51,369 nt of DNA from a virus: positions 1-51,369 of the IMG/VR virus record IMGVR_UViG_3300009184_004920, one strand, 5' to 3'. Positions 1-51,369 of this stretch are shown piece by piece (positions within the stretch are counted from its first letter, which is position 1; each line of letters begins with the position of its first letter). The position numbers and the translations under genes are program-made. The notes beneath the pieces are model-generated. The model was given only the letters and a program-made list of their open reading frames with translations, was not told the origin of the DNA and did no database searches.

Positions 1-1050
1 ATTCTTGCTGCGTGGACTCTTTATCTAAAGTTTAAACATCCTCAGTATTTCTTTTTGAGTTTGTTGAAAATGACACAGTTTGAGCCTGATTCATACTCAG
101 AGATTAACAAAATCACCCAAGAGCTTCCTTATTTCGATATGAAGCTTTTGGCCCCAGACCTCACAAAATCCAAGACGGACTTCTCAATCGAGAAAAAAGA
201 TATTCGTTATGGATTAAACAGCATCAAAGGCATTTCAGACAATACCATGAGTGCTCTACTGGAGTTTTGCAATGCTGAATTAAAAAACAAATATGATGTT
301 TTTTCAGTAGCCAAGCAAGCTGGATTAAATATTGGTGCTTTGTCTGCGCTTGTACAAGCTGGAGCATTGAATAGTTTTTCAGAAGATCGCTGCCGAATGG
401 TGTTGGAAGCTCAGTCATTTAACATTCTAACTGATAGAGAGAAGCGTTTGTTTTGCTCTTTGGGCGAGAAATATGACTTTGATATTTTGAAAACAATTCA
501 TGATTGCGTCAAAAATAAACAAATTGGCGATGATAACAAACCGATCATGAGCGACAAAAGGTTTCAAACCTTCAAGCAAAAATATGCTGGCTATCGAGAA
601 ATCTATGACAAAAACTCAAAATATCCAAAATTTGCCAATTGGTATTTTGAAACTAAATTGCTTGGATACTCTTATTCGCAAATTGTTAAAAATATCTTTT
701 CCGAGGAAGATTCAGAAAAATATGTGAATTGCATGACTTTCAACTCTCTTGACATCAATGAAAACGTGCGTATTGTAGGCGTTGTAAAAGACTGCTTCCG
801 CAAGAAAAGCTCTAATGGAAACAAATATGCAAAACTTGAAATCGCTGATGAAACAGGAAAAGTAAAAGCTATGCTTCTTGATTCTCGTCAAAAAGCCAGA
901 CTAACAGAATATCTTGATAACGGCAATAAATTGCCAAAAGAAGAAAGCATCGTGATCATAACTGGTAAAAAAGGAGAAGACATATTATTTATAGATAAAC
1001 TGGCGATCTTGGATGAGAAAATTTATATGAAACTGTCTGAAATTAAATAG
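1..1050 (+). CDS. dnaE: DNA polymerase III alpha subunit (DnaE-like), C-terminal part, 5' truncated by the window edge
   Basis: Replicative DNA polymerase catalytic subunit. Only the last 349 residues are present. The frame is open from base 1 (reading AAWTLYLKFKHPQYFF), so the gene begins outside the window and the ATG at 73 is internal. The visible part matches the DnaE end: the 'AYLKxxxPxxF' helix, then LLAPDLTKSKTDFSI and IRYGLNSIKGIS (fingers and helix-hairpin-helix region), and a C-terminal OB fold (NVRIVGVVKDCFRKKSSNG.KYAKLEIADETGKVKAMLLD). The PHP and palm domains and the catalytic aspartates lie outside. A DnaE-family enzyme instead of a family A or B polymerase suggests a large, partly host-independent phage. 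The downstream Clp gene starts 9 nt after the stop. Confidence 0.88.
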   Translation: MLAAWTLYLKFKHPQYFFLSLLKMTQFEPDSYSEINKITQELPYFDMKLLAPDLTKSKTDFSIEKKDIRYGLNSIKGISDNTMSALLEFCNAELKNKYDVFSVAKQAGLNIGALSALVQAGALNSFSEDRCRMVLEAQSFNILTDREKRLFCSLGEKYDFDILKTIHDCVKNKQIGDDNKPIMSDKRFQTFKQKYAGYREIYDKNSKYPKFANWYFETKLLGYSYSQIVKNIFSEEDSEKYVNCMTFNSLDINENVRIVGVVKDCFRKKSSNGNKYAKLEIADETGKVKAMLLDSRQKARLTEYLDNGNKLPKEESIVIITGKKGEDILFIDKLAILDEKIYMKLSEIK

Positions 1051-1058
1051 TGTAAAAA
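1050..1058 (+). promoter_or_regulatory. late-type start motif GTGTAAAAA
   Basis: GTGTAAAAA ends 1 nt before the ATG of the Clp gene. It is one of twelve related GTGTAAt-type boxes found just upstream of structural-half genes on both strands. A promoter role is inferred. Confidence 0.4.
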
Positions 1059-1059
1059 C

Positions 1060-3447
1060 ATGAGGATGAAAAAACTTAACTTGACGCCGCGTGTCAAAAA
1101 AGCCCTGGAGCAAGCCCAAGAACTTGCGAAGTCTTTGGGGCATGAGAGAATCAATTGCGCACACATGTTTAAGGCCATCATGGAATTAGATTATCCTATG
1201 TTCCGAACTGTTTTGCGTCCATTCATGGTTAATCAATATGAATTGGCAGAAAAGATTATTCCTTTTGTAGAAGGGAATCATCCAGACTTCTTTAAAAAGA
1301 AAGCTAATGAAAAGACTTGGCATAATGAAATTGAAGAAATACTTAAATTCGCAAACGAAACAAGCGGCAATTTAAAACAGGAATACATTGGCGTAGAGCA
1401 TATTTTATATGCTTTAATAGTTACTTCTCCAACAGTGCGTGGATTTTTGGAACACAAACATTTTCCAATTGATGATTTTGCCGAATTATTAATTAATCAT
1501 TTGGACCCAAATTCTGTCAAGAAAAAAGTCGAAACAGAACCCGAAACTCAAGAAGACACTGCTATCAAGCAGACTTATGTTAAAAAATACTGCACAAATC
1601 TAACCGAACTAGCCACAAATAATAAATTAAATAATGTCTATGGCAGAGATGTTGAAATCGCAACTCTTGCAGAGACTTTCTTGAGAAAAACAAAGAATAA
1701 CATTATTCTCATTGGCGATCCTGGCGTAGGCAAAACAGCCATCGTTGAAGGTTTGGCTTACAAGATTATTGTTGATGAAACCACTCCTCTATTAAAGAAC
1801 AAGATTTTGATTTCATTGAACATGGCATCCATGATCGCTGGCACAAAATATCGCGGCCAATTTGAGCAAAGATTCCAAGGGCTTCTTGATGAACTAAAAG
1901 AAAATAGCAATTTTATCATTTTTATTGATGAAATTCACACTATGATTGGTGCTGGTAATGGAGAGGGAGCGCTAGATGTGGCAAACATGCTCAAACCTGC
2001 TTTGGCTCGCGGAGAAATCACTTGTATTGGCGCTACAACACATGCTGAATACAAGAAGCTGTTTGAGAAGGACGGTGCGTTAAAACGCCGCTTTGAAGCT
2101 ATTACAATTGAAGAGCCAGACAATCTTCAAACCAAAAAGATTCTCATGTCCTCAAAAAAACAATTTGAAGACTTTCATGGAGTGGTTTATTCAGAACAGA
2201 TTATTGAAGACATTATTTTCCTTTGTGAGAAATATGTTCCTTACAAAAAATTTCCTGACAAAGCTTTCGACATGCTGGATTTGCTAGGATCAAGAGTAAA
2301 AATTGCTAACTTTGCTATTCCTAAAAAAATCAAGAATCTTGAAAAGAAAATCCAAAAGAACCTCAACAACATCAAGAACCCAAAACACTCAAACGAGTGC
2401 GAAAAAATGATTGAGGAGTTTGGCCAAAAACTAATTGAATGGTCTGAAAAAGGTCGCAAATTTGTTCCAATCTCAACAGATCATATCATTGATGTGTTTT
2501 CTGAAAAGTTAGGAATCAATAAAAATAAAATTATTTTCGCAAATAACCTACAAAATGAAGACATTTTCGAGACTCTTAAAAATGATATTTTTGGACAAGA
2601 TGAGGCTTTGGTAAAAATCAGCGATATTCTAATCTGCTCGAAAGCTGGTCTTAAACCAAAAAACAAACCAATGGGCAAATTTTTATTTGTTGGCCCAACA
2701 GGAGTTGGCAAAACTTGGACAGCCAAGTTGATTGCTGAAAAATTCTTTGGCAATGAAAAGAGTTTATTGAAACTTGACATGAGCGAGTATCAAGAGTCAA
2801 GCTCAATCAATAAATTAATTGGCTCTGCTATCGGATATGTCAAATGCGAAGAAGGCGGCATACTAACAGAGTTCGTTAGAAATCGACCAAACAGCGTAAT
2901 TCTTTTTGACGAAATTGAAAAGTCCCATAGAGACATTAACAATTTACTGCTTCAAATTTTGGATGATGGCTATGTGACTGACAGCATGAGTCGCAAAATT
3001 GATTTCTCAAACTCCATCATTATTCTCACAAGTAATCTTGGCCACGAACAAGTTTCCAAAGCGTCAATGGGTTTCTTGCCAGTTCAAGATGATCAAGATT
3101 CTAAATATAAAAAATCAATCGAGAACTTTTTTAAGCCAGAATTTCTGGCTAGATTAGACGATGTTGTTGTATTTAATAAGATTTCGAAGAACGAGTTTAA
3201 GAAAATATTTGATAAAATGATTCAAAAAACATGTGAGTCTCTTCATCAAAACAATAAAAAAATTCACATCTCGGAAGATACAAAAGAGTTTTTATTGAAA
3301 AAGATTGAAGAAAACGGTAACAACGCTCGATCCATTCAAAAAGTCTATCGTCAATATTTGGAAATTCCATTGGCTAAATTTATGCTTCAAAATCCCAATC
3401 CAGAAATTTCTGCAAAAATCTCTGATGCCAAGGTAATATTTGAATGA
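1060..3447 (+). CDS. ClpA/ClpC-like AAA+ unfoldase
   Basis: Double AAA+ ATPase of the Hsp100/Clp family, which unfolds proteins and can feed them to the ClpP peptidase. Order: Clp N-domain (about 1-150), D1 with Walker A GDPGVGKT (219-226) and Walker B FIIFIDE (285-291), a short helical insert (420-465) instead of a long ClpB middle domain, and D2 with Walker A GPTGVGKT (545-552) and Walker B ILFDE (about 614-618). In D2 the segment ASMGFLPVQ (668-676) sits where ClpA/ClpC carry the IGL/LGF loop that docks on ClpP, so MGF may be a ClpP-binding tripeptide. No clpP is seen here, so a host ClpP would have to serve. The start is 1060 or 1066 (MKKLNLTP); 795 residues is normal for ClpA/C. Confidence 0.9.
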   Translation: MRMKKLNLTPRVKKALEQAQELAKSLGHERINCAHMFKAIMELDYPMFRTVLRPFMVNQYELAEKIIPFVEGNHPDFFKKKANEKTWHNEIEEILKFANETSGNLKQEYIGVEHILYALIVTSPTVRGFLEHKHFPIDDFAELLINHLDPNSVKKKVETEPETQEDTAIKQTYVKKYCTNLTELATNNKLNNVYGRDVEIATLAETFLRKTKNNIILIGDPGVGKTAIVEGLAYKIIVDETTPLLKNKILISLNMASMIAGTKYRGQFEQRFQGLLDELKENSNFIIFIDEIHTMIGAGNGEGALDVANMLKPALARGEITCIGATTHAEYKKLFEKDGALKRRFEAITIEEPDNLQTKKILMSSKKQFEDFHGVVYSEQIIEDIIFLCEKYVPYKKFPDKAFDMLDLLGSRVKIANFAIPKKIKNLEKKIQKNLNNIKNPKHSNECEKMIEEFGQKLIEWSEKGRKFVPISTDHIIDVFSEKLGINKNKIIFANNLQNEDIFETLKNDIFGQDEALVKISDILICSKAGLKPKNKPMGKFLFVGPTGVGKTWTAKLIAEKFFGNEKSLLKLDMSEYQESSSINKLIGSAIGYVKCEEGGILTEFVRNRPNSVILFDEIEKSHRDINNLLLQILDDGYVTDSMSRKIDFSNSIIILTSNLGHEQVSKASMGFLPVQDDQDSKYKKSIENFFKPEFLARLDDVVVFNKISKNEFKKIFDKMIQKTCESLHQNNKKIHISEDTKEFLLKKIEENGNNARSIQKVYRQYLEIPLAKFMLQNPNPEISAKISDAKVIFE

Positions 3448-3452
3448 GAGTA

Positions 3453-3463
3453 GCGTAATTATT
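3453..3463 (+). promoter_or_regulatory. late-type start motif GCGTAATTATT
   Basis: GCGTAATTATT lies 5 nt before the ATG at 3469. It is a one-base variant of the GTGTAATTATT box seen at 5461. Confidence 0.4.
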
Positions 3464-3468
3464 GAGCA

Positions 3469-3684
3469 ATGAATACTCGAACAAATAATATTGTTAGCGC
3501 GATGCGCTCTAGTCGTGGCCGTTTCTTCGGCCTTACCACCACTCAAGGTAATTCCGTGAATGGTCGTTTCGTCTCTGAAACTCCAAAGTATGTGCGCGTT
3601 TATGACCGAAACCGCAACGAAAACCTTACTCTCGCCAAGAGCAGCTTAGCTGCCTATCGGCAAGGCAGTAATGTAATCGCCTAA
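3469..3684 (+). CDS. small basic hypothetical protein
   Basis: A 71-residue protein rich in Arg, Asn and Ser (MNTRTNNIVSAMRSSRGRFF at the start, later RVYDRNRNENLTLAKSSLAAY). I do not recognise a family. The beta-rich, basic pattern resembles small nucleic-acid-binding or WYL-like proteins, but this is not proven. It stands alone between the Clp gene and a strong terminator, with its own upstream box, so it is probably expressed at high level. The reading frame is clean and the start is the only sensible ATG. Confidence 0.7.
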   Translation: MNTRTNNIVSAMRSSRGRFFGLTTTQGNSVNGRFVSETPKYVRVYDRNRNENLTLAKSSLAAYRQGSNVIA

Positions 3685-3701
3685 CTAAAAAAACATAAAT
3701 C

Positions 3702-3736
3702 AGAAACCCCTCGAAATCGAGGGGTTTCTTTTTATT
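3702..3736 (+). terminator. intrinsic terminator after the small basic gene
   Basis: Perfect 12-bp stem AGAAACCCCTCG / CGAGGGGTTTCT with an AAAT loop, followed by TTTTTATT. This is a textbook rho-independent terminator. It separates the 1-3684 unit from the kinase-like gene, whose ATG is only 7 nt further on. Confidence 0.93.
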
Positions 3737-3742
3737 ATAATT

Positions 3743-4792
3743 ATGCCAAGAATCACCAATCTTTTTAATGAAAAAGTTTATATTTTCTCTAGACAAGATG
3801 AGGTCTATGAAAGTGAAAAAGTTTTAATTAAAAAAATCTTTTTAGAAAAAGACCTCGGCCAAATTCAGCAAATTGACTTTATTGACGCGAACATCAATAA
3901 TGATATTTTTTCTGTAAAAACTTCTTTAGGCAAATTTTGCATTAAACTATCCTTAGATCAAAAGTCTTCTAACTTTCAAAAAGAATTCAATATTCTTCAA
4001 AAGAATATCAATAAAAAAATTAGCACTTATCCAATGGCACATGGCTTGGATAACTCTGTTGAGCACCTCATCACTGCATACCTTCCAATGCCAAATATTG
4101 CGAGTGCTGGAATTGCATCTATAATAGATCAAGATTATTCCGTACCATTCTTTTTGAATCAACTATCTCAATTTGAAACGGTTGACGACCTTTCTTCAAT
4201 GTCTAGCTATTTGGATCATTATTTGAATTTTGATATTTTTAAAGTTCCAGATGTGGAAATTGATTGGTTAGAAAATCATGACAAGTTAAAAAAAATCTTG
4301 TCTGAAGAGATTTTATACATACAAAATATCTTAAAAAATAAAAAGAATCTAGTCAATCTTGAAGCTAACGAAGTATGTCATGGAAATCTCAATCAGTCCA
4401 CAATGCTGATTTTTGGAGATCATGTTCATGCAATTAATTGGGAAGACGCTTATAAAGGAGATTCTTTGTTGGATATTTTATCTCTTAGGTATGAATTTTT
4501 CTTTAATGAAATGTTTGAAGACCAAATGATTAAAAAATATTGTGAGTTTTCAAAAAAGCAAATAGACCCTCACTACTTAAGAAAGATGAAAACATTTGCT
4601 GGCTATTTTAATCTTTTAAAGATTATGGTGGAATATTTAAAACAAGTCTATATTCTAAAGGCTTATAAAAAGAACAAAGTTTTGAATTGCGCAATCAAGT
4701 TTAGCAAAAACTATGATGCTTTTTATCAACTTCCTGGCTTCGATAAAAAACTAAAACCTATAGCTGAATTTTTCGTAGAAAGTGTAATTTAA
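3743..4792 (+). CDS. APH/choline-kinase-fold protein with lost catalytic residues (probable pseudokinase)
   Basis: 349 residues with the aminoglycoside phosphotransferase fold. The N-lobe shows KTSLGKFCIKLS (candidate ATP-site lysine) followed by FQKEFNIL. The C-lobe shows the Brenner loop as VCHGNLNQSTMLIF and the metal site as HAINWEDAYKGDSLLDI. The family standard is HGDxxxxN and IDWE. Here the catalytic Asp is Asn215, the metal-binding Asn is Thr220 and the second metal Asp is Asn232, all read directly from the codons. Phosphotransfer by the usual mechanism is therefore unlikely. The frame is intact and the fold residues are kept, so it is not a decayed gene. It lies next to fibre genes; a binding or scaffolding role is a guess. 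Confidence 0.72.
   Translation: MPRITNLFNEKVYIFSRQDEVYESEKVLIKKIFLEKDLGQIQQIDFIDANINNDIFSVKTSLGKFCIKLSLDQKSSNFQKEFNILQKNINKKISTYPMAHGLDNSVEHLITAYLPMPNIASAGIASIIDQDYSVPFFLNQLSQFETVDDLSSMSSYLDHYLNFDIFKVPDVEIDWLENHDKLKKILSEEILYIQNILKNKKNLVNLEANEVCHGNLNQSTMLIFGDHVHAINWEDAYKGDSLLDILSLRYEFFFNEMFEDQMIKKYCEFSKKQIDPHYLRKMKTFAGYFNLLKIMVEYLKQVYILKAYKKNKVLNCAIKFSKNYDAFYQLPGFDKKLKPIAEFFVESVI
4782..4790 (+). promoter_or_regulatory. late-type start motif GTGTAATTT
   Basis: GTGTAATTT overlaps the end of the kinase-like gene and lies 5 nt before the ATG of the GIY-YIG gene. Confidence 0.4.
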
Positions 4793-4795
4793 TGC

Positions 4796-5455
4796 ATGTC
4801 TATCCAAAAAGAAAAAATACCACCGTCTTCAGGTATTTACATGATTAAAAATATTATTAATGGGCTTGTATATATAGGTTCCAGTAATAAAATGAGACAC
4901 AGGAGAAATCAGCACTTTTCTTGCTTAAGAGCAAATAAGCATGGTAATAATAAATTACAAAACGCCTTCAATAAATATGGAGAAGAGAATTTTTTCTTTT
5001 CTATTTTAGAAACCTGTTCAGAAAATGTTTTAATTGAAAAAGAACAGTTATGGATTGACTTTTTTGATGCTTGCAAACAAAACAAAGGTTATAATTTAGA
5101 GATAAAAGCGGATAGATCAGTAAGGGCCAAAGAAACTAAGCGTAAAATTTCTATTAATCATAAAAAACACTGGTTAGGAAAAAAATTTTCAGCGGAACAT
5201 AGAAAGAAAATGAGCGAAAATAATTCTAAATTTTGGGAAAATAAAAAACTTAGCGACGGACATAAACAAAAACTAAGCGATAGTCATAAAAGAAAAATTC
5301 TGCAAATAGATCAAAACGGAAATATTATTAATGAATTCTTTGGAATTAAAGAAGCTTCTGAAAAAACTGGATTTTCAGAGATTGGCATCCAACAAGTTTT
5401 GACAAAATATAAAAGAAAAACAATTTATGGTTTTGATTTCCAATATAAAGAATAA
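4796..5455 (+). CDS. GIY-YIG homing endonuclease (SegA/I-TevI-like)
   Basis: Site-specific DNA endonuclease of the free-standing phage type. GIY at 13-15 and YIG at 26-28 mark the catalytic domain; an Arg-rich helix (MRHRRNQHF, 33-41) and a conserved Glu region (LIEKEQLWIDFF, 79-90) follow. The C-terminus carries two NUMOD3-like DNA-binding repeats (GKKFSAEHRKKMSEN, 128-142; NKKLSDGHKQKLSDSHK, 149-165) and a NUMOD1-like helix-turn-helix (IKEASEKTGFSEIGIQQVL, 184-202). Full length for the family, so probably active. It sits between genes as an independent mobile element; no intron is evident. Confidence 0.93.
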   Translation: MSIQKEKIPPSSGIYMIKNIINGLVYIGSSNKMRHRRNQHFSCLRANKHGNNKLQNAFNKYGEENFFFSILETCSENVLIEKEQLWIDFFDACKQNKGYNLEIKADRSVRAKETKRKISINHKKHWLGKKFSAEHRKKMSENNSKFWENKKLSDGHKQKLSDSHKRKILQIDQNGNIINEFFGIKEASEKTGFSEIGIQQVLTKYKRKTIYGFDFQYKE

Positions 5456-5460
5456 TTTTA

Positions 5461-5474
5461 GTGTAATTATTAAC
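5461..5474 (+). promoter_or_regulatory. late-type start motif GTGTAATTATTAAC
   Basis: The box abuts the ATG at 5475 directly and fixes that start over an upstream in-frame ATG at 5427, which overlaps the endonuclease gene. Confidence 0.5.
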
Positions 5475-5678
5475 ATGCCTCTACCTACTAAAAAAAAATC
5501 AGAAACAGAACAAGAATTTGTTAGCCGCTGTTTAGCAGACGATATGGTTCAAAAAGACTATAAAGATCAAAAACAAAGAGCCGCAGTTTGTTATTCTCAA
5601 TTCAAGCGCAGAATGAAAAACAAAGGCGAAGCCTCTTGGGACGACGTTCGCAAGGGAGATTCTCTCGGATTAGTGTAA
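5475..5678 (+). CDS. small protein with QKQRAAVCYSQF motif
   Basis: 67 residues starting MPLPTKKKSETEQEFVSRCL. The pattern 'E.EFVSRCL.D....KDY.DQKQRAAVCYSQF' resembles a short module often seen at the start of phage capsid-protease or scaffold proteins; here it is free-standing. A related pattern (FMAKCISESSGKTDREAAMSCAVSF) occurs in the head gene at 34965-35591, so a head or assembly link is possible. The start at 5475 is chosen because the GTGTAATTATT box ends just before it. Confidence 0.7.
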   Translation: MPLPTKKKSETEQEFVSRCLADDMVQKDYKDQKQRAAVCYSQFKRRMKNKGEASWDDVRKGDSLGLV

Positions 5679-5685
5679 TTATAAC
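5673..5685 (+). promoter_or_regulatory. late-type start motif GTGTAATTATAAC
   Basis: The box overlaps the stop of the preceding gene (GTG TAA). An 18-nt leader with the purine-rich AAAGG/AAAAGG then leads to the ATG at 5704. Confidence 0.45.
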
Positions 5686-5703
5686 AAAGGTAAAAGGAAA
5701 AAT

Positions 5704-7281
5704 ATGGCAACTTACGTTCTTCAAAACTCTGCTCAGCAAATTGACCAAGCTGTCACAGCAGCTTATTCTAGTCTTTTTTTAGGTGGTACAGGATTAGTTC
5801 GAACCACTGGCACTCAAACAATTAGCGGCGTTAAAACTTTCGCTGATCAAATTGTATTTTCTAGTGGAGCTATTCTTGGCAATCCAACAGAACTAAACGC
5901 TGTTAGAACTCTCGTTCCAACAGGCAATGCTAGCGTGGATTTGGGAAGCTCTTCTAACCGATTTAAAACTGGCTGGTTTAGCGGAATTTCTGGCTCAGTT
6001 GGCGTTTTCCAAAACTTAACTGTTTTAGGAACTTTAAACGCCACAATTGTTCCAGCTTCAACGCTAGACGGTTCCACAGGCAATAACGTTACTCTTTCTG
6101 GCGTAACAAATTTAAACAATGCTAATTTTAGTGGAAACATTAATTCTGCTGGAACAAATACTTTTAGTGGTAATTTGAATGTTACTGGAAATTCCGTTTT
6201 TAACGGAACTATTACTGCTACTGGCAATAAAACATTTTCTGGAGGCTTTTCTCAAACAGGAAATTCTAGTTTCTTTGGCAATTTTGCACAATCTGGAACT
6301 CTGTTTTCAACAGGAACTTGGAACCATACTGGAAATTTTAACCAAACTGGTAGTTCCGCTTTTTTAGGCAGCGTTTCAATTAATAGTCCCAATGCGGCTT
6401 TTAACTTTTCTGGAGATGCTTCGAATTTTAATATTATTTCTAATTTGGGCGTTAACGGCGTAGTAAATATCACTGGTAGTTGCAATGTTACAGGCGCTCA
6501 ACATGTTATTGCTGGTCGCAGTACATTTCTTAACGGAATTACTTTAAGTGGTGGTTTAACAACTAATCCTATTGGCGGAGCAGTTGAATATGGTAATGAC
6601 GGTAAATTTTATTTTACTAATCAAATAAATGGATTGCCAAATTCACCAAATAGAGCACTATTAAATCAAACATATTCTATTATTTCTCCTACAGACAGTA
6701 ATGATTTGACTTTAGCAAATTCTGGGGTATTCTACTCCATGTTAAATAATACTGGAATTTATTTAACAACTGGAACTTATAAATTTTATTATAATGTTAA
6801 TTTTGCAAATCCAAGAATCGGAGCAACTCCGACTGCTGCCTTTATAAGAGCTGGTATTTTTGCTTCAAATGCAGTCTTGACTAAAAGACATGGTTTAGTT
6901 TATCAAAGATTTAGCACAAATCAATCTGCTATCAATTATAGTCGAAATATAATGGGTTTCGGATATGGCGCATCACAAAGTCAAATTTTATTTCCTGATC
7001 AGCAATATGTTTATGGAGTTCCTCTTGGCGGAACTTTTGGAACAGCAAATTTATATGTTAATACGGGAGATGCAAATGGTAATAACGAGTTATTAAATAA
7101 TTTTGTTTTTGAATGCGTTGTTAGTTTATCCGCAAACTCAAAAGTCTTTCCAGTTGTTAATGCAGTCTATACTAATAACTGGACTGTACTTATCCGTGAA
7201 TTTAATATGCAAGTCACCCAATTAACCACTGGTAATGTAGTTAGCGCAGCCTCTGCATCTGGTCCTTGGAGCGATGCTTAA
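5704..7281 (+). CDS. tail fibre-like protein with repetitive shaft
   Basis: 525 residues. The N-terminus contains GTQTISGVKTFADQIVFSSGAIL, a segment common in trimeric phage fibres and shared with the large fibre at 9340-12093. Residues about 110-240 repeat short strands rich in Asn, Phe, Ser, Gly and Thr (NFSGNIN, TFSGNLNVTGN, TFSGGFSQTGN), which fits a triple-stranded beta-helix shaft. The C-terminal 250 residues are non-repetitive and may form the receptor-binding head. Likely role: host recognition. It is preceded by a strong Shine-Dalgarno-like leader. Confidence 0.75.
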   Translation: MATYVLQNSAQQIDQAVTAAYSSLFLGGTGLVRTTGTQTISGVKTFADQIVFSSGAILGNPTELNAVRTLVPTGNASVDLGSSSNRFKTGWFSGISGSVGVFQNLTVLGTLNATIVPASTLDGSTGNNVTLSGVTNLNNANFSGNINSAGTNTFSGNLNVTGNSVFNGTITATGNKTFSGGFSQTGNSSFFGNFAQSGTLFSTGTWNHTGNFNQTGSSAFLGSVSINSPNAAFNFSGDASNFNIISNLGVNGVVNITGSCNVTGAQHVIAGRSTFLNGITLSGGLTTNPIGGAVEYGNDGKFYFTNQINGLPNSPNRALLNQTYSIISPTDSNDLTLANSGVFYSMLNNTGIYLTTGTYKFYYNVNFANPRIGATPTAAFIRAGIFASNAVLTKRHGLVYQRFSTNQSAINYSRNIMGFGYGASQSQILFPDQQYVYGVPLGGTFGTANLYVNTGDANGNNELLNNFVFECVVSLSANSKVFPVVNAVYTNNWTVLIREFNMQVTQLTTGNVVSAASASGPWSDA

Positions 7282-7283
7282 TC

Positions 7284-7943
7284 ATGGCCTATCTAAATCA
7301 CAACGTTCCCACAATCACTTGCTTAATTCGAAACGAATATTTGTTCAATCACGAAAAAGGTCACGGCGAATACACATCTGCTGATGTTCATTCTGTAGCT
7401 TCCATCGAGAAGCGAGTGCCTCTTTTTGAAGCTTATTTAGATAACGGCGTAAACTGGACGCGCCGACCAATCACAGCGTTTTGCTGGAAACCTTGCGATC
7501 CAGTGCCTCTTGAGCACGCAATGTATTGGGACTGCTTCAGTCCCTACGTTGACGTTCAAGTACGTCAGAGGCTCAAAGGATTGCGAGCAAAGCTCATCAC
7601 ACCATCCAACACCAAAGAAGTTGGTGAATACCTCTTTACTCTTGACTGGAGTTGGGAAAACAAAAGCATTTTAGACACTAACTTCAGCGAAACTCCAGAG
7701 CATAAATGCGCTCATTTCTTTAAAATGGATAACGGCAATTTCTACGCCTACCCAAATAATCGCATCGTCTGGCATGACGACGCATGGGTAAAAGAACCGA
7801 TTGATAAAAATCCAGGTTATAAAATTGATTTAAACATTTATTCTGTAGAAAACAAGAGAACTAAATTTACAGATTATAGTTACATCACTGAATTTTCAGA
7901 TGCGCCAATCAATCATCCAGAACCTAAAACTGCCACAATGTAA
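7284..7943 (+). CDS. conserved-looking hypothetical protein after the fibre
   Basis: 219 residues, start MAYLNHNVPTITCLIRNEYL. The ATG at 7284 lies 2 nt after the fibre stop and is preferred to a TTG at 7266. The protein is rich in Trp, His and Cys (AFCWKPCDPVPLEHAMYWDCFSP) with a charged middle. No domain is recognised. Tight packing between a fibre and the SET gene suggests one transcript. The downstream gene starts 44 nt inside its end. Confidence 0.7.
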   Translation: MAYLNHNVPTITCLIRNEYLFNHEKGHGEYTSADVHSVASIEKRVPLFEAYLDNGVNWTRRPITAFCWKPCDPVPLEHAMYWDCFSPYVDVQVRQRLKGLRAKLITPSNTKEVGEYLFTLDWSWENKSILDTNFSETPEHKCAHFFKMDNGNFYAYPNNRIVWHDDAWVKEPIDKNPGYKIDLNIYSVENKRTKFTDYSYITEFSDAPINHPEPKTATM

Positions 7944-8301
7944 GCTCGGCGTCTCAAAAATCGCTGGAGCAGGAGTTGGAGTTTTTACTCTTTCTAGTTT
8001 TCAAAAAGGCTATCCAGTTTTTGGCCCAAGAGGAACAAACTACTTTATTCGCTGGGAAGAGTTAGCTGATGTGTCAAACGCTGTGAAAGACTACATTCAG
8101 TGTATTTGCCACTCTGATGGTGATGGGTTCTTTATTGATAGTTTTTTGGACCAGATTGATTTGAGTTTTTATGTTAATCATTCTGAAACGCCCAACTTGA
8201 TTCACGACGAAAACGCAGACGTTTACTTCACAGCTAGAGAAATAAAAGCTGGAGAAGAGTTGACTCTTCTATATCCAGAGCACGAAAGAGACTGGATTTA
8301 A
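7900..8301 (+). CDS. SET-domain protein (putative lysine methyltransferase)
   Basis: 133 residues comprising little more than a SET domain. Visible motifs in order: GVSKIAGAGVGVFTLSSFQKG (17-37, SAM-binding GxG region), YVNHSETPN (91-99, equivalent of the canonical NHSCxPN pseudoknot motif), and AREIKAGEELTLLY (112-125) ending in the expected catalytic Tyr125. No pre- or post-SET zinc clusters are present. Family knowledge: SET proteins methylate lysines with S-adenosylmethionine; free-standing short versions occur in bacteria and viruses. The target is unknown. The ATG lies inside the previous gene, implying translational coupling. Its TAA shares bases with the stop of the converging gene. 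Confidence 0.8.
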   Translation: MRQSIIQNLKLPQCKLGVSKIAGAGVGVFTLSSFQKGYPVFGPRGTNYFIRWEELADVSNAVKDYIQCICHSDGDGFFIDSFLDQIDLSFYVNHSETPNLIHDENADVYFTAREIKAGEELTLLYPEHERDWI

Positions 8302-8813
8302 TTTCTTTGCGCTGTTAACTCATCGAGACTTTTTAACGAGTCCCAAATATTTTTATAGTAAAGCCCATATTGCACCATGATCTGACGAAATCTTAAAGTA
8401 TTAATTTCATGTTTTTGACCATTTATATCCGATATAATCTGCGGAGTGTCATTTGTAATTAATTCAAAATCGAGAGCTTCTCTCACAAGCGCTAGCATTT
8501 GTGTAAATGCTCCTCGGTCTGCGTCAGACAAGCCAAGAACAAAATTCTCAGGCTGAACAAGAAAACCGCTGTTTATGCTTTGCATTAAATTTTCACGACG
8601 CTTCATCAAATCTATGTTTGCTAACTGTTCTTCAGTGTATGGAATTTTAACATAGGAATTTGTCTCGGCGCTATATTGAAGATATTCAATGCTAGAATCA
8701 TGTTCTGGCTGCGCTGGAGGAGTTGCGTCAATCCAACCCTTTCTTAAAAGATTATCAATAACAGACTGATCTGTTTCTTTTCTGGTTAAATTGTTATAAG
8801 TTAATATTGCCAT
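8298..8813 (-). CDS. putative tail fibre assembly / DUF4376-like protein
   Basis: 171 residues. The C-terminal half (LSDADRGAFTQMLALVREAL, then ISDINGQKHEINTLRFRQIMVQYGLYYKNIWD) recalls phage proteins with a DUF4376-type helical domain encoded beside fibres, which are thought to help fibre assembly or attachment. The N-terminus (LTYNNLTRKETDQSVIDNLLRKGW) is compatible with this. It is the last gene of the long minus-strand tail unit, after the discoidin-like tip gene. Assignment is by pattern and position only. Confidence 0.5.
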   Translation of the reverse strand: MAILTYNNLTRKETDQSVIDNLLRKGWIDATPPAQPEHDSSIEYLQYSAETNSYVKIPYTEEQLANIDLMKRRENLMQSINSGFLVQPENFVLGLSDADRGAFTQMLALVREALDFELITNDTPQIISDINGQKHEINTLRFRQIMVQYGLYYKNIWDSLKSLDELTAQRN

Positions 8814-8833
8814 ATATTTTATTTATGCGCAGT

Positions 8834-9346
8834 TTATAAGCTGATTTTGAATTCAAATTCGAGGGTGTAGGGGGATTGGTTTGTGCTGCCGCTGATTTTT
8901 TTCATGCGATAGTAACGGAATGCCGTGGTGTTGGCGGACAGCGCGGTGATCGTCGAAGTCGTTGCTCCGCCAAGCGTGAAGGTTGATCCAATGCTCGTCC
9001 AAGTGCTGTTGTCATTTGAGCCTTCCCATTGCCAGACTCCCTGAGTCTGTGCACCGCTTTGATAAAATTTAATTTCATTGATGACTTTAGCGGTGCTGAA
9101 ATCGAATTTTAGCCATTCACCATCCGCGCACCCATTCGGCATCCAAATATTTGATGTGGCTTTATTTCCGTCCTTTAGCTGGAAGAAATTCACTGGGGCA
9201 TTCATCGGGTTGCTCGCACCCGACTGGGTTATTGTCGGGATGCCGCTGGTGCGATCCCCACTCCCTCCAGGATTTGAATACGAAGTAGATATATTACCAG
9301 GAGGCGCAGTTCTAAATACTTTTCTTCTATGTGGTAGGATTACCAT
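8834..9346 (-). CDS. discoidin (F5/8 type C)-like receptor-binding tip protein
   Basis: 170 residues. The segment GEWLKFDFSTAKVINEIKFY, then WQWEGSNDNSTWTSIGSTF and FRYYRMKKISG, follows the F5/8 type C / galactose-binding beta-sandwich layout, so carbohydrate binding at the cell surface is likely. The ATG overlaps the end of the large fibre gene by 7 nt, so it behaves as a detachable tip. Its base composition is visibly richer in G and C (GCGGACAGCGCGGTGATCG) than neighbouring genes, a sign of recent acquisition by recombination. Confidence 0.72.
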   Translation of the reverse strand: MVILPHRRKVFRTAPPGNISTSYSNPGGSGDRTSGIPTITQSGASNPMNAPVNFFQLKDGNKATSNIWMPNGCADGEWLKFDFSTAKVINEIKFYQSGAQTQGVWQWEGSNDNSTWTSIGSTFTLGGATTSTITALSANTTAFRYYRMKKISGSTNQSPYTLEFEFKISL

Positions 9347-12093
9347 GATTGTATTTGAATTCCAGTATATTGAAGTTTTAGACCAAGCAAACTTGCATTA
9401 ACCGCCAAAGTGTCTCCAGCGTCAAATGTATCTCTATAAACTCTAAAAAATAACAAATCATTAGCTTGCGGCGAGCCAGCCAAAGTTATTTCTGGAGTTG
9501 AAGATGTGACATGAACGCCAGTTCCAGTCACAAACGAATCGGCAATTTCTTGCGGAGAACCCCATGCAGTCGATAAAGAATCTCCATCCCCAATAGCGAT
9601 TCCTTGAATTCCCCAAACAACAGCCCCACTAGCTCCGCTAGTTGTCCAATCAAAACGAGCTTTTAAGTTGCCGAGATTATAATCAGGTAACTTAAGTTTA
9701 AACTGAGCATAGCCACTTGTGGATGCATCAAAATTAAAGCAATCATAAGCGATTCCTGAATTAGAAACCGAAATGGAAGACGGCGAAGCTCCTGAAATCC
9801 CAGTTAACATTGCTCCTGCGTCAATATAAATTTCTTGAACATATTGGGAACTGCCGCCACCCGTTCCAGCATTATCAGTGAAAGAACCAGTAACAGTTGA
9901 GCCGCCTCTCTGGAATAGAGTTATAACTTTTGTAGTGTCACCAGTAATTGTCATGCCAGTGATGGCATCATTAAAACCAGTAATAGCATAGCCACTGATT
10001 GATTGGCCGTTACTCAAACCGTAATAGCGGCCATCAGCCGCGCCCGTGGTCAGGAACGCGCCCGTGAGCGCGGAAGCGGCAAACGCTCCAGTTTGTGAGA
10101 CTGTAATAAATGAACCAGTATTTGCGGCCAAAGCATAAGCTGAAATTCCTGATACATCTCCAGTATTAATTTGACGAGCAAACCAAGAACCGCTGCCCGA
10201 ATTATACATCAGAGTATCATTAGTGCTTGCATTCTGAGCATAAACTCGATGCAGTTCTTCAATTTCAAAACCATTTTGAGGTTTAACATAAACTTTACCG
10301 TTGTTTGATTGAGAACGTAAAACAACACCTAAATAAACAAGATGATTGTTGCCATAAGGTTTGTTGCCAGTGCCAAAAATAATATCTCCAGTTGTACCAA
10401 GCCACATTGGATCGCCAGCCGTAGCAGCGCTCGTATTAAATCCCTCTAAGATTCCTTCTGATACAATATAGCCAAAGTCATTAGAGTTTAGGTTTTGAGC
10501 TAAAAGGCCAATGGTTTTCGAAGAGGTTCGTTCTCCAGTATTTGACGCTCTTTTAATTAATGGGTTTGCTCCATTGGCTCCGCCAATATAGACTGGTTGA
10601 CCCTTGTTTAAAGTAAAAGATTCGTCGTTTTTACCATACAAATGAATCGTATCAACAGCATCGCCGCTTATTAAAACTCCTGTAGTGTTAACGGTTGGCC
10701 TAGATATAAAATTTTTTATCCCAGAAATCGTTTCATTACCCGTTAAAGAAACATAACTGCCAGTTGAACTAGAACCTGAAAAGTTACTTATTTGATACTG
10801 TAAATATCCGCTTACTCCAGTAACATAACTTGTTGTTGCATAAGTGCTGAGATCAACTCCTGTTATAAATCCAGATGGATTACTATTTGGATAAAATGCT
10901 CCAGTTTGAGAAGCTGTAATGAAAGAACCAGTTTGCCCAGTAGTAATAAAAATACCTGTTTCACTTGGTCGCACAACAGAACCTGTAACAAATTGTCCAG
11001 TCTGTCCAGTGGTAACGAAAGCCCCAGTAGCAGATTGAAGAACGTAACGACTATCTGCCGCGCCTGTGGTCAAAAACGCTCCTGTTTGAGATGAAACAAC
11101 AAAAGAGCCAGTTACTCCTGTGCTCACAAATTGTCCCGTTTGAGAAGAAGTGATAAAATTACCAGTCTCACTTGGTCTAACTACGCTACCTGTAACAAAA
11201 GAACCAGTTGCTCCAGTAGAAACAAACTGCCCTGTTTGGCTCGACGTAATAAAATTACCAGTTGCGCCAGTTGTTACAAACGCTCCTGTTTCGTTTGGAC
11301 GCACTACAGAACCAGTCACAAAAGAGCCAGTTGATCCCGTTCCAACAAACTGCCCAGTTTGAGAAGTTGTGATAAATGAACCAGTCTGCCCAGTTGTTAC
11401 GAAAACTCCCGTAGCTGACTGCAAAGCATAACGGCCATCAGCAGCGCCAGTAGTAAGAAATGCACCAGTCTGAGACGAGACGACAAAAGCTCCTGTTTGT
11501 CCAGTCGTTACAAACTGTCCAGTTTGGGAGGTTGTAATGAAATTGCCAGTCTGTCCAGTGGTTACAAAAACTCCTGTTGAAGACTTTGTAACATAATTGG
11601 TTAAATCAACTCCAGTAATATAACCACTAGGATTAGAATTTAAAGGATAAAAAGCTCCAGTTAATGATCCTGTATTGGTTGTACCAGGAGATTCGCCACT
11701 TAATAAAACTCCAATGCCGTTAACTGTCGGGCGAACTAAAAAGTTCTTTAATGAATTAATCGTTTGGCTGCTACCAGTATCCAAAAATGCGCCAGTATTG
11801 GAGGGGCGAACAACAGCGCCTTGCACATACCCATTGGGATTGGATGAATAAGGATAAAAAACTCCAGTATAAAAACCCGTCTGACCTGTTCCAACAAACT
11901 GTCCAGTTTCGCTTGGGCGAACTACTGAACCAGTTACATAATACGCAGAGAGCGAATCGCTTCCTCCTGGAGCATGAGTTTCGGCATGCTTTGGAAGACC
12001 CTCACTGATTGTTAAATCAATCTCGTTTGGAGGCTGTAAATTTAAATCAAATTGTGCTGGAGGATTAATTGTGACTGAAATATCAGTAGCCAT
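9340..12093 (-). CDS. large tail fibre with TG-rich repeats
   Basis: 917 residues. The N-terminus (ISVTINPPAQFDLNLQPPNEIDLTISEG) probably anchors to the tail. Residues about 60-420 are a tandem array of near-identical units such as TGQFVTTGQTGSFITTSQ and SVVRPSETGAF, with recurring AFLTTGAADGRY, typical of a trimeric beta-rich shaft. Two copies of 'ETISGIKNFISRPTVN..GVLISG' also occur. The C-terminal 330 residues are less repetitive and include a jelly-roll-like region. GC content changes sharply in one repeat near 10020-10080, which suggests repeat exchange. It lies between an adaptor-like protein and the discoidin tip. Confidence 0.82.
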   Translation of the reverse strand: MATDISVTINPPAQFDLNLQPPNEIDLTISEGLPKHAETHAPGGSDSLSAYYVTGSVVRPSETGQFVGTGQTGFYTGVFYPYSSNPNGYVQGAVVRPSNTGAFLDTGSSQTINSLKNFLVRPTVNGIGVLLSGESPGTTNTGSLTGAFYPLNSNPSGYITGVDLTNYVTKSSTGVFVTTGQTGNFITTSQTGQFVTTGQTGAFVVSSQTGAFLTTGAADGRYALQSATGVFVTTGQTGSFITTSQTGQFVGTGSTGSFVTGSVVRPNETGAFVTTGATGNFITSSQTGQFVSTGATGSFVTGSVVRPSETGNFITSSQTGQFVSTGVTGSFVVSSQTGAFLTTGAADSRYVLQSATGAFVTTGQTGQFVTGSVVRPSETGIFITTGQTGSFITASQTGAFYPNSNPSGFITGVDLSTYATTSYVTGVSGYLQYQISNFSGSSSTGSYVSLTGNETISGIKNFISRPTVNTTGVLISGDAVDTIHLYGKNDESFTLNKGQPVYIGGANGANPLIKRASNTGERTSSKTIGLLAQNLNSNDFGYIVSEGILEGFNTSAATAGDPMWLGTTGDIIFGTGNKPYGNNHLVYLGVVLRSQSNNGKVYVKPQNGFEIEELHRVYAQNASTNDTLMYNSGSGSWFARQINTGDVSGISAYALAANTGSFITVSQTGAFAASALTGAFLTTGAADGRYYGLSNGQSISGYAITGFNDAITGMTITGDTTKVITLFQRGGSTVTGSFTDNAGTGGGSSQYVQEIYIDAGAMLTGISGASPSSISVSNSGIAYDCFNFDASTSGYAQFKLKLPDYNLGNLKARFDWTTSGASGAVVWGIQGIAIGDGDSLSTAWGSPQEIADSFVTGTGVHVTSSTPEITLAGSPQANDLLFFRVYRDTFDAGDTLAVNASLLGLKLQYTGIQIQSW

Positions 12094-12440
12094 TATTCAA
12101 GCCCCCTTCCTTGAACATCTACATCGCCCTTAATAATTCTAACGGGGCAACCGCTGCTAGGTGGGTAAATAAAAATTTCTTGCTCGTAAGCGTCATAAGA
12201 CAATTGAGATGTTTGACTGCCATTTAATTCTAAATTAATAATGCCAGAGCCTGTGCTTAGAATTGTTGCTGTCCAATTTGGGCCAAAAGAACCGTCCCAT
12301 TTTCTTCGCAAATATCCAGATACGCTGTAGCCAGAAAGAGAGTATTCTCCTGTTGAAGTGCTTAAATCAACAGAATAAGAATAGCATGCGCCCCTCTCTA
12401 ATGCATTTGAACCAGTTAAATTATATGTGCCTGCTGCCAT
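12093..12440 (-). CDS. fibre-associated adaptor (BppU-N-like)
   Basis: 115 residues, beta-rich. The pattern 'YSLSGYSVSGYLRRKWDG' ... 'GIINLELNGSQTSQLSYDAYEQEIFI' ... 'VRIIKGDVDVQGRG' matches the short phage domain found ahead of receptor-binding proteins (similar to the N-terminal module of lactococcal BppU). It probably links fibres to the tail tip. It shares its last base with the start of the fibre gene. A GTGTAATTC box lies upstream. Confidence 0.55.
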   Translation of the reverse strand: MAAGTYNLTGSNALERGACYSYSVDLSTSTGEYSLSGYSVSGYLRRKWDGSFGPNWTATILSTGSGIINLELNGSQTSQLSYDAYEQEIFIYPPSSGCPVRIIKGDVDVQGRGLE

Positions 12441-12454
12441 ATATAGAATTACAC
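12441..12454 (-). promoter_or_regulatory. late-type start motif GTGTAATTCTATAT (minus strand)
   Basis: On the minus strand GTGTAATTCTATAT ends directly at the ATG at 12440. The fibre cluster 8298-12440 could be transcribed from here. Confidence 0.45.
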
Positions 12455-12455
12455 T

Positions 12456-12671
12456 TTAAATAGAAGAGTTTTTTACTTCAACAGCAGAAATTTGCCCATC
12501 TCCTGAATAAAAATAATAATTTGAGCCTTCTTCTTTGGAAGGAATGCACAATTCTGAATCTGAATAATTTCCTCCAGAAAATAAAAAATTATAAATCTCC
12601 CCGTCTTCTGATTTTAAGACTTCAGAAGAAGATGAAATTTCAACGATTGGATAATTAAAGTTAGTTGTCAT
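12456..12671 (-). CDS. small hypothetical protein in the tail-tip cluster
   Basis: 71 residues (MTTNFNYPIVEISSSSEVLK...), acidic and Ser/Tyr-rich with probable beta strands. No family recognised. It starts 1 nt after the stop of the proline-rich tail protein upstream and ends just before the fibre adaptor, so it belongs to the tail-tip operon. Confidence 0.6.
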   Translation of the reverse strand: MTTNFNYPIVEISSSSEVLKSEDGEIYNFLFSGGNYSDSELCIPSKEEGSNYYFYSGDGQISAVEVKNSSI

Positions 12672-12672
12672 G

Positions 12673-14697
12673 TTATGGGAAATAAACTATTTGCGGAGAG
12701 CCGCTAAAAGAAGAAGCTTCACTAAATGCAGCGACATTATACCAGTAATAATTTCCTCCACCTAATATGCCATAATCTTCATAAGTATTAGCTGAACCAC
12801 TAAAAATTTCATAATAATCAACGCTATCTTCAGAGCGATAAACAGAATATGAAACAGCATTAGTGGCTGAAGTCCAATTAATATCGCCAAATCCACCGCC
12901 ATCAACGGCTGTGAAAGTCAACGTCCCAAGCGAGCTTGGGCATTCGCTTGCAGAACCATAACCATTACTATAATAATGCGTTTCACCATCATATACAAAA
13001 TATCCAGTATAGGGCACTGTTGCATTTATATCAGAATAAGCAAAATCACTAACGCCAAAAGGACTAACGAATGTATAAATCGTTAAAGCACCATCGACAC
13101 AATTTGTTCCCATGTGAGAATAAATCGTTGGTGCTTCTGGAGGCGACGGTGTAGGTGCTGGCGGTGCTGGCGGCGGCGGTGCTGGCGGCGGCGCTGGCGG
13201 TGGTCGGCGTGCTGGCGGCGGCGGTGCTGGCGGCGGCGGTGCTGGCGGCGGTGCTGGCGGCGGCGGTGCTGCTAATGGACTCGGTTCTGGAGAAACGCAA
13301 TAATTTATAAAATCTGCTGTATTATCTCTTGTTAGCAACATCAATCCGTCACTTGATAATCCTGGACTTGCGCAGATAGAAGGAATGATTCGAGTAGCGC
13401 TTGCGTCATTAAAATAAAGATAATTGTCAAGATCAATGCCAGAACCATCAATTGACTGCAATTTCAAACCCTCATAAGTGAACAACTGCGCACCTTCTTT
13501 TTCTGATCTTTGGCCCCACTTCATCAGCAAGCCATTCTGCTCATTGCAAGCAAAAGAAAAACCAAACTCAACAGTAAGATTAGAGGCGTAGTCAATGCTG
13601 TGACTATGAGATTCTAGCTTGGCATTGTCGATTTTTAAATATTTATTATTTGTTAAAAAGCCTTTGTAGTTTTGATCAGCATAACCAGAAAGAGTCCCAA
13701 TGGATTGGTTAATATATTTTAACTCACTAGGGTCGATAAATTGAAGCTCAAGAGAGTATGATGGCTCATTGCTCATAGCTCCAGTAAGAATCGGCACTCC
13801 AGAATTGAGCGCCAAAGCTGTTGCAGAAATATTTAAATTGCCAACAATTGGGAACTTGATTTTTTTATCGTAAATGAAATCGCTGCCAAATCCATAACTC
13901 GCTTCGCGCTCAATTCCAATTGAAAAACCAATCGAGGAAATTGCCGCATCTGCCCAAGGAGAGATTTTAATTGATGGAACTTGCGGATTTTCTGTGACTA
14001 TATTAAATGCTGTTGTTTGATATGTTGGCAAAATTGGTTGGCCAGTAGCAGAATTATTTAAAGCATTAAGATTAGTAATAAATTCTGAATTATTAAGTTT
14101 CAATTGAGCCGCACCGTCTTTATTACCAACAGCAAGGTTAATAGCTGGAACGTTAACAAAATCCGAGGAAACCACTTGCATTTCCATATTCACCGCTTCC
14201 ATCTGAATTGAAGTTTTCGGAAGACTAGCTGCTGCAATTGCCAAGTTGTAGTTGCTTAGAGTGCAGTTGCCAAAAGAAATCATTTCCAAACCATTTAAGT
14301 TGCCACGATCCTTAATTTGTTGGATTAAATCAAGACCAAAAAGATCACTCAGGATAAAATAAAGATTGCATGATTGGCCATTGCTTCCTTTAAACACTGA
14401 TTGGAAATCTCCCCATCCTTTAAAGAACATTCCAAGCAAGTTTTCATTGTCGAATGTGAGCGATGAAACGTAATCAAAAGACAGAGAAACAGTTGGCGAA
14501 AAAGCCAAGCTCTCCACTGAGAATTCTTGACCTCCAATTTGTTTAGAACGAATACGATTACCTTGAACGTCAAACGCAAGATTATCAACAAAAGCAATTG
14601 GAAACAAACCTCTTTTATATGGCACAAAATCTCCCACTGCTTGAAAAGCGGGGCTTAAATCAGAAGCTAGGATGATTGAATTGCTTTTAATAATCAT
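12673..14697 (-). CDS. tail-tube-fold protein with long proline-rich linker and C-terminal beta domain
   Basis: 674 residues. Residues 1-450 repeat features of the tail-tube protein at 29486: SPTVSLSFDYVSSLTFDNE, FGNCTLSNYNLAIAAASLP and a later IGFSIGIEREASYGFG. A linker of about 50 residues made almost wholly of Pro and Ala follows (codons at 13150-13270, GC-rich). After it comes a FN3/Ig-like segment (LTFTAVDGGGFGDINWTSAT, VSYSVYRSEDSVDYYEIF). The likely role is a distal tail or tail-tip protein carrying an exposed domain on a stiff stalk. The start overlaps the previous gene by 4 nt. Confidence 0.65.
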   Translation of the reverse strand: MIIKSNSIILASDLSPAFQAVGDFVPYKRGLFPIAFVDNLAFDVQGNRIRSKQIGGQEFSVESLAFSPTVSLSFDYVSSLTFDNENLLGMFFKGWGDFQSVFKGSNGQSCNLYFILSDLFGLDLIQQIKDRGNLNGLEMISFGNCTLSNYNLAIAAASLPKTSIQMEAVNMEMQVVSSDFVNVPAINLAVGNKDGAAQLKLNNSEFITNLNALNNSATGQPILPTYQTTAFNIVTENPQVPSIKISPWADAAISSIGFSIGIEREASYGFGSDFIYDKKIKFPIVGNLNISATALALNSGVPILTGAMSNEPSYSLELQFIDPSELKYINQSIGTLSGYADQNYKGFLTNNKYLKIDNAKLESHSHSIDYASNLTVEFGFSFACNEQNGLLMKWGQRSEKEGAQLFTYEGLKLQSIDGSGIDLDNYLYFNDASATRIIPSICASPGLSSDGLMLLTRDNTADFINYCVSPEPSPLAAPPPPAPPPAPPPPAPPPPARRPPPAPPPAPPPPAPPAPTPSPPEAPTIYSHMGTNCVDGALTIYTFVSPFGVSDFAYSDINATVPYTGYFVYDGETHYYSNGYGSASECPSSLGTLTFTAVDGGGFGDINWTSATNAVSYSVYRSEDSVDYYEIFSGSANTYEDYGILGGGNYYWYNVAAFSEASSFSGSPQIVYFP

Positions 14698-16955
14698 GGC
14701 ACAAATATTCCAAATCGAGCGTTAAAGGGTTTATGAAAACCAGTGTTTAAATTGAAAGAGGCATTGTCGGAGAACACTAAAACTTCGCCCAAGTTACCCG
14801 CAAAAGATTGTGATGGTGTGCCCTCCACTCCACCAACAGAGAGTTTGATTGAATTTAAATTACTAACAGAGATGGCTCCAGTATTGCTAACTACGCCATT
14901 TAAATAACCAGTAAAATTCGTGGAGTTGCGGATAAAGCCAATAGAACAATAGTCTTGAGTGCCAACATTAGTAGCTAAAACATTAACAGTTGAAGCATCT
15001 CTAAAAGATACTGTTCCTCCGTTATAAAATAGTCCGTAATTTTTACTTGGGGAAAAATTCAAGATGCATTGATCGCTACTGTTGTCAAATTTTACCACAA
15101 CAAAAGCTGATAAATAATCTCCAGTATTGTTGATAACGCCACCAGTCAATAAACTATTGTTGAATGAATATGCTGGTCTTCTGTAGAATTGATCTGGATT
15201 TAAAGTAACCCATTTAGAAGGATACGGCATATAATCTTGAACTGTATCGTAAGCGCTTTGACTAGAATTCCATTTGGCAGAATACACATTTGTAACTGCT
15301 CCAAAAAAAGAGTCTCTGAGCCAAACTGTGAACACATTGCTGCCAACAAAACTAGTTGGTTGAATTGGCAAGCTTAAATTTTTATATGTTTGTGTCCAGT
15401 TTCGATAGTCTAAAGATGAAATGCAAAAGTAATCTTGTCCAGATTGCGGAGTTGGATTTATTTGATAAAAGCTAACATCTCCCAACACCGAAATATTTCC
15501 GCTAACTCCAAAACCGAGAGCTAAATCAAGCAATCCTGTTGAAAAGCTGTTTTGCGAGATTTGATTGTTGTCTAAATTTAGACCAGTTAAATACTTGCAA
15601 CCACTAATGTTAATTGAGGAGAGGTTGTTTCTTGCTAGGTTTACATTTTTTAAACCAGAGACTCCGTCTGCATTAAATGCAGAGAGCTTATTTGCTTCCA
15701 AATTCAAACTCTCAATGTCTCTAGCGCCTTCAAACGAAACGTTGTTGATTAAATTTGCCGAAAGATCACAGTTAGATACTTGACATCTAGGATAAAAAAT
15801 AGCTGATTCGATTTGTTGATTGTAAATGGATAATTGATCGAGTCCTCTATAAAATTTTAATTTTTTTGTTGGATAACTGCCCCAATTGATTTGTTGAGAA
15901 CCCTCAGTTTTTATTTGTTTAACTCCAGAAGCTTCAAGCACATAAACTGGAGATTTTGGATCAGCATAGAAAGATAATGATGAAGAATTATTTTTTTGCC
16001 CAATGATGAGCGCAGGAATATCATCTTGCACTTTAATACCAAGCGGGTCTTCAACGATAGAAATTGTTAGATTATGAGAGTCTTGATAGTTCCAAGAATG
16101 CTGCCAAGTATCAACATAAAATAACTTTGGACGATTGTATATTTTCGGCGCGTTAAATTCAAATCGTTTGTATCCAAGTGAATTTTCTAGAAAATGCAGT
16201 ATGGATTTTAATTTGAAATCAGAAATGTTTTTATAAGTTAATTGCAGCCCTTGAAATGAATGAATGTTATCGCTGTCTTTAATTCTTTGAACAAAAGAGT
16301 TCTTGAATTCATTGCGCGAAACTGTTGGCTTTGTTTCAACTGTTAGACCCAATTCATTTTCATAGAATAAAGATTGCGTCCAATAACCAGTGTTGGACGG
16401 AGCATTACCCGCTTCGCTAACATGATCTTGTGTGGCATAATAAAAGTTAACTAATTTATTTTGCGCCTGAACTTCAAAATAAATAGGTTGATATTTTTGA
16501 TAAAACTGGCCAGTTTCCCAATTAACAAAATCATAATCAACAAAAGACATTCCGCTCCAGTTTAGAACACTAGAGTTTCTTTCCACTGAAAAATTCAAAG
16601 CAATATTGTATTGATTGTTATGCGCCATGGACACATTAAAACCATCAACGAAACCAACTAGCGGGCGATAAATATTAGAATCATCATTAATGGCAAAAGC
16701 GCCTGTGCCGCTTTGACTTTCAAAAAAGTTTATAATGTTTCTAGCATTAGTTTCATTTTCTGTGAAATTGAAATCACAAGTTGCAATAATATTATTGAGG
16801 GTTGTTGGCATGATCGCAAAAGTATTGTTGTTATACATATACTTGTTTTTCTTGCAAGAAAAAGAAATCGTTGACCCGTAATTTGGGCTAAAATTAAACG
16901 AAGGCAACGTTGTTGCTCCTGTTATGTTTCGATCTCTATTGTAAAACAAACTCAT
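14694..16955 (-). CDS. distal tail protein with leucine-rich repeats and LamG-like domain
   Basis: 753 residues. The N-terminal 300 residues resemble phage distal-tail proteins (NARNIINFFESQSGTGAFAI, LFYVDTWQHSWNYQDSHNL). About residues 390-470 are leucine-rich repeats (IESLNLEANKLSAF, LKNVNLARNNLSSI, LTGLNLDNNQIS), encoded near 15545-15780. The last 150 residues look like a concanavalin/laminin-G fold (AFVVVKFDNSSDQCILNF, NYGLFYNGGTVSFRD, TGYLNGVVSNTGAISV). Such modules usually bind sugars or proteins, so this may be part of the adsorption device. Overlaps neighbours by 4 nt on both sides. Confidence 0.68.
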   Translation of the reverse strand: MSLFYNRDRNITGATTLPSFNFSPNYGSTISFSCKKNKYMYNNNTFAIMPTTLNNIIATCDFNFTENETNARNIINFFESQSGTGAFAINDDSNIYRPLVGFVDGFNVSMAHNNQYNIALNFSVERNSSVLNWSGMSFVDYDFVNWETGQFYQKYQPIYFEVQAQNKLVNFYYATQDHVSEAGNAPSNTGYWTQSLFYENELGLTVETKPTVSRNEFKNSFVQRIKDSDNIHSFQGLQLTYKNISDFKLKSILHFLENSLGYKRFEFNAPKIYNRPKLFYVDTWQHSWNYQDSHNLTISIVEDPLGIKVQDDIPALIIGQKNNSSSLSFYADPKSPVYVLEASGVKQIKTEGSQQINWGSYPTKKLKFYRGLDQLSIYNQQIESAIFYPRCQVSNCDLSANLINNVSFEGARDIESLNLEANKLSAFNADGVSGLKNVNLARNNLSSINISGCKYLTGLNLDNNQISQNSFSTGLLDLALGFGVSGNISVLGDVSFYQINPTPQSGQDYFCISSLDYRNWTQTYKNLSLPIQPTSFVGSNVFTVWLRDSFFGAVTNVYSAKWNSSQSAYDTVQDYMPYPSKWVTLNPDQFYRRPAYSFNNSLLTGGVINNTGDYLSAFVVVKFDNSSDQCILNFSPSKNYGLFYNGGTVSFRDASTVNVLATNVGTQDYCSIGFIRNSTNFTGYLNGVVSNTGAISVSNLNSIKLSVGGVEGTPSQSFAGNLGEVLVFSDNASFNLNTGFHKPFNARFGIFVP

Positions 16956-17755
16956 TGTAAAAATCCTATATAGTTATTCACGATAGCTAAAGAACTGTCT
17001 GAACTAGAGGAAAGCTCTTGTGAAATTTGTTGAATATTGGGAATTGTGAGACGAACGATTTCACTATTATTATCTCTATTTTTAACCGAAATGTCAAAAT
17101 TTTTCTTTTGCGCACTTTGTAAAAAGAAATCGCAATTCTCTGGAGTTAAATTAACAGCATCAAAAGTCAAAGAAGCTGAAACATTAACTGGCGGCAAAAA
17201 CACCACTTCATCAACATCTCTTGCGCTGTCAATTGAGAAAACTGGTTGCCGATTAATTGAATACTCAAACGAGAAACTTTTTACTCTATTGTTTGATGTG
17301 TTGTCTCCAGAAACAGAGATTGACCTTGGGCTTGGAATAAAAATACTGGGATGCTCTTGCGTTTTTAAAACTTCAAGCGATGGTTTTAATTCTCCATAAA
17401 CAGAAACGCTGCAAGAGATTGTTGGTATCTCTCCAACAGTGCAAGAAATACCATATCTATTCAAGAAGCCGCTAGTAAATCCATAAGATTTTCCGTTATA
17501 ACTTAAACTGCCAGAAAAACTAGAGTCGCCAGTAAAAGCCAAAAGCGGGTCTTGATACAACATGCTGCGCTGTAAAGATATTTCGGCTTGGATTGGATTG
17601 TTAAGATTGTAGCCATAAGTTGATCCTAATGTTAAAGAATTTTCTAATGGGACACTGTAATTAATGCTGATGCTGTCAACTCCAGAAAGCTGATAGCCAT
17701 TAACAACAAAAACTTGATCGTATGGTTGAACTGAAAGTGATCGGTCTATGCTCAT
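16952..17755 (-). CDS. tail-tube-fold protein (distal tail paralogue)
   Basis: 267 residues. TSGFLNRYGISCTVGEIPTI and KSFSFEYSINRQPVFSIDSA align by eye with the tail-tube protein at 29486 (NGFITDYTLNAAVGDLPTV; SVSISLPMSRTPIERLG). It is therefore a second tube-fold protein encoded directly after the tape measure, the usual place for a distal tail protein (Dit-like adaptor). ATG and stop codons overlap on both sides, so it is co-translated with the tape measure. Confidence 0.68.
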   Translation of the reverse strand: MSIDRSLSVQPYDQVFVVNGYQLSGVDSISINYSVPLENSLTLGSTYGYNLNNPIQAEISLQRSMLYQDPLLAFTGDSSFSGSLSYNGKSYGFTSGFLNRYGISCTVGEIPTISCSVSVYGELKPSLEVLKTQEHPSIFIPSPRSISVSGDNTSNNRVKSFSFEYSINRQPVFSIDSARDVDEVVFLPPVNVSASLTFDAVNLTPENCDFFLQSAQKKNFDISVKNRDNNSEIVRLTIPNIQQISQELSSSSDSSLAIVNNYIGFLQ

Positions 17756-20700
17756 CGTGATTTTTCGAGCGATCCTCCTAGTCTTTTTTCTTGAGCGATA
17801 ACGTCTAGCACAGCTTGACGGATTTTCTTATGCAATTCTTTTTCTGCTCCCATAGGATTTTGTTGGTTTTGACCGTCAGATTCATTCGAGGAAACATTGA
17901 CCACAACGTTTTCGCTGGAAGAGTTTTGAGTGGCTTGAATGAGTTCGTCAAGCTTTGAAATTAAAGCTTGAGTCATTTCAGCAGAAGCGCCTTCGCCGCC
18001 AACCGATTGACCGTTGTTTAACTGATTAAGGTTTTGAACACCAATGCGTTGAGTGGCGCGATTATTCAAGACGAATTCGCCGCCAGTAAGCATTGCTGGA
18101 ACGTCATCACGAATATTAGAACCGCCAGAAATTAAACCGCCAGAAGCTTTAAGCTGTGGCAATAGCGGGTTGATAAAATTAGCGTTTCCCGATATTGCTT
18201 TAGGCAATGATAAATTAGAACTTGACAGTGATTTAGTACTCCCTGTGAAAGCTTGTTTTGTAATTTGCGCTGGTAAATTAGAAATTAAAGGGGCAATTTT
18301 TGCATATTCTAAAGCTTTAGCGGATGTGGTAAATGAGGTTCCCGCTCCTTTAGCGATATTAAATAATCCTCCTTTACCTCCAGAACCCATAAAAGCGCCA
18401 GCAAATTTGCTACCGCCAGCAGCAGAGGCGTTGGCAGCACCGACCTTCATAGATGTTCCTGCATAGCTGAGAGCGCTACTTATAACTGCTGAAATGATTG
18501 CGCTTTGTAATTGTTTTTTACGAGCTTTTTTATCTTTGGCAATTTGATCCAGTAATTCAGCGTATTCTTTTTCTTTTTGTAATCCTTCGAGATAAACCTT
18601 GAATGCCTCATCTTTTGACTGCTGAACTCTTTCAAACATTGGGCTGTTCTCTCTGCCAAAAGCAGAGAGTCGAGCGCTTTCTGGCTCTAAACCAACGCTT
18701 GCTCCGCCCATTCCAAAGCCGCCCATGTAGTCATATTGACCACCAGTAAAGCTTTGGGTCGCAAAAGTGAGAAGTTCGTTTTTGCCAGTGATTGCGCCTT
18801 GGCCATAGTCGCCAGGAGTATAGAATCCGCCGCGACCAGTTTGTATTGGGAATGTTTCTGGGTCAACTAAACCGCCAGTGGCGTAGCCGCGCATTTTGCC
18901 GTTATTGAGAGCGTCTAGGAATCCTTTGCCGTATTTATTTACGGCAGATTTTTTCATGACATATTCGCCGCCCATGAGCATTGCTGGAACGTCGTCCTTG
19001 GTGCCAGAACCGCCAGAAATTAAACCACCAGAAGCTTTATTTGTAAAGAACCCGCCAATCCCACCAGTAACCATGTCAGCAAGGTTAGAGATGTTCTTGC
19101 GTGTGATTTCTTGGAAGAAAGCTGTGGCAGCATCAGTGAGCGCTGTTTTAAGGTCTTTCGCGCCACTGATTGCATCGTTCAATCCTTGAGCGAGATTAGA
19201 AGAGAACAAGTTCGGAATTTCTTCGCCAAGAGTTGAGCGATAGTTATCAATGCGTTCTTGAATAGTGTCCAAGCCTTTTTCGAAGCCTCTTCCGCCGCTT
19301 CTTTGTTCTGAGATTTGGCGATTTCTAGCGTCGATTAATTCTTGATCAGAAGCTCCTTGATTTTTTAAATCAATAAGTTCTTTAGTATATTTTAATTCAT
19401 ATTCTAATTCTCTTTTGCGAGTGGCTGATTCGGCAGTTGCAAGATCGAATTGAATTTGGCGCAATCTTGTTTCTTCTTGAACAGTTTTGTAACGATCTTT
19501 GTCGTTAAGACCAGATGCGTCAGCTTCTACATTTTGTTTAATGCGTGCCTGCATTAAAGAATTAATATCTGTAGCGCCAAGCTCATCAAGCATAGCGGAA
19601 CCAACTCTTCCACCAGCGCCCAATCGAAAAGCTTCCAATTGTTGTTGATAGGAAGCATAAGCTCCAGTAACTTTCCCAATTAATAAAGCTTGAGTTTCTA
19701 AAGCTGCATTATTAGCATCAAGCGTGAATGTTGTAGAGGCATAAGTATTATCTACTATTTGTAATTCTCTTTGAAGATTTTCGAATTCGGCTTGCGCAGC
19801 TTTTAATTTTTCTAAATTAGCTGTATCATTATCTCCATTTTTTGCTGCAATTGCATTTTGTATGTTAATAACATCCTGAGACTGTTTAGCAATTTTTAAT
19901 CTTATTTGTTCTACTTGGTTTTGTTTTTCTTGAGCAGCTTTGTCTTTTTCCCTCAAATTATTGATCTTCTCTAAGCCATTAATTTGAGTATTAATAGCAT
20001 TTTTCTGGCCTTCTGTTAAATTAGGGTCTTGTAATTGGGCCTGTAAGCGAGTGATTTGAGCTTTTGTTTTAGCTGATTCCAAATCAATGCCAGAAATATT
20101 CAAATTACCAATTGATGCCGCTGTTGAAGCGATGCGTTCAATAGTTGAAAGTTGAGAAGCTAAAGATTGATTGATACCATCAATTTGTAATTTTCTAGCT
20201 TTTTCTGCATCAATTTGCTTACCTGCTTCTGTATTTAGTTTTTCTCTTGCTTTTTGCTCTTCTTTGACAGAATTAAGGATATTATTAGCTTGTGCAAGAG
20301 TGGTTTTATTAGCGCCTCCTAAATAAGTTGTGGCTAATTGTTGAGCTAAATTGCCAAAATTGCCATCATTAATTTGAGAAAAGTCAATGTCTCGTAAAGT
20401 TTCTCGTAAAGTTCGTTCCAAACCTTCAAGATTTTCTTTACTAACACTTAAACCACCTTGTTGAGCTTTATCAATAGCAGCCCCAATAGAATCAACAATA
20501 TCAGTTTGTTTTTTCTTTTCTAAATCTAATTGTTTTAATCTAGCTTCGTTGACAATCTTTTGACGATTAGATAATTCAAGGGTTTGTTCTTGTAACTGAA
20601 TTTGAGCCTCTTCTTCGGTTGTGGCTTGGATTTGTAATTTGGCTATTTCTAAAACAGAATCTACTCTTTTTTTAGCAATCTCTAAAGATAAACGCTCACC

Positions 20701-23700
20701 AAAATTAATATCATTTTGGGCTTTTTGTTCTTCTTGCTTTTGTTTATTTAATTCTTCTTGCCGTTTGATCTCTCCTTCGATCAATTGTTGTTTTTCTTTT
20801 GGCAATGTCCCAAAACGAGCACCATAAATTTCAGAGGCTTTAGTGTATGCGCTGATTTTATCTTCTCTTTTTGAAAGATCAAGTCCTCCTAAAGCTGTTT
20901 GAAAAGATTTAAACTGAGTGTCTAAGGTTTTGCCTAAACCAGAAGATTTAGCTGTTTCTAACCCTTTTAAAATATCAGATAATTCAGTAACATCAACACT
21001 AAATACATTACCAAGTTCATCAGTGGCATCTGCATATTTTTTCGAAGATTCAATTATTTTTGATATATCATTGCGCGAAGCTCCCAATGCTAATAATTCA
21101 GCAGTATTTTTTTGTACATCAATATTTCCTCCAATATCTCCACCACCTTTAACTGAACCAGTAAACAAACTAAGCGTATCTCTAAAACCAGCGCTGCCTA
21201 ATATTTCTGAAGCTTGTGTCCCTAATTCTGTTTGTCTCGTTTTTGATAAAGATTCAAATTTTACTGATAGTTTATCAGAAGCATCTGCAAGTTTAGCACT
21301 TGCTAATGCTGCCTTTTCGTTTTCGCCAGAGAACTCTTTGATAGCAAAATCAAATAATTTAAACCCTTCCGTCACTGCCGCAAAACCAATTCCAGCTAAT
21401 CCAAGACCCTTCATGAACTTACCGAAATTTCCAGCAGGATTAGTTTGAGCAATTTGCTGTCCCAATAATCCCAAAGAAGTTAGATTACCAATGGTAGAAC
21501 CCACTTGTTGAGCTAATTTTGCAAAAGAACTTTCACTATCTCCAATTGCTCCAGTTAAAAATGAAACTGCACTTTGTAATAAGAAAATTTTACCAGCAGC
21601 ATCGGCAAAACTTTTATTTATTTTATCACTTGATGGTTGAGCTTGTTGAAGACCATAGCTTTGCGCAATTCCAGTACCGCTAACATAATTCGGCACAAAT
21701 CCATTTGCCGCGCCATAAAGTTTTGGATTCACGCCTTCCTTGCGTGCGCGAGCGATGCCTTGGAAACCGCCAGCAGGCTCGTCTCTTCGATTGGCCACCA
21801 TTAACCCCATTGGGTTCATGGATGATTTTAATGATGAATTTTGATCAACATAAATTTGTGAATCTGAAAGGCCAGCGCTTTTTTCGCGAGCAATAGCTTG
21901 TTGAAGAGCAGCAGCAGCAAAATTTGGAATATAGCCAGAAGAACTTTGCCGTGTAGCTAAAAATTCTCTTCTTTTTTGCTGTTGTTTATCGGCTTTTTTC
22001 TTTCTAAGAATTTCATTTAATTCCATTTCTGGCTGCATTGCCTTTAAAGATTTATCGCAAGCCCTGATAATTTCTGTAACTTCAATGCCTTCTGGCAGGC
22101 CAAGCATTGATTGAAGTACTTGATTTAAAGCAAAATCAACCAATGGATTTTTAGAATATTTTTTTGCAGCAGATTTTAATCTCTTATAAAAACCGTCTTC
22201 TTGAGTAACTATTCCATCTCCATCCAAATCAGCAAAATTTGGAATATAGCCGCCAGAAGCCATCCCTAATGCTCTTTTAATTGCCTTAGTTTGGTCCGCG
22301 CTTGTGCCATAACCAGATTTAATTATTCCAGAGTCAATTAATTCTTTAGTAAAAGCGTTTCGTTTAAATTGCATTTTTGTATCAACTCGACCTGCTTGGC
22401 CAATACCAAGAGAGATGGCGCGTGATTTGAAATCGCTTAATCTGTCTCCAGCTATTGCTTGCGGACCTAATACTCCAGCAGCAAGAGCTTTTTGCTTGCC
22501 TTTAATACTGTTGACCGCATCAGAAGTATAAGGATTTAATTTTATTTCTGCATATTTCTGAGAACCAGTAGCTCCGAAAATTTTTCTTAAATTAGCATTG
22601 AGTGGAAAATCTGCTCTAGCTCCACCGCTAATACGATTAGAGTCGAAATCAGGACCAGCCAATTGATTCAAAACGTCTTCAAACATGAAACCAGCAACAG
22701 AAGGAAGTTGGCCAAGAGACTTTTCTATATTTTTAGGAACGACAGGAATTCCAATGCTTTTTCCAATTCTTGAAGAGTAACCTTGGACAAGATTGGTTAC
22801 ATTTTTTTGCAAATTTTTCTTAATGTCTTTGAATAATTCTGGGCGCTGAGATTGCAAGGTATAAACTGGCGATCCATTAACGGCTCCATTTTCTCCGTAT
22901 AATCCAAGAACTGCAAGGTCTTTATTTGTTTCAGAAAAATTTGGAATATAACCTCCAGAAGACCTTTGAAATAACTTTTTCTGCGTTGGTTGATATGTTT
23001 TTTGCGTTGGAGAAGCTAACAAAGAGTTAACAATAAAATCATCTTTTCCTTTACTCCAACGGTCTAATGAATTATTGGTACCGTAATTTTCTGGAAGCGC
23101 TCGCAAAAATTTATTTAATACATCAAAAGAATTCCAGCTTCCAGATTTCACTTCCAATAGGTCGATAGAACTGCCTTTAATTTTATAACCATCAACAGAA
23201 GAAGAGCCTCGATATTTTAAATTATCATTAGGTAAGAAACCTAAATCTTTAATTATTCTATTTTCATAGTTAATTTCAGATTCGTTAGGATTTTTTTGAA
23301 CAGATATTTGATTAAATTTATTACCTTTTAAATTTACCGTATCAGTTGCAGATAATCTTTTATCTGTATTGGCAGATTTATTTAAATTAACACTAATTCT
23401 TGGATTTATTTTTGATAAACTTCCAATATTGGCGAAATTCGGCACAAACCCACCAGCCGCACTAATTTTCTTTGCTCCTGCTGGCAAGCCCATGCTCTTC
23501 ACCATATCTTGATTAAAGATGGCAGAACCACCGCCAGCATAATTAGGAACAATGTACTCGCTTGTGTTGGCAATCATTGTGCCGCGTTTGCCGCCGCCAA
23601 ACGCAAAGTTCGGAATAGAAACAACTTTGGAACTTGGCGAAGCTCCGCCTACGCCACGACTAACATCTGATGCTTCTTGCGCTGGCAAATATCCACCAGC

Positions 23701-25332
23701 AGCTTTACGCTGTAAACCTCCAGCAGTTGCACGGAATCCTCCAGAATAAACTGTTGAAGCGATACCTCCAGCCAAACCCTGAATAGCTTGCATAGCAGTA
23801 GCTTGCTGATTCAAAAGCCCTAGGAATTTTAACGCTTGCGCATTTTGACCGCCCTGAGTATTTAAAATAGTACTTAAAACACTTTGATTTTTCAGCAAAG
23901 TTTGAACAATAGATTCTTGCACTAGCTTTTGATCAGCAGCAGCTTTTCCAATACCAAAAAATGCTTTTAAGCTTTGAGCGCCAAATTTAGCTAAATCAAG
24001 AGACAGCTTACCAATAATCGCCAAGAAAATTCCAAGACCAGGACCGCTTAATACAGCACCAATACCTTTAACAAAACCCTTGGCAAAATTAGAACCAAGA
24101 TCGTCTCCTTGTAAGAGACTGCTCGCGCCCTCTAAGAAAGAATTGATTCCATCTAAAAGACCTTTAAGATTATCAGTTAATCCTAATTCTCCTAATATGC
24201 TTCCTAATTGCTTACCAGTATTAGCGACCTTATTAAGAATAGCATCAAGCGATTGATTTAATTTTTCATTAGCAACATAAGCTTGATTTGTAGCGCCAGC
24301 AGATTCTAGTGTGGCTTTAGCAGCTATGCTGTTTTCTTTATTTAAGTCTCCAACGAGAGAAATTAATTGGTTAATTTGGAAAGTGCCAGCTACGTCTTTA
24401 AAAATGCCAGCTTTAGTAATCTGACTTAATCCTTCAACATCAGTAGCGAGATTTTGTAAAATTTGTCTAGCAGGCAGAATATTTCCCTGCAAATCTTGCA
24501 CTGCAACGCCAAGATTTTGCAAGTTATTAAGAGTGCTAGTATCTTGCAAACGAGTAAAAATAGTTTTAAGGGCGTTACCAATAACTGCGCCACCGCGAGA
24601 AGTTTCTTGTTGGAGAGCGGTAATGATGCCAGCAAGCTCATCAAATGTCACCCCAGCGTTTTGCGCAACAGCAGCGCTTCGATTAAAGCCTTCAATCAAA
24701 TCAGCAGAAGACACAGCAAATGCTTGGTCAACAGCGGCTAGTTTATTAACGATCTGAGTGGTTGACAATCCAGCTTTTGAGAAAGCATTAAAAGCAGCAG
24801 TCAAACCATCAACTGATTTTGCAGCATCCAAACCAGTCAAACGAGTAAGAATAAGAGCATCTTGAGTTCTGCTTAGAGTGTCCTCTAACAGCAAGCCTTG
24901 TCGAGAAAACTCTAGAGCAGCTTTAGAAACTTCGCTAAAACTTTGGCCAGTTTCTTTTGCAATTTTAAAAAGACCTTGACCAAGTTCTTTTGTTTTACCA
25001 GTGAATTTATCACCAACAATAGAGATTGCAGTAATAGCCTTCTCCACTTCAATTGTGGAGTTAACAAGACTTTTGAAAGCGCTAGTCACTGCATTAACAA
25101 CGCCAACAGAAGCGCCGAAAGCAAGAACGCGAGCATTTGCAGCGTCAAGAGACTTTGTGAACTCATCTGCTTGACCAGTTAAACGGCCAAGAGGTTGAGA
25201 AAGAGAGCTTAATGCTCTTGCGCCATTTTGCCCACCCAAATTAATTCTAACAGAGTTAACAGCATTTTGAATTTGCTGTTGTAACTGAGTAGCGTTTTGA
25301 AGCTGTGCGTTAAGAGGGACATTTATAGCCAT
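17752..25332 (-). CDS. tail tape measure protein with embedded candidate enzymatic modules
   Basis: 2526 residues, the largest gene. It sets tail length and is ejected with the DNA. Residues 1-400 match TP901-type tape measures (FGASVGVVNAVTSAFKSLV, RLTGLDAAKSVDGLTAAFNA, GGAVIGNALKTIFTRLQD). Hydrophobic stretches occur near 420-450. From about 540 to 1220 the chain is punctuated by the motif GG(Y/F)(I/V)PNF (seven or eight copies). Between copies lie IDLLEVKSG (about 722-730) and GFMFEDVLNQL...ARADFPL...AEIKLN (about 880-933), both shaped like PD-(D/E)XK nuclease cores, and an EF-hand-like loop DLDGDGIVTQED (about 1034). Long coiled coils fill 1500-2000. Two GGLISGG..DDVPAML.GGE motifs lie near the end. 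At about 0.15 nm per residue the tail would be near 380 nm. Confidence 0.93.
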   Translation of the reverse strand: MAINVPLNAQLQNATQLQQQIQNAVNSVRINLGGQNGARALSSLSQPLGRLTGQADEFTKSLDAANARVLAFGASVGVVNAVTSAFKSLVNSTIEVEKAITAISIVGDKFTGKTKELGQGLFKIAKETGQSFSEVSKAALEFSRQGLLLEDTLSRTQDALILTRLTGLDAAKSVDGLTAAFNAFSKAGLSTTQIVNKLAAVDQAFAVSSADLIEGFNRSAAVAQNAGVTFDELAGIITALQQETSRGGAVIGNALKTIFTRLQDTSTLNNLQNLGVAVQDLQGNILPARQILQNLATDVEGLSQITKAGIFKDVAGTFQINQLISLVGDLNKENSIAAKATLESAGATNQAYVANEKLNQSLDAILNKVANTGKQLGSILGELGLTDNLKGLLDGINSFLEGASSLLQGDDLGSNFAKGFVKGIGAVLSGPGLGIFLAIIGKLSLDLAKFGAQSLKAFFGIGKAAADQKLVQESIVQTLLKNQSVLSTILNTQGGQNAQALKFLGLLNQQATAMQAIQGLAGGIASTVYSGGFRATAGGLQRKAAGGYLPAQEASDVSRGVGGASPSSKVVSIPNFAFGGGKRGTMIANTSEYIVPNYAGGGSAIFNQDMVKSMGLPAGAKKISAAGGFVPNFANIGSLSKINPRISVNLNKSANTDKRLSATDTVNLKGNKFNQISVQKNPNESEINYENRIIKDLGFLPNDNLKYRGSSSVDGYKIKGSSIDLLEVKSGSWNSFDVLNKFLRALPENYGTNNSLDRWSKGKDDFIVNSLLASPTQKTYQPTQKKLFQRSSGGYIPNFSETNKDLAVLGLYGENGAVNGSPVYTLQSQRPELFKDIKKNLQKNVTNLVQGYSSRIGKSIGIPVVPKNIEKSLGQLPSVAGFMFEDVLNQLAGPDFDSNRISGGARADFPLNANLRKIFGATGSQKYAEIKLNPYTSDAVNSIKGKQKALAAGVLGPQAIAGDRLSDFKSRAISLGIGQAGRVDTKMQFKRNAFTKELIDSGIIKSGYGTSADQTKAIKRALGMASGGYIPNFADLDGDGIVTQEDGFYKRLKSAAKKYSKNPLVDFALNQVLQSMLGLPEGIEVTEIIRACDKSLKAMQPEMELNEILRKKKADKQQQKRREFLATRQSSSGYIPNFAAAALQQAIAREKSAGLSDSQIYVDQNSSLKSSMNPMGLMVANRRDEPAGGFQGIARARKEGVNPKLYGAANGFVPNYVSGTGIAQSYGLQQAQPSSDKINKSFADAAGKIFLLQSAVSFLTGAIGDSESSFAKLAQQVGSTIGNLTSLGLLGQQIAQTNPAGNFGKFMKGLGLAGIGFAAVTEGFKLFDFAIKEFSGENEKAALASAKLADASDKLSVKFESLSKTRQTELGTQASEILGSAGFRDTLSLFTGSVKGGGDIGGNIDVQKNTAELLALGASRNDISKIIESSKKYADATDELGNVFSVDVTELSDILKGLETAKSSGLGKTLDTQFKSFQTALGGLDLSKREDKISAYTKASEIYGARFGTLPKEKQQLIEGEIKRQEELNKQKQEEQKAQNDINFGERLSLEIAKKRVDSVLEIAKLQIQATTEEEAQIQLQEQTLELSNRQKIVNEARLKQLDLEKKKQTDIVDSIGAAIDKAQQGGLSVSKENLEGLERTLRETLRDIDFSQINDGNFGNLAQQLATTYLGGANKTTLAQANNILNSVKEEQKAREKLNTEAGKQIDAEKARKLQIDGINQSLASQLSTIERIASTAASIGNLNISGIDLESAKTKAQITRLQAQLQDPNLTEGQKNAINTQINGLEKINNLREKDKAAQEKQNQVEQIRLKIAKQSQDVINIQNAIAAKNGDNDTANLEKLKAAQAEFENLQRELQIVDNTYASTTFTLDANNAALETQALLIGKVTGAYASYQQQLEAFRLGAGGRVGSAMLDELGATDINSLMQARIKQNVEADASGLNDKDRYKTVQEETRLRQIQFDLATAESATRKRELEYELKYTKELIDLKNQGASDQELIDARNRQISEQRSGGRGFEKGLDTIQERIDNYRSTLGEEIPNLFSSNLAQGLNDAISGAKDLKTALTDAATAFFQEITRKNISNLADMVTGGIGGFFTNKASGGLISGGSGTKDDVPAMLMGGEYVMKKSAVNKYGKGFLDALNNGKMRGYATGGLVDPETFPIQTGRGGFYTPGDYGQGAITGKNELLTFATQSFTGGQYDYMGGFGMGGASVGLEPESARLSAFGRENSPMFERVQQSKDEAFKVYLEGLQKEKEYAELLDQIAKDKKARKKQLQSAIISAVISSALSYAGTSMKVGAANASAAGGSKFAGAFMGSGGKGGLFNIAKGAGTSFTTSAKALEYAKIAPLISNLPAQITKQAFTGSTKSLSSSNLSLPKAISGNANFINPLLPQLKASGGLISGGSNIRDDVPAMLTGGEFVLNNRATQRIGVQNLNQLNNGQSVGGEGASAEMTQALISKLDELIQATQNSSSENVVVNVSSNESDGQNQQNPMGAEKELHKKIRQAVLDVIAQEKRLGGSLEKSR

Positions 25333-25350
25333 ACCTTATTCCTTAAAAGG

Positions 25351-25359
25351 TTATTACAC
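25351..25359 (-). promoter_or_regulatory. late-type start motif GTGTAATAA (minus strand)
   Basis: GTGTAATAA lies on the minus strand 18 nt before the tape-measure ATG. The leader contains AAGGAATAAGGT, a usable Shine-Dalgarno sequence. Confidence 0.4.
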
Positions 25360-26334
25360 CTTTTGTCCCATAACTTCCATCATTTGTTCCATATTTAATT
25401 GCCCGTTATTTTTCTTCAACAGTTCCGAAAGCGAAACTTTTTTAGCTTCTGGATCAACAAAATCTAAATCTTCTTTTTTAGAGTTAAAAAGAGCGGTGGC
25501 AGAATTATCTTTCGCAGAGTTTGAGAGCTTTGTTTTGTTTCTGCTGCTTTCGGCGAAATCTATGAGAGCTTTTGGGTCTTTGCGAATAGAATCTGGAATC
25601 TTGTCAACGTTTTGGAAAATGTTTAAGAACATTCTGCCATAAGCAATAACTTTGAGTTGATACAGCGAAAGCCTAATCAAAGGCTTGGCGAAAAAATCCC
25701 ACGGTTTCTCGCAGTGGCTTAAATACAAGCTAAAACAGTCTTGTAAAACAGCATGCTGAATATTCTCGTCAGAGAATTTATTCATGATCTTGTAGTAAGA
25801 GTTCATGAGCGACGAAAGCTCACTGTCATCTAGTTCGCCAAAGTCTTCGTCTGAAAAAAGCAGTTTTGTAGTTTGCTCGTCACTGTATAGAAGATTTCTT
25901 AAAAAATCTTCGTTTGATCGGTTGTTAGCATACTCTGTGGCAGTCTTGCCTACGAGTTGTTTTTTTTGACTTTTTAATTCAAAAAGTTTAAATTTTTCTT
26001 CATCAATTAATTTTTGATGACTTTCTTTTTGAGAAGGCAGCATCAGTTTGCTCTTTGTCTTCTCTAGGTTTTGCACGAAGCTTTCTAGCTCTAAGATTTT
26101 ATTTTCGTCATCTTTGCTCCAAGTGCCATCTTTGTCTAGTCGCGCTAATACATCTTTTTCTTCTTGGATGCCTTTTGCAATGGCTCGATTTTTATGTTGT
26201 TCGAAATTGTTATTTAAGAACTCTTGATCCTTTAATGAAAAATGGCGCAAAAACACGGTTTGATCTTTAAAATCAAACCGTGTGTATCCATCAAAAATCT
26301 CGTTAACAATCTCTATGTAAAGATTGTCATTCAA
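25354..26334 (-). CDS. hypothetical protein upstream of the tape measure (possible tail assembly chaperone)
   Basis: 326 residues with no in-frame ATG near the 5' end. The start is TTG at 26334, overlapping the TGA of the previous gene (TTGA). Charged helices and a coiled coil (about 55-125) precede a helical domain (LYLSHCEKPWDFFAKPLIRLSLYQLKVIAYGRMF). The position just before the tape measure, paired with the 26331 gene, matches tail assembly chaperones of the lambda G/GT kind, but here as two separate proteins. Confidence 0.6.
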   Translation of the reverse strand: MNDNLYIEIVNEIFDGYTRFDFKDQTVFLRHFSLKDQEFLNNNFEQHKNRAIAKGIQEEKDVLARLDKDGTWSKDDENKILELESFVQNLEKTKSKLMLPSQKESHQKLIDEEKFKLFELKSQKKQLVGKTATEYANNRSNEDFLRNLLYSDEQTTKLLFSDEDFGELDDSELSSLMNSYYKIMNKFSDENIQHAVLQDCFSLYLSHCEKPWDFFAKPLIRLSLYQLKVIAYGRMFLNIFQNVDKIPDSIRKDPKALIDFAESSRNKTKLSNSAKDNSATALFNSKKEDLDFVDPEAKKVSLSELLKKNNGQLNMEQMMEVMGQKV

Positions 26335-27140
26335 GACTTAGCTTTTTTCTTTTTTGACGAATCTTCTTTTGGGGACTCTTCTTTCTGAGAAGTTTCCGAA
26401 TCTCCTTTGTCTTGAAACAAACCATCGAAATCTTCTTTGTTGGCAGCTTGGTTGTAAAACCAGAAAGCAGCAACATTGGAAACCTTTCGGGCGATCTCAA
26501 AATAAAGAGGGTCTTCTTGCTCTTCTTTTTGATAGTAGTCTTCGAGACGATCTTCAAAGTCTTCGCCGCTAAAATATGGCTTTGGCTTGTCTTGATTCTC
26601 TTTTTGAATATAAGTGAGATTAATGATGTACCAAATAAGAAGGCGATTTTGAGCCTTCATATCAGCAGTGTGATCAAAGAGAGACTGATAAGCCATTTCA
26701 GTCTTAACAATTTGATCGCGAACCTGAGCCATCTCAAGAGAGAGAGCTTCAGTTTTCTTTTTGCGATTATCGTCAGTCTTGTTGATGGTTTCGTTTTCAG
26801 TATATTCTCTCTGTAGTTCCAAGAGCTTTTGATAGTTCTGGTAAAGAGTCTTCGCTTCTGTTTCGCTCATCAAGCCGCCAGTGTCAGAATACTTTTTTAC
26901 AAGCATTGCTTTGGTAAGAATGCCCTTTTTAATACAGCGGGACATTTCCACGCTATATTCCAAATCAGCTTCTTCGATTTGACGGCGCGAAGGCTTTTTG
27001 AGAAACACCTTGATGGGAGATTTCTCGCTTACTTTTTTAGTTACCTTCACTTCATTGCCTTGTTCGTCGTTTGAGACGGACTCAACAGGTTTCTCGACTG
27101 TTTCATAAACAGTAAAATTGTAGATGTCTTTGAATTCCAT
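26331..27140 (-). CDS. hypothetical protein, second gene upstream of the tape measure
   Basis: 269 residues, highly charged and helical, ending in a Lys/Ser/Glu tail. The N-terminus has a short beta segment (MEFKDIYNFTVYETVEKPVE) and SPIKVFLKKPSRRQIEEADLEYSV, a style seen in phage tail assembly proteins. An ACAAGGAATATGG ribosome binding site precedes the ATG. The 3' end contains A AAA AAG in the zero frame, but a -1 shift there meets TAA at once, so no fused product is expected. Confidence 0.6.
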   Translation of the reverse strand: MEFKDIYNFTVYETVEKPVESVSNDEQGNEVKVTKKVSEKSPIKVFLKKPSRRQIEEADLEYSVEMSRCIKKGILTKAMLVKKYSDTGGLMSETEAKTLYQNYQKLLELQREYTENETINKTDDNRKKKTEALSLEMAQVRDQIVKTEMAYQSLFDHTADMKAQNRLLIWYIINLTYIQKENQDKPKPYFSGEDFEDRLEDYYQKEEQEDPLYFEIARKVSNVAAFWFYNQAANKEDFDGLFQDKGDSETSQKEESPKEDSSKKKKAKS

Positions 27141-27155
27141 ATTCCTTGTTATATA

Positions 27156-27446
27156 TTAATCTTTAAAAACGAAACTTACAGTAAAATTATTTAATTCTGA
27201 ATCTGAGGAGCGCATAGTCTCATTGCCCAAATCTAAAATCTTTTTTCTGATATAAGACATTTTATCGTCATCAAGATAGTCTCCCATATTTAAAATGGAA
27301 GAATATTGTTCTGGCAAATTTTCACGCATTTTCTTATGCGCGTCATCATGATCCCTTTTTAGCTCTTCCACAATTCTTAAAAATTGTTTAAAAAGATGCT
27401 TAGTGTTTTCGTTATAGTGACGAGATAAGATTTTTTTTGCGTTCAT
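27156..27446 (-). CDS. small helical hypothetical protein
   Basis: 96 residues, charged and mostly helical (HYNENTKHLFKQFLRIVEELKRDHDDAHKKM). No family recognised. It is the first gene of the minus-strand tail unit; the divergent plus-strand block starts 48 nt away. The leader ATAAAGGTATAAGGC supplies a plausible ribosome binding site. Confidence 0.6.
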   Translation of the reverse strand: MNAKKILSRHYNENTKHLFKQFLRIVEELKRDHDDAHKKMRENLPEQYSSILNMGDYLDDDKMSYIRKKILDLGNETMRSSDSELNNFTVSFVFKD

Positions 27447-27477
27447 GCCTTATACCTTTATTATAATAAAAGAAAAA

Positions 27478-27494
27478 GTGTAAAAATAAATAAC
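27478..27494 (+). promoter_or_regulatory. late-type start motif GTGTAAAAATAAATAAC
   Basis: The box runs directly into the ATG at 27495, the first gene of the plus-strand neck/tube block. Confidence 0.45.
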
Positions 27495-27947
27495 ATGGCT
27501 GGATTTTTATCAGAAAACCAAAAAACTAACATCAAATCAATCATTGATCAAATCCACGACACTTTTGCTCGCGAGATCACTGTATTCAAAATTGGTCAAA
27601 GAACTGTAATCTCTTCTTCTGCTAATTACAACGCTCTTTATCGCCAACAGTCTTCTAATACAGAAACAACAGAAGTCTCACAGACTTTTCAAGCGCGAAT
27701 TAAATATGTTGAGATGAGCGAAACATTCTTGCAAGATTCTCAATCGAATTCATCTGGCCAAGATAAAATTATTCTTCCTGCGGGAACTGTTAAAATTAAA
27801 GTAAATTTAGAAGGCTACGAATATGTTCGCGAAGCTAAGAGAGTTGAATTGGATGGGCGGCGTTTTTCAATCAAAAGCGACGGCAAACCTCTTGGCATGT
27901 TTGGGCCGCAGTATTATGAATTTATTTTAATCCCAATGGACGAATAA
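27495..27947 (+). CDS. putative neck / head-tail completion protein
   Basis: 150 residues, a helical start (MAGFLSENQKTNIKSIIDQI) followed by beta strands. The layout FKIGQRTVISSSANYNALYR ... IILPAGTVKIKVNLEGYEYV ... PQYYEFILIPMD is typical of small head-closure or stopper proteins. It is co-encoded with two more small structural genes and the tail tube. Function is from context. The TAATG overlap couples it to the next gene. Confidence 0.5.
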   Translation: MAGFLSENQKTNIKSIIDQIHDTFAREITVFKIGQRTVISSSANYNALYRQQSSNTETTEVSQTFQARIKYVEMSETFLQDSQSNSSGQDKIILPAGTVKIKVNLEGYEYVREAKRVELDGRRFSIKSDGKPLGMFGPQYYEFILIPMDE

Positions 27948-28570
27948 TGGCAAAAAAAGTTTCTATAAAATCTTTCGCAAAAGAATTGCAAAAATTTGTT
28001 GTTCGCGCAGTTGTAAAGCAAAATCGCAAAGCTTTCCAGCAAAGAATCATAGCTGCTTTTGAAAAAATCAAAAAAGAAATGCTTGAAGAGTTTTTGGCGC
28101 ATCCTGTTTCTGTTGAAATTCTTGGAGGACCAAACGCTCAAAATACCAGTGAAACTTTGGGAGGTTGCGGCAATTTATTTTCTTTTATTGGTTTTAATGA
28201 GGGAGACTCGCCGCTTCAGTCAGTGATTGACTTGATTGAATCAAGCAAGATAGAAGATGGTCGAGATACTGAATCTGGGTTTTTAATGAAGATTTTTTTA
28301 CCTTCAAAAGAGGAAGTTTTTTCTGCCACACCTATGCCTTGGGCAAGTGGTCGTTCTTGGGCAGAAGGCATAGAGCGAGGAATATCTGGCTTTGGCTCTT
28401 ATTTAAATATAGACTCAAACTTAAGTCGTTCCAGTGCAGGCGTTCAAGCGCAAGGTGTAATTAGAAAAGGTAAGTTTAAAAATACTGCATACATTTCTGC
28501 GCTATTAAGTAAATACGCCAAAAAATTCCAGCAAATCGACAAAAGTGTCGTACTCACGGGCATTCTATGA
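27947..28570 (+). CDS. putative tail completion / neck protein
   Basis: 207 residues. A basic N-terminal helix region (AKKVSIKSFAKELQKFVVRA) leads to EFLAHPVSVEILGGPNAQNT and a Gly/Ser-rich middle (PMPWASGRSWAEGIERGISG). No domain is certain. Start and stop overlaps (TAATG, ATGA) place it in one translational chain between a stopper-like gene and a third neck gene before the tail tube. Confidence 0.5.
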   Translation: MAKKVSIKSFAKELQKFVVRAVVKQNRKAFQQRIIAAFEKIKKEMLEEFLAHPVSVEILGGPNAQNTSETLGGCGNLFSFIGFNEGDSPLQSVIDLIESSKIEDGRDTESGFLMKIFLPSKEEVFSATPMPWASGRSWAEGIERGISGFGSYLNIDSNLSRSSAGVQAQGVIRKGKFKNTAYISALLSKYAKKFQQIDKSVVLTGIL

Positions 28571-29439
28571 TTCCTCAATTTCAACATAAACTATCATCGT
28601 CTTTTCTCTTGTGGTTTGATAATTATTTATTAACCAAAGGTCAAGCATACACCAATACAACTGGTCGTTTTTATTATTATCAAGATGAAAGAGTTCCTAA
28701 CACATACAAAGTTTTTGGCAGTCCTTACAAACAATGGGTTTCCGACTATTCTATTATTGGCGCAACAATTCCTTCTGGAGTTTTTATTAACGGGTCATTT
28801 TCTGGCCGCGCTACTGGTTCAAACAATAGCACAAGCTCAAGAATTCTTGACTTTGACAATGGCCGCGCCTTAATTAGTGGCGCTGCAACTGGAGCAGTTG
28901 TCACAGGAGCTTTTGCCACTAAAGATTTCAGTGTTTACTATAGCAATGAAACAGAGGAAGACTTGTTGATTGAAAATAAATTCATTCCGCAAAGTAAAAT
29001 AGGCACAAATCTAAGCCCCACATACGTTCAACCATACGATCAAGTTGTTCCCGCAATTTATATCTGCAACTCTTCGTTTGAGAATAAGCCTTTTGCATTT
29101 GGTGGCATGGATCAAACAACTACCAATTTAAATGCAGTTGTAATCGCCGAAAATCCTTATCAACTTGATGGAGTTTTATCTATTTTTGCTGATTCAAAAA
29201 ATGAGAACATTGTTGATGTTCCTTTTGACAGTTATCCCTTCACTGAATATGGAGATTTAAAAAGTGGATATTATAACTATCAGAATTTAAAAACCCAATA
29301 CCAAAACAACAATAAATATTTTGTTGAAAGAGTTAAAACATCCAAAATGAATGACAAACCAAGAAAGTCATTAGTTAATGATTTGTATGTTGGATTTATT
29401 GACTTTGATGTTTCTATTATGAGGTATCCTAGAATATAG
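28567..29439 (+). CDS. putative neck/tail structural protein
   Basis: 290 residues, beta-rich with many aromatic residues (TNTTGRFYYYQDERVPNTYKVF). A Gly/Ala/Ser stretch occurs near residues 80-115. Not recognised as a known family. Its ATGA overlap with the upstream gene and its location just before the tail-tube gene point to a tail terminator or connector role. Confidence 0.5.
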   Translation: MIPQFQHKLSSSFLLWFDNYLLTKGQAYTNTTGRFYYYQDERVPNTYKVFGSPYKQWVSDYSIIGATIPSGVFINGSFSGRATGSNNSTSSRILDFDNGRALISGAATGAVVTGAFATKDFSVYYSNETEEDLLIENKFIPQSKIGTNLSPTYVQPYDQVVPAIYICNSSFENKPFAFGGMDQTTTNLNAVVIAENPYQLDGVLSIFADSKNENIVDVPFDSYPFTEYGDLKSGYYNYQNLKTQYQNNNKYFVERVKTSKMNDKPRKSLVNDLYVGFIDFDVSIMRYPRI

Positions 29440-29485
29440 TTCTCATTCATCTTATTTAAATGTAAATAAAGCAAACTTTCTATTT

Positions 29486-30652
29486 ATGGCAAGAAATCGC
29501 GTAATCTATCAATCTGAAGGGCTGTTTGTAAGCAGCGGACTCTCATCTCAAACCTCTGGACAACACAAGCAATTAAAGCGTGTACAGAGCGCTAACTATA
29601 GCTTTGAAATCACTCGTCAAGACGTAAACCAATTTGGGCAGCTTGCTCGTATTGATGCTCTCGTTCTACAGTCTCCGACTGTGAGCTTGGACCTCTCATA
29701 CTACCTCGCTGATGGATTCAATGAATCCGCTCTTGGTTTCTATATGCGAGGCAATGGCGTTGGTAATAAAGGCCCAACATCTGAAGCTAACTTTGCCTCT
29801 GGACAAATGGTTAGCTCTTCTGGTATTAACTTTTATATCGTGACTGATAGCGAAGGTAACGACCTTAACTATGATACTGGTACCGCTGCTGAGCTTGTAG
29901 GCAAAGGCGTTATTGGCATTGGCAATGGCTTCATTACAGACTATACTCTTAATGCTGCTGTTGGCGATCTACCAACAGTTTCAGTCTCCGTTGAAGGTCT
30001 TGGTTTTTGTGCCGCTACTTACGCCACAGGCGTAAGCGGAACATATACTGGCACTGGTTTTGCTGGCCCAGCCATTAATCCAGAAAACGGAACAAAGCTT
30101 CTCACCACTGGTGTAAGCGGTTGGGTAATGCTGCCTAACCCTTCAACTGGCGATGGTGTAACCGCTCTCCGCCCTGGTGACATTACACTAGATTTCGGCG
30201 GATTTACTGGAACAGGTTTCGGCACTCCAGCTTCTATTCTTACTGGTCCAAATTCAATCAACATTCAAAGCGTGAGTATTTCTCTTCCAATGAGCCGCAC
30301 TCCAATTGAGCGTCTTGGTAGCCGTTTCGCGTTCGCTCGCGTGACTGACTTCCCTGTAACCGCTACAATGACAGTGAATGCTCTTGTGAACGAAACACAA
30401 GCTCGTAACCTTGCTGACATGATTGATGACGGAGCCGAAAGAGACATCACTCTTACCATCAAAGCTCCTGGCACAAATACTACTGCTGTGCAATACGCTT
30501 TTAAAGCTGCTCGTCTTGATAGCGAAAGCTACTCTTCTGACATTGGCTCTAACAAGAGTGTTGATCTTAGCTTCTCCACTCAAATTGGTGGTCCTAATGA
30601 TACTGTTCACGGTATCTACTTCTCAGGTTCTTCCGACAGAGCATTCGTCTAA
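29486..30652 (+). CDS. major tail tube protein (probable)
   Basis: 388 residues. Codon choice is more regular than in neighbours (GCTCGTAACCTTGCTGAC), as expected for a highly made protein. It has alternating strands and conserved pieces (SPTVSLDLSYYLADGF; NGFITDYTLNAAVGDLPTV; SVSISLPMSRTPIERLG; FPVTATMTVNALV) that recur in three other genes of the window. A tube-forming beta-barrel is likely. It is followed by a strong terminator, which also fits high expression. The leader has ATGTAAATAAAGC, a variant of the late box. Confidence 0.72.
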   Translation: MARNRVIYQSEGLFVSSGLSSQTSGQHKQLKRVQSANYSFEITRQDVNQFGQLARIDALVLQSPTVSLDLSYYLADGFNESALGFYMRGNGVGNKGPTSEANFASGQMVSSSGINFYIVTDSEGNDLNYDTGTAAELVGKGVIGIGNGFITDYTLNAAVGDLPTVSVSVEGLGFCAATYATGVSGTYTGTGFAGPAINPENGTKLLTTGVSGWVMLPNPSTGDGVTALRPGDITLDFGGFTGTGFGTPASILTGPNSINIQSVSISLPMSRTPIERLGSRFAFARVTDFPVTATMTVNALVNETQARNLADMIDDGAERDITLTIKAPGTNTTAVQYAFKAARLDSESYSSDIGSNKSVDLSFSTQIGGPNDTVHGIYFSGSSDRAFV

Positions 30653-30666
30653 TTAGTGCATTAAAA

Positions 30667-30704
30667 AACCCCCACGCTCGAAAGGGCGCGGGGGTTCTTT
30701 TTTA
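30667..30704 (+). terminator. bidirectional intrinsic terminator
   Basis: 13-bp stem AACCCCCACGCTC / GGGCGCGGGGGTT (one mismatch, one wobble) with a GAAA loop. CTTTTTTAT follows on the plus strand and a T run on the minus strand. It lies between converging units ending at 30652 and 30715 and can stop both. Confidence 0.9.
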
Positions 30705-30714
30705 TCTAAATATT

Positions 30715-31212
30715 TTATAGATAACCGCCAGGATAGTAGGAGTATGGAAATCCACTCCCAGACTGGTAGCCAGCTTCAATGCCGCCAAGTTGACGAGGTT
30801 CAGCCTTGTAGCTGTTATAAGCATAAACAAGGTCTTTAAGCTTCATTTGAGAGTCTGTAGATAAACCGCGATAAACTTTACTCACTTCGTTGCGATTAAC
30901 AAACGTGATTGAATTGTCGCCGTCAGAAACAGAAAGAATATTGTCGCCATTATTGCTAGATGCCAAAATGCCACGAAGAGCATTTCGAGATTGGCGTGAA
31001 TAAAAATTGCTTAAATAAAGCTCTTTAAAAATAGACTTCTCTTCTTCTCCCAAGGAGGGATCAGGGCCGCTAAAATTTGTATAAAGCAAATTATTAAGAA
31101 GCCCTAAATTAGTCGAAAACCAACCGCTGATTTGAGTGAAAGTGGTTGTGCCAGTGTCAGAGCCAAACTCTACAGAAAAAACTTCGTGTGCTAAATCAGA
31201 ATATACGCTCAT
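30715..31212 (-). CDS. putative head-tail connector-associated protein
   Basis: 165 residues. Helical segments (FTQISGWFSTNLGLLNNLLYTNF; EEKSIFKELYLSNFYSRQSRNALRGIL) and a Gly/Tyr-rich tail (GYQSGSGFPYSYYPGGYL). The layout resembles phage neck or head-completion proteins encoded after the capsid gene. A good ribosome binding site (TTAGGAGAG) precedes the ATG, which shares a base with the previous stop. Confidence 0.5.
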   Translation of the reverse strand: MSVYSDLAHEVFSVEFGSDTGTTTFTQISGWFSTNLGLLNNLLYTNFSGPDPSLGEEEKSIFKELYLSNFYSRQSRNALRGILASSNNGDNILSVSDGDNSITFVNRNEVSKVYRGLSTDSQMKLKDLVYAYNSYKAEPRQLGGIEAGYQSGSGFPYSYYPGGYL

Positions 31213-31577
31213 TAAAACTCTCCTAAGATTTTAAGGGTTTTTTGGTGCTGTGGATTGTTTGGATCAAGCTGCACAGACTTGGTTGATAGAGAAAGCATTT
31301 TGCCTGTTGCATTAAGGTTATAGCTGCGACACTGCTTGGCAAGAGCCTTCTTTAATTGTGGCTTTTGCAAGTAAGGGCTAAGGCCAACACGCATAGCTAG
31401 AGCTTGCATTTCAGCATAATTCATTTCAGCCAAACGGTCTTCAAACACTTGTGGGTCAGTGGTTTTAAATGGATTCACTTCTTGTACGCCTAGAATTTTT
31501 TCTAGCTTCAAAACCTTTTCCTTGTATTCTTTGCCGTTAATGTGTTCAATGCTATTTAATTCGTTCTGTAGATTCAT
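31212..31577 (-). CDS. small protein with HeH/SAP-like motif
   Basis: 121 residues. MNYAEMQALAMRVGLSPYLQKPQLKKALAKQ (about 53-83) has the helix-extended loop-helix layout of HeH/SAP/LEM domains that bind nucleic acid. Encoded immediately after the capsid terminator, so it may be a head or connector protein touching DNA. Upstream TGTATTATAATAT is a weak relative of the late box. Confidence 0.55.
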   Translation of the reverse strand: MNLQNELNSIEHINGKEYKEKVLKLEKILGVQEVNPFKTTDPQVFEDRLAEMNYAEMQALAMRVGLSPYLQKPQLKKALAKQCRSYNLNATGKMLSLSTKSVQLDPNNPQHQKTLKILGEF

Positions 31578-31611
31578 ATATTATAATACAGTTAAACTTT
31601 TAAAAGTAAAC

Positions 31612-31641
31612 AAAAAAGGGACTGCCCTTTCGGACAGTCCC
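31612..31641 (-). terminator. intrinsic terminator after the capsid gene (minus strand)
   Basis: On the minus strand the 10-bp stem GGGACTGTCC / GGGCAGTCCC with a GAAA loop is followed by TTTTTTG. It lies directly after the capsid stop and should uncouple capsid expression from the connector genes. Confidence 0.9.
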
Positions 31642-31657
31642 TGATTTAAGCAGTGGA

Positions 31658-32770
31658 TTAGACAATCACACCGAGGATAGCACGGTTGTCGAGAACCATA
31701 CGGCCTTCTTCGAGAGAACCGAAGTAGCCAATCTTGTTCTGACGGATGCTGTATTGGTCGTCAGCGATGAGGGTGAACTCAGAACCGCTTTCGCTGTCGA
31801 TGGCAGTGGCGCGGATGAGAGACTCACGGCCACGGTCAAGACCAACGGCGATTTCTTGGGTAGCTGGATCGAAGGTACCGCCATAAACAGTGTCGAAGAT
31901 GGTGTTGTACTTTTGATTTTCGCCGAACTCATTGATTACCATGAGGGAAACGCCATAGAACTCTGGAAGACCAGCGGAGTTGTATAGAGCCATACGCATT
32001 TCATCAGGAGCAGCGATACCGTTTGAGCGGTAGTCGGAACTGCCTAGAGCAGCAGCGCCAGCGCCCTTGGTGTTGATGGGGTTATAAGCCATCGCACGGA
32101 TAGAGTTTTCCAACTCAGGGCTGATGATGAGATCAGTGATGCCACGCGCATTAGCAGCGCCTTCTGGAGTACCCTTAGAGAAGGAAGTGTTGATGCGGCG
32201 AGCACGGGTGATGAGGTTGTTGAAGTCTTGTAGCAAGAAGCTGCCAGCAGTGGTAGCATCAATGATGTGTGACAAACCGTTAGTGGTAGCATTGGCAAGA
32301 GCAGTCATAAGAAGGTTGGCGCTGGTGCGCTCCTGCTTAAGAAGGATTTCTTGAGCCATGCGAGTGAAGGTTTTGCTAACTACGTCCATGCGGCTCTTGG
32401 CTGCATAGCGACGATCAAAGCTGAGAGCAGAGTCGAGAGTGTAGGTAGCAATCTTCATTTCAGAAACAGTCGGAAGGACTTGGTTCTGTGGAAGACCACC
32501 AGCAACGCTTTGGCTGTAAACAGTGATATAGTCCTCGTCGGAAATATCATAGTAAAGGTCAAGCGGGATGGAAGGATTATCGTCAGCGTTGAACTGAAGC
32601 TGAGTAAATAGATTACTTAGAGTCGGAGCATTGTTGATGACTTCGGCGAGAACAGGGCCGATGAACTCAGCAAGAGCTACTTGAGCTTCGTAAGCGACCT
32701 GACGGTTGCGTGAAGCCATAGCCTTGATTAGTTCGATTTGTTCTGGAGTTCTTTTGAGAGAGATTTTCAT
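31658..32770 (-). CDS. major capsid protein (HK97 fold, probable)
   Basis: 370 residues. The N-arm helix (TPEQIELIKAMASRNRQVAYEAQVALAEFIGP), the E-loop/P-domain sequence (SFDRRYAAKSRMDVVSKTFTRMAQEILLKQERTS) and the A-domain region (GITDLIISPELENSIRAMAYNP) fit an HK97-type capsid protein. Supporting signs: the strongest ribosome binding site of the window (AAGGAGGAAAC), highly regular codons, a terminator directly after it, and location between a decoration-like protein and connector genes. No N-terminal delta domain is seen; scaffolding is supplied by the gene at 33430. Confidence 0.83.
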   Translation of the reverse strand: MKISLKRTPEQIELIKAMASRNRQVAYEAQVALAEFIGPVLAEVINNAPTLSNLFTQLQFNADDNPSIPLDLYYDISDEDYITVYSQSVAGGLPQNQVLPTVSEMKIATYTLDSALSFDRRYAAKSRMDVVSKTFTRMAQEILLKQERTSANLLMTALANATTNGLSHIIDATTAGSFLLQDFNNLITRARRINTSFSKGTPEGAANARGITDLIISPELENSIRAMAYNPINTKGAGAAALGSSDYRSNGIAAPDEMRMALYNSAGLPEFYGVSLMVINEFGENQKYNTIFDTVYGGTFDPATQEIAVGLDRGRESLIRATAIDSESGSEFTLIADDQYSIRQNKIGYFGSLEEGRMVLDNRAILGVIV

Positions 32771-32797
32771 ATTAAATTGTTTCCTCCTTGGTTAAGA

Positions 32798-33415
32798 TTA
32801 CATGCGAAGACCGATCACGGCGAAGCCGCCAGCGAATTGATCTGTGGTGGATTGGGAAGTGCGTGAGCCAGTGCCAAGGACAAGACCAAGCTTGCCAGCG
32901 TCGGAGTGAGCGCAGCCAGTAACTTTACCAGCATTAGCAGAAAGCTTGAAGCCGCTGCCAACAATGAGAGTGCCATCAATAGCATTAGCGCCAACAGAGA
33001 ACATACCGCGAGTAGCAACTGGAACAGCTTGTCCAGGAAGCACGCACATGAGTTCTTCAGCCTTTTGGCGATAGTAAAGAAGCTTTTCACCGTTTTCGTC
33101 AACCTTTGCAGTCTGGCGAAGAGTGATGCCAAGGCAGTTGGTGGTGTCGCCAGAGGCGGCAGGAGTAACCTTGATGTTGACGGATGGGTAGCTGTTAGCG
33201 CCAACAAACGGATAGTCGGTTTTGCCGAGGTAGCTGTTGGTAGCGTAGCTTACGGGGTCTAGGTCAAAGTTTCCAGCGGAAACCTTAACAAAAACACCAG
33301 CATCACCACTGCCAACGCCAGTTACGGATTCGTTGACGGCAGCATCTGCTAGTGCGTACATATTGATGACATCGTTGTCATCATATTGACGGAATGGGAG
33401 TAGTCTAATAGCCAT
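32798..33415 (-). CDS. capsid decoration-like structural protein
   Basis: 205 residues, Gly/Ala/Val-rich and beta-structured (FPFVGANSYPSVNIKV-type strands; MCVLPGQAVPVATRGMFSVG; DQFAGGFAVIGLRM). It resembles small head-stabilising proteins encoded just before major capsid proteins. Its codon use is as regular as that of the capsid gene, which suggests high expression. The stop codon lies inside the capsid gene leader. Confidence 0.62.
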   Translation of the reverse strand: MAIRLLPFRQYDDNDVINMYALADAAVNESVTGVGSGDAGVFVKVSAGNFDLDPVSYATNSYLGKTDYPFVGANSYPSVNIKVTPAASGDTTNCLGITLRQTAKVDENGEKLLYYRQKAEELMCVLPGQAVPVATRGMFSVGANAIDGTLIVGSGFKLSANAGKVTGCAHSDAGKLGLVLGTGSRTSQSTTDQFAGGFAVIGLRM

Positions 33416-33429
33416 ATTGTGTAGTTAAA

Positions 33430-34962
33430 TTAAGAAATTAAAATGTTTTCGCGAGAAAATGCAGAGGCAAATTTTTCTTTAAGACTCTTATTTTCTTGGG
33501 AAGTTTCTCCGTTGTTATTCGGGATGGTTTTTTCAGCAGAAGCCTTGGCTTTTTCAAGTGCTTCTTCTGCGAGTTCAGCTTCGGTCTTTGTGGAAGCGGT
33601 GGATTTGTTGAGTTCGCTTAGGCGCTTTTCAACTTCAGCAGTGATCTTGGCTTCTGTTTCTTCAGCCAAACGACCAAGGTGTTCCTTGTTCTTATGCTTA
33701 AGCACAACAGAAAGCTTTTCTTGATAAGCTGCGAAAGCTTCGTCAGAGGCTTCAACGGTTTGAAGCTCAGAAGCGATAACTTTACGATCTTCATCTTCAA
33801 GAGAATAAAGATTGTCAATCTGCTCCATGCGAGCATTAAAGCGAGCCAAGGCTTTTTCAGCTTCTTGAGCGGCTTCAATTTCTTGGAGCTTGACTTTTGT
33901 GTCAGACAAGTCTTTTTGAAGAGTTTCGACAGAAGCCAAGAGTTCTTTGGCTTTGGTTTCGGAAGCTTCTTTCTCAGTTTTAGCAGAGCGATACTCTTCG
34001 TCTTTTTGACGAATTGCATCAGCAAATGTGCTAGTCATACTGGCGATGGCTTCTTCCGAGATTTTCTTCTCTGTGAGAGAAGCTTTGAGTTCTGAAAGGA
34101 ATGATTCTAAATCCATAGATTTTTTAATGTTTACATCTTTAAGATTAAATTGGGAAATATTTTTTGTATTCATTGCAAATACTTTTTTATCTCGCGGGTC
34201 TTTGAATGATACGTTTTCTTCTGGAGCGATGCCGTTATCAAGCAGCAAGCCTTTGACGTTAGCGGCTGGATTAGCGGTGAAACCAATGCCAAGAGGATAA
34301 ACAGAACCCTTTACCAAGCGATAAATTTTGGAGCCATCTTCCATTTTACCATTGCCACCATAAGCGCGAAGCTTGCCTTTGAGTTCGTCAATATGCTTTG
34401 GGTTCGAAATGATTTCAGCCTCTTTTAAATTTGTACTTCCAACAGCCAAAACATATTCATTAAATCCAAGCTCCCAACTTGCAGAAACTGTATTGAAAAG
34501 ATTGCTGCTTTCGCTGGTTGATTTGTAAATCAAATCAGTAAATTTAGGATCAACAAGCTTATAAATTACTGCGCCCAAAGCTAGATTAATTAAGCCATTT
34601 GTTTCAATAACTTCCTGATTATTTAGGGGAACATTTTCGCCCCAAGAATTAAAACCAGCAGAAACAATATGTCCCACAATTTGTTTCTTATTGTGCTCAA
34701 TGTTTGTTGGTTTGTGAATGAAGTATGGCGCGATTTGAACGGCAGTTTGAGAGTCAATGCCGTCATCATTGCGATTGAATTGGTTCACAACAGCAGCGTC
34801 AAAAGCTACTCCCATGAGGTCGATATTTTTGCCCAAGTCAATGCTTTGACTAGGTAATAGGCTCTTAAGATTCTCTAGAGAAGCTGTGGAAATAAAAGAG
34901 TTTTCGCCAATTTTACACTGGCGAATAGAAACATCAAATTCTGTTTTATATTTAAAATCCAT
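33430..34962 (-). CDS. prohead protease fused to scaffold domain
   Basis: 510 residues from the ATG at 34962 (MDFKYKTEFDVS), preferred to a TTG at 34989 that lies inside the upstream gene. The N-terminal 270 residues have HKPTNIEHNKKQIVGHIVS (His83, His90) and NTVSASWELGFNEY with a candidate nucleophile Ser, as in capsid-maturation serine proteases. From about 290 on, the chain is a Glu/Lys/Ala coiled coil (KEASETKAKELLASVETLQK, EEALEKAKASAEKT), typical of scaffolding cores. The fused layout means the scaffold can be cut by its own protease during maturation. It lies between portal-side genes and the decoration/capsid genes. Confidence 0.75.
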   Translation of the reverse strand: MDFKYKTEFDVSIRQCKIGENSFISTASLENLKSLLPSQSIDLGKNIDLMGVAFDAAVVNQFNRNDDGIDSQTAVQIAPYFIHKPTNIEHNKKQIVGHIVSAGFNSWGENVPLNNQEVIETNGLINLALGAVIYKLVDPKFTDLIYKSTSESSNLFNTVSASWELGFNEYVLAVGSTNLKEAEIISNPKHIDELKGKLRAYGGNGKMEDGSKIYRLVKGSVYPLGIGFTANPAANVKGLLLDNGIAPEENVSFKDPRDKKVFAMNTKNISQFNLKDVNIKKSMDLESFLSELKASLTEKKISEEAIASMTSTFADAIRQKDEEYRSAKTEKEASETKAKELLASVETLQKDLSDTKVKLQEIEAAQEAEKALARFNARMEQIDNLYSLEDEDRKVIASELQTVEASDEAFAAYQEKLSVVLKHKNKEHLGRLAEETEAKITAEVEKRLSELNKSTASTKTEAELAEEALEKAKASAEKTIPNNNGETSQENKSLKEKFASAFSRENILIS

Positions 34963-34964
34963 TT

Positions 34965-35591
34965 TTATAAATCTATTGTGTTCTTCCAAACTGTTTTGGT
35001 TTCCTTTAGTTCATCAAGTTGATTTTCATTTTTTTCCGCTTTTTCCCATTTATTGATTTGTTCAACAGTGATAATACCAACTGAATTGCTTGGAGTTTTG
35101 GGTTTTTCACGATATTCCATTTTGCCACCCTTTTTAGCGGCAGATTTTGACTGCTGCATATTTTTCTTTTCCAATTCTTTTAAGTATTCTTCGTCATCCT
35201 TTAAATCTTTTTTTTCAAGCTCCAATGCGAACTTGTCTTCTTTAATGTCTTTTTTCTCAAGCTCGATTTTTTCTTTGAGAGTTTTGCCCTTCTCTTCCTC
35301 CTCTTCTTTTTTCTCCTCGTCCTCCTCTTCTTTTTTGATTTCTTCAAGATCGTCATCTTCTTCATCTTCGGCCATGATCTTTTCTTTCATTTTGTCGAAT
35401 GAGACAGCGCAAGACATAGCAGCTTCACGATCTGTTTTACCAGAGCTTTCAGAGATGCATTTGGCCATGAACTTCCTATAAGAAGTTTTTTCTTTATCGC
35501 TCATCTTTTTTTCCGCAATTGAGATTTCAATTGTGGAACCATTAATGACAACTGTTTTTTCGAGAGGAATTGGAACTTCGTTAGGACTCAT
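34965..35591 (-). CDS. highly charged head-assembly protein
   Basis: 208 residues. The N-terminal part contains KTSYRKFMAKCISESSGKTD followed by REAAMSCAVSF, related in style to the CYSQ module of the protein at 5475. Residues about 75-150 are almost only Glu, Asp and Lys (EEDDDLEEIKKEEEDEEKKE), an unbroken charged helix. It may be a scaffold helper or inner-core protein. It overlaps the portal end by 11 nt and is followed 2 nt later by the protease/scaffold start. Confidence 0.6.
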   Translation of the reverse strand: MSPNEVPIPLEKTVVINGSTIEISIAEKKMSDKEKTSYRKFMAKCISESSGKTDREAAMSCAVSFDKMKEKIMAEDEEDDDLEEIKKEEEDEEKKEEEEEKGKTLKEKIELEKKDIKEDKFALELEKKDLKDDEEYLKELEKKNMQQSKSAAKKGGKMEYREKPKTPSNSVGIITVEQINKWEKAEKNENQLDELKETKTVWKNTIDL

Positions 35592-37548
35592 TTGTGCGAC
35601 TATGATGTAGGATGGCTGCTGAATAAAAATCTAATTTGTGAGATTCGGCGATCTCAGAAACTTCATCGAGAAGCCCTAAAGATTCTATTACATTAAAATC
35701 TTTTACACATTCAAGAGCTTTATTTCCCCAATCATTTTTTTCATGGGAGCAAATAATCTTTTTGCAAAGCTCTTGAATAGCAGAGTTTTGCTGCTTGCTT
35801 AATCTCTTAACACCCAAGTTTTCTTTGGCTTGAGCTTTTACATTATTTTCAAAAGCTTCGATTTCGTAAACAATCTCTTGGATGTTTTTGCGCGAGAAAT
35901 TGGCTTCTGTAATTGCTCCTTGTGGACGACCAGCAGATTTAGGTGTTTGATTTGTTTCTTGTCCGTTAGCGTCTGCAATAACTGGCACACCGCCAACAAG
36001 CGGGTTGTAGAAGCCTTTCTCACGATCATTAACAAAGCTCTGTTGCGCTGGAGCAATCTCTTCAGCTTGTGGAAATCTACCAGTATTGAACACTGTAAGA
36101 CCTTGCTGCGGAGTGATGACTCCAAGTTCCATGAGCCTAGTGGTAACACGGAGAAGTTGAGTGTTGTCTTTGAAGTCGATTTCTTTGAAGCGAGCTTCTG
36201 GGTAAGAGCGAAAGCCAAGAGCCTTAGAGATTCTTTTGATTTCTGGCTGCAAGAACTCGTTCAAGAAAGCTTGACGGCTCTCTTTGAGACGATCAATAAA
36301 CATGTCAATTTTTGTGGCAATGTTACCATACTTGTCATCGCCAAAGAAAATGTTTTGAAGACCTTGTTCAATGTCTTTATTTAGTGTTTCATATTTGGCT
36401 GGTCCAAGAACTTTGTTAAGGTCTGGAATAACGAAATTAGCCTCTGTTGTATAGTCTGAGATGAGCACTCTTCCGACAGATTCGTTTCGGAAGAGGTCTT
36501 GCATGGCTTGGAGATTGTGGTGGTTGATTCCTCCTTTATCGGGTGGTGCGCCCATTGTGATAAGTAGAATGACATTCTCAACGGTTCTTGTGATTGCTTG
36601 GTCCATTTTCTTGAGTTCAAGCTTGGCATTGATGTCTTGAAGAACAGGAAAACCAAAAGGAATAGAGAAAGGCTCATAGTCTTGTTTTTTATAAAATGCG
36701 AAATGTAGTTTTTCTGGATTGATTTTTATTTTTAAACCGTTCTTGGCGAAGCCGCCTTTTTGAATATTTTTGCGGTCTGCTTCGGGGAAAGAGTTTAGCA
36801 ACTCAATGTCTTCTTCGGATTGTGGATTGCGCAATCTTTCCAAATCATATTCAGATAGAACTTTTTCATAACTTGTTGCATTAAAAGTTGTCACGCGCTT
36901 AGCAACAATATCAAAAGGATTTAAAAGAATATACTTGAGAGGAATCTGGTTTCTAAGCTCTGCTCCTTCTTCTGCATACATGGTGGAGAGCTTTTTAAAG
37001 TCTTCTAAATCAAACTTACCATCAACTCTGTAGATGAAGATGTTGCCGCTGCGATAGTATTCGCGGAAAAACTGGTCTTTCAAATCCCATACGCGAATCT
37101 TACGCATCCAGCGATAAAAGAAGTCTTTTGCTTTGTCTGTGCCGCCTTCAAAAAAGATTTCGCCATTGGAAAATTCCGACATCAAATCAATAGCATTGCG
37201 GAAAATAGGAACATTGGCGTAGGCTTTTTGACATAGCTCAATTGCCTCGCGAACATAAACACCGTCGTTAGAAAAGCTGTAAGGCAACATGCCAGCACGA
37301 ATGCTGCTGTAGCGATCAAAAGTCGGAGCAAGAGCCGCACGATTAACTCTGCTAGAAGTTGCATCTGTTCTGCTTAAACCTTCTCTGGAAGCTTTTGCAA
37401 ATTGAACCATAGAAGCATCAGAAGTGTAAAATGGTTCACCAGCCGAAACAGGCTCAGTGTTTGCAGTAATTGTTGATTGAAAGTTCGGAAGAGACTTTTG
37501 ATTGAACTTTGTCCAATAGTCGGATTTTTTGTTGTAAGAGCGGGCCAT
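35581..37548 (-). CDS. portal protein
   Basis: 655 residues. It forms the dodecameric vertex ring through which DNA enters. Portal-like content: YVREAIELCQKAYANVPIFRNAIDLMSEF near the start, FFREYYRSGNIFIYRVDG, LHFAFYKKQDYEPFSIPFGFPVLQDI, and a clip/stem region (AITRTVENVILLITMGAPPDKGG). The order terminase-portal-protease-capsid is the classical one. The C-terminal 100 residues form an extra helical extension with a Cys pair. The start is fixed by a GTGTAATATAAATTA box directly before the ATG. Confidence 0.85.
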   Translation of the reverse strand: MARSYNKKSDYWTKFNQKSLPNFQSTITANTEPVSAGEPFYTSDASMVQFAKASREGLSRTDATSSRVNRAALAPTFDRYSSIRAGMLPYSFSNDGVYVREAIELCQKAYANVPIFRNAIDLMSEFSNGEIFFEGGTDKAKDFFYRWMRKIRVWDLKDQFFREYYRSGNIFIYRVDGKFDLEDFKKLSTMYAEEGAELRNQIPLKYILLNPFDIVAKRVTTFNATSYEKVLSEYDLERLRNPQSEEDIELLNSFPEADRKNIQKGGFAKNGLKIKINPEKLHFAFYKKQDYEPFSIPFGFPVLQDINAKLELKKMDQAITRTVENVILLITMGAPPDKGGINHHNLQAMQDLFRNESVGRVLISDYTTEANFVIPDLNKVLGPAKYETLNKDIEQGLQNIFFGDDKYGNIATKIDMFIDRLKESRQAFLNEFLQPEIKRISKALGFRSYPEARFKEIDFKDNTQLLRVTTRLMELGVITPQQGLTVFNTGRFPQAEEIAPAQQSFVNDREKGFYNPLVGGVPVIADANGQETNQTPKSAGRPQGAITEANFSRKNIQEIVYEIEAFENNVKAQAKENLGVKRLSKQQNSAIQELCKKIICSHEKNDWGNKALECVKDFNVIESLGLLDEVSEIAESHKLDFYSAAILHHSRTNES

Positions 37549-37563
37549 TAATTTATATTACAC
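37549..37563 (-). promoter_or_regulatory. late-type start motif GTGTAATATAAATTA (minus strand)
   Basis: The box abuts the portal ATG in the 48-nt gap after the terminase gene. It is one of the best matches to the consensus. Confidence 0.5.
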
Positions 37564-37596
37564 GCAAATCTTACAAATCCCACTTTCAAAGTTACT

Positions 37597-39459
37597 TTAA
37601 ACAAAAAATGGAGCGAATGTAGCTTCTGTATCCTCTGCTTTAAAATTCATCATGTCAAAGTAGGTTTGAACCATCCAGTTGCCTAGAACCAAAGAAGAGT
37701 AAGAGTCACGACGAGCTTTATCTGCGCCATTTTGCCTCTTTAGGTTTGATGGCAAGTCGAAAGACTGTGTGCCTTGGCTAGTTGTTGAAACTTGAATAAG
37801 AGCACACTCAGCCTTGGTCAAATCAATCATGTCTTTCTGGTGCTCGATAAAATCAATCATTTTTGCGGCTGTATTCTTTTCATCCGCATCTGCCACTCTC
37901 AAGAACCTGATTTGGTCAATGGGAATACTCTTGCCTCTTTGGCGTTGATAGTCATCATTAACTGCGCTGCAAGCAAACCAAATTCTCTTATGATCAAAAG
38001 AAGACTGCAATGATTCGTTTGCAAACCGAATCCATTGTGAAGTTGGGCGGCGAAGATGGCATATCTTTTTGGACGATAAGTTGTATTGATTGCGAGCTTC
38101 GCGCAAAGATGCGTCGTAGTTTTGAACATCATCAAAGTCTGCGTCAAAGCAGTCGATTTTTAAATCATTACTTTTGAACAAGTCGCTTTCGTTACAAGCG
38201 TTTAGGAATTGCACGCCGCCATTGTAGTCACCAACAATACAAACAATATTGAAGTTTGTTAAGATATAATAAAAATAAAAAATATGATCTTTTAGGCGAG
38301 TGCCAGAAATAGCATAGCTATGAACAACTGTTCCTATTCGCTTTTCTTTATTGATTTTAATAACATGCATGCCAAAGTCGTCAGAGCTTTCGCTTTCAGA
38401 CCAAGATGGGTCAAAAGATAAAATATATTCGTCGTTTGGTTCACCAGCAATTTCCACACATTGACCTTGACCATCTTCAATGGTGCAAGCTGCCATTTTG
38501 CTAACTTTAAAATAACCGCTGGAATCATCAGTGAATATCGAGCCAAACTCGCGATCAAACTGAGACTGACTCAAGGTTGATTTTGCTTGCTGAATCAAAG
38601 ACTGATCGTATAACTGAGTTGGAGCACAGTCATAACTCAAGTGCATGATAACGCGATGTGCCACATCACTTTTTTCAGGATTTAAAATAAGATGCTCGTA
38701 TTGCTGATATAGTTTATACAAGTATTCAAATTTGTAGGAGGCAGAAGAAAGCCCAATGATTTTATTATTCGGCCATTGAGCGCGATCTTCTTCTTGCATT
38801 TTACCCGTTTCAATCAATTCTGTTTCCAAGTTATAAATTTCCTGACGCTCTGTGGGGTTTTCCACAACAGATAAGAAAGGCAAAATAACTTCATTAAAGA
38901 TTCGTTCTGGCATGAGCAAGAACTCGTCAATAATCATTCTTTGAAAGCGGAAGCCGCGCAGTTTTTCGCCATCACCAAGAGGCAGCGCAGTGATCTTGCT
39001 GCGGCCAATTTCCATGACCCACTGATCGTTATTTTTAGAAACTCTTGTGACTGCCTCGGCGAACATAGAGGCTTTCGGCGTTTTCATAATGTCTTCAATC
39101 TTGCTGAAGATCATTCGGCTCTGACGAAAGCTTTTGGATATGATGCCAATATGCACTCCTTGATGCAGAACAGCGTCTAGAGCAGCGAACAAACCTGTTG
39201 TAAAGCTTTTACTCTGGCCACGACTCCAAACGCCTAGAAAGTAATCTGTGAGCATCATGGACTTGATTGCCATGTGCTGAAATGGAAACAATTTAATACC
39301 AGTTAACAATTCGCAAGTGAAAGACGGATTCTCCTTGAGAAACTTGTACAGCATGATCTTGGCTTCTCTCTCTTCTAAAAAACCTTTCGCATCAAGGATT
39401 TCTTGATTGATGTTTAGAAAGTGTTTTCTTCTTTTTTGATTGCCTTCAGTCCAAGCCAT
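37597..39459 (-). CDS. terL: terminase large subunit
   Basis: 620 residues. ATP-driven DNA packaging motor and headful nuclease. Walker A-like SRGQSKS (79-85), Walker B RMIIDEF with Asp178-Glu179, coupling motif IIGLSSAS (234-241). The RNase H-like nuclease starts at YILSFDPSW (Asp350), followed by CIVGDYNGG and the C-terminal KARRDSYSSLVLG. Length and order are normal. It has a real ribosome binding site (ACGGAGG). The ATG overlaps the ERCC4-nuclease gene by 14 nt. Confidence 0.95.
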   Translation of the reverse strand: MAWTEGNQKRRKHFLNINQEILDAKGFLEEREAKIMLYKFLKENPSFTCELLTGIKLFPFQHMAIKSMMLTDYFLGVWSRGQSKSFTTGLFAALDAVLHQGVHIGIISKSFRQSRMIFSKIEDIMKTPKASMFAEAVTRVSKNNDQWVMEIGRSKITALPLGDGEKLRGFRFQRMIIDEFLLMPERIFNEVILPFLSVVENPTERQEIYNLETELIETGKMQEEDRAQWPNNKIIGLSSASYKFEYLYKLYQQYEHLILNPEKSDVAHRVIMHLSYDCAPTQLYDQSLIQQAKSTLSQSQFDREFGSIFTDDSSGYFKVSKMAACTIEDGQGQCVEIAGEPNDEYILSFDPSWSESESSDDFGMHVIKINKEKRIGTVVHSYAISGTRLKDHIFYFYYILTNFNIVCIVGDYNGGVQFLNACNESDLFKSNDLKIDCFDADFDDVQNYDASLREARNQYNLSSKKICHLRRPTSQWIRFANESLQSSFDHKRIWFACSAVNDDYQRQRGKSIPIDQIRFLRVADADEKNTAAKMIDFIEHQKDMIDLTKAECALIQVSTTSQGTQSFDLPSNLKRQNGADKARRDSYSSLVLGNWMVQTYFDMMNFKAEDTEATFAPFFV

Positions 39460-40369
39460 TTAATAATCCTCCGTTAATATAAAATTGTAAATCTACGTTC
39501 CAAAGCTTTTTGCCATGAACCAAAAGAAGAGGAATAAGCTTTTCACTGTTCTTGCGATTGCTGGAGAACACAAACTGGCAGCAGTCTTTGAATTCCATTT
39601 GCAAAGCTCTCATATTGTGGTAGATGTAAGCAAGATTGCTCTTGTGAGAGTTTTTGCCATTGTTTTTCTGTATCTGTTCAAAGTCGCTTTCCACAACCAC
39701 AAAAATGAAACACTCCTGCTCCCGCGCACGCGAGAGTTCACGCTTGAATCGTTCCAAGTTATCTTCGCTCACTGTGGATTTAAAATCTGATTCAGACTTG
39801 CGATCAACAAATGTATAATTAAAATACTTTGGCTCAACACAGTAATCTCCCAAATCCAGCTTTAGAAATTCGCTGTTCTTGAAGGATAGGGGTTGCTGCT
39901 CTCGCGTGTCAATGAAAATTTTTGGGTTTGGATTGGCGAGGCATTCTTTTGGAAACTTATCGCCAAACATAAGCTTTGAGCCGCAACTCTCAGTTGCCGC
40001 AGAGTAACTGCCAAAAAACTTTTTAAAAACTGAAATGCTTGGCAAACCATAACTCTTCAGGATAACTTCGCATGGTGCAAATCCATCCTTGGTCTTTGAA
40101 CAAAGCATGTCCAAAAGAATCATACAAACTCCCAAATCTTTATTGTATTGTTGATTAAAGAACTTGTCCTGATTCTCACTACTGAGAAAATAAGTTTGAA
40201 AATACTGCTCTTTGTTTTTAAAAGGTAATAAATCGCCAGTAAGCAAGTCTTTGCGCCTAAAATGCTTTACATAATAATCATGCAAGAACATGTCATGCTT
40301 TTTGATGTGAGCATGAAGACTGCGTTCTGAATCGAACCCTTGTTGACATTCTAAACAATTAAATAACAT
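39446..40369 (-). CDS. ERCC4/XPF-like nuclease with N-terminal C2H2 zinc finger
   Basis: 307 residues from the ATG at 40369, preferred to a TTG at 40387. A perfect C2H2 finger opens the protein (Cys5, Cys8, Phe12, Leu18, His21, His25). The nuclease core is IFIDTREQQPLSF (151-163), LDLGDYCV (171-178), FVDRKSESDF (187-196) and NLERFKREL (204-212), corresponding to the GDx(n)ERKx3D signature of XPF/Mus81 with Asp in place of the first Glu of ERK. Such enzymes cut branched DNA. The gene sits between the putative small and the large terminase genes, so it may trim branched concatemers before packaging (inference). Confidence 0.82.
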   Translation of the reverse strand: MLFNCLECQQGFDSERSLHAHIKKHDMFLHDYYVKHFRRKDLLTGDLLPFKNKEQYFQTYFLSSENQDKFFNQQYNKDLGVCMILLDMLCSKTKDGFAPCEVILKSYGLPSISVFKKFFGSYSAATESCGSKLMFGDKFPKECLANPNPKIFIDTREQQPLSFKNSEFLKLDLGDYCVEPKYFNYTFVDRKSESDFKSTVSEDNLERFKRELSRAREQECFIFVVVESDFEQIQKNNGKNSHKSNLAYIYHNMRALQMEFKDCCQFVFSSNRKNSEKLIPLLLVHGKKLWNVDLQFYINGGLLNGLD

Positions 40370-41411
40370 CTTCTTTTGAAACACCAAGAACTCTCGCTTT
40401 CCATTCGCCCATGCTCTCTAGCCTATTAGCTTCTTCGCTAATTATCTTCTTTTGCATCTCTGCAATCTTGACCATGTTTTTGCGCTCTTCCTCATCCTGA
40501 AACAACTGAACCAAAGAAATAATTGATGCATTTTCTTTGTATTTATTTTTCATTCTTTCGGCGCGATCACCTTGCAGTTTTTTAGTGAGATTTTCAATGC
40601 GCCCTTCGCATTGATGGTATTCGCTGGACTTTGCCTTGATGATTTCAGCAAGCCTCATGGTTATATCTTGTTGATCGTCAATCTCATCAAATTGATCGTT
40701 AAGTTTGTTCAAGTGCTTGCCAACAACTTCCAAGTTGATGATTTCTTTGCACACGTTCATGTAAAGATTCAATTCATCAGAGGATAGGTCTGGCTTGTCC
40801 CAAGTTAAACGAATAAATTCTTCTTCAAAAAGAATGCGATCTTTTTGCGACAAGTAATTATTCATGATTGTCACAAAGCGAGAATTGGAAAGATTAATAG
40901 TGAGCTTATCAATGCAAATCTTATACTGGCGAGAAATTTTATTTTCGTCTAGAGTCAAACCTGTAGCATCATTGATCTTTTTTAAGACGCGACTAGAAGC
41001 TTTTGGCGGAATGTACTCTGTGAGCAGTGCAGACTCAGAATTACCAACAAGATCAGGATTCACTAGTCTAATGTAGTCAAGAATCGCTCTTTGCTCCATG
41101 CCAAGCTTTTTAACTTCGCGATCTTGGAAAATTAATTCAGCAATGCGAAAAGTGGATGTTCCAGCTTGACTCTGCAAAAGAGCAAACTGTTTTTGAGCGT
41201 CATTTAATTCAATGCTTTCGCTCTTTTCTTTTTTTGTGGTTGTGAAGGAGTAATTGTTATCAATTAAAAATTGCCTAACCAAACGGCCTTCTTTTTTTCT
41301 TCCATCCAAAGACTGATCATTGAAACACCTTTTAGTGAGTTCGTTGAGATCAGTGATTTGCAAATAGTTTTCGCTAATGAATTTTTTTTGCTCTTCTGTG
41401 AGATCGCTCAT
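40359..41411 (-). CDS. putative terminase small subunit or packaging-associated protein
   Basis: 350 residues. A helical N-terminus with a possible helix-turn-helix (LTEEQKKFISENYLQITDLNELTKRCF) and a long helical/coiled C-terminal half (EIIKAKSSEYHQCEGRIENLTKKLQ). No family is certain. The position immediately upstream of the nuclease and large terminase genes is where a small terminase is expected. Its length is longer than usual. ATGA-type overlaps join it to the sigma factor gene before it and the nuclease gene after it. Confidence 0.45.
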   Translation of the reverse strand: MSDLTEEQKKFISENYLQITDLNELTKRCFNDQSLDGRKKEGRLVRQFLIDNNYSFTTTKKEKSESIELNDAQKQFALLQSQAGTSTFRIAELIFQDREVKKLGMEQRAILDYIRLVNPDLVGNSESALLTEYIPPKASSRVLKKINDATGLTLDENKISRQYKICIDKLTINLSNSRFVTIMNNYLSQKDRILFEEEFIRLTWDKPDLSSDELNLYMNVCKEIINLEVVGKHLNKLNDQFDEIDDQQDITMRLAEIIKAKSSEYHQCEGRIENLTKKLQGDRAERMKNKYKENASIISLVQLFQDEEERKNMVKIAEMQKKIISEEANRLESMGEWKARVLGVSKEDVI

Positions 41412-42094
41412 AAAATGTCTTTATTCTTTAAGATTTCAACAGCCTTGTCTCGAAAAAGCTTTTTGAGATTTTTGATTTGCTTGTAGCCGATTTTACGATT
41501 TTTTTCGCTGCTGCGATAGCCTAAAAATTTTGCAACATCTTCGTCCGACATCTTTTCGAAGAAAAGCATTTCATAGGCGCGAAAATAGTTTTCTGACAAT
41601 ACTTTTTTCATCTCTTGATTAAGCAAAGAGATTGATTGAGAATAGTCTAGTTGATGCAGAGGCATCTCTTCAACTTCGCGAGAGTGATTTTCCAACTCTA
41701 GCGGAAGCTTAATGTTATAACCGTATCTTTTGCTCTTGGACCAAACAGCATACTTTTCACAAGAGGAGTCTTGTGATCCGCTGATGTTTAGAGAACAAAA
41801 ATCATCGCCCAAATTGTAAGGGCAACTCATGCACGGTTTAACGTAATTTGTATAATTGTTGCGAATAAGATTTCGAATCTGATTAGCAATGACGCGAGAA
41901 AGCCAAGGCTCAAGAGCTTTCTTCTGGTCCCACATGCTCCACTTTTTGAAGATGTGTAATTTAATGATTTGCTCAACGTCTTCGAAAGACATCCATTTTA
42001 ATACGTTAAGCTGCCATTTGTTTCGGCGCTTTCGTATTTCGATTTCAATGATTGGTAGCTTTTCCTCGAAAAGAATTTTTTTACGTCTTGGCAT
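41408..42094 (-). CDS. phage RNA polymerase sigma factor (late-transcription type)
   Basis: 228 residues. Region 2-like segment: WMSFEDVEQIIKLHIFKKWS, then ALEPWLSRVIANQIRNLIRN (34-79), matching the core-binding and -10-binding helices of small sigma factors. A four-Cys cluster follows (Cys88, Cys91, Cys100, Cys112), probably a zinc site. Region 4-like helix-turn-helix: FRAYEMLFFEKMSDEDVAKFLGY, ending IGYKQIKNLKKLF (171-214). It probably directs host RNA polymerase to phage promoters; the GTGTAATTATAA-like boxes are candidate targets. It overlaps the zinc-ribbon gene by 14 nt and the next gene by 4 nt. Confidence 0.72.
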   Translation of the reverse strand: MPRRKKILFEEKLPIIEIEIRKRRNKWQLNVLKWMSFEDVEQIIKLHIFKKWSMWDQKKALEPWLSRVIANQIRNLIRNNYTNYVKPCMSCPYNLGDDFCSLNISGSQDSSCEKYAVWSKSKRYGYNIKLPLELENHSREVEEMPLHQLDYSQSISLLNQEMKKVLSENYFRAYEMLFFEKMSDEDVAKFLGYRSSEKNRKIGYKQIKNLKKLFRDKAVEILKNKDIL

Positions 42095-42428
42095 GTTTGT
42101 CTTTAAGTTCGCTTAAAGACATTGCGCGATTTCTTCTAGAGAATGTTCTTGGTTGACCAAAAAGCTCGCCTAATTGATAGCTACGATTGCTAGAACCGTC
42201 GTTTTCAATTTCATAAGCAAGAGAGGAAAGATTAGGAATTTCAGAAACATCAGAAAACTCTTCTGAGCTTTCATCTTCTTCTTTAATAGTTTCTTCTCTC
42301 TTGTTGGGCGCAGGTAGTTTAGCTGATGCGGTGGCAGTTAATTTTGTACCGCATTTTCCGCAAAAGTTTGGAGCAGAGACTGTGTAAGTTATTTTATTGC
42401 CACAGTTGGTACAGAATGAAACGGCCAT
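42081..42428 (-). CDS. zinc-ribbon protein
   Basis: 115 residues. The N-terminal ribbon FCTNCGNKITY...NFCGKCGTKL has two CxxC pairs. An acidic linker and a basic C-terminal end (RTFSRRNRAMSLSELKDKHAK) follow. It may bind nucleic acid or act as a cofactor of the sigma factor encoded 14 nt inside its end; that link is based only on the overlap. Confidence 0.65.
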   Translation of the reverse strand: MAVSFCTNCGNKITYTVSAPNFCGKCGTKLTATASAKLPAPNKREETIKEEDESSEEFSDVSEIPNLSSLAYEIENDGSSNRSYQLGELFGQPRTFSRRNRAMSLSELKDKHAKT

Positions 42429-42429
42429 A

Positions 42430-42708
42430 TTATTTAGATTTTAATTCTTTTTTGATTTCGTCAGTGTCTCGCTTTATATATTCAAGCTTAGTGTTGATTA
42501 ATTCAACTATTGATTGAATTTTTTGATCAAGCATTTTGTTTTTTGATTCCACTTCGACTACTCTCTCATCAAGAACTTGCAAATCTACTATAGAGGCATA
42601 ATTACTGTTAAGCCACAAAACAAGAACGCCCACAACAACTAACACAGTGCTCTTGATGGCTTCGAACCAATCAAGGCTAATTTTATTTGTTGAGGGCTTC
42701 TCTGGCAT
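42430..42708 (-). CDS. single-span membrane protein with coiled coil
   Basis: 92 residues. One membrane helix (STVLVVVGVLVLWLNSNYA, about 20-38) and a C-terminal coiled coil (VVEVESKNKMLDQKIQSIVE, extending to the Lys-rich end). This layout fits a spanin-like or holin-like lysis protein, or a membrane tether. No endolysin lies nearby, so lysis is only a guess. It has its own late-type box. Confidence 0.6.
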   Translation of the reverse strand: MPEKPSTNKISLDWFEAIKSTVLVVVGVLVLWLNSNYASIVDLQVLDERVVEVESKNKMLDQKIQSIVELINTKLEYIKRDTDEIKKELKSK

Positions 42709-42722
42709 GTTTTAATTTACAC
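42709..42722 (-). promoter_or_regulatory. late-type start motif GTGTAAATTAAAAC (minus strand)
   Basis: The box overlaps the stop of the PhoH gene (GTG TAA) and abuts the ATG of the membrane-protein gene. Confidence 0.45.
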
Positions 42723-43439
42723 TTTTTTATCCATGTTTTCGATTTTTTCAACGATAAATTTAAGAATTTCGCTGCGGAAAATATCGCTCTTGTCAAACTT
42801 AAAAACATGAATTCCTCTGGCTTTACTTTCTTCGTTATCGAAACAATCCAAGAAGCGTGAGAACCCGCTGCTGCGAATATCGCTTTGCATCAAATCACCA
42901 GATAAGAAAATCTTGGCATTCTCGCCAACGCGAGTGAGAAGCGTTACAAGCTCTTTTTTAGAGAAGTTTTGGCACTCATCACAAACAACAACTTTGTTTT
43001 GCCAGCTTGAGCCGCGCACAAAGTTTACTGGCATAGCGTTAATAACGCCATCTTTGCGCAAGGATACCATTGTGGGCGCTGTGATGATTTCGTCCATCTT
43101 GTCCTCAAGAGGCATCAAGAAAGGCGAGAACTTCTCATCCACTGTTCCTGGCAAGCTGCCCAAGCCTTTGTCGCCGCTCTCTGCAATGCTGCGAATGTAT
43201 GTTAAGTCCCAATCTCTGTTTGATGCTAAAAGATTCAACGCAGAATAAACGCTCATGTAAGTTTTCGCGCTTCCTGCTGGACCTGCTATGAAGACAATTT
43301 TTGTGTCTGGGTTTAAACAGATTTCGAGTAGTTGTTTTTGCTTTTCAGAAAATTTAAATTTGCGCTGTTTGAACTCGACTTTACGTTCCATTGAACCGAT
43401 TTCAATAGAACCCTCTGAAGACTTTTTAGATTTGGCCAT
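42717..43439 (-). CDS. phoH: PhoH-like ATPase
   Basis: 240 residues. Walker A GPAGSAKT (53-60) after FSEKQKQLLEICLNPDTKIVF, Walker B region KVVVCDECQNFSKKELVTLL, and IFLSGDLMQSD match PhoH, a P-loop ATPase related to superfamily 1 helicases and common in phages. Its role in phage infection is unsettled; RNA or nucleotide metabolism is proposed. It is the first gene of the terminase-sigma cluster and has a perfect late-type box. Confidence 0.92.
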   Translation of the reverse strand: MAKSKKSSEGSIEIGSMERKVEFKQRKFKFSEKQKQLLEICLNPDTKIVFIAGPAGSAKTYMSVYSALNLLASNRDWDLTYIRSIAESGDKGLGSLPGTVDEKFSPFLMPLEDKMDEIITAPTMVSLRKDGVINAMPVNFVRGSSWQNKVVVCDECQNFSKKELVTLLTRVGENAKIFLSGDLMQSDIRSSGFSRFLDCFDNEESKARGIHVFKFDKSDIFRSEILKFIVEKIENMDKKV

Positions 43440-43455
43440 TCAGATTATATTACAC
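43440..43455 (-). promoter_or_regulatory. late-type start motif GTGTAATATAATCTGA (minus strand)
   Basis: The box runs into the phoH ATG on the minus strand; GTGTAATATAAT is close to the consensus. Confidence 0.5.
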
Positions 43456-43456
43456 T

Positions 43457-44365
43457 TTAATAAATATTTTCTCTGATTGTTACTGAACCATTTAAAGAAT
43501 TTCCTTGCTGCTGAGTGAGTGATTGGCTAGTGATTTTGCCGCTCACATCAATGGCAAAAACATAATTGCTGCGGGGATCAAAAGAAGTTCCAGTGATAAA
43601 ATGCCTAAAAGGAGAAAACCTAAAACTCACAAAAGAACCATCGCCGCTGCCATTAAAATCAATAATTTGTCCCACATTCTCGCCCTCAATAGTGACTGTG
43701 CGCTCAACGCTGTTCAAAAGAACTCTCTCTGGTGTTTTGTAGCCAATGGTGTAAACAGGCGTGCGAGAGCAGGAAACGCTGATTTGAGCGCTCTTCTTGC
43801 TTTGAGGTAGTGGCTCTAGGTTGCCAGTGATGCCCACTGCTAAAGCGTGCAAAGAATCAAAATAAGCTCCTGTTCCAGCTTGCTTCAGAAGATTTGGCGC
43901 ATTTGCCATGCCAGTAAATGTTGTGCCCTCAATTGTGTCAACATCGTAACTATTAAAGTCGGCGCTAAAAATGATTGGCTGATAGGGAGTGATTTGAATC
44001 GAGTAAGAATTAAGGTGACAGTCTTTAAACAAGAAATTGCCCACTCTAATCTGATGTCCTGTTTGAAATTCGCCAGTGAGCGCCAAAACTCCTGTTTGAG
44101 AAATTCTGCGAGAATTCGCGTTCTCCCCAATCATGGGAAACCAAGAGAAAGAAACTTTGGCAGCTAATGGGGCTGTGGGTGCAAAATCGTTTCTGATGGG
44201 AGTCTTGCCCAAATATTTTCGCGGCTCTAGAGATGAGTCAAAATTTATGCTCACTTCATTTGCTGCCATCAAGTCATTGTTTGTGCCTACTGTGACAGGA
44301 GCTTGGTTGACTGCGCTGAAATTTGCGAAAACGGGAACGTTTGTGTATTTAATGAATTTTGACAT
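43457..44365 (-). CDS. tail-tube-fold structural protein (fourth paralogue)
   Basis: 302 residues from the ATG at 44365 (MSKFIKYTNVPVFANFSAV), chosen because AAAAGG lies just upstream; a start further up would cross the GTGTAA box. Pieces FKDCHLNSYSIQITPYQPII, QISVSCSRTPVYTIGYKTPE and VERTVTIEGENV correspond to those in the tube protein at 29486. It lies far from the other tail genes, beside phoH. It could be a minor tube, tail-terminator or head-tail joining protein. Confidence 0.6.
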   Translation of the reverse strand: MSKFIKYTNVPVFANFSAVNQAPVTVGTNNDLMAANEVSINFDSSLEPRKYLGKTPIRNDFAPTAPLAAKVSFSWFPMIGENANSRRISQTGVLALTGEFQTGHQIRVGNFLFKDCHLNSYSIQITPYQPIIFSADFNSYDVDTIEGTTFTGMANAPNLLKQAGTGAYFDSLHALAVGITGNLEPLPQSKKSAQISVSCSRTPVYTIGYKTPERVLLNSVERTVTIEGENVGQIIDFNGSGDGSFVSFRFSPFRHFITGTSFDPRSNYVFAIDVSGKITSQSLTQQQGNSLNGSVTIRENIY

Positions 44366-44381
44366 TGACCTTTTCTTTTTC

Positions 44382-44398
44382 TTATGATAAATTACACC
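44382..44398 (-). promoter_or_regulatory. late-type start motif GTGTAATTTATCATAAG (minus strand)
   Basis: On the minus strand the box lies 16 nt before the ATG at 44365. Its other side abuts the ATG of the divergent deaminase gene at 44400, so the 34-nt gap must serve both genes. Confidence 0.45.
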
Positions 44399-44399
44399 A

Positions 44400-44807
44400 A
44401 TGAACAAGAGTTTAGAAAAGTGCGTGGAAATAACTAAAGGACTAAAGCCTCACAAACAGAATGGCCGCAGTTTTCATGCCACTTTTATTTTTGACAAGAA
44501 GAGACTGCTCAGCATTGGCTACAATGACTATAAAAAGCATCATCCCTATCACAAGCTGGGCAAGTACATTGGCTACAAAACTAACCCTGAAAAATACCAG
44601 CCCTGCTTGCATTCTGAGATTAGTGCCTTGTTGAAACTGGGTGAAGAAGATTTGAGTCGTTGTGTTTTTGTTAATGTGAGAATAGACCAGAGAGGCGAAC
44701 TAGCCCTAGCAAAGCCTTGCCAAAATTGCGAAAGAGTTTTGCGGCAGGTTGGTTTTAAAAAGCTTTTTTATTCTTCTGAAAAAGGGTTTGTGGAAATGAT
44801 GGGTTGA
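44400..44807 (+). CDS. cytidine/deoxycytidylate deaminase-like protein
   Basis: 135 residues. The zinc and catalytic motifs of the deaminase superfamily are present: CLHSEISALLKL (His and Glu, about 69-80) and KPCQNCERVLRQ (PCxxC, about 105-116). Members convert dCMP to dUMP or cytidine to uridine, feeding dTTP synthesis. It is short and lacks an obvious dCTP allosteric extension. It is the last plus-strand gene before the gene-free stretch and transcribes away from the tube-like gene. Confidence 0.8.
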   Translation: MNKSLEKCVEITKGLKPHKQNGRSFHATFIFDKKRLLSIGYNDYKKHHPYHKLGKYIGYKTNPEKYQPCLHSEISALLKLGEEDLSRCVFVNVRIDQRGELALAKPCQNCERVLRQVGFKKLFYSSEKGFVEMMG

Positions 44808-45095
44808 TTTTTTTTCTTGTTTTAATAGCATTTGTTTGTTTTAAGAGGGGTGTTTTTTTATTAATTAGGGGGGGTAGTGAGTGCAAGATGGTGAGTAGCG
44901 TGGGGGGAGATGAATAGTTGTTTTTAAGAGTGGAGATTGAGAAAACCCACCCCTGGCGCGTTTAGGAGATTTCCTTAGGTCAAATTCTTAGGAAATGGGG
45001 GTGGGGGGTTTTCTTAGTCAACACTAGGGCAGTTACCTACGCCGCCCTAATGGGGGGCAAGCTGTCAAACGAAAACAAAAAAAACAAATAGTGGC

Positions 45096-45117
45096 ACTTG
45101 GCACGCTAATTTCCATA
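45096..45117 (+). repeat. TTGGCA box (ACTTGGCACG CTAATTTCCATA)
   Basis: One of three direct copies (others at 46444 and 48142) plus an inverted partial copy at 51221-51232. Each lies 40-55 nt upstream of a -35 hexamer and is followed by an A-rich tract. Possibly an activator site or UP-type element. Confidence 0.5.
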
Positions 45118-45141
45118 AAAGAAAAAGAACGAAAATAAATG

Positions 45142-45170
45142 CACATTGCGCTTGCAGGTCTGCGGATTTG
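45142..45170 (+). promoter_or_regulatory. putative early promoter of the 45205 gene
   Basis: TTGCAG-N17-AATATA; a TTGCGC lies just before it. Unlike most early genes here, a leader of about 30 nt (with CAGTTAACCA) precedes the ATG. Confidence 0.35.
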
Positions 45171-45204
45171 TGGCAATATATAAACAGTTAACCACATCAA
45201 CAAT

Positions 45205-45387
45205 ATGTCTCTCAAAAACTACACCTTCCTCCGCCTCCGCTCCCTTGGTTACTCGCCCCGCGAAGCTCTACGAATCTTGAACGTGGCTCGCCATTCTCGC
45301 TTGGAATGGGAAGAAAGCATCAACCTTTGCCTAGAGTGTCACGGCAAGGGGCCAATTTTCTATGTTCCGCAGGATTGCCTAGCATAG
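45205..45387 (+). CDS. small early protein with CxxCxGxG motif
   Basis: 60 residues. An N-terminal helix region (LRLRSLGYSPREALRIL, residues 9-25) could bind DNA. CLECHGKG (42-49) is a single copy of the DnaJ-type zinc repeat; only one further Cys is present, so zinc would need a dimer. Function unknown. Followed by a GC-rich patch with CCGCG/CGCGG inverted arms. Confidence 0.6.
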   Translation: MSLKNYTFLRLRSLGYSPREALRILNVARHSRLEWEESINLCLECHGKGPIFYVPQDCLA

Positions 45388-45428
45388 TTCACACGGGGGC
45401 CGCGCATCCTACACGCGGAAAATAAAAC

Positions 45429-45456
45429 TTGCGCTACCTCTTTCCCCCTCTAAAAT
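45429..45456 (+). promoter_or_regulatory. early promoter, leaderless design
   Basis: TTGCGC-N16-TAAAAT; 9 nt then ATG at 45466. The pyrimidine-rich spacer is typical of this region. Confidence 0.6.
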
Positions 45457-45465
45457 ACTCTTGTT

Positions 45466-45669
45466 ATGAATAACGAAATCAATCTCGCCGCCCTCGAAAC
45501 CAAAACCCTGACCGCTCTTCAATGGGTAATCATCCGCAACGCCTTGGAAGATAAGATGGAAGAGTTCGACAGCGCTGCCAGTTGGGCAGAATCCAAGGGC
45601 TACAGCAGCGAAGACTACTATCGCAACGAATATGCGAAGCGCTCCGAAATCTTGAAAGCTATCGCATAA
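45466..45669 (+). CDS. small early hypothetical protein
   Basis: 67 residues, mostly helical (LAALETKTLTALQWVIIRNA), acidic, with a Tyr/Glu-rich part (GYSSEDYYRNEYAKR). No family recognised. It has its own promoter and no Shine-Dalgarno sequence, so translation should be leaderless. Confidence 0.65.
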   Translation: MNNEINLAALETKTLTALQWVIIRNALEDKMEEFDSAASWAESKGYSSEDYYRNEYAKRSEILKAIA

Positions 45670-45675
45670 AATCGC

Positions 45676-45703
45676 TTGCGCGTTTAACCTTCCCCCCTAT
45701 ACT
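45676..45703 (+). promoter_or_regulatory. early promoter, leaderless design
   Basis: TTGCGC-N16-TATACT; 6 nt then ATG at 45710. Confidence 0.65.
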
Positions 45704-45709
45704 CTAATC

Positions 45710-45841
45710 ATGGAAACAATCGAAACCATCCCCGCCCTCCTCCTTGAAATGGCCGAAAAACTTTGGCCAGTCTCTGCTTTCGCCTCGCGTGAAGATTGGG
45801 AAGCCTACGTTGTCGAATGGCTCCCAAAGATTACAAAATAA
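45710..45841 (+). CDS. very small early protein
   Basis: 43 residues (METIETIPALLLEMAEKLWP, then VSAFASREDWEAYVVEWLPKITK). Amphipathic helices, acidic, Trp-rich. Supported by a good promoter just upstream, an ATG placed like those of its neighbours and the next promoter starting 4 nt after the stop. A longer out-of-frame reading across this stretch is not preferred. Function unknown. Confidence 0.6.
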   Translation: METIETIPALLLEMAEKLWPVSAFASREDWEAYVVEWLPKITK

Positions 45842-45844
45842 AAC

Positions 45845-45872
45845 TTGCGCCCCTCTTTCCCCTCTCTACTCT
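45845..45872 (+). promoter_or_regulatory. early promoter, leaderless design
   Basis: TTGCGC-N16-TACTCT; 9 nt then ATG at 45882. The -35 starts 4 nt after the preceding stop. Confidence 0.55.
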
Positions 45873-45881
45873 ACTCCTGCC

Positions 45882-46064
45882 ATGAACGCCCCCCTCTCCA
45901 AACGTGAAAGATTCGCCCTCCGAACATCCAAGGCTAGTCACCTGCCGAATGGTTTCGGCCCTCGCCTAGTGAACCCTGCGCCCTATGTCTGCCAGTGTGC
46001 AAGTTGCAAGGTTGAGCGTGAACTTGGCCTTTCCCTTCGCACGCCAAAGCAGTGCGAAGCATAA
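45882..46064 (+). CDS. small basic early protein with Cys cluster
   Basis: 60 residues, basic (SKRERFALRTSKASH) with Cys37, Cys39, Cys42 and Cys58 (YVCQCASCK), a possible zinc site. No family recognised. The start at 45882 fits the promoter; an upstream in-frame ATG at 45744 would run through the 45710 gene. Confidence 0.6.
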   Translation: MNAPLSKRERFALRTSKASHLPNGFGPRLVNPAPYVCQCASCKVERELGLSLRTPKQCEA

Positions 46065-46095
46065 GCAAACAACCTAAGCAACAACACTATCCACT

Positions 46096-46260
46096 ATGCA
46101 ATTCTCACCTACTGCCGAAGACATGCACGCCCTCGCTAGCGAGCACGACGCACGCTGCGATTCACTTAATCCCGAATGGGATGATTTCCTAAAGGAGCAA
46201 GAGGATAAGTTCTTAGATGCTTTCTATGAGAGGGCAGTGGAAAAGTCCTACGAACTTTGA
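46096..46260 (+). CDS. small acidic early protein, TAEDMHA family (copy 1)
   Basis: 54 residues: MQFSPTAEDMHALASEHDAR..., acidic. The N-terminus is shared with the proteins at 47309 (MQFSITAEDMHA) and 47716 (MNFSTTAEDMHA after a 3-residue extension). No promoter is obvious, so it probably follows the 45882 gene in one transcript. Repeat module A starts 53 nt after the stop. Function unknown; small acidic early proteins often bind host factors (inference). Confidence 0.65.
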   Translation: MQFSPTAEDMHALASEHDARCDSLNPEWDDFLKEQEDKFLDAFYERAVEKSYEL

Positions 46261-46312
46261 CTAAGCCTAGGCTAGGAAACTCTTAAGCCCCTTAAGTGGG
46301 GAGCCTAAGAAC

Positions 46313-46345
46313 TTTACCTAGGCCAGGGGGCCTGGGGTAGGTAAA
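46313..46345 (+). repeat. early intergenic repeat, copy A
   Basis: TTTACCTA-N17-TAGGTAAA, with inner CCAGG/CCTGG pairing and a GGG loop. The upstream half CCTAAG...CCTAGG is one base short of the alternative stem. Confidence 0.85.
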
Positions 46346-46443
46346 ATTCCTAAGACTCTAAGCCTAGTTCACCTAAGACAATCCCTTGCCTTTCCCTAAG
46401 ACGATTCTCTTGTCAAGAGAAACAAAAGAAATCTTTTCTGCGA

Positions 46444-46465
46444 ACTTGGCATGATAATTTCCATA
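46444..46465 (+). repeat. TTGGCA box, second copy
   Basis: ACTTGGCATG ATAATTTCCATA, 55 nt before the -35 of the 46532 gene. A palindrome TTCTCTTGTCAAGAGAA lies shortly upstream near 46405-46421. Confidence 0.5.
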
Positions 46466-46498
46466 GATGAAAAAGATGAAAACAAAACAAAAAAGAAT

Positions 46499-46526
46499 TT
46501 GCGGTTCTCTAGCCCTGTGGCATAAT
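46499..46526 (+). promoter_or_regulatory. early promoter, leaderless design
   Basis: TTGCGG-N16-CATAAT; 5 nt then ATG at 46532. An A-rich tract precedes the -35. Confidence 0.6.
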
Positions 46527-46531
46527 AAGTC

Positions 46532-46810
46532 ATGGAAACGAAAGCTCTGCTGACAAACGACCAAGTCCTCGCCCTTCTCAACAACGTCGCCCCCCGCGCC
46601 GTTACCATCACGAAAGATGAAACTCCGCTGGAAAACATTCTCGCTTCTCTCACTTCTTTCAACTACGAGAAAGAGGACGGCGTGACTCGCGTGGAAGGCG
46701 CAACTTTCCAGCACGTTGCAATCTCCAAGAACACTGGCAAGCAATACGCCACGTTCAAGACTTCCGATGGAAAGTTCAAGTCTTTCTTCACTGCCCAAAT
46801 TCAATTCTAA
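46532..46810 (+). CDS. small early hypothetical protein
   Basis: 92 residues: METKALLTNDQVLALLNNVA, then beta strands (TFQHVAISKNTGKQYATFKT). Faint similarity in layout to the 94-residue protein at 49046 (TKDNLIALLRSKKEA ... SGRTYITAKVID), so they may be paralogues. Own promoter; no Shine-Dalgarno sequence. An opposite-strand open frame over this stretch is a shadow. Confidence 0.68.
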   Translation: METKALLTNDQVLALLNNVAPRAVTITKDETPLENILASLTSFNYEKEDGVTRVEGATFQHVAISKNTGKQYATFKTSDGKFKSFFTAQIQF

Positions 46811-46811
46811 T

Positions 46812-46839
46812 TTGCCAAGCCAGAAAAACCTGTTACCTT
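46812..46839 (+). promoter_or_regulatory. early promoter, leaderless design
   Basis: TTGCCA-N16-TACCTT; 8 nt then ATG at 46848. Confidence 0.55.
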
Positions 46840-46847
46840 CTAACCCT

Positions 46848-47090
46848 ATGACAAACAAAATCCCCATGCAAGACAACATCACAATCTCCCGCGAAACTTT
46901 TTGCACCCTGCTTTCTTTCGCTAAGCGCGAGCAGACAATCTGCGACAACAACGCAAGAAACGCTCTTAAGAAAGTCGAGGAACTCCCGAACGACATTTTC
47001 TGGCAGGATTCGGTAAACTTCTGGAGGCAGGAAAGCCAGAACGCCCAGAATGCCTACAGAAAAGCCCTAGAAGAAGCGGAGACGCTCTAA
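46848..47090 (+). CDS. small helical early protein
   Basis: 80 residues from MTNKIPMQDNITISRETF. Charged helices (ICDNNARNALKKVEEL, FWRQESQNAQNAYRKALEEA). No family recognised. The start is set by the promoter; a longer in-frame reading would overlap the previous gene. Repeat module B follows 8 nt after the stop. Confidence 0.62.
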   Translation: MTNKIPMQDNITISRETFCTLLSFAKREQTICDNNARNALKKVEELPNDIFWQDSVNFWRQESQNAQNAYRKALEEAETL

Positions 47091-47098
47091 TCGGGCCT

Positions 47099-47140
47099 CC
47101 TAGGTGGTTTACCTAGGCCAGGCCCACTGGCATAGGTAAA
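47099..47140 (+). repeat. early intergenic repeat, copy B
   Basis: CCTAGGT-N5-ACCTAGG (7-bp stem) overlaps TTTACCTA-N17-TAGGTAAA (47108-47140). The middle arm TTTACCTA is shared, so only one stem can form at a time. Inner pairing CCAG/CTGG. Confidence 0.88.
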
Positions 47141-47173
47141 ATCCCTAAGACTCTTACCCTAGGAGTCTTACCT

Positions 47174-47210
47174 AAGAAGTCTATTTACTATTAGGGCGTT
47201 TCGAATTTGC
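47174..47210 (+). repeat. second conserved early element (TATTTACTATTAGG ... TTTCGAATTTG)
   Basis: Also found at 47614-47650 and, with an insertion, at 49806-49857. Lies 30-45 nt upstream of the -35 in each case; possible activator or phage-specific promoter element. Confidence 0.6.
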
Positions 47211-47242
47211 AGTTTGATGAATAAAAAACATGAAAAAAAGAT

Positions 47243-47270
47243 TTGCGCGTTCTTTGTTTTCTGTTATTCT
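47243..47270 (+). promoter_or_regulatory. early promoter
   Basis: TTGCGC-N16-TATTCT; a 38-nt leader containing CAGTTAACCA (also in the 45205 leader) precedes the ATG at 47309. Confidence 0.55.
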
Positions 47271-47308
47271 ATGCGCGTAGTCAGTTAACCATTAATATAT
47301 CCTCTGTT

Positions 47309-47506
47309 ATGCAATTCTCTATCACCGCTGAAGACATGCACGCCGCCCGCCCCGCTTATGACCTTGATGAGGTCAACGGTTTTGAGGGCGAAGAACCCTC
47401 CGACAATCAAGAGTTTGACACTCATGAAGATTACGTTGAGCCAACTGAGGATCAGTGGCTTGATAGCTATTACGAAAGCCAGACCGAATGCGACTTCGGT
47501 GAATGA
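47309..47506 (+). CDS. small acidic early protein, TAEDMHA family (copy 2)
   Basis: 65 residues, strongly acidic (EVNGFEGEEPSDNQEFDTHE). Starts MQFSITAEDMHA like the 46096 protein. The ATG at 47309 is preferred to an upstream in-frame one inside the promoter. Followed by a strong terminator. Function unknown; DNA mimicry or host-protein binding would suit the charge but is not shown. Confidence 0.68.
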   Translation: MQFSITAEDMHAARPAYDLDEVNGFEGEEPSDNQEFDTHEDYVEPTEDQWLDSYYESQTECDFGE

Positions 47507-47513
47507 CCTACGA

Positions 47514-47537
47514 GGGCGGCGAAAGCCGCCCTTTTTT
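47514..47537 (+). terminator. intrinsic terminator
   Basis: Perfect 7-bp stem GGGCGGC / GCCGCCC with GAAA loop and six T residues, 8 nt after the stop of the 47309 gene. Confidence 0.92.
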
Positions 47538-47547
47538 ATATACATTG

Positions 47548-47589
47548 CCTAGGAGGTTTACCTAGGCCGCGCCCCCTGGGATAGGTAAA
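47548..47589 (+). repeat. early intergenic repeat, copy C
   Basis: CCTAGG-N7-CCTAGG overlaps TTTACCTA-N17-TAGGTAAA (47557-47589). It lies directly behind the terminator, so it is not needed for termination here. Confidence 0.87.
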
Positions 47590-47613
47590 ATCCCTAAGAT
47601 TTTCGCCTTAGGT

Positions 47614-47650
47614 AAGAAGTCTATTTACTATTAGGAGATTTCGAGTTTGC
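47614..47650 (+). repeat. second conserved early element, copy 2
   Basis: AAGAAGTC TATTTACTATTAGG ... TTTCGAGTTTGC, almost identical to 47174-47210. Confidence 0.6.
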
Positions 47651-47679
47651 TATTTAGAGAATAAAAAATCATTTTTTTC

Positions 47680-47707
47680 TTGCGCGGACGAGGTAAACCG
47701 CTATTCT
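47680..47707 (+). promoter_or_regulatory. early promoter, leaderless design
   Basis: TTGCGC-N16-TATTCT; 8 nt then ATG at 47716. Confidence 0.62.
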
Positions 47708-47715
47708 ATAGCCCT

Positions 47716-47847
47716 ATGAACGAAATGAACTTCTCCACTACCGCCGAAGATATGCACGCCGCCGCCGCTGAGTTCAACGAGTTTTACGACTTGTTGCGCG
47801 AGGAGGCATGGGAGCATCAAGAAGCTTCTCTCACGCAAAACAACTAA
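47716..47847 (+). CDS. very small early protein, TAEDMHA family (copy 3)
   Basis: 43 residues: MNEMNFSTTAEDMHAAAAEF, then NEFYDLLREEAWEHQEASLT. The repeat + element + promoter + gene block at 47548-47847 parallels that at 47099-47506, so the two look like a tandem duplication. Function unknown. Confidence 0.65.
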   Translation: MNEMNFSTTAEDMHAAAAEFNEFYDLLREEAWEHQEASLTQNN

Positions 47848-47858
47848 ACTTAAATCTT

Positions 47859-48056
47859 ATGATGACACCCGACGAATATGATCCCCCCTCTTATGGGGGC
47901 ACTCCCACGCAGGAAGCCCATGCAGAAATGACTCTTTTGTTTGGCGCGGAAAAACCAACTCACGCTTGGATTCTTACGGACTTTGATGTGTGGGAACCGA
48001 ATCCTTTTTACTGCGGGCCTCCACAGCCTCATCCAGAAGACGATTACCATTGGTGA
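47859..48056 (+). CDS. small acidic Pro/Trp-rich early protein
   Basis: 65 residues from MMTPDEYDPPSYGG; rich in Pro, Trp, His and acidic residues (THAWILTDFDVWEPNPFYCG). 11 nt after the preceding stop, so the two probably share one transcript. An upstream in-frame ATG at 47808 lies inside the previous gene and is not preferred. No family recognised. Confidence 0.6.
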   Translation: MMTPDEYDPPSYGGTPTQEAHAEMTLLFGAEKPTHAWILTDFDVWEPNPFYCGPPQPHPEDDYHW

Positions 48057-48064
48057 GCATAAGC

Positions 48065-48106
48065 CCTAGGAGAAATACCTAGGCCACGCCCCCTGGCGTA
48101 GGTAAA
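48065..48106 (+). repeat. early intergenic repeat, copy D
   Basis: CCTAGG-N7-CCTAGG overlaps AATACCTA-N17-TAGGTAAA (48074-48106); the first arm has two changed bases, the spacing is kept. Confidence 0.82.
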
Positions 48107-48141
48107 ATCCCTAAGAGAAAACAAAAAAAACTTTCCTGCAA

Positions 48142-48163
48142 TCTTGGCATGCTAATTACTAGA
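48142..48163 (+). repeat. TTGGCA box, third copy
   Basis: TCTTGGCATG CTAATTACTAGA, 45 nt before the -35 of the 48221 gene. Confidence 0.48.
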
Positions 48164-48186
48164 ATAAAAACAAGTTAAAAAAGACA

Positions 48187-48214
48187 TTGCGCGAATCTCT
48201 TTTTCTGTTATCTT
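48187..48214 (+). promoter_or_regulatory. early promoter, leaderless design
   Basis: TTGCGC-N16-TATCTT; 6 nt then ATG at 48221. Confidence 0.62.
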
Positions 48215-48220
48215 GTGGCC

Positions 48221-48349
48221 ATGAAAAAAATCACATTTCGCAAGCCAAAAATCCTCTCTTTCCGCCTCTCCACTCGCAAAGTCGGCGGCATTCGTTTCGT
48301 GCGCGTGGGAAAACTTGTCTTTTCTTTCTGCGTGTCAAAGAAAGCGTAA
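48221..48349 (+). CDS. very small basic early protein
   Basis: 42 residues: MKKITFRKPKILSFRLSTRK, then VGGIRFVRVGKLVFSFCVSKKA. Very basic with alternating strands, so nucleic-acid binding is possible. Supported by its promoter and the next gene 21 nt downstream. An opposite-strand frame here is a shadow. Confidence 0.6.
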   Translation: MKKITFRKPKILSFRLSTRKVGGIRFVRVGKLVFSFCVSKKA

Positions 48350-48370
48350 CCCCTAACCAAACATAAAAAA

Positions 48371-48604
48371 ATGAGCCAACAAGCCGAAATCACCAAAGAA
48401 ATCCTTGCCAAATCAATTAAATTTAATCTGTCGCACGAACAAGCGACAGAATTGCTAAACTTTATTTTTATCGCTGCTGAATGCGAAGAGTTGGTAGTGC
48501 AAGCTCAAATGCCCGATCTTGCTTTTTCTTATCTTCGCACTCAAAAGGATGGACTGTATGGAGTTTCGCACGATCAAATTGATTCTTGGGCGGAAAACTC
48601 TTGA
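48371..48604 (+). CDS. small helical early protein
   Basis: 77 residues: MSQQAEITKEILAKSIKFNL, then SHEQATELLNFIFIAAECEELV. Acidic, helical. No family recognised. Likely cotranscribed with the 48221 gene; the next promoter's TTGACT overlaps its TGA. Confidence 0.62.
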   Translation: MSQQAEITKEILAKSIKFNLSHEQATELLNFIFIAAECEELVVQAQMPDLAFSYLRTQKDGLYGVSHDQIDSWAENS

Positions 48605-48629
48605 CTACTCCTCTTTTCTTGCTTATCTT
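48601..48629 (+). promoter_or_regulatory. early promoter overlapping a stop codon
   Basis: TTGACT-N17-TATCTT; 5 nt then ATG at 48635. The -35 contains the TGA of the 48371 gene. Confidence 0.7.
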
Positions 48630-48634
48630 TCACT

Positions 48635-48799
48635 ATGCACAACACTCCTATTGAAAACGCCGCTTTTCGCGTAACCTTTACAGAAACAAATTTGCTCTAT
48701 CTGCTTGGCGCTGAAACTCCAAACAAGGCCGCTATTGCACGCTGCAAAAAACAACTGAAAGAAGCGCGGCAAAACTTGAAACAGTTGAAAAGCTCTTGA
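48635..48799 (+). CDS. very small early protein
   Basis: 54 residues: MHNTPIENAAFRVTFTETNL, then a basic helix (ARCKKQLKEARQNLKQLKSS). No family recognised. Tight promoter-to-promoter packing on both sides supports it as a gene. Confidence 0.6.
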   Translation: MHNTPIENAAFRVTFTETNLLYLLGAETPNKAAIARCKKQLKEARQNLKQLKSS

Positions 48800-48824
48800 C
48801 TTCTTTCCCTTTCTCGCTTATCTT
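48796..48824 (+). promoter_or_regulatory. early promoter overlapping a stop codon
   Basis: TTGACT-N17-TATCTT; 6 nt then ATG at 48831. The -35 contains the TGA of the 48635 gene. Confidence 0.7.
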
Positions 48825-48830
48825 ATCCCC

Positions 48831-48995
48831 ATGAACGAAGAAATCTTCACTACAATCTTTATCTCACTTACGCAACGCTTTGACCTTGCCTGCAAAGAAG
48901 TTGCCGAGTCGAAAAATGAAAAACTCAAAGACTACTGGCGGGAAGAAGCGGACAAAGCTCTTCAAGCTCGTCGATATATTGTAGAAAAGATTTGA
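48831..48995 (+). CDS. very small helical early protein
   Basis: 54 residues: MNEEIFTTIFISLTQRFDLA, then charged helix (KNEKLKDYWREEADKALQAR). No family recognised. Own promoter, leaderless. Confidence 0.6.
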   Translation: MNEEIFTTIFISLTQRFDLACKEVAESKNEKLKDYWREEADKALQARRYIVEKI

Positions 48996-49019
48996 CTTCT
49001 CTCCTTTCTCGCTTATCTT
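48992..49019 (+). promoter_or_regulatory. early promoter overlapping a stop codon
   Basis: TTGACT-N16-TATCTT, overlapping the TGA of the 48831 gene. The ATG of the next gene is 26 nt away, so this mRNA should have a short leader. Confidence 0.6.
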
Positions 49020-49045
49020 ATCCCCTAACCAAAAAACAACACACT

Positions 49046-49330
49046 ATGAAAGACCTCATCACCAAAGACAATCTAATCGCCCTTCTTCGTTCCAAGAAAG
49101 AAGCAGTCATCGAAACGCTGAACAACAAGCATGTTGTTTACCTGAACGAAGGAAATTCAAGCGTCAAAACCAACGGCGTGCGCAGTTTCACCATCAAAGA
49201 CATTGAAGGCGTGAACACTGGCAAATCTGGCCGCACCTACATCACCGCCAAGGTCATCGACCATGATGACGGCGATGCCGAAAAATATCGTTCCCTTCAC
49301 ATCGCGGGCCTTGAACTCGCTTGGGAATAG
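49046..49330 (+). CDS. small early hypothetical protein
   Basis: 94 residues from MKDLITKDNLIALLRSKKEA; beta-rich C-terminal part (SGRTYITAKVIDHDDGDAEK). Possible paralogue of the 46532 protein. The start at 49046 follows a short leader; an in-frame TTG inside the promoter is rejected. The tRNA-like element starts 6 nt after the stop. Confidence 0.65.
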   Translation: MKDLITKDNLIALLRSKKEAVIETLNNKHVVYLNEGNSSVKTNGVRSFTIKDIEGVNTGKSGRTYITAKVIDHDDGDAEKYRSLHIAGLELAWE

Positions 49331-49336
49331 TCTTTT

Positions 49337-49399
49337 GAAGAGAGACGGCAATTGGAAAATGCCCCTAATAGGCTAGTAGGTTCAAACCCTACCCTCTTC
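49337..49399 (+). ncRNA. tRNA-like element with collapsed anticodon arm
   Basis: 63 nt. Acceptor-like ends GAAGAGA / CCTCTTC pair at 6 of 7 positions. A D-arm-like hairpin GGCA-ATTGGAAAA-TGCC and a perfect T arm GTAGG-TTCAAAC-CCTAC (with TTCAA) are present. Only 12 nt (CCTAATAGGCTA) remain where the anticodon arm and variable loop should be, so no ordinary anticodon exists and CCA is not encoded. It may be a shrunken tRNA, a tRNA mimic or an RNA-processing site. Confidence 0.45.
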
Positions 49400-49422
49400 T
49401 TTACTTTTAATCAATAAAAAAT

Positions 49423-49680
49423 ATGCTACGCCTAGAATCCTCCACTACTTCTGTAAATGCCGCTTGGCATTATCTCTTAGAAAACAAATGCAGCTTTAGC
49501 TCTCCTGTGCAAATGCTTTCTTCTCGCGCCTTGCAAAAGGCAAAGCTCAAACCCCTCGCGCCGATTGAAAGCAGAGTAAAAATCCTCTCTAGGGCTAACG
49601 CTAAAAAGAAAGCAAAAACTTTCTTGCTTAAAGCAGAGGAAAAAATCTCAAACCTCGTAAAAAAAATCTCTAGGCGGTGA
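49423..49680 (+). CDS. small basic early protein
   Basis: 85 residues, Lys-rich C-terminal half (ANAKKKAKTFLLKAEEKISN) after SRALQKAKLKPLAPIESRVK. Possibly nucleic-acid binding. The tRNA-like element ends 23 nt upstream. No clear promoter of its own. A stem-loop follows the stop. Confidence 0.58.
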   Translation: MLRLESSTTSVNAAWHYLLENKCSFSSPVQMLSSRALQKAKLKPLAPIESRVKILSRANAKKKAKTFLLKAEEKISNLVKKISRR

Positions 49681-49690
49681 TAAGACAAAA

Positions 49691-49727
49691 GGGGGTGGAG
49701 AGGTTAGTGTTGTTCCTCTCTGCCCCC
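49691..49727 (+). other. 13-bp hairpin without T run
   Basis: GGGGGTGGAGAGG pairs with CCTCTCTGCCCCC (two wobble pairs) around an 11-nt loop. No T tract follows, so it is either a weak terminator or an mRNA 3'-end stabiliser. Confidence 0.6.
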
Positions 49728-49735
49728 TAAGTTCT

Positions 49736-49777
49736 CCTAGGTGATTTACCTAGGCCAGCGGGCCTGGGGTAGGTAAA
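49736..49777 (+). repeat. early intergenic repeat, copy E
   Basis: CCTAGGT-N5-ACCTAGG overlaps TTTACCTA-N17-TAGGTAAA (49745-49777). Inner pairing CCAG/CTGG. Same shared-arm layout as copy B. Confidence 0.88.
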
Positions 49778-49805
49778 ATTCCTACTCTTTCTTAAGAAAG
49801 ATGCC

Positions 49806-49857
49806 TAAGAAGACTATTTAAAGCTTTCCTATTTAGTATTAGGGGGTTTCGAATTTG
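49806..49857 (+). repeat. second conserved early element, copy 3 (with insertion)
   Basis: AAGAAGAC TATTTA ... CTATTTAGTATTAGG ... TTTCGAATTTG; the extra segment AAAGCTTTCC separates two partial TATTTA units. Confidence 0.5.
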
Positions 49858-49876
49858 GATTTTTATCTTTTTCTAT

Positions 49877-49904
49877 TTGACGGAAGCGCTTTTGCCTCTA
49901 TAGT
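49877..49904 (+). promoter_or_regulatory. early promoter, leaderless design
   Basis: TTGACG-N16-TATAGT; 6 nt then ATG at 49911. Confidence 0.65.
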
Positions 49905-49910
49905 AGAAAC

Positions 49911-50117
49911 ATGAACCACACATTAGAAACCGCAGGCAACCTACTCCGTCAAATCAGTGAAGAAAGCAGAGGCGTGGCCTTGACAAAGGAACAGGCGCAC
50001 ATTTTCAACGCAGTGTTCTACAGGGGCATGCTGGAAGACCTCATTGTCGGCAACGAAACAATTGCCAAACATTTTGAAGAACGCCTTGACCTTGTGCGAA
50101 AATATAATAAGCTCTAA
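49911..50117 (+). CDS. small early hypothetical protein
   Basis: 68 residues: MNHTLETAGNLLRQISEESR, helical throughout. No family recognised. First gene of a tightly linked set (49911, 50120, 50326, 50453). Confidence 0.62.
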   Translation: MNHTLETAGNLLRQISEESRGVALTKEQAHIFNAVFYRGMLEDLIVGNETIAKHFEERLDLVRKYNKL

Positions 50118-50119
50118 TC

Positions 50120-50329
50120 ATGAACAAAACAGACATCAACTGGCGAGACATTCACGAAGATGATTCCATCTTTGAAAAAGAAAACAAGAATCGCGCAATT
50201 CTTGTCCAAACAAATGTTGCAAATTCTCCAATGAGTGCAAGAGTGACTATAGCGCGATATGTTAGCATCTTAAACAATCGTGATTTTTCTTTGGAAGAAA
50301 ACGTTACTTTTTACGCTTTCCTAACATGA
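50120..50329 (+). CDS. small early hypothetical protein
   Basis: 69 residues: MNKTDINWRDIHEDDSIFEK, then ARVTIARYVSILNNRDFSLE. Starts 2 nt after the previous stop, so translation is coupled. No family recognised. Confidence 0.6.
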   Translation: MNKTDINWRDIHEDDSIFEKENKNRAILVQTNVANSPMSARVTIARYVSILNNRDFSLEENVTFYAFLT

Positions 50330-50460
50330 AACATCACCTCGGCACAATCTCAGACCGCGAATTAAAAAAGCGCGTGCGCAAAGACCTTCCGCCGCCGCCG
50401 CAGAAACATAAGAGCGCGAAAGATTACCGCCGCAATCCCAAACATAAAAACAATGGATAG
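50326..50460 (+). CDS. very small basic, proline-containing early protein
   Basis: 44 residues: MKHHLGTISDRELKKRVRKD, then LPPPPQKHKSAKDYRRNPKH. Very basic. The ATGA overlap with the upstream stop and the 8-nt overlap with the next gene support it. Function unknown. Confidence 0.55.
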   Translation: MKHHLGTISDRELKKRVRKDLPPPPQKHKSAKDYRRNPKHKNNG

Positions 50461-50635
50461 CTTCAGAGCAGAACAAAAGAAAGAATGCCTTGACGGCAGC
50501 AAAAACAAACGCGCCAAATATGGTTGCCGTTGCTGCTGCAAAATTCGAGACGTTAGCGAGCACAAGAAATTCTCTCGCGCCCTTGCGCGTGCGAGGCTCA
50601 AAAATAAAGACAAAAAAGACTTGCCAGAAGAATAA
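50453..50635 (+). CDS. small basic Cys-rich early protein
   Basis: 60 residues with GCRCCCK at 24-30 and a Lys/Arg-rich C-terminal half (FSRALARARLKNKDKKDL). Could be a metal- or nucleic-acid-binding peptide. Starts inside the end of the preceding gene. The next promoter overlaps its end. Confidence 0.55.
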   Translation: MDSFRAEQKKECLDGSKNKRAKYGCRCCCKIRDVSEHKKFSRALARARLKNKDKKDLPEE

Positions 50636-50648
50636 AAACTGTTATCTT
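50621..50648 (+). promoter_or_regulatory. early promoter, leaderless design
   Basis: TTGCCA-N16-TATCTT; 6 nt then ATG at 50655. The -35 lies inside the 50453 gene. Confidence 0.6.
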
Positions 50649-50654
50649 GCCAGC

Positions 50655-51032
50655 ATGACCCAAGCACAATTCCACAACAAAGTTCTGACTCATTACTTTG
50701 AAGCTCGCAATAAAAAACGTAATCATGCAATCTCTCAAACGATTGCGGAAATCGAAAGCAAATCAAACGAGGCAGATCAAACAAAACAAAAGCTTTTACC
50801 TAAAATGACCAAAGGGAAAGCTAAACCGTTTGAATCAATGGAATTTTATGAAGCGCGGGGCGTTTATGCCGCCCTTGTTGGTTTGGCTTACACATTGCGA
50901 GAAGCACGCAAGCAAATCTTTTACGACATTGATGAAATTGCTCACTTGACAAGGCCAGAGTGGAATGGCCGCGAACCTTTGCGGGAAGAAGTTGACACCG
51001 AAAAAATGTATGAAATTTTAAGTGACGTATAA
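50655..51032 (+). CDS. early hypothetical protein
   Basis: 125 residues from MTQAQFHNKVLTHYFEARNK; helical, charged, with FYEARGVYAALVGLAYTLREARKQIFYDIDEI in the second half. No family recognised. The ATG at 50655 is fixed by the promoter; an upstream in-frame ATG at 50490 lies inside another gene. Largest gene of the early region. Confidence 0.65.
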   Translation: MTQAQFHNKVLTHYFEARNKKRNHAISQTIAEIESKSNEADQTKQKLLPKMTKGKAKPFESMEFYEARGVYAALVGLAYTLREARKQIFYDIDEIAHLTRPEWNGREPLREEVDTEKMYEILSDV

Positions 51033-51052
51033 ACTTTCTTGACTTTCTCTCG

Positions 51053-51112
51053 CCTAGGGGACAAGAGGCTCCATGCCTCGATCAACGGAGAAATCCCGCG
51101 ACTTACCCTAGG
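51053..51112 (+). other. possible three-way-junction RNA structure
   Basis: Outer arms CCTAGGG / CCCTAGG (7 bp) enclose GAGGC-TCCAT-GCCTC (5 bp) and a short GGA-GAAA-TCC hairpin. It lies just before repeat copy F and uses the CCTAGG arm that in other copies pairs with ACCTAGG. Confidence 0.35.
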
Positions 51113-51161
51113 TGGGGGGCTTAATACGTTTACCTATGCCAAGCGGCCTGGGATAGGTAAA
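51107..51161 (+). repeat. early intergenic repeat, copy F
   Basis: TTTACCTA-N17-TAGGTAAA at 51129-51161, followed by the same AATCCCTA as other copies. The upstream CCTAGGT is 15 nt away, so the alternative stem is weakened here. Confidence 0.83.
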
Positions 51162-51271
51162 ATCCCTATGCTCTCTTAGGGAACACTCCTAGGGGATAAC
51201 CTTGTCAAGCACTTTCTAAAAGCGTGCCAAGTTTACAAGAATAAAAAAGAATAAAAAACGCACAAAATGAT

Positions 51272-51300
51272 TTGCGCTCTTTCTTTGCGTGTGCTAAGTT
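51272..51300 (+). promoter_or_regulatory. early promoter
   Basis: TTGCGC-N17-TAAGTT; 10 nt then ATG at 51311. An inverted TTGGCA box (AGCGTGCCAAGT, 51221-51232) lies 40 nt upstream. Confidence 0.5.
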
Positions 51301-51310
51301 TACCTTGCCT

Positions 51311-51369
51311 ATGAAAAAACAAACACAAGCCATTGATGTGCTGGTCAACCTAGTTGACTGGATGATGAC
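51311..51369 (+). CDS. early protein, 3' end beyond the window
   Basis: Only the first 19 codons are visible: MKKQTQAIDVLVNLVDWMM. The start is supported by the upstream promoter. Nothing can be said about function. Confidence 0.5.
   Translation, partial: MKKQTQAIDVLVNLVDWMM

Follow-up and report, generated by a model that had tools for sequence, protein, structure and literature searches.

We analysed a window of 51,369 nt, which is positions 1 to 51,369 of the IMG/VR virus record IMGVR_UViG_3300009184_004920. Its terminase and tape measure have their nearest, and distant, relatives in Bacillus siphoviruses and SPbeta-type phages. Near 44.4 kb the coding direction switches and the GC skew changes sign, and beside this switch lies an array of modules of the form TTTACCTA-N17-TAGGTAAA. 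There are six copies (A to F), which start at 46313, 47108, 47557, 48074, 49745, and 51129; the core of each is 33 bp including the 17-nt centre. Five copies match both arms exactly and copy D has two mismatches (its left arm is AATACCTA). Only 0.37 copies would be expected by chance, and none of 100 shuffles reached six. The preliminary description of this DNA had listed all six copies with their 17-nt centres, as well as the variant arm of D, just as we find them, and had suggested a search for the repeat elsewhere in the genome; the module was not found in the remaining 45 kb of the window.

Each core is flanked by further boxes. The upstream box, at -8 to -3, is CCTAGG in copies B-E, as had been reported, CCTAAG in A, and CTTAAT in F. 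A mirror-image box, which had been overlooked, lies 3 nt after the module and is CCTAAG in A-D, CCTACT in E, and CCTATG in F. Because there is a box on the downstream side too, the two sides of the module mirror each other. With these boxes, module A spans 46304..46354 (CCTAAG-N3-TTTACCTA-N17-TAGGTAAA-N3-CCTAAG; core 46313-46345), module B 47099..47149 (core 47108-47140), module C 47548..47598 (core 47557-47589), module D 48065..48115 (core 48074-48106), module E 49736..49786 (core 49745-49777), and module F 51120..51170 (core 51129-51161). No strand is assigned to the modules or to the smaller units described below.

The gap between a module and the preceding stop codon is 15-21 nt, or else the module lies about 19 nt past the T run of a terminator. 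For example, the stop codon of the preceding ORF is 18 nt upstream of module B, where we looked for a separate terminator and found none, and a stop codon is likewise 18 nt upstream of D. Many copies come after a strong intrinsic terminator, whose end is about 19 nt upstream of the module. This is the case for module C, which follows an intrinsic terminator at 47512..47533 on the + strand (GGGCGGCGAAAGCCGCCC and a T run; RNA fold z -4.6); module E is 17 nt beyond the end of a terminator-like hairpin at 49690..49728 (+ strand, z -3.6). We rejected the idea that the modules themselves are intrinsic terminators: no T run follows any copy, as was noted before, and the real terminators are separate and upstream.

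Promoters lie downstream of the modules, mostly 30-150 bp on, and the genes are leaderless. The promoter after module C (47680..47715, + strand) is TTGCGC-N16-TATTCT, with the ATG of a leaderless gene 8 nt past the -10 box. Those after D (TTGCGC-N16-TATCTT at 48187..48220) and E (TTGACG-N16-TATAGT at 49877..49910), also on the + strand, have the ATG 6 nt past the -10 box. Many early promoters have no module. The first gene behind module A (46532..46810, + strand) encodes a 92-aa protein that is predicted to form an SH3-like barrel and has a weak match to WYL_2, and this is the first-module gene in most relatives too. We considered this protein as a candidate binder of the modules, but the predicted barrel and its weak matches do not say whether it is one.

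A repeated 15-bp unit

The modules had been described as two overlapping, mutually exclusive inverted repeats. As geometry these are real, but they are better read as two adjoining 15-bp operators, TARG-N7-CYTA. The smaller underlying unit is CYTARG-N7-CYTARG (consensus TAGGTAAWTTACCTA), a 15-bp dyad whose core, TARG-N7-CYTA (consensus CCTAGGTAAWTTACCTAGG), occurs singly and in chains in the spaces between the genes of the early region. TTTACCTA and TAGGTAAA are then better read as the inner half-sites of two adjoining units. The centres of the two units in a module are 32 bp apart (33 bp in the relative with N18), with a GC-rich dyad between them. This is about three helical turns, so both units would face the same side of the DNA.

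TARG-N7-CYTA occurs 18 times in the final 5.6 kb of the window, as compared to 0.18 expected. The enrichment is at N7 only: the other gaps that we tested (from 3 to 13 nt) give at most three occurrences each in these 5.6 kb. With the modules masked, seven contigs contain 39 pairs at N7 versus a mean of 2.8 and a maximum of 7 at other gaps. The exact pattern CYTARG-N7-CYTARG is present 10 times in the window and its reversed-pattern control not at all. Also, 32 of the CYTARG hexamers in the array are intergenic versus 1 that is coding (p 3e-14), and outside the array the hexamers are depleted (11 versus 39 expected).

Several units lie outside the modules. The one at 46293..46307 (TAAG-N7-CCTA) is 13 bp upstream of module A and has a box in common with it. 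Behind module B is TAGG-N7-CCTA (CCTAGGAGTCTTACCTAAG) at 47160..47174, and behind module E is another unit at 49793..49807. Module F has one unit before it (TAGG-N7-CTTA at 51109..51123) and one behind it (51177..51191). Finally, a two-unit chain with 13-bp spacing (44963..44990) lies in intergenic DNA before the first early gene.

Conservation in related phages

Nine related IMG/VR contigs contain about 50 further modules. The fixed core spacing extends to these relatives: it is 17 nt in all copies of the near relatives and 18 nt in the distant relative G001, and both spacings occur in L122. TACCTA and TAGGTA are nearly invariant among copies. When orthologous modules are compared, there are 22 changes in the central 7 bp and none in the arms, and changes are about 3.8 times as frequent in this central spacer as at 4-fold sites (8/63 versus 23/625, p 0.005). 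The gene content between modules varies among relatives.

What is conserved in the module is sequence, not base pairing, and this makes it unlikely that the module is an RNA element, such as a structured 3' end, attenuator, switch, or processing hairpin with two exclusive folds. The dyads could form hairpins, and copies B and D and most of those in L122 are only 17-21 nt past a stop codon, mostly without another terminator. Also, two paired positions differ exactly in step in one ortholog pair (A14-T20 to G14-C20), and the folds of copies D and F have z of -2.9 and -2.2. But the recommended covariation analysis, done here on 35 copies, gave a score of 0.024 versus 0.035 in shuffles, and 481 of 500 shuffles scored at least as high as the real copies. 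The compensating changes that had been pointed out (CCAGG/CCTGG, CCAG/CTGG, and CCA/TGG) are one dyad that is kept to differing lengths, and shuffled columns of these 35 copies have more two-sided changes than the real ones. There is no clear covariation for the alternative hairpin upstream, the arm pairing does not form in the folds of copies A, C, and E, and A-C mismatches are as frequent as G-T on the transcribed strand. Among 167 operator units, there is no excess of pairing at R5-Y2 and a slight one at Y2-R5. Furthermore, many copies already have a terminator ahead of them, and 44400-51369 has no Rfam match at E up to 1.

So of the three explanations that the preliminary description offered, two do not stand. 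Covariation below that of shuffles, no excess of G-T, inconsistent folds, and terminators that often end about 19 nt before the module all argue against an RNA switch or attenuator, and equally against an RNase III-type processing site. The third, operator boxes with fixed spacing for a DNA-binding protein, is supported and sharpened by the enrichment at N7, the constant geometry, and the intergenic placing.

In other viruses, the consensus operator pattern was found in 58 stretches, which is about the chance level, and the only strongly N7-enriched locus among these belongs to the same phage lineage. (In contig G017, which lacks related proteins, 5 units form a weak cluster.) A scan of GTDB genomes gave 8 module matches, about as many as expected by chance, and none had the CCAGG...CCTGG core. 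We therefore reject a host-derived element, and a host regulator is unlikely.

Discussion

We think it likely that the modules are DNA-level regulatory sites, that is, paired operators for a putative DNA-binding protein. This protein is probably phage-encoded and dimeric. Each module would present two 15-bp units on one face of the DNA, just past one transcription unit and ahead of the next promoter. Bound dimers could interact across the GC-rich middle and form a nucleoprotein complex, which might control the early promoters, block polymerase that reads through from the previous gene in the manner of a stoperator, or both. Copies B and D, which lack their own terminator, would rely on that block. 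An operator that simply blocks a promoter would be a poor fit, because the distance from module to promoter is about 30-150 bp and many early promoters are module-free. A lysogeny repressor is unlikely given that the gene set looks lytic. No obvious repressor is among the matches listed from Pfam, NCBIfam, and PHROGs, and every contig searched is incomplete. The inner CCAGG/CCTGG dyad and the fast-changing, G/C-only centre are superfluous in the operator model.

By analogy, the best reading is an operator mode like that of the SPbeta SPBRE or of mycobacteriophage stoperators, and we do not claim membership in either. SPBRE, the SPbeta repeated element, is described in PMC10516654 as a short motif (15 bp by MEME) in various intergenic regions of SPbeta, a siphovirus-type phage, bound by the master repressor MrpR, which has a degenerate tyrosine-recombinase fold. 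The phage operator unit also has a 15-bp core and is repeated in several intergenic regions, and SPbeta-type phages have terminase and tape-measure proteins that distantly resemble those of the window; the likeness is one of arrangement. On the other hand, we found no MrpR-like protein and saw no lysogeny module in these incomplete contigs, and the description of SPBRE cited above includes no fixed double site around a central GC dyad. (MrpR-type proteins are divergent, and a PF00589 search of 17 incomplete contigs was negative.) Cluster A mycobacteriophages such as L5 have more than 20 operators or stoperators in short intergenic spaces and promoter regions, and stoperators are proposed to stop initiation and elongation alike (PMC9283540). 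The modules are also in short intergenic spaces, with 15-21 nt between them and a stop codon or about 19 nt between them and a T run. But stoperators are 13-bp, asymmetric, aligned with transcription, and bound by monomers (PMC9283540), whereas the unit here is the 15-bp dyad TAGGTAAWTTACCTA in mirror-image pairs and the module is mirror-symmetric.

Clustered, phased, intergenic boxes for a multimer would look alike if they served replication, partition, or DNA packaging as an iteron- or centromere-like array. The position beside the change in coding direction and GC skew near 44.4 kb fits this too. But the copies are spread over several kb, at the borders of gene blocks between a gene end and a promoter, instead of forming a single compact locus, and we consider such a nucleoprotein site improbable.

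Recombination sites of the loxP/FRT type, which are used by tyrosine recombinases, have inverted 13-bp arms and a variable centre of 7 or 8 bp. The module can be written in the same way, as 13-7-13 or 13-8-13, with arms TTTACCTANGCCA and TGGCNTAGGTAAA around a spacer of 7 bp (8 bp in G001). All of the ortholog changes are in this spacer, at the high rate given above, and the differing gene content between modules could reflect the exchange of small gene cassettes at such sites. Yet Phage_integrase (PF00589) has no match in the 17 contigs, one of them 91.6 kb long; these genomes are incomplete, and a host Xer could act in place of a phage recombinase. The centre is GC-rich and mostly palindromic itself, and the half-sites also form separate operator units, single and chained, outside the modules. 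Identical spacers are found in direct repeat within a single genome (C and D of the window; four copies in G006), so recombination would delete genes. Furthermore, mosaic breakpoints are no more frequent at modules than at other gene boundaries, and we reject the modules as recombination hot spots. Overall, a site-specific recombination site seems quite improbable.

We hold a similarly low opinion of the idea that the terminator, module, and promoter together are a mobile regulatory cassette, kept because homologous recombination between copies shuffles the early genes. The models for this are the promoter early stem-loops (PeSLs) of T4-type phages (Arbiol 2010 and Comeau 2014, as cited in PMC4503421) and a promoter-plus-inverted-repeat motif in the haloarchaeal virus HGTV-1 (PMC3950731). 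As in those systems, a composite of terminator, stem-loop-like dyad, and early promoter is repeated between small variable early genes. Several contigs end within the array, and module pairs with homology on one flank outnumber those with homology on both (41 versus 33). But one-sided homology is as common at gene boundaries that lack a module (39 one-sided, 18 two-sided), so no special role of the module in shuffling is shown, and it is not enriched at recombination junctions. Also, the phage is not T4-like (its nearest, distant matches being to Bacillus siphoviruses), the dyad is apart from the terminator and is not maintained by pairing, and the operator geometry is left unexplained. A PeSL-like cassette is compatible with paired operators, and both may be true together.

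Least likely of all is a new lox-like site whose half-sites double as operators, with a phage protein fixing the 13-bp arms and strand exchange or hairpin-tip processing diversifying the 7-8 bp centre more quickly than neutral DNA; if it were true, the phage could swap single leaderless genes with their own promoters.

If the modules are paired operators, then one 15-bp operator in phased pairs marks the borders of early gene blocks. Sequence alone would be enough to read a regulatory code that spans the genome of this uncultured phage lineage. The module would then be a precise bait for finding a new phage regulator, and the array would be a case study for how polymerase stops and starts between densely packed leaderless genes. 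The combination of constant arms with a GC centre that changes quickly is an oddity, and none of the known operator systems that we considered predicts it.

Results

The six 33-bp copies in the window (A to F, with cores starting at 46313, 47108, 47557, 48074, 49745 and 51129) match the positions in the preliminary description exactly, while only 0.37 copies would be expected by chance with up to 3 mismatches allowed. All lie within the last 5 kb, where small ORFs on the plus strand follow the late genes. The terminase and tape-measure proteins of the window, which is an IMG/VR virus record of 51,369 bases, have distant kin in Bacillus siphoviruses. Using pattern and protein searches, we found close and distant relatives with readable arrays and gathered about 59 modules from ten contigs, including the window. 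The module consensus is CYTARG-N3-TTTACCTA-N-GCCAGGC-N-GCCTGGC-N-TAGGTAAA-N3-CYTARG. The fixed spacing noted in the window extends to its close relatives, as the arms are 17 nt apart in all of their copies; a distant relative (contig G001) has copies with 18 nt, and L122, also from a relative, has both distances. A scan of bacterial and archaeal genomes for the module gave no true copy. Several contigs of this lineage stop inside the array (the window at its right end, and G002, G003, G005, G006, and G012), probably because repeats broke the assembly, so the early regions of these phages are truncated in the databases.

In counts of every TARG and CYTA tetramer across seven arrays, TARG-N7-CYTA stood out as a sharp peak: even with the modules masked, there were 39 such pairs, as compared to a mean of 2.8 and a maximum of 7 at other gaps. 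The window has 18 of these units within 5.6 kb (0.18 expected) and at most 3 pairs at each gap of 3-6 or 8-13 nt. CYTARG hexamers within the array are intergenic in 32 cases and coding in 1, and they are scarce in the remainder of the window (11 versus 39 expected). A profile from 167 distinct units is the dyad (C)CTAGGTAAWTTACCTAGG. Given this profile and the peak at N7, the module reads as two putative operators, a left unit at -6 to 8 and a right unit at 26 to 40, whose centers are 32 bp (about three turns of DNA) apart. Additional units are chained at 13 bp or lie 23-27 bp further on. Another 5 TARG-N7-CYTA units, mostly TAGG-N3-TTTTCTTA, form a small cluster in an unrelated AT-rich phage contig (L140:16458-19230).

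In close relatives, the module begins 15-21 nt past the stop codon or, if there is a terminator, directly after it; copies A and F and the modules of G001 keep less strict distances. Promoters lie downstream of modules, usually by 30-150 bp, and comprise an A-rich element, TTGCGC or TTGACT, 16 nt, and TATCTT or TACTCT (54 matches versus 1 on the reverse strand). The ATG follows the -10 box by 4-12 nt, so leaderless mRNAs are expected, apparently across the early region. Many promoters of the early type lack a module; modules thus mark the boundaries of transcription units rather than every promoter. Most early ORFs have their own promoter, both in the window (45676-51311) and in the relatives' arrays. 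A second repeated intergenic stretch, about TATTTACTATTAGGNGNTTTCGAATTTG, lies between modules B, C, and E and their promoters (47150-47230, 47600-47680, and 49800-49876).

Discussion

Could the module be a recombination site? Between orthologous modules, the central 7 bp (positions 14-20) hold 22 of 22 differences, counted over non-independent pairs with shared sequences, with none in the 8-bp arms or at positions 9-13 and 21-25, while the flanks differ by 1-2.4%. In two independent genome pairs, 8 of 63 central sites changed versus 23 of 625 4-fold sites (p 0.005), although the central changes are a few multi-base events. The center is nearly all G and C. With this center as a spacer, the arrangement (13-7-13, or 13-8-13 in G001) resembles a tyrosine-recombinase site. 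However, a search of 17 contigs for an integrase (PF00589) found none, direct repeats with identical spacers occur together, and modules have no more mosaic breakpoints than other gene boundaries do.

Four tests agree in pointing to a module that acts as DNA, not RNA. The proposed RNA hairpin fails on covariation: 35 aligned copies score 0.024, versus 0.035 in shuffled columns, and 481 of 500 shuffles reach the real score or higher. Variants in the arms, for example AATACCTA or TAGGTATC, have no compensating change opposite, and the alternative upstream hairpin gives no clear covariation signal either. G-T mismatches do not outnumber A-C ones on the transcribed strand. No single minimum-energy fold is common to the six copies in the window (z from -0.4 to -2.9); the terminators beside modules C and E fold strongly (z of -4.6 and -3.6, respectively). 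Where there is a terminator, its T run stops about 19 nt short of the module, which is therefore outside that transcript. Against these tests, one ortholog pair (G005 and G012 versus G006) has an exact paired change in near-identical DNA, but this is a single event, and palindrome-templated mutation could also have produced it. The preliminary description speaks of two "mutually exclusive" inverted repeats; their geometry holds up, as a between-unit dyad that overlaps the within-unit dyads, but an RNA switch made from them does not.

With its geometry, conservation, and placement established, along with the absence of covariation, we think that the module is most likely a paired putative operator for a phage regulator. 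Its mode of action is most likely similar to that of SPBRE/MrpR sites or stoperators. A dimer would bind the operator units, the bound proteins would cooperate across the middle of the module, and the bound module would alter transcription. Besides acting on promoters, it may form a roadblock where genes end.

Profile searches of the contigs, which are incomplete genomes, gave no clear repressor among the matches listed. These searches did match ECF-like sigma factors, including a phage-encoded protein at 41408-42094 of the window; a second protein with sigma-70 region 2 is encoded in contig G012 (L066:5285-5869). A weak lead for the binder is a 92-amino-acid protein (46532-46810) with a predicted SH3-like barrel and a weak match to WYL_2. 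In the window and most relatives alike, its gene lies behind the first module. Small acidic paralogs (46096-46260, 47309-47506, and 47716-47847, and also in close relatives) have the N-terminus (M)QFS.TAEDMHA in common and vary in their acidic C-termini.

A tRNA-like remnant, GAAGAGA...GTAGGTTCAAACCCTACCCTCTTCT, lies at 49336-49401, without a call from ARAGORN or Rfam. In G001, a tmRNA (tag ANKKALKKTRMHLRRIA) and a tRNA-Arg adjoin the last module (L073:6418-6805 and L072:17342-17415), and these may help to place the host.
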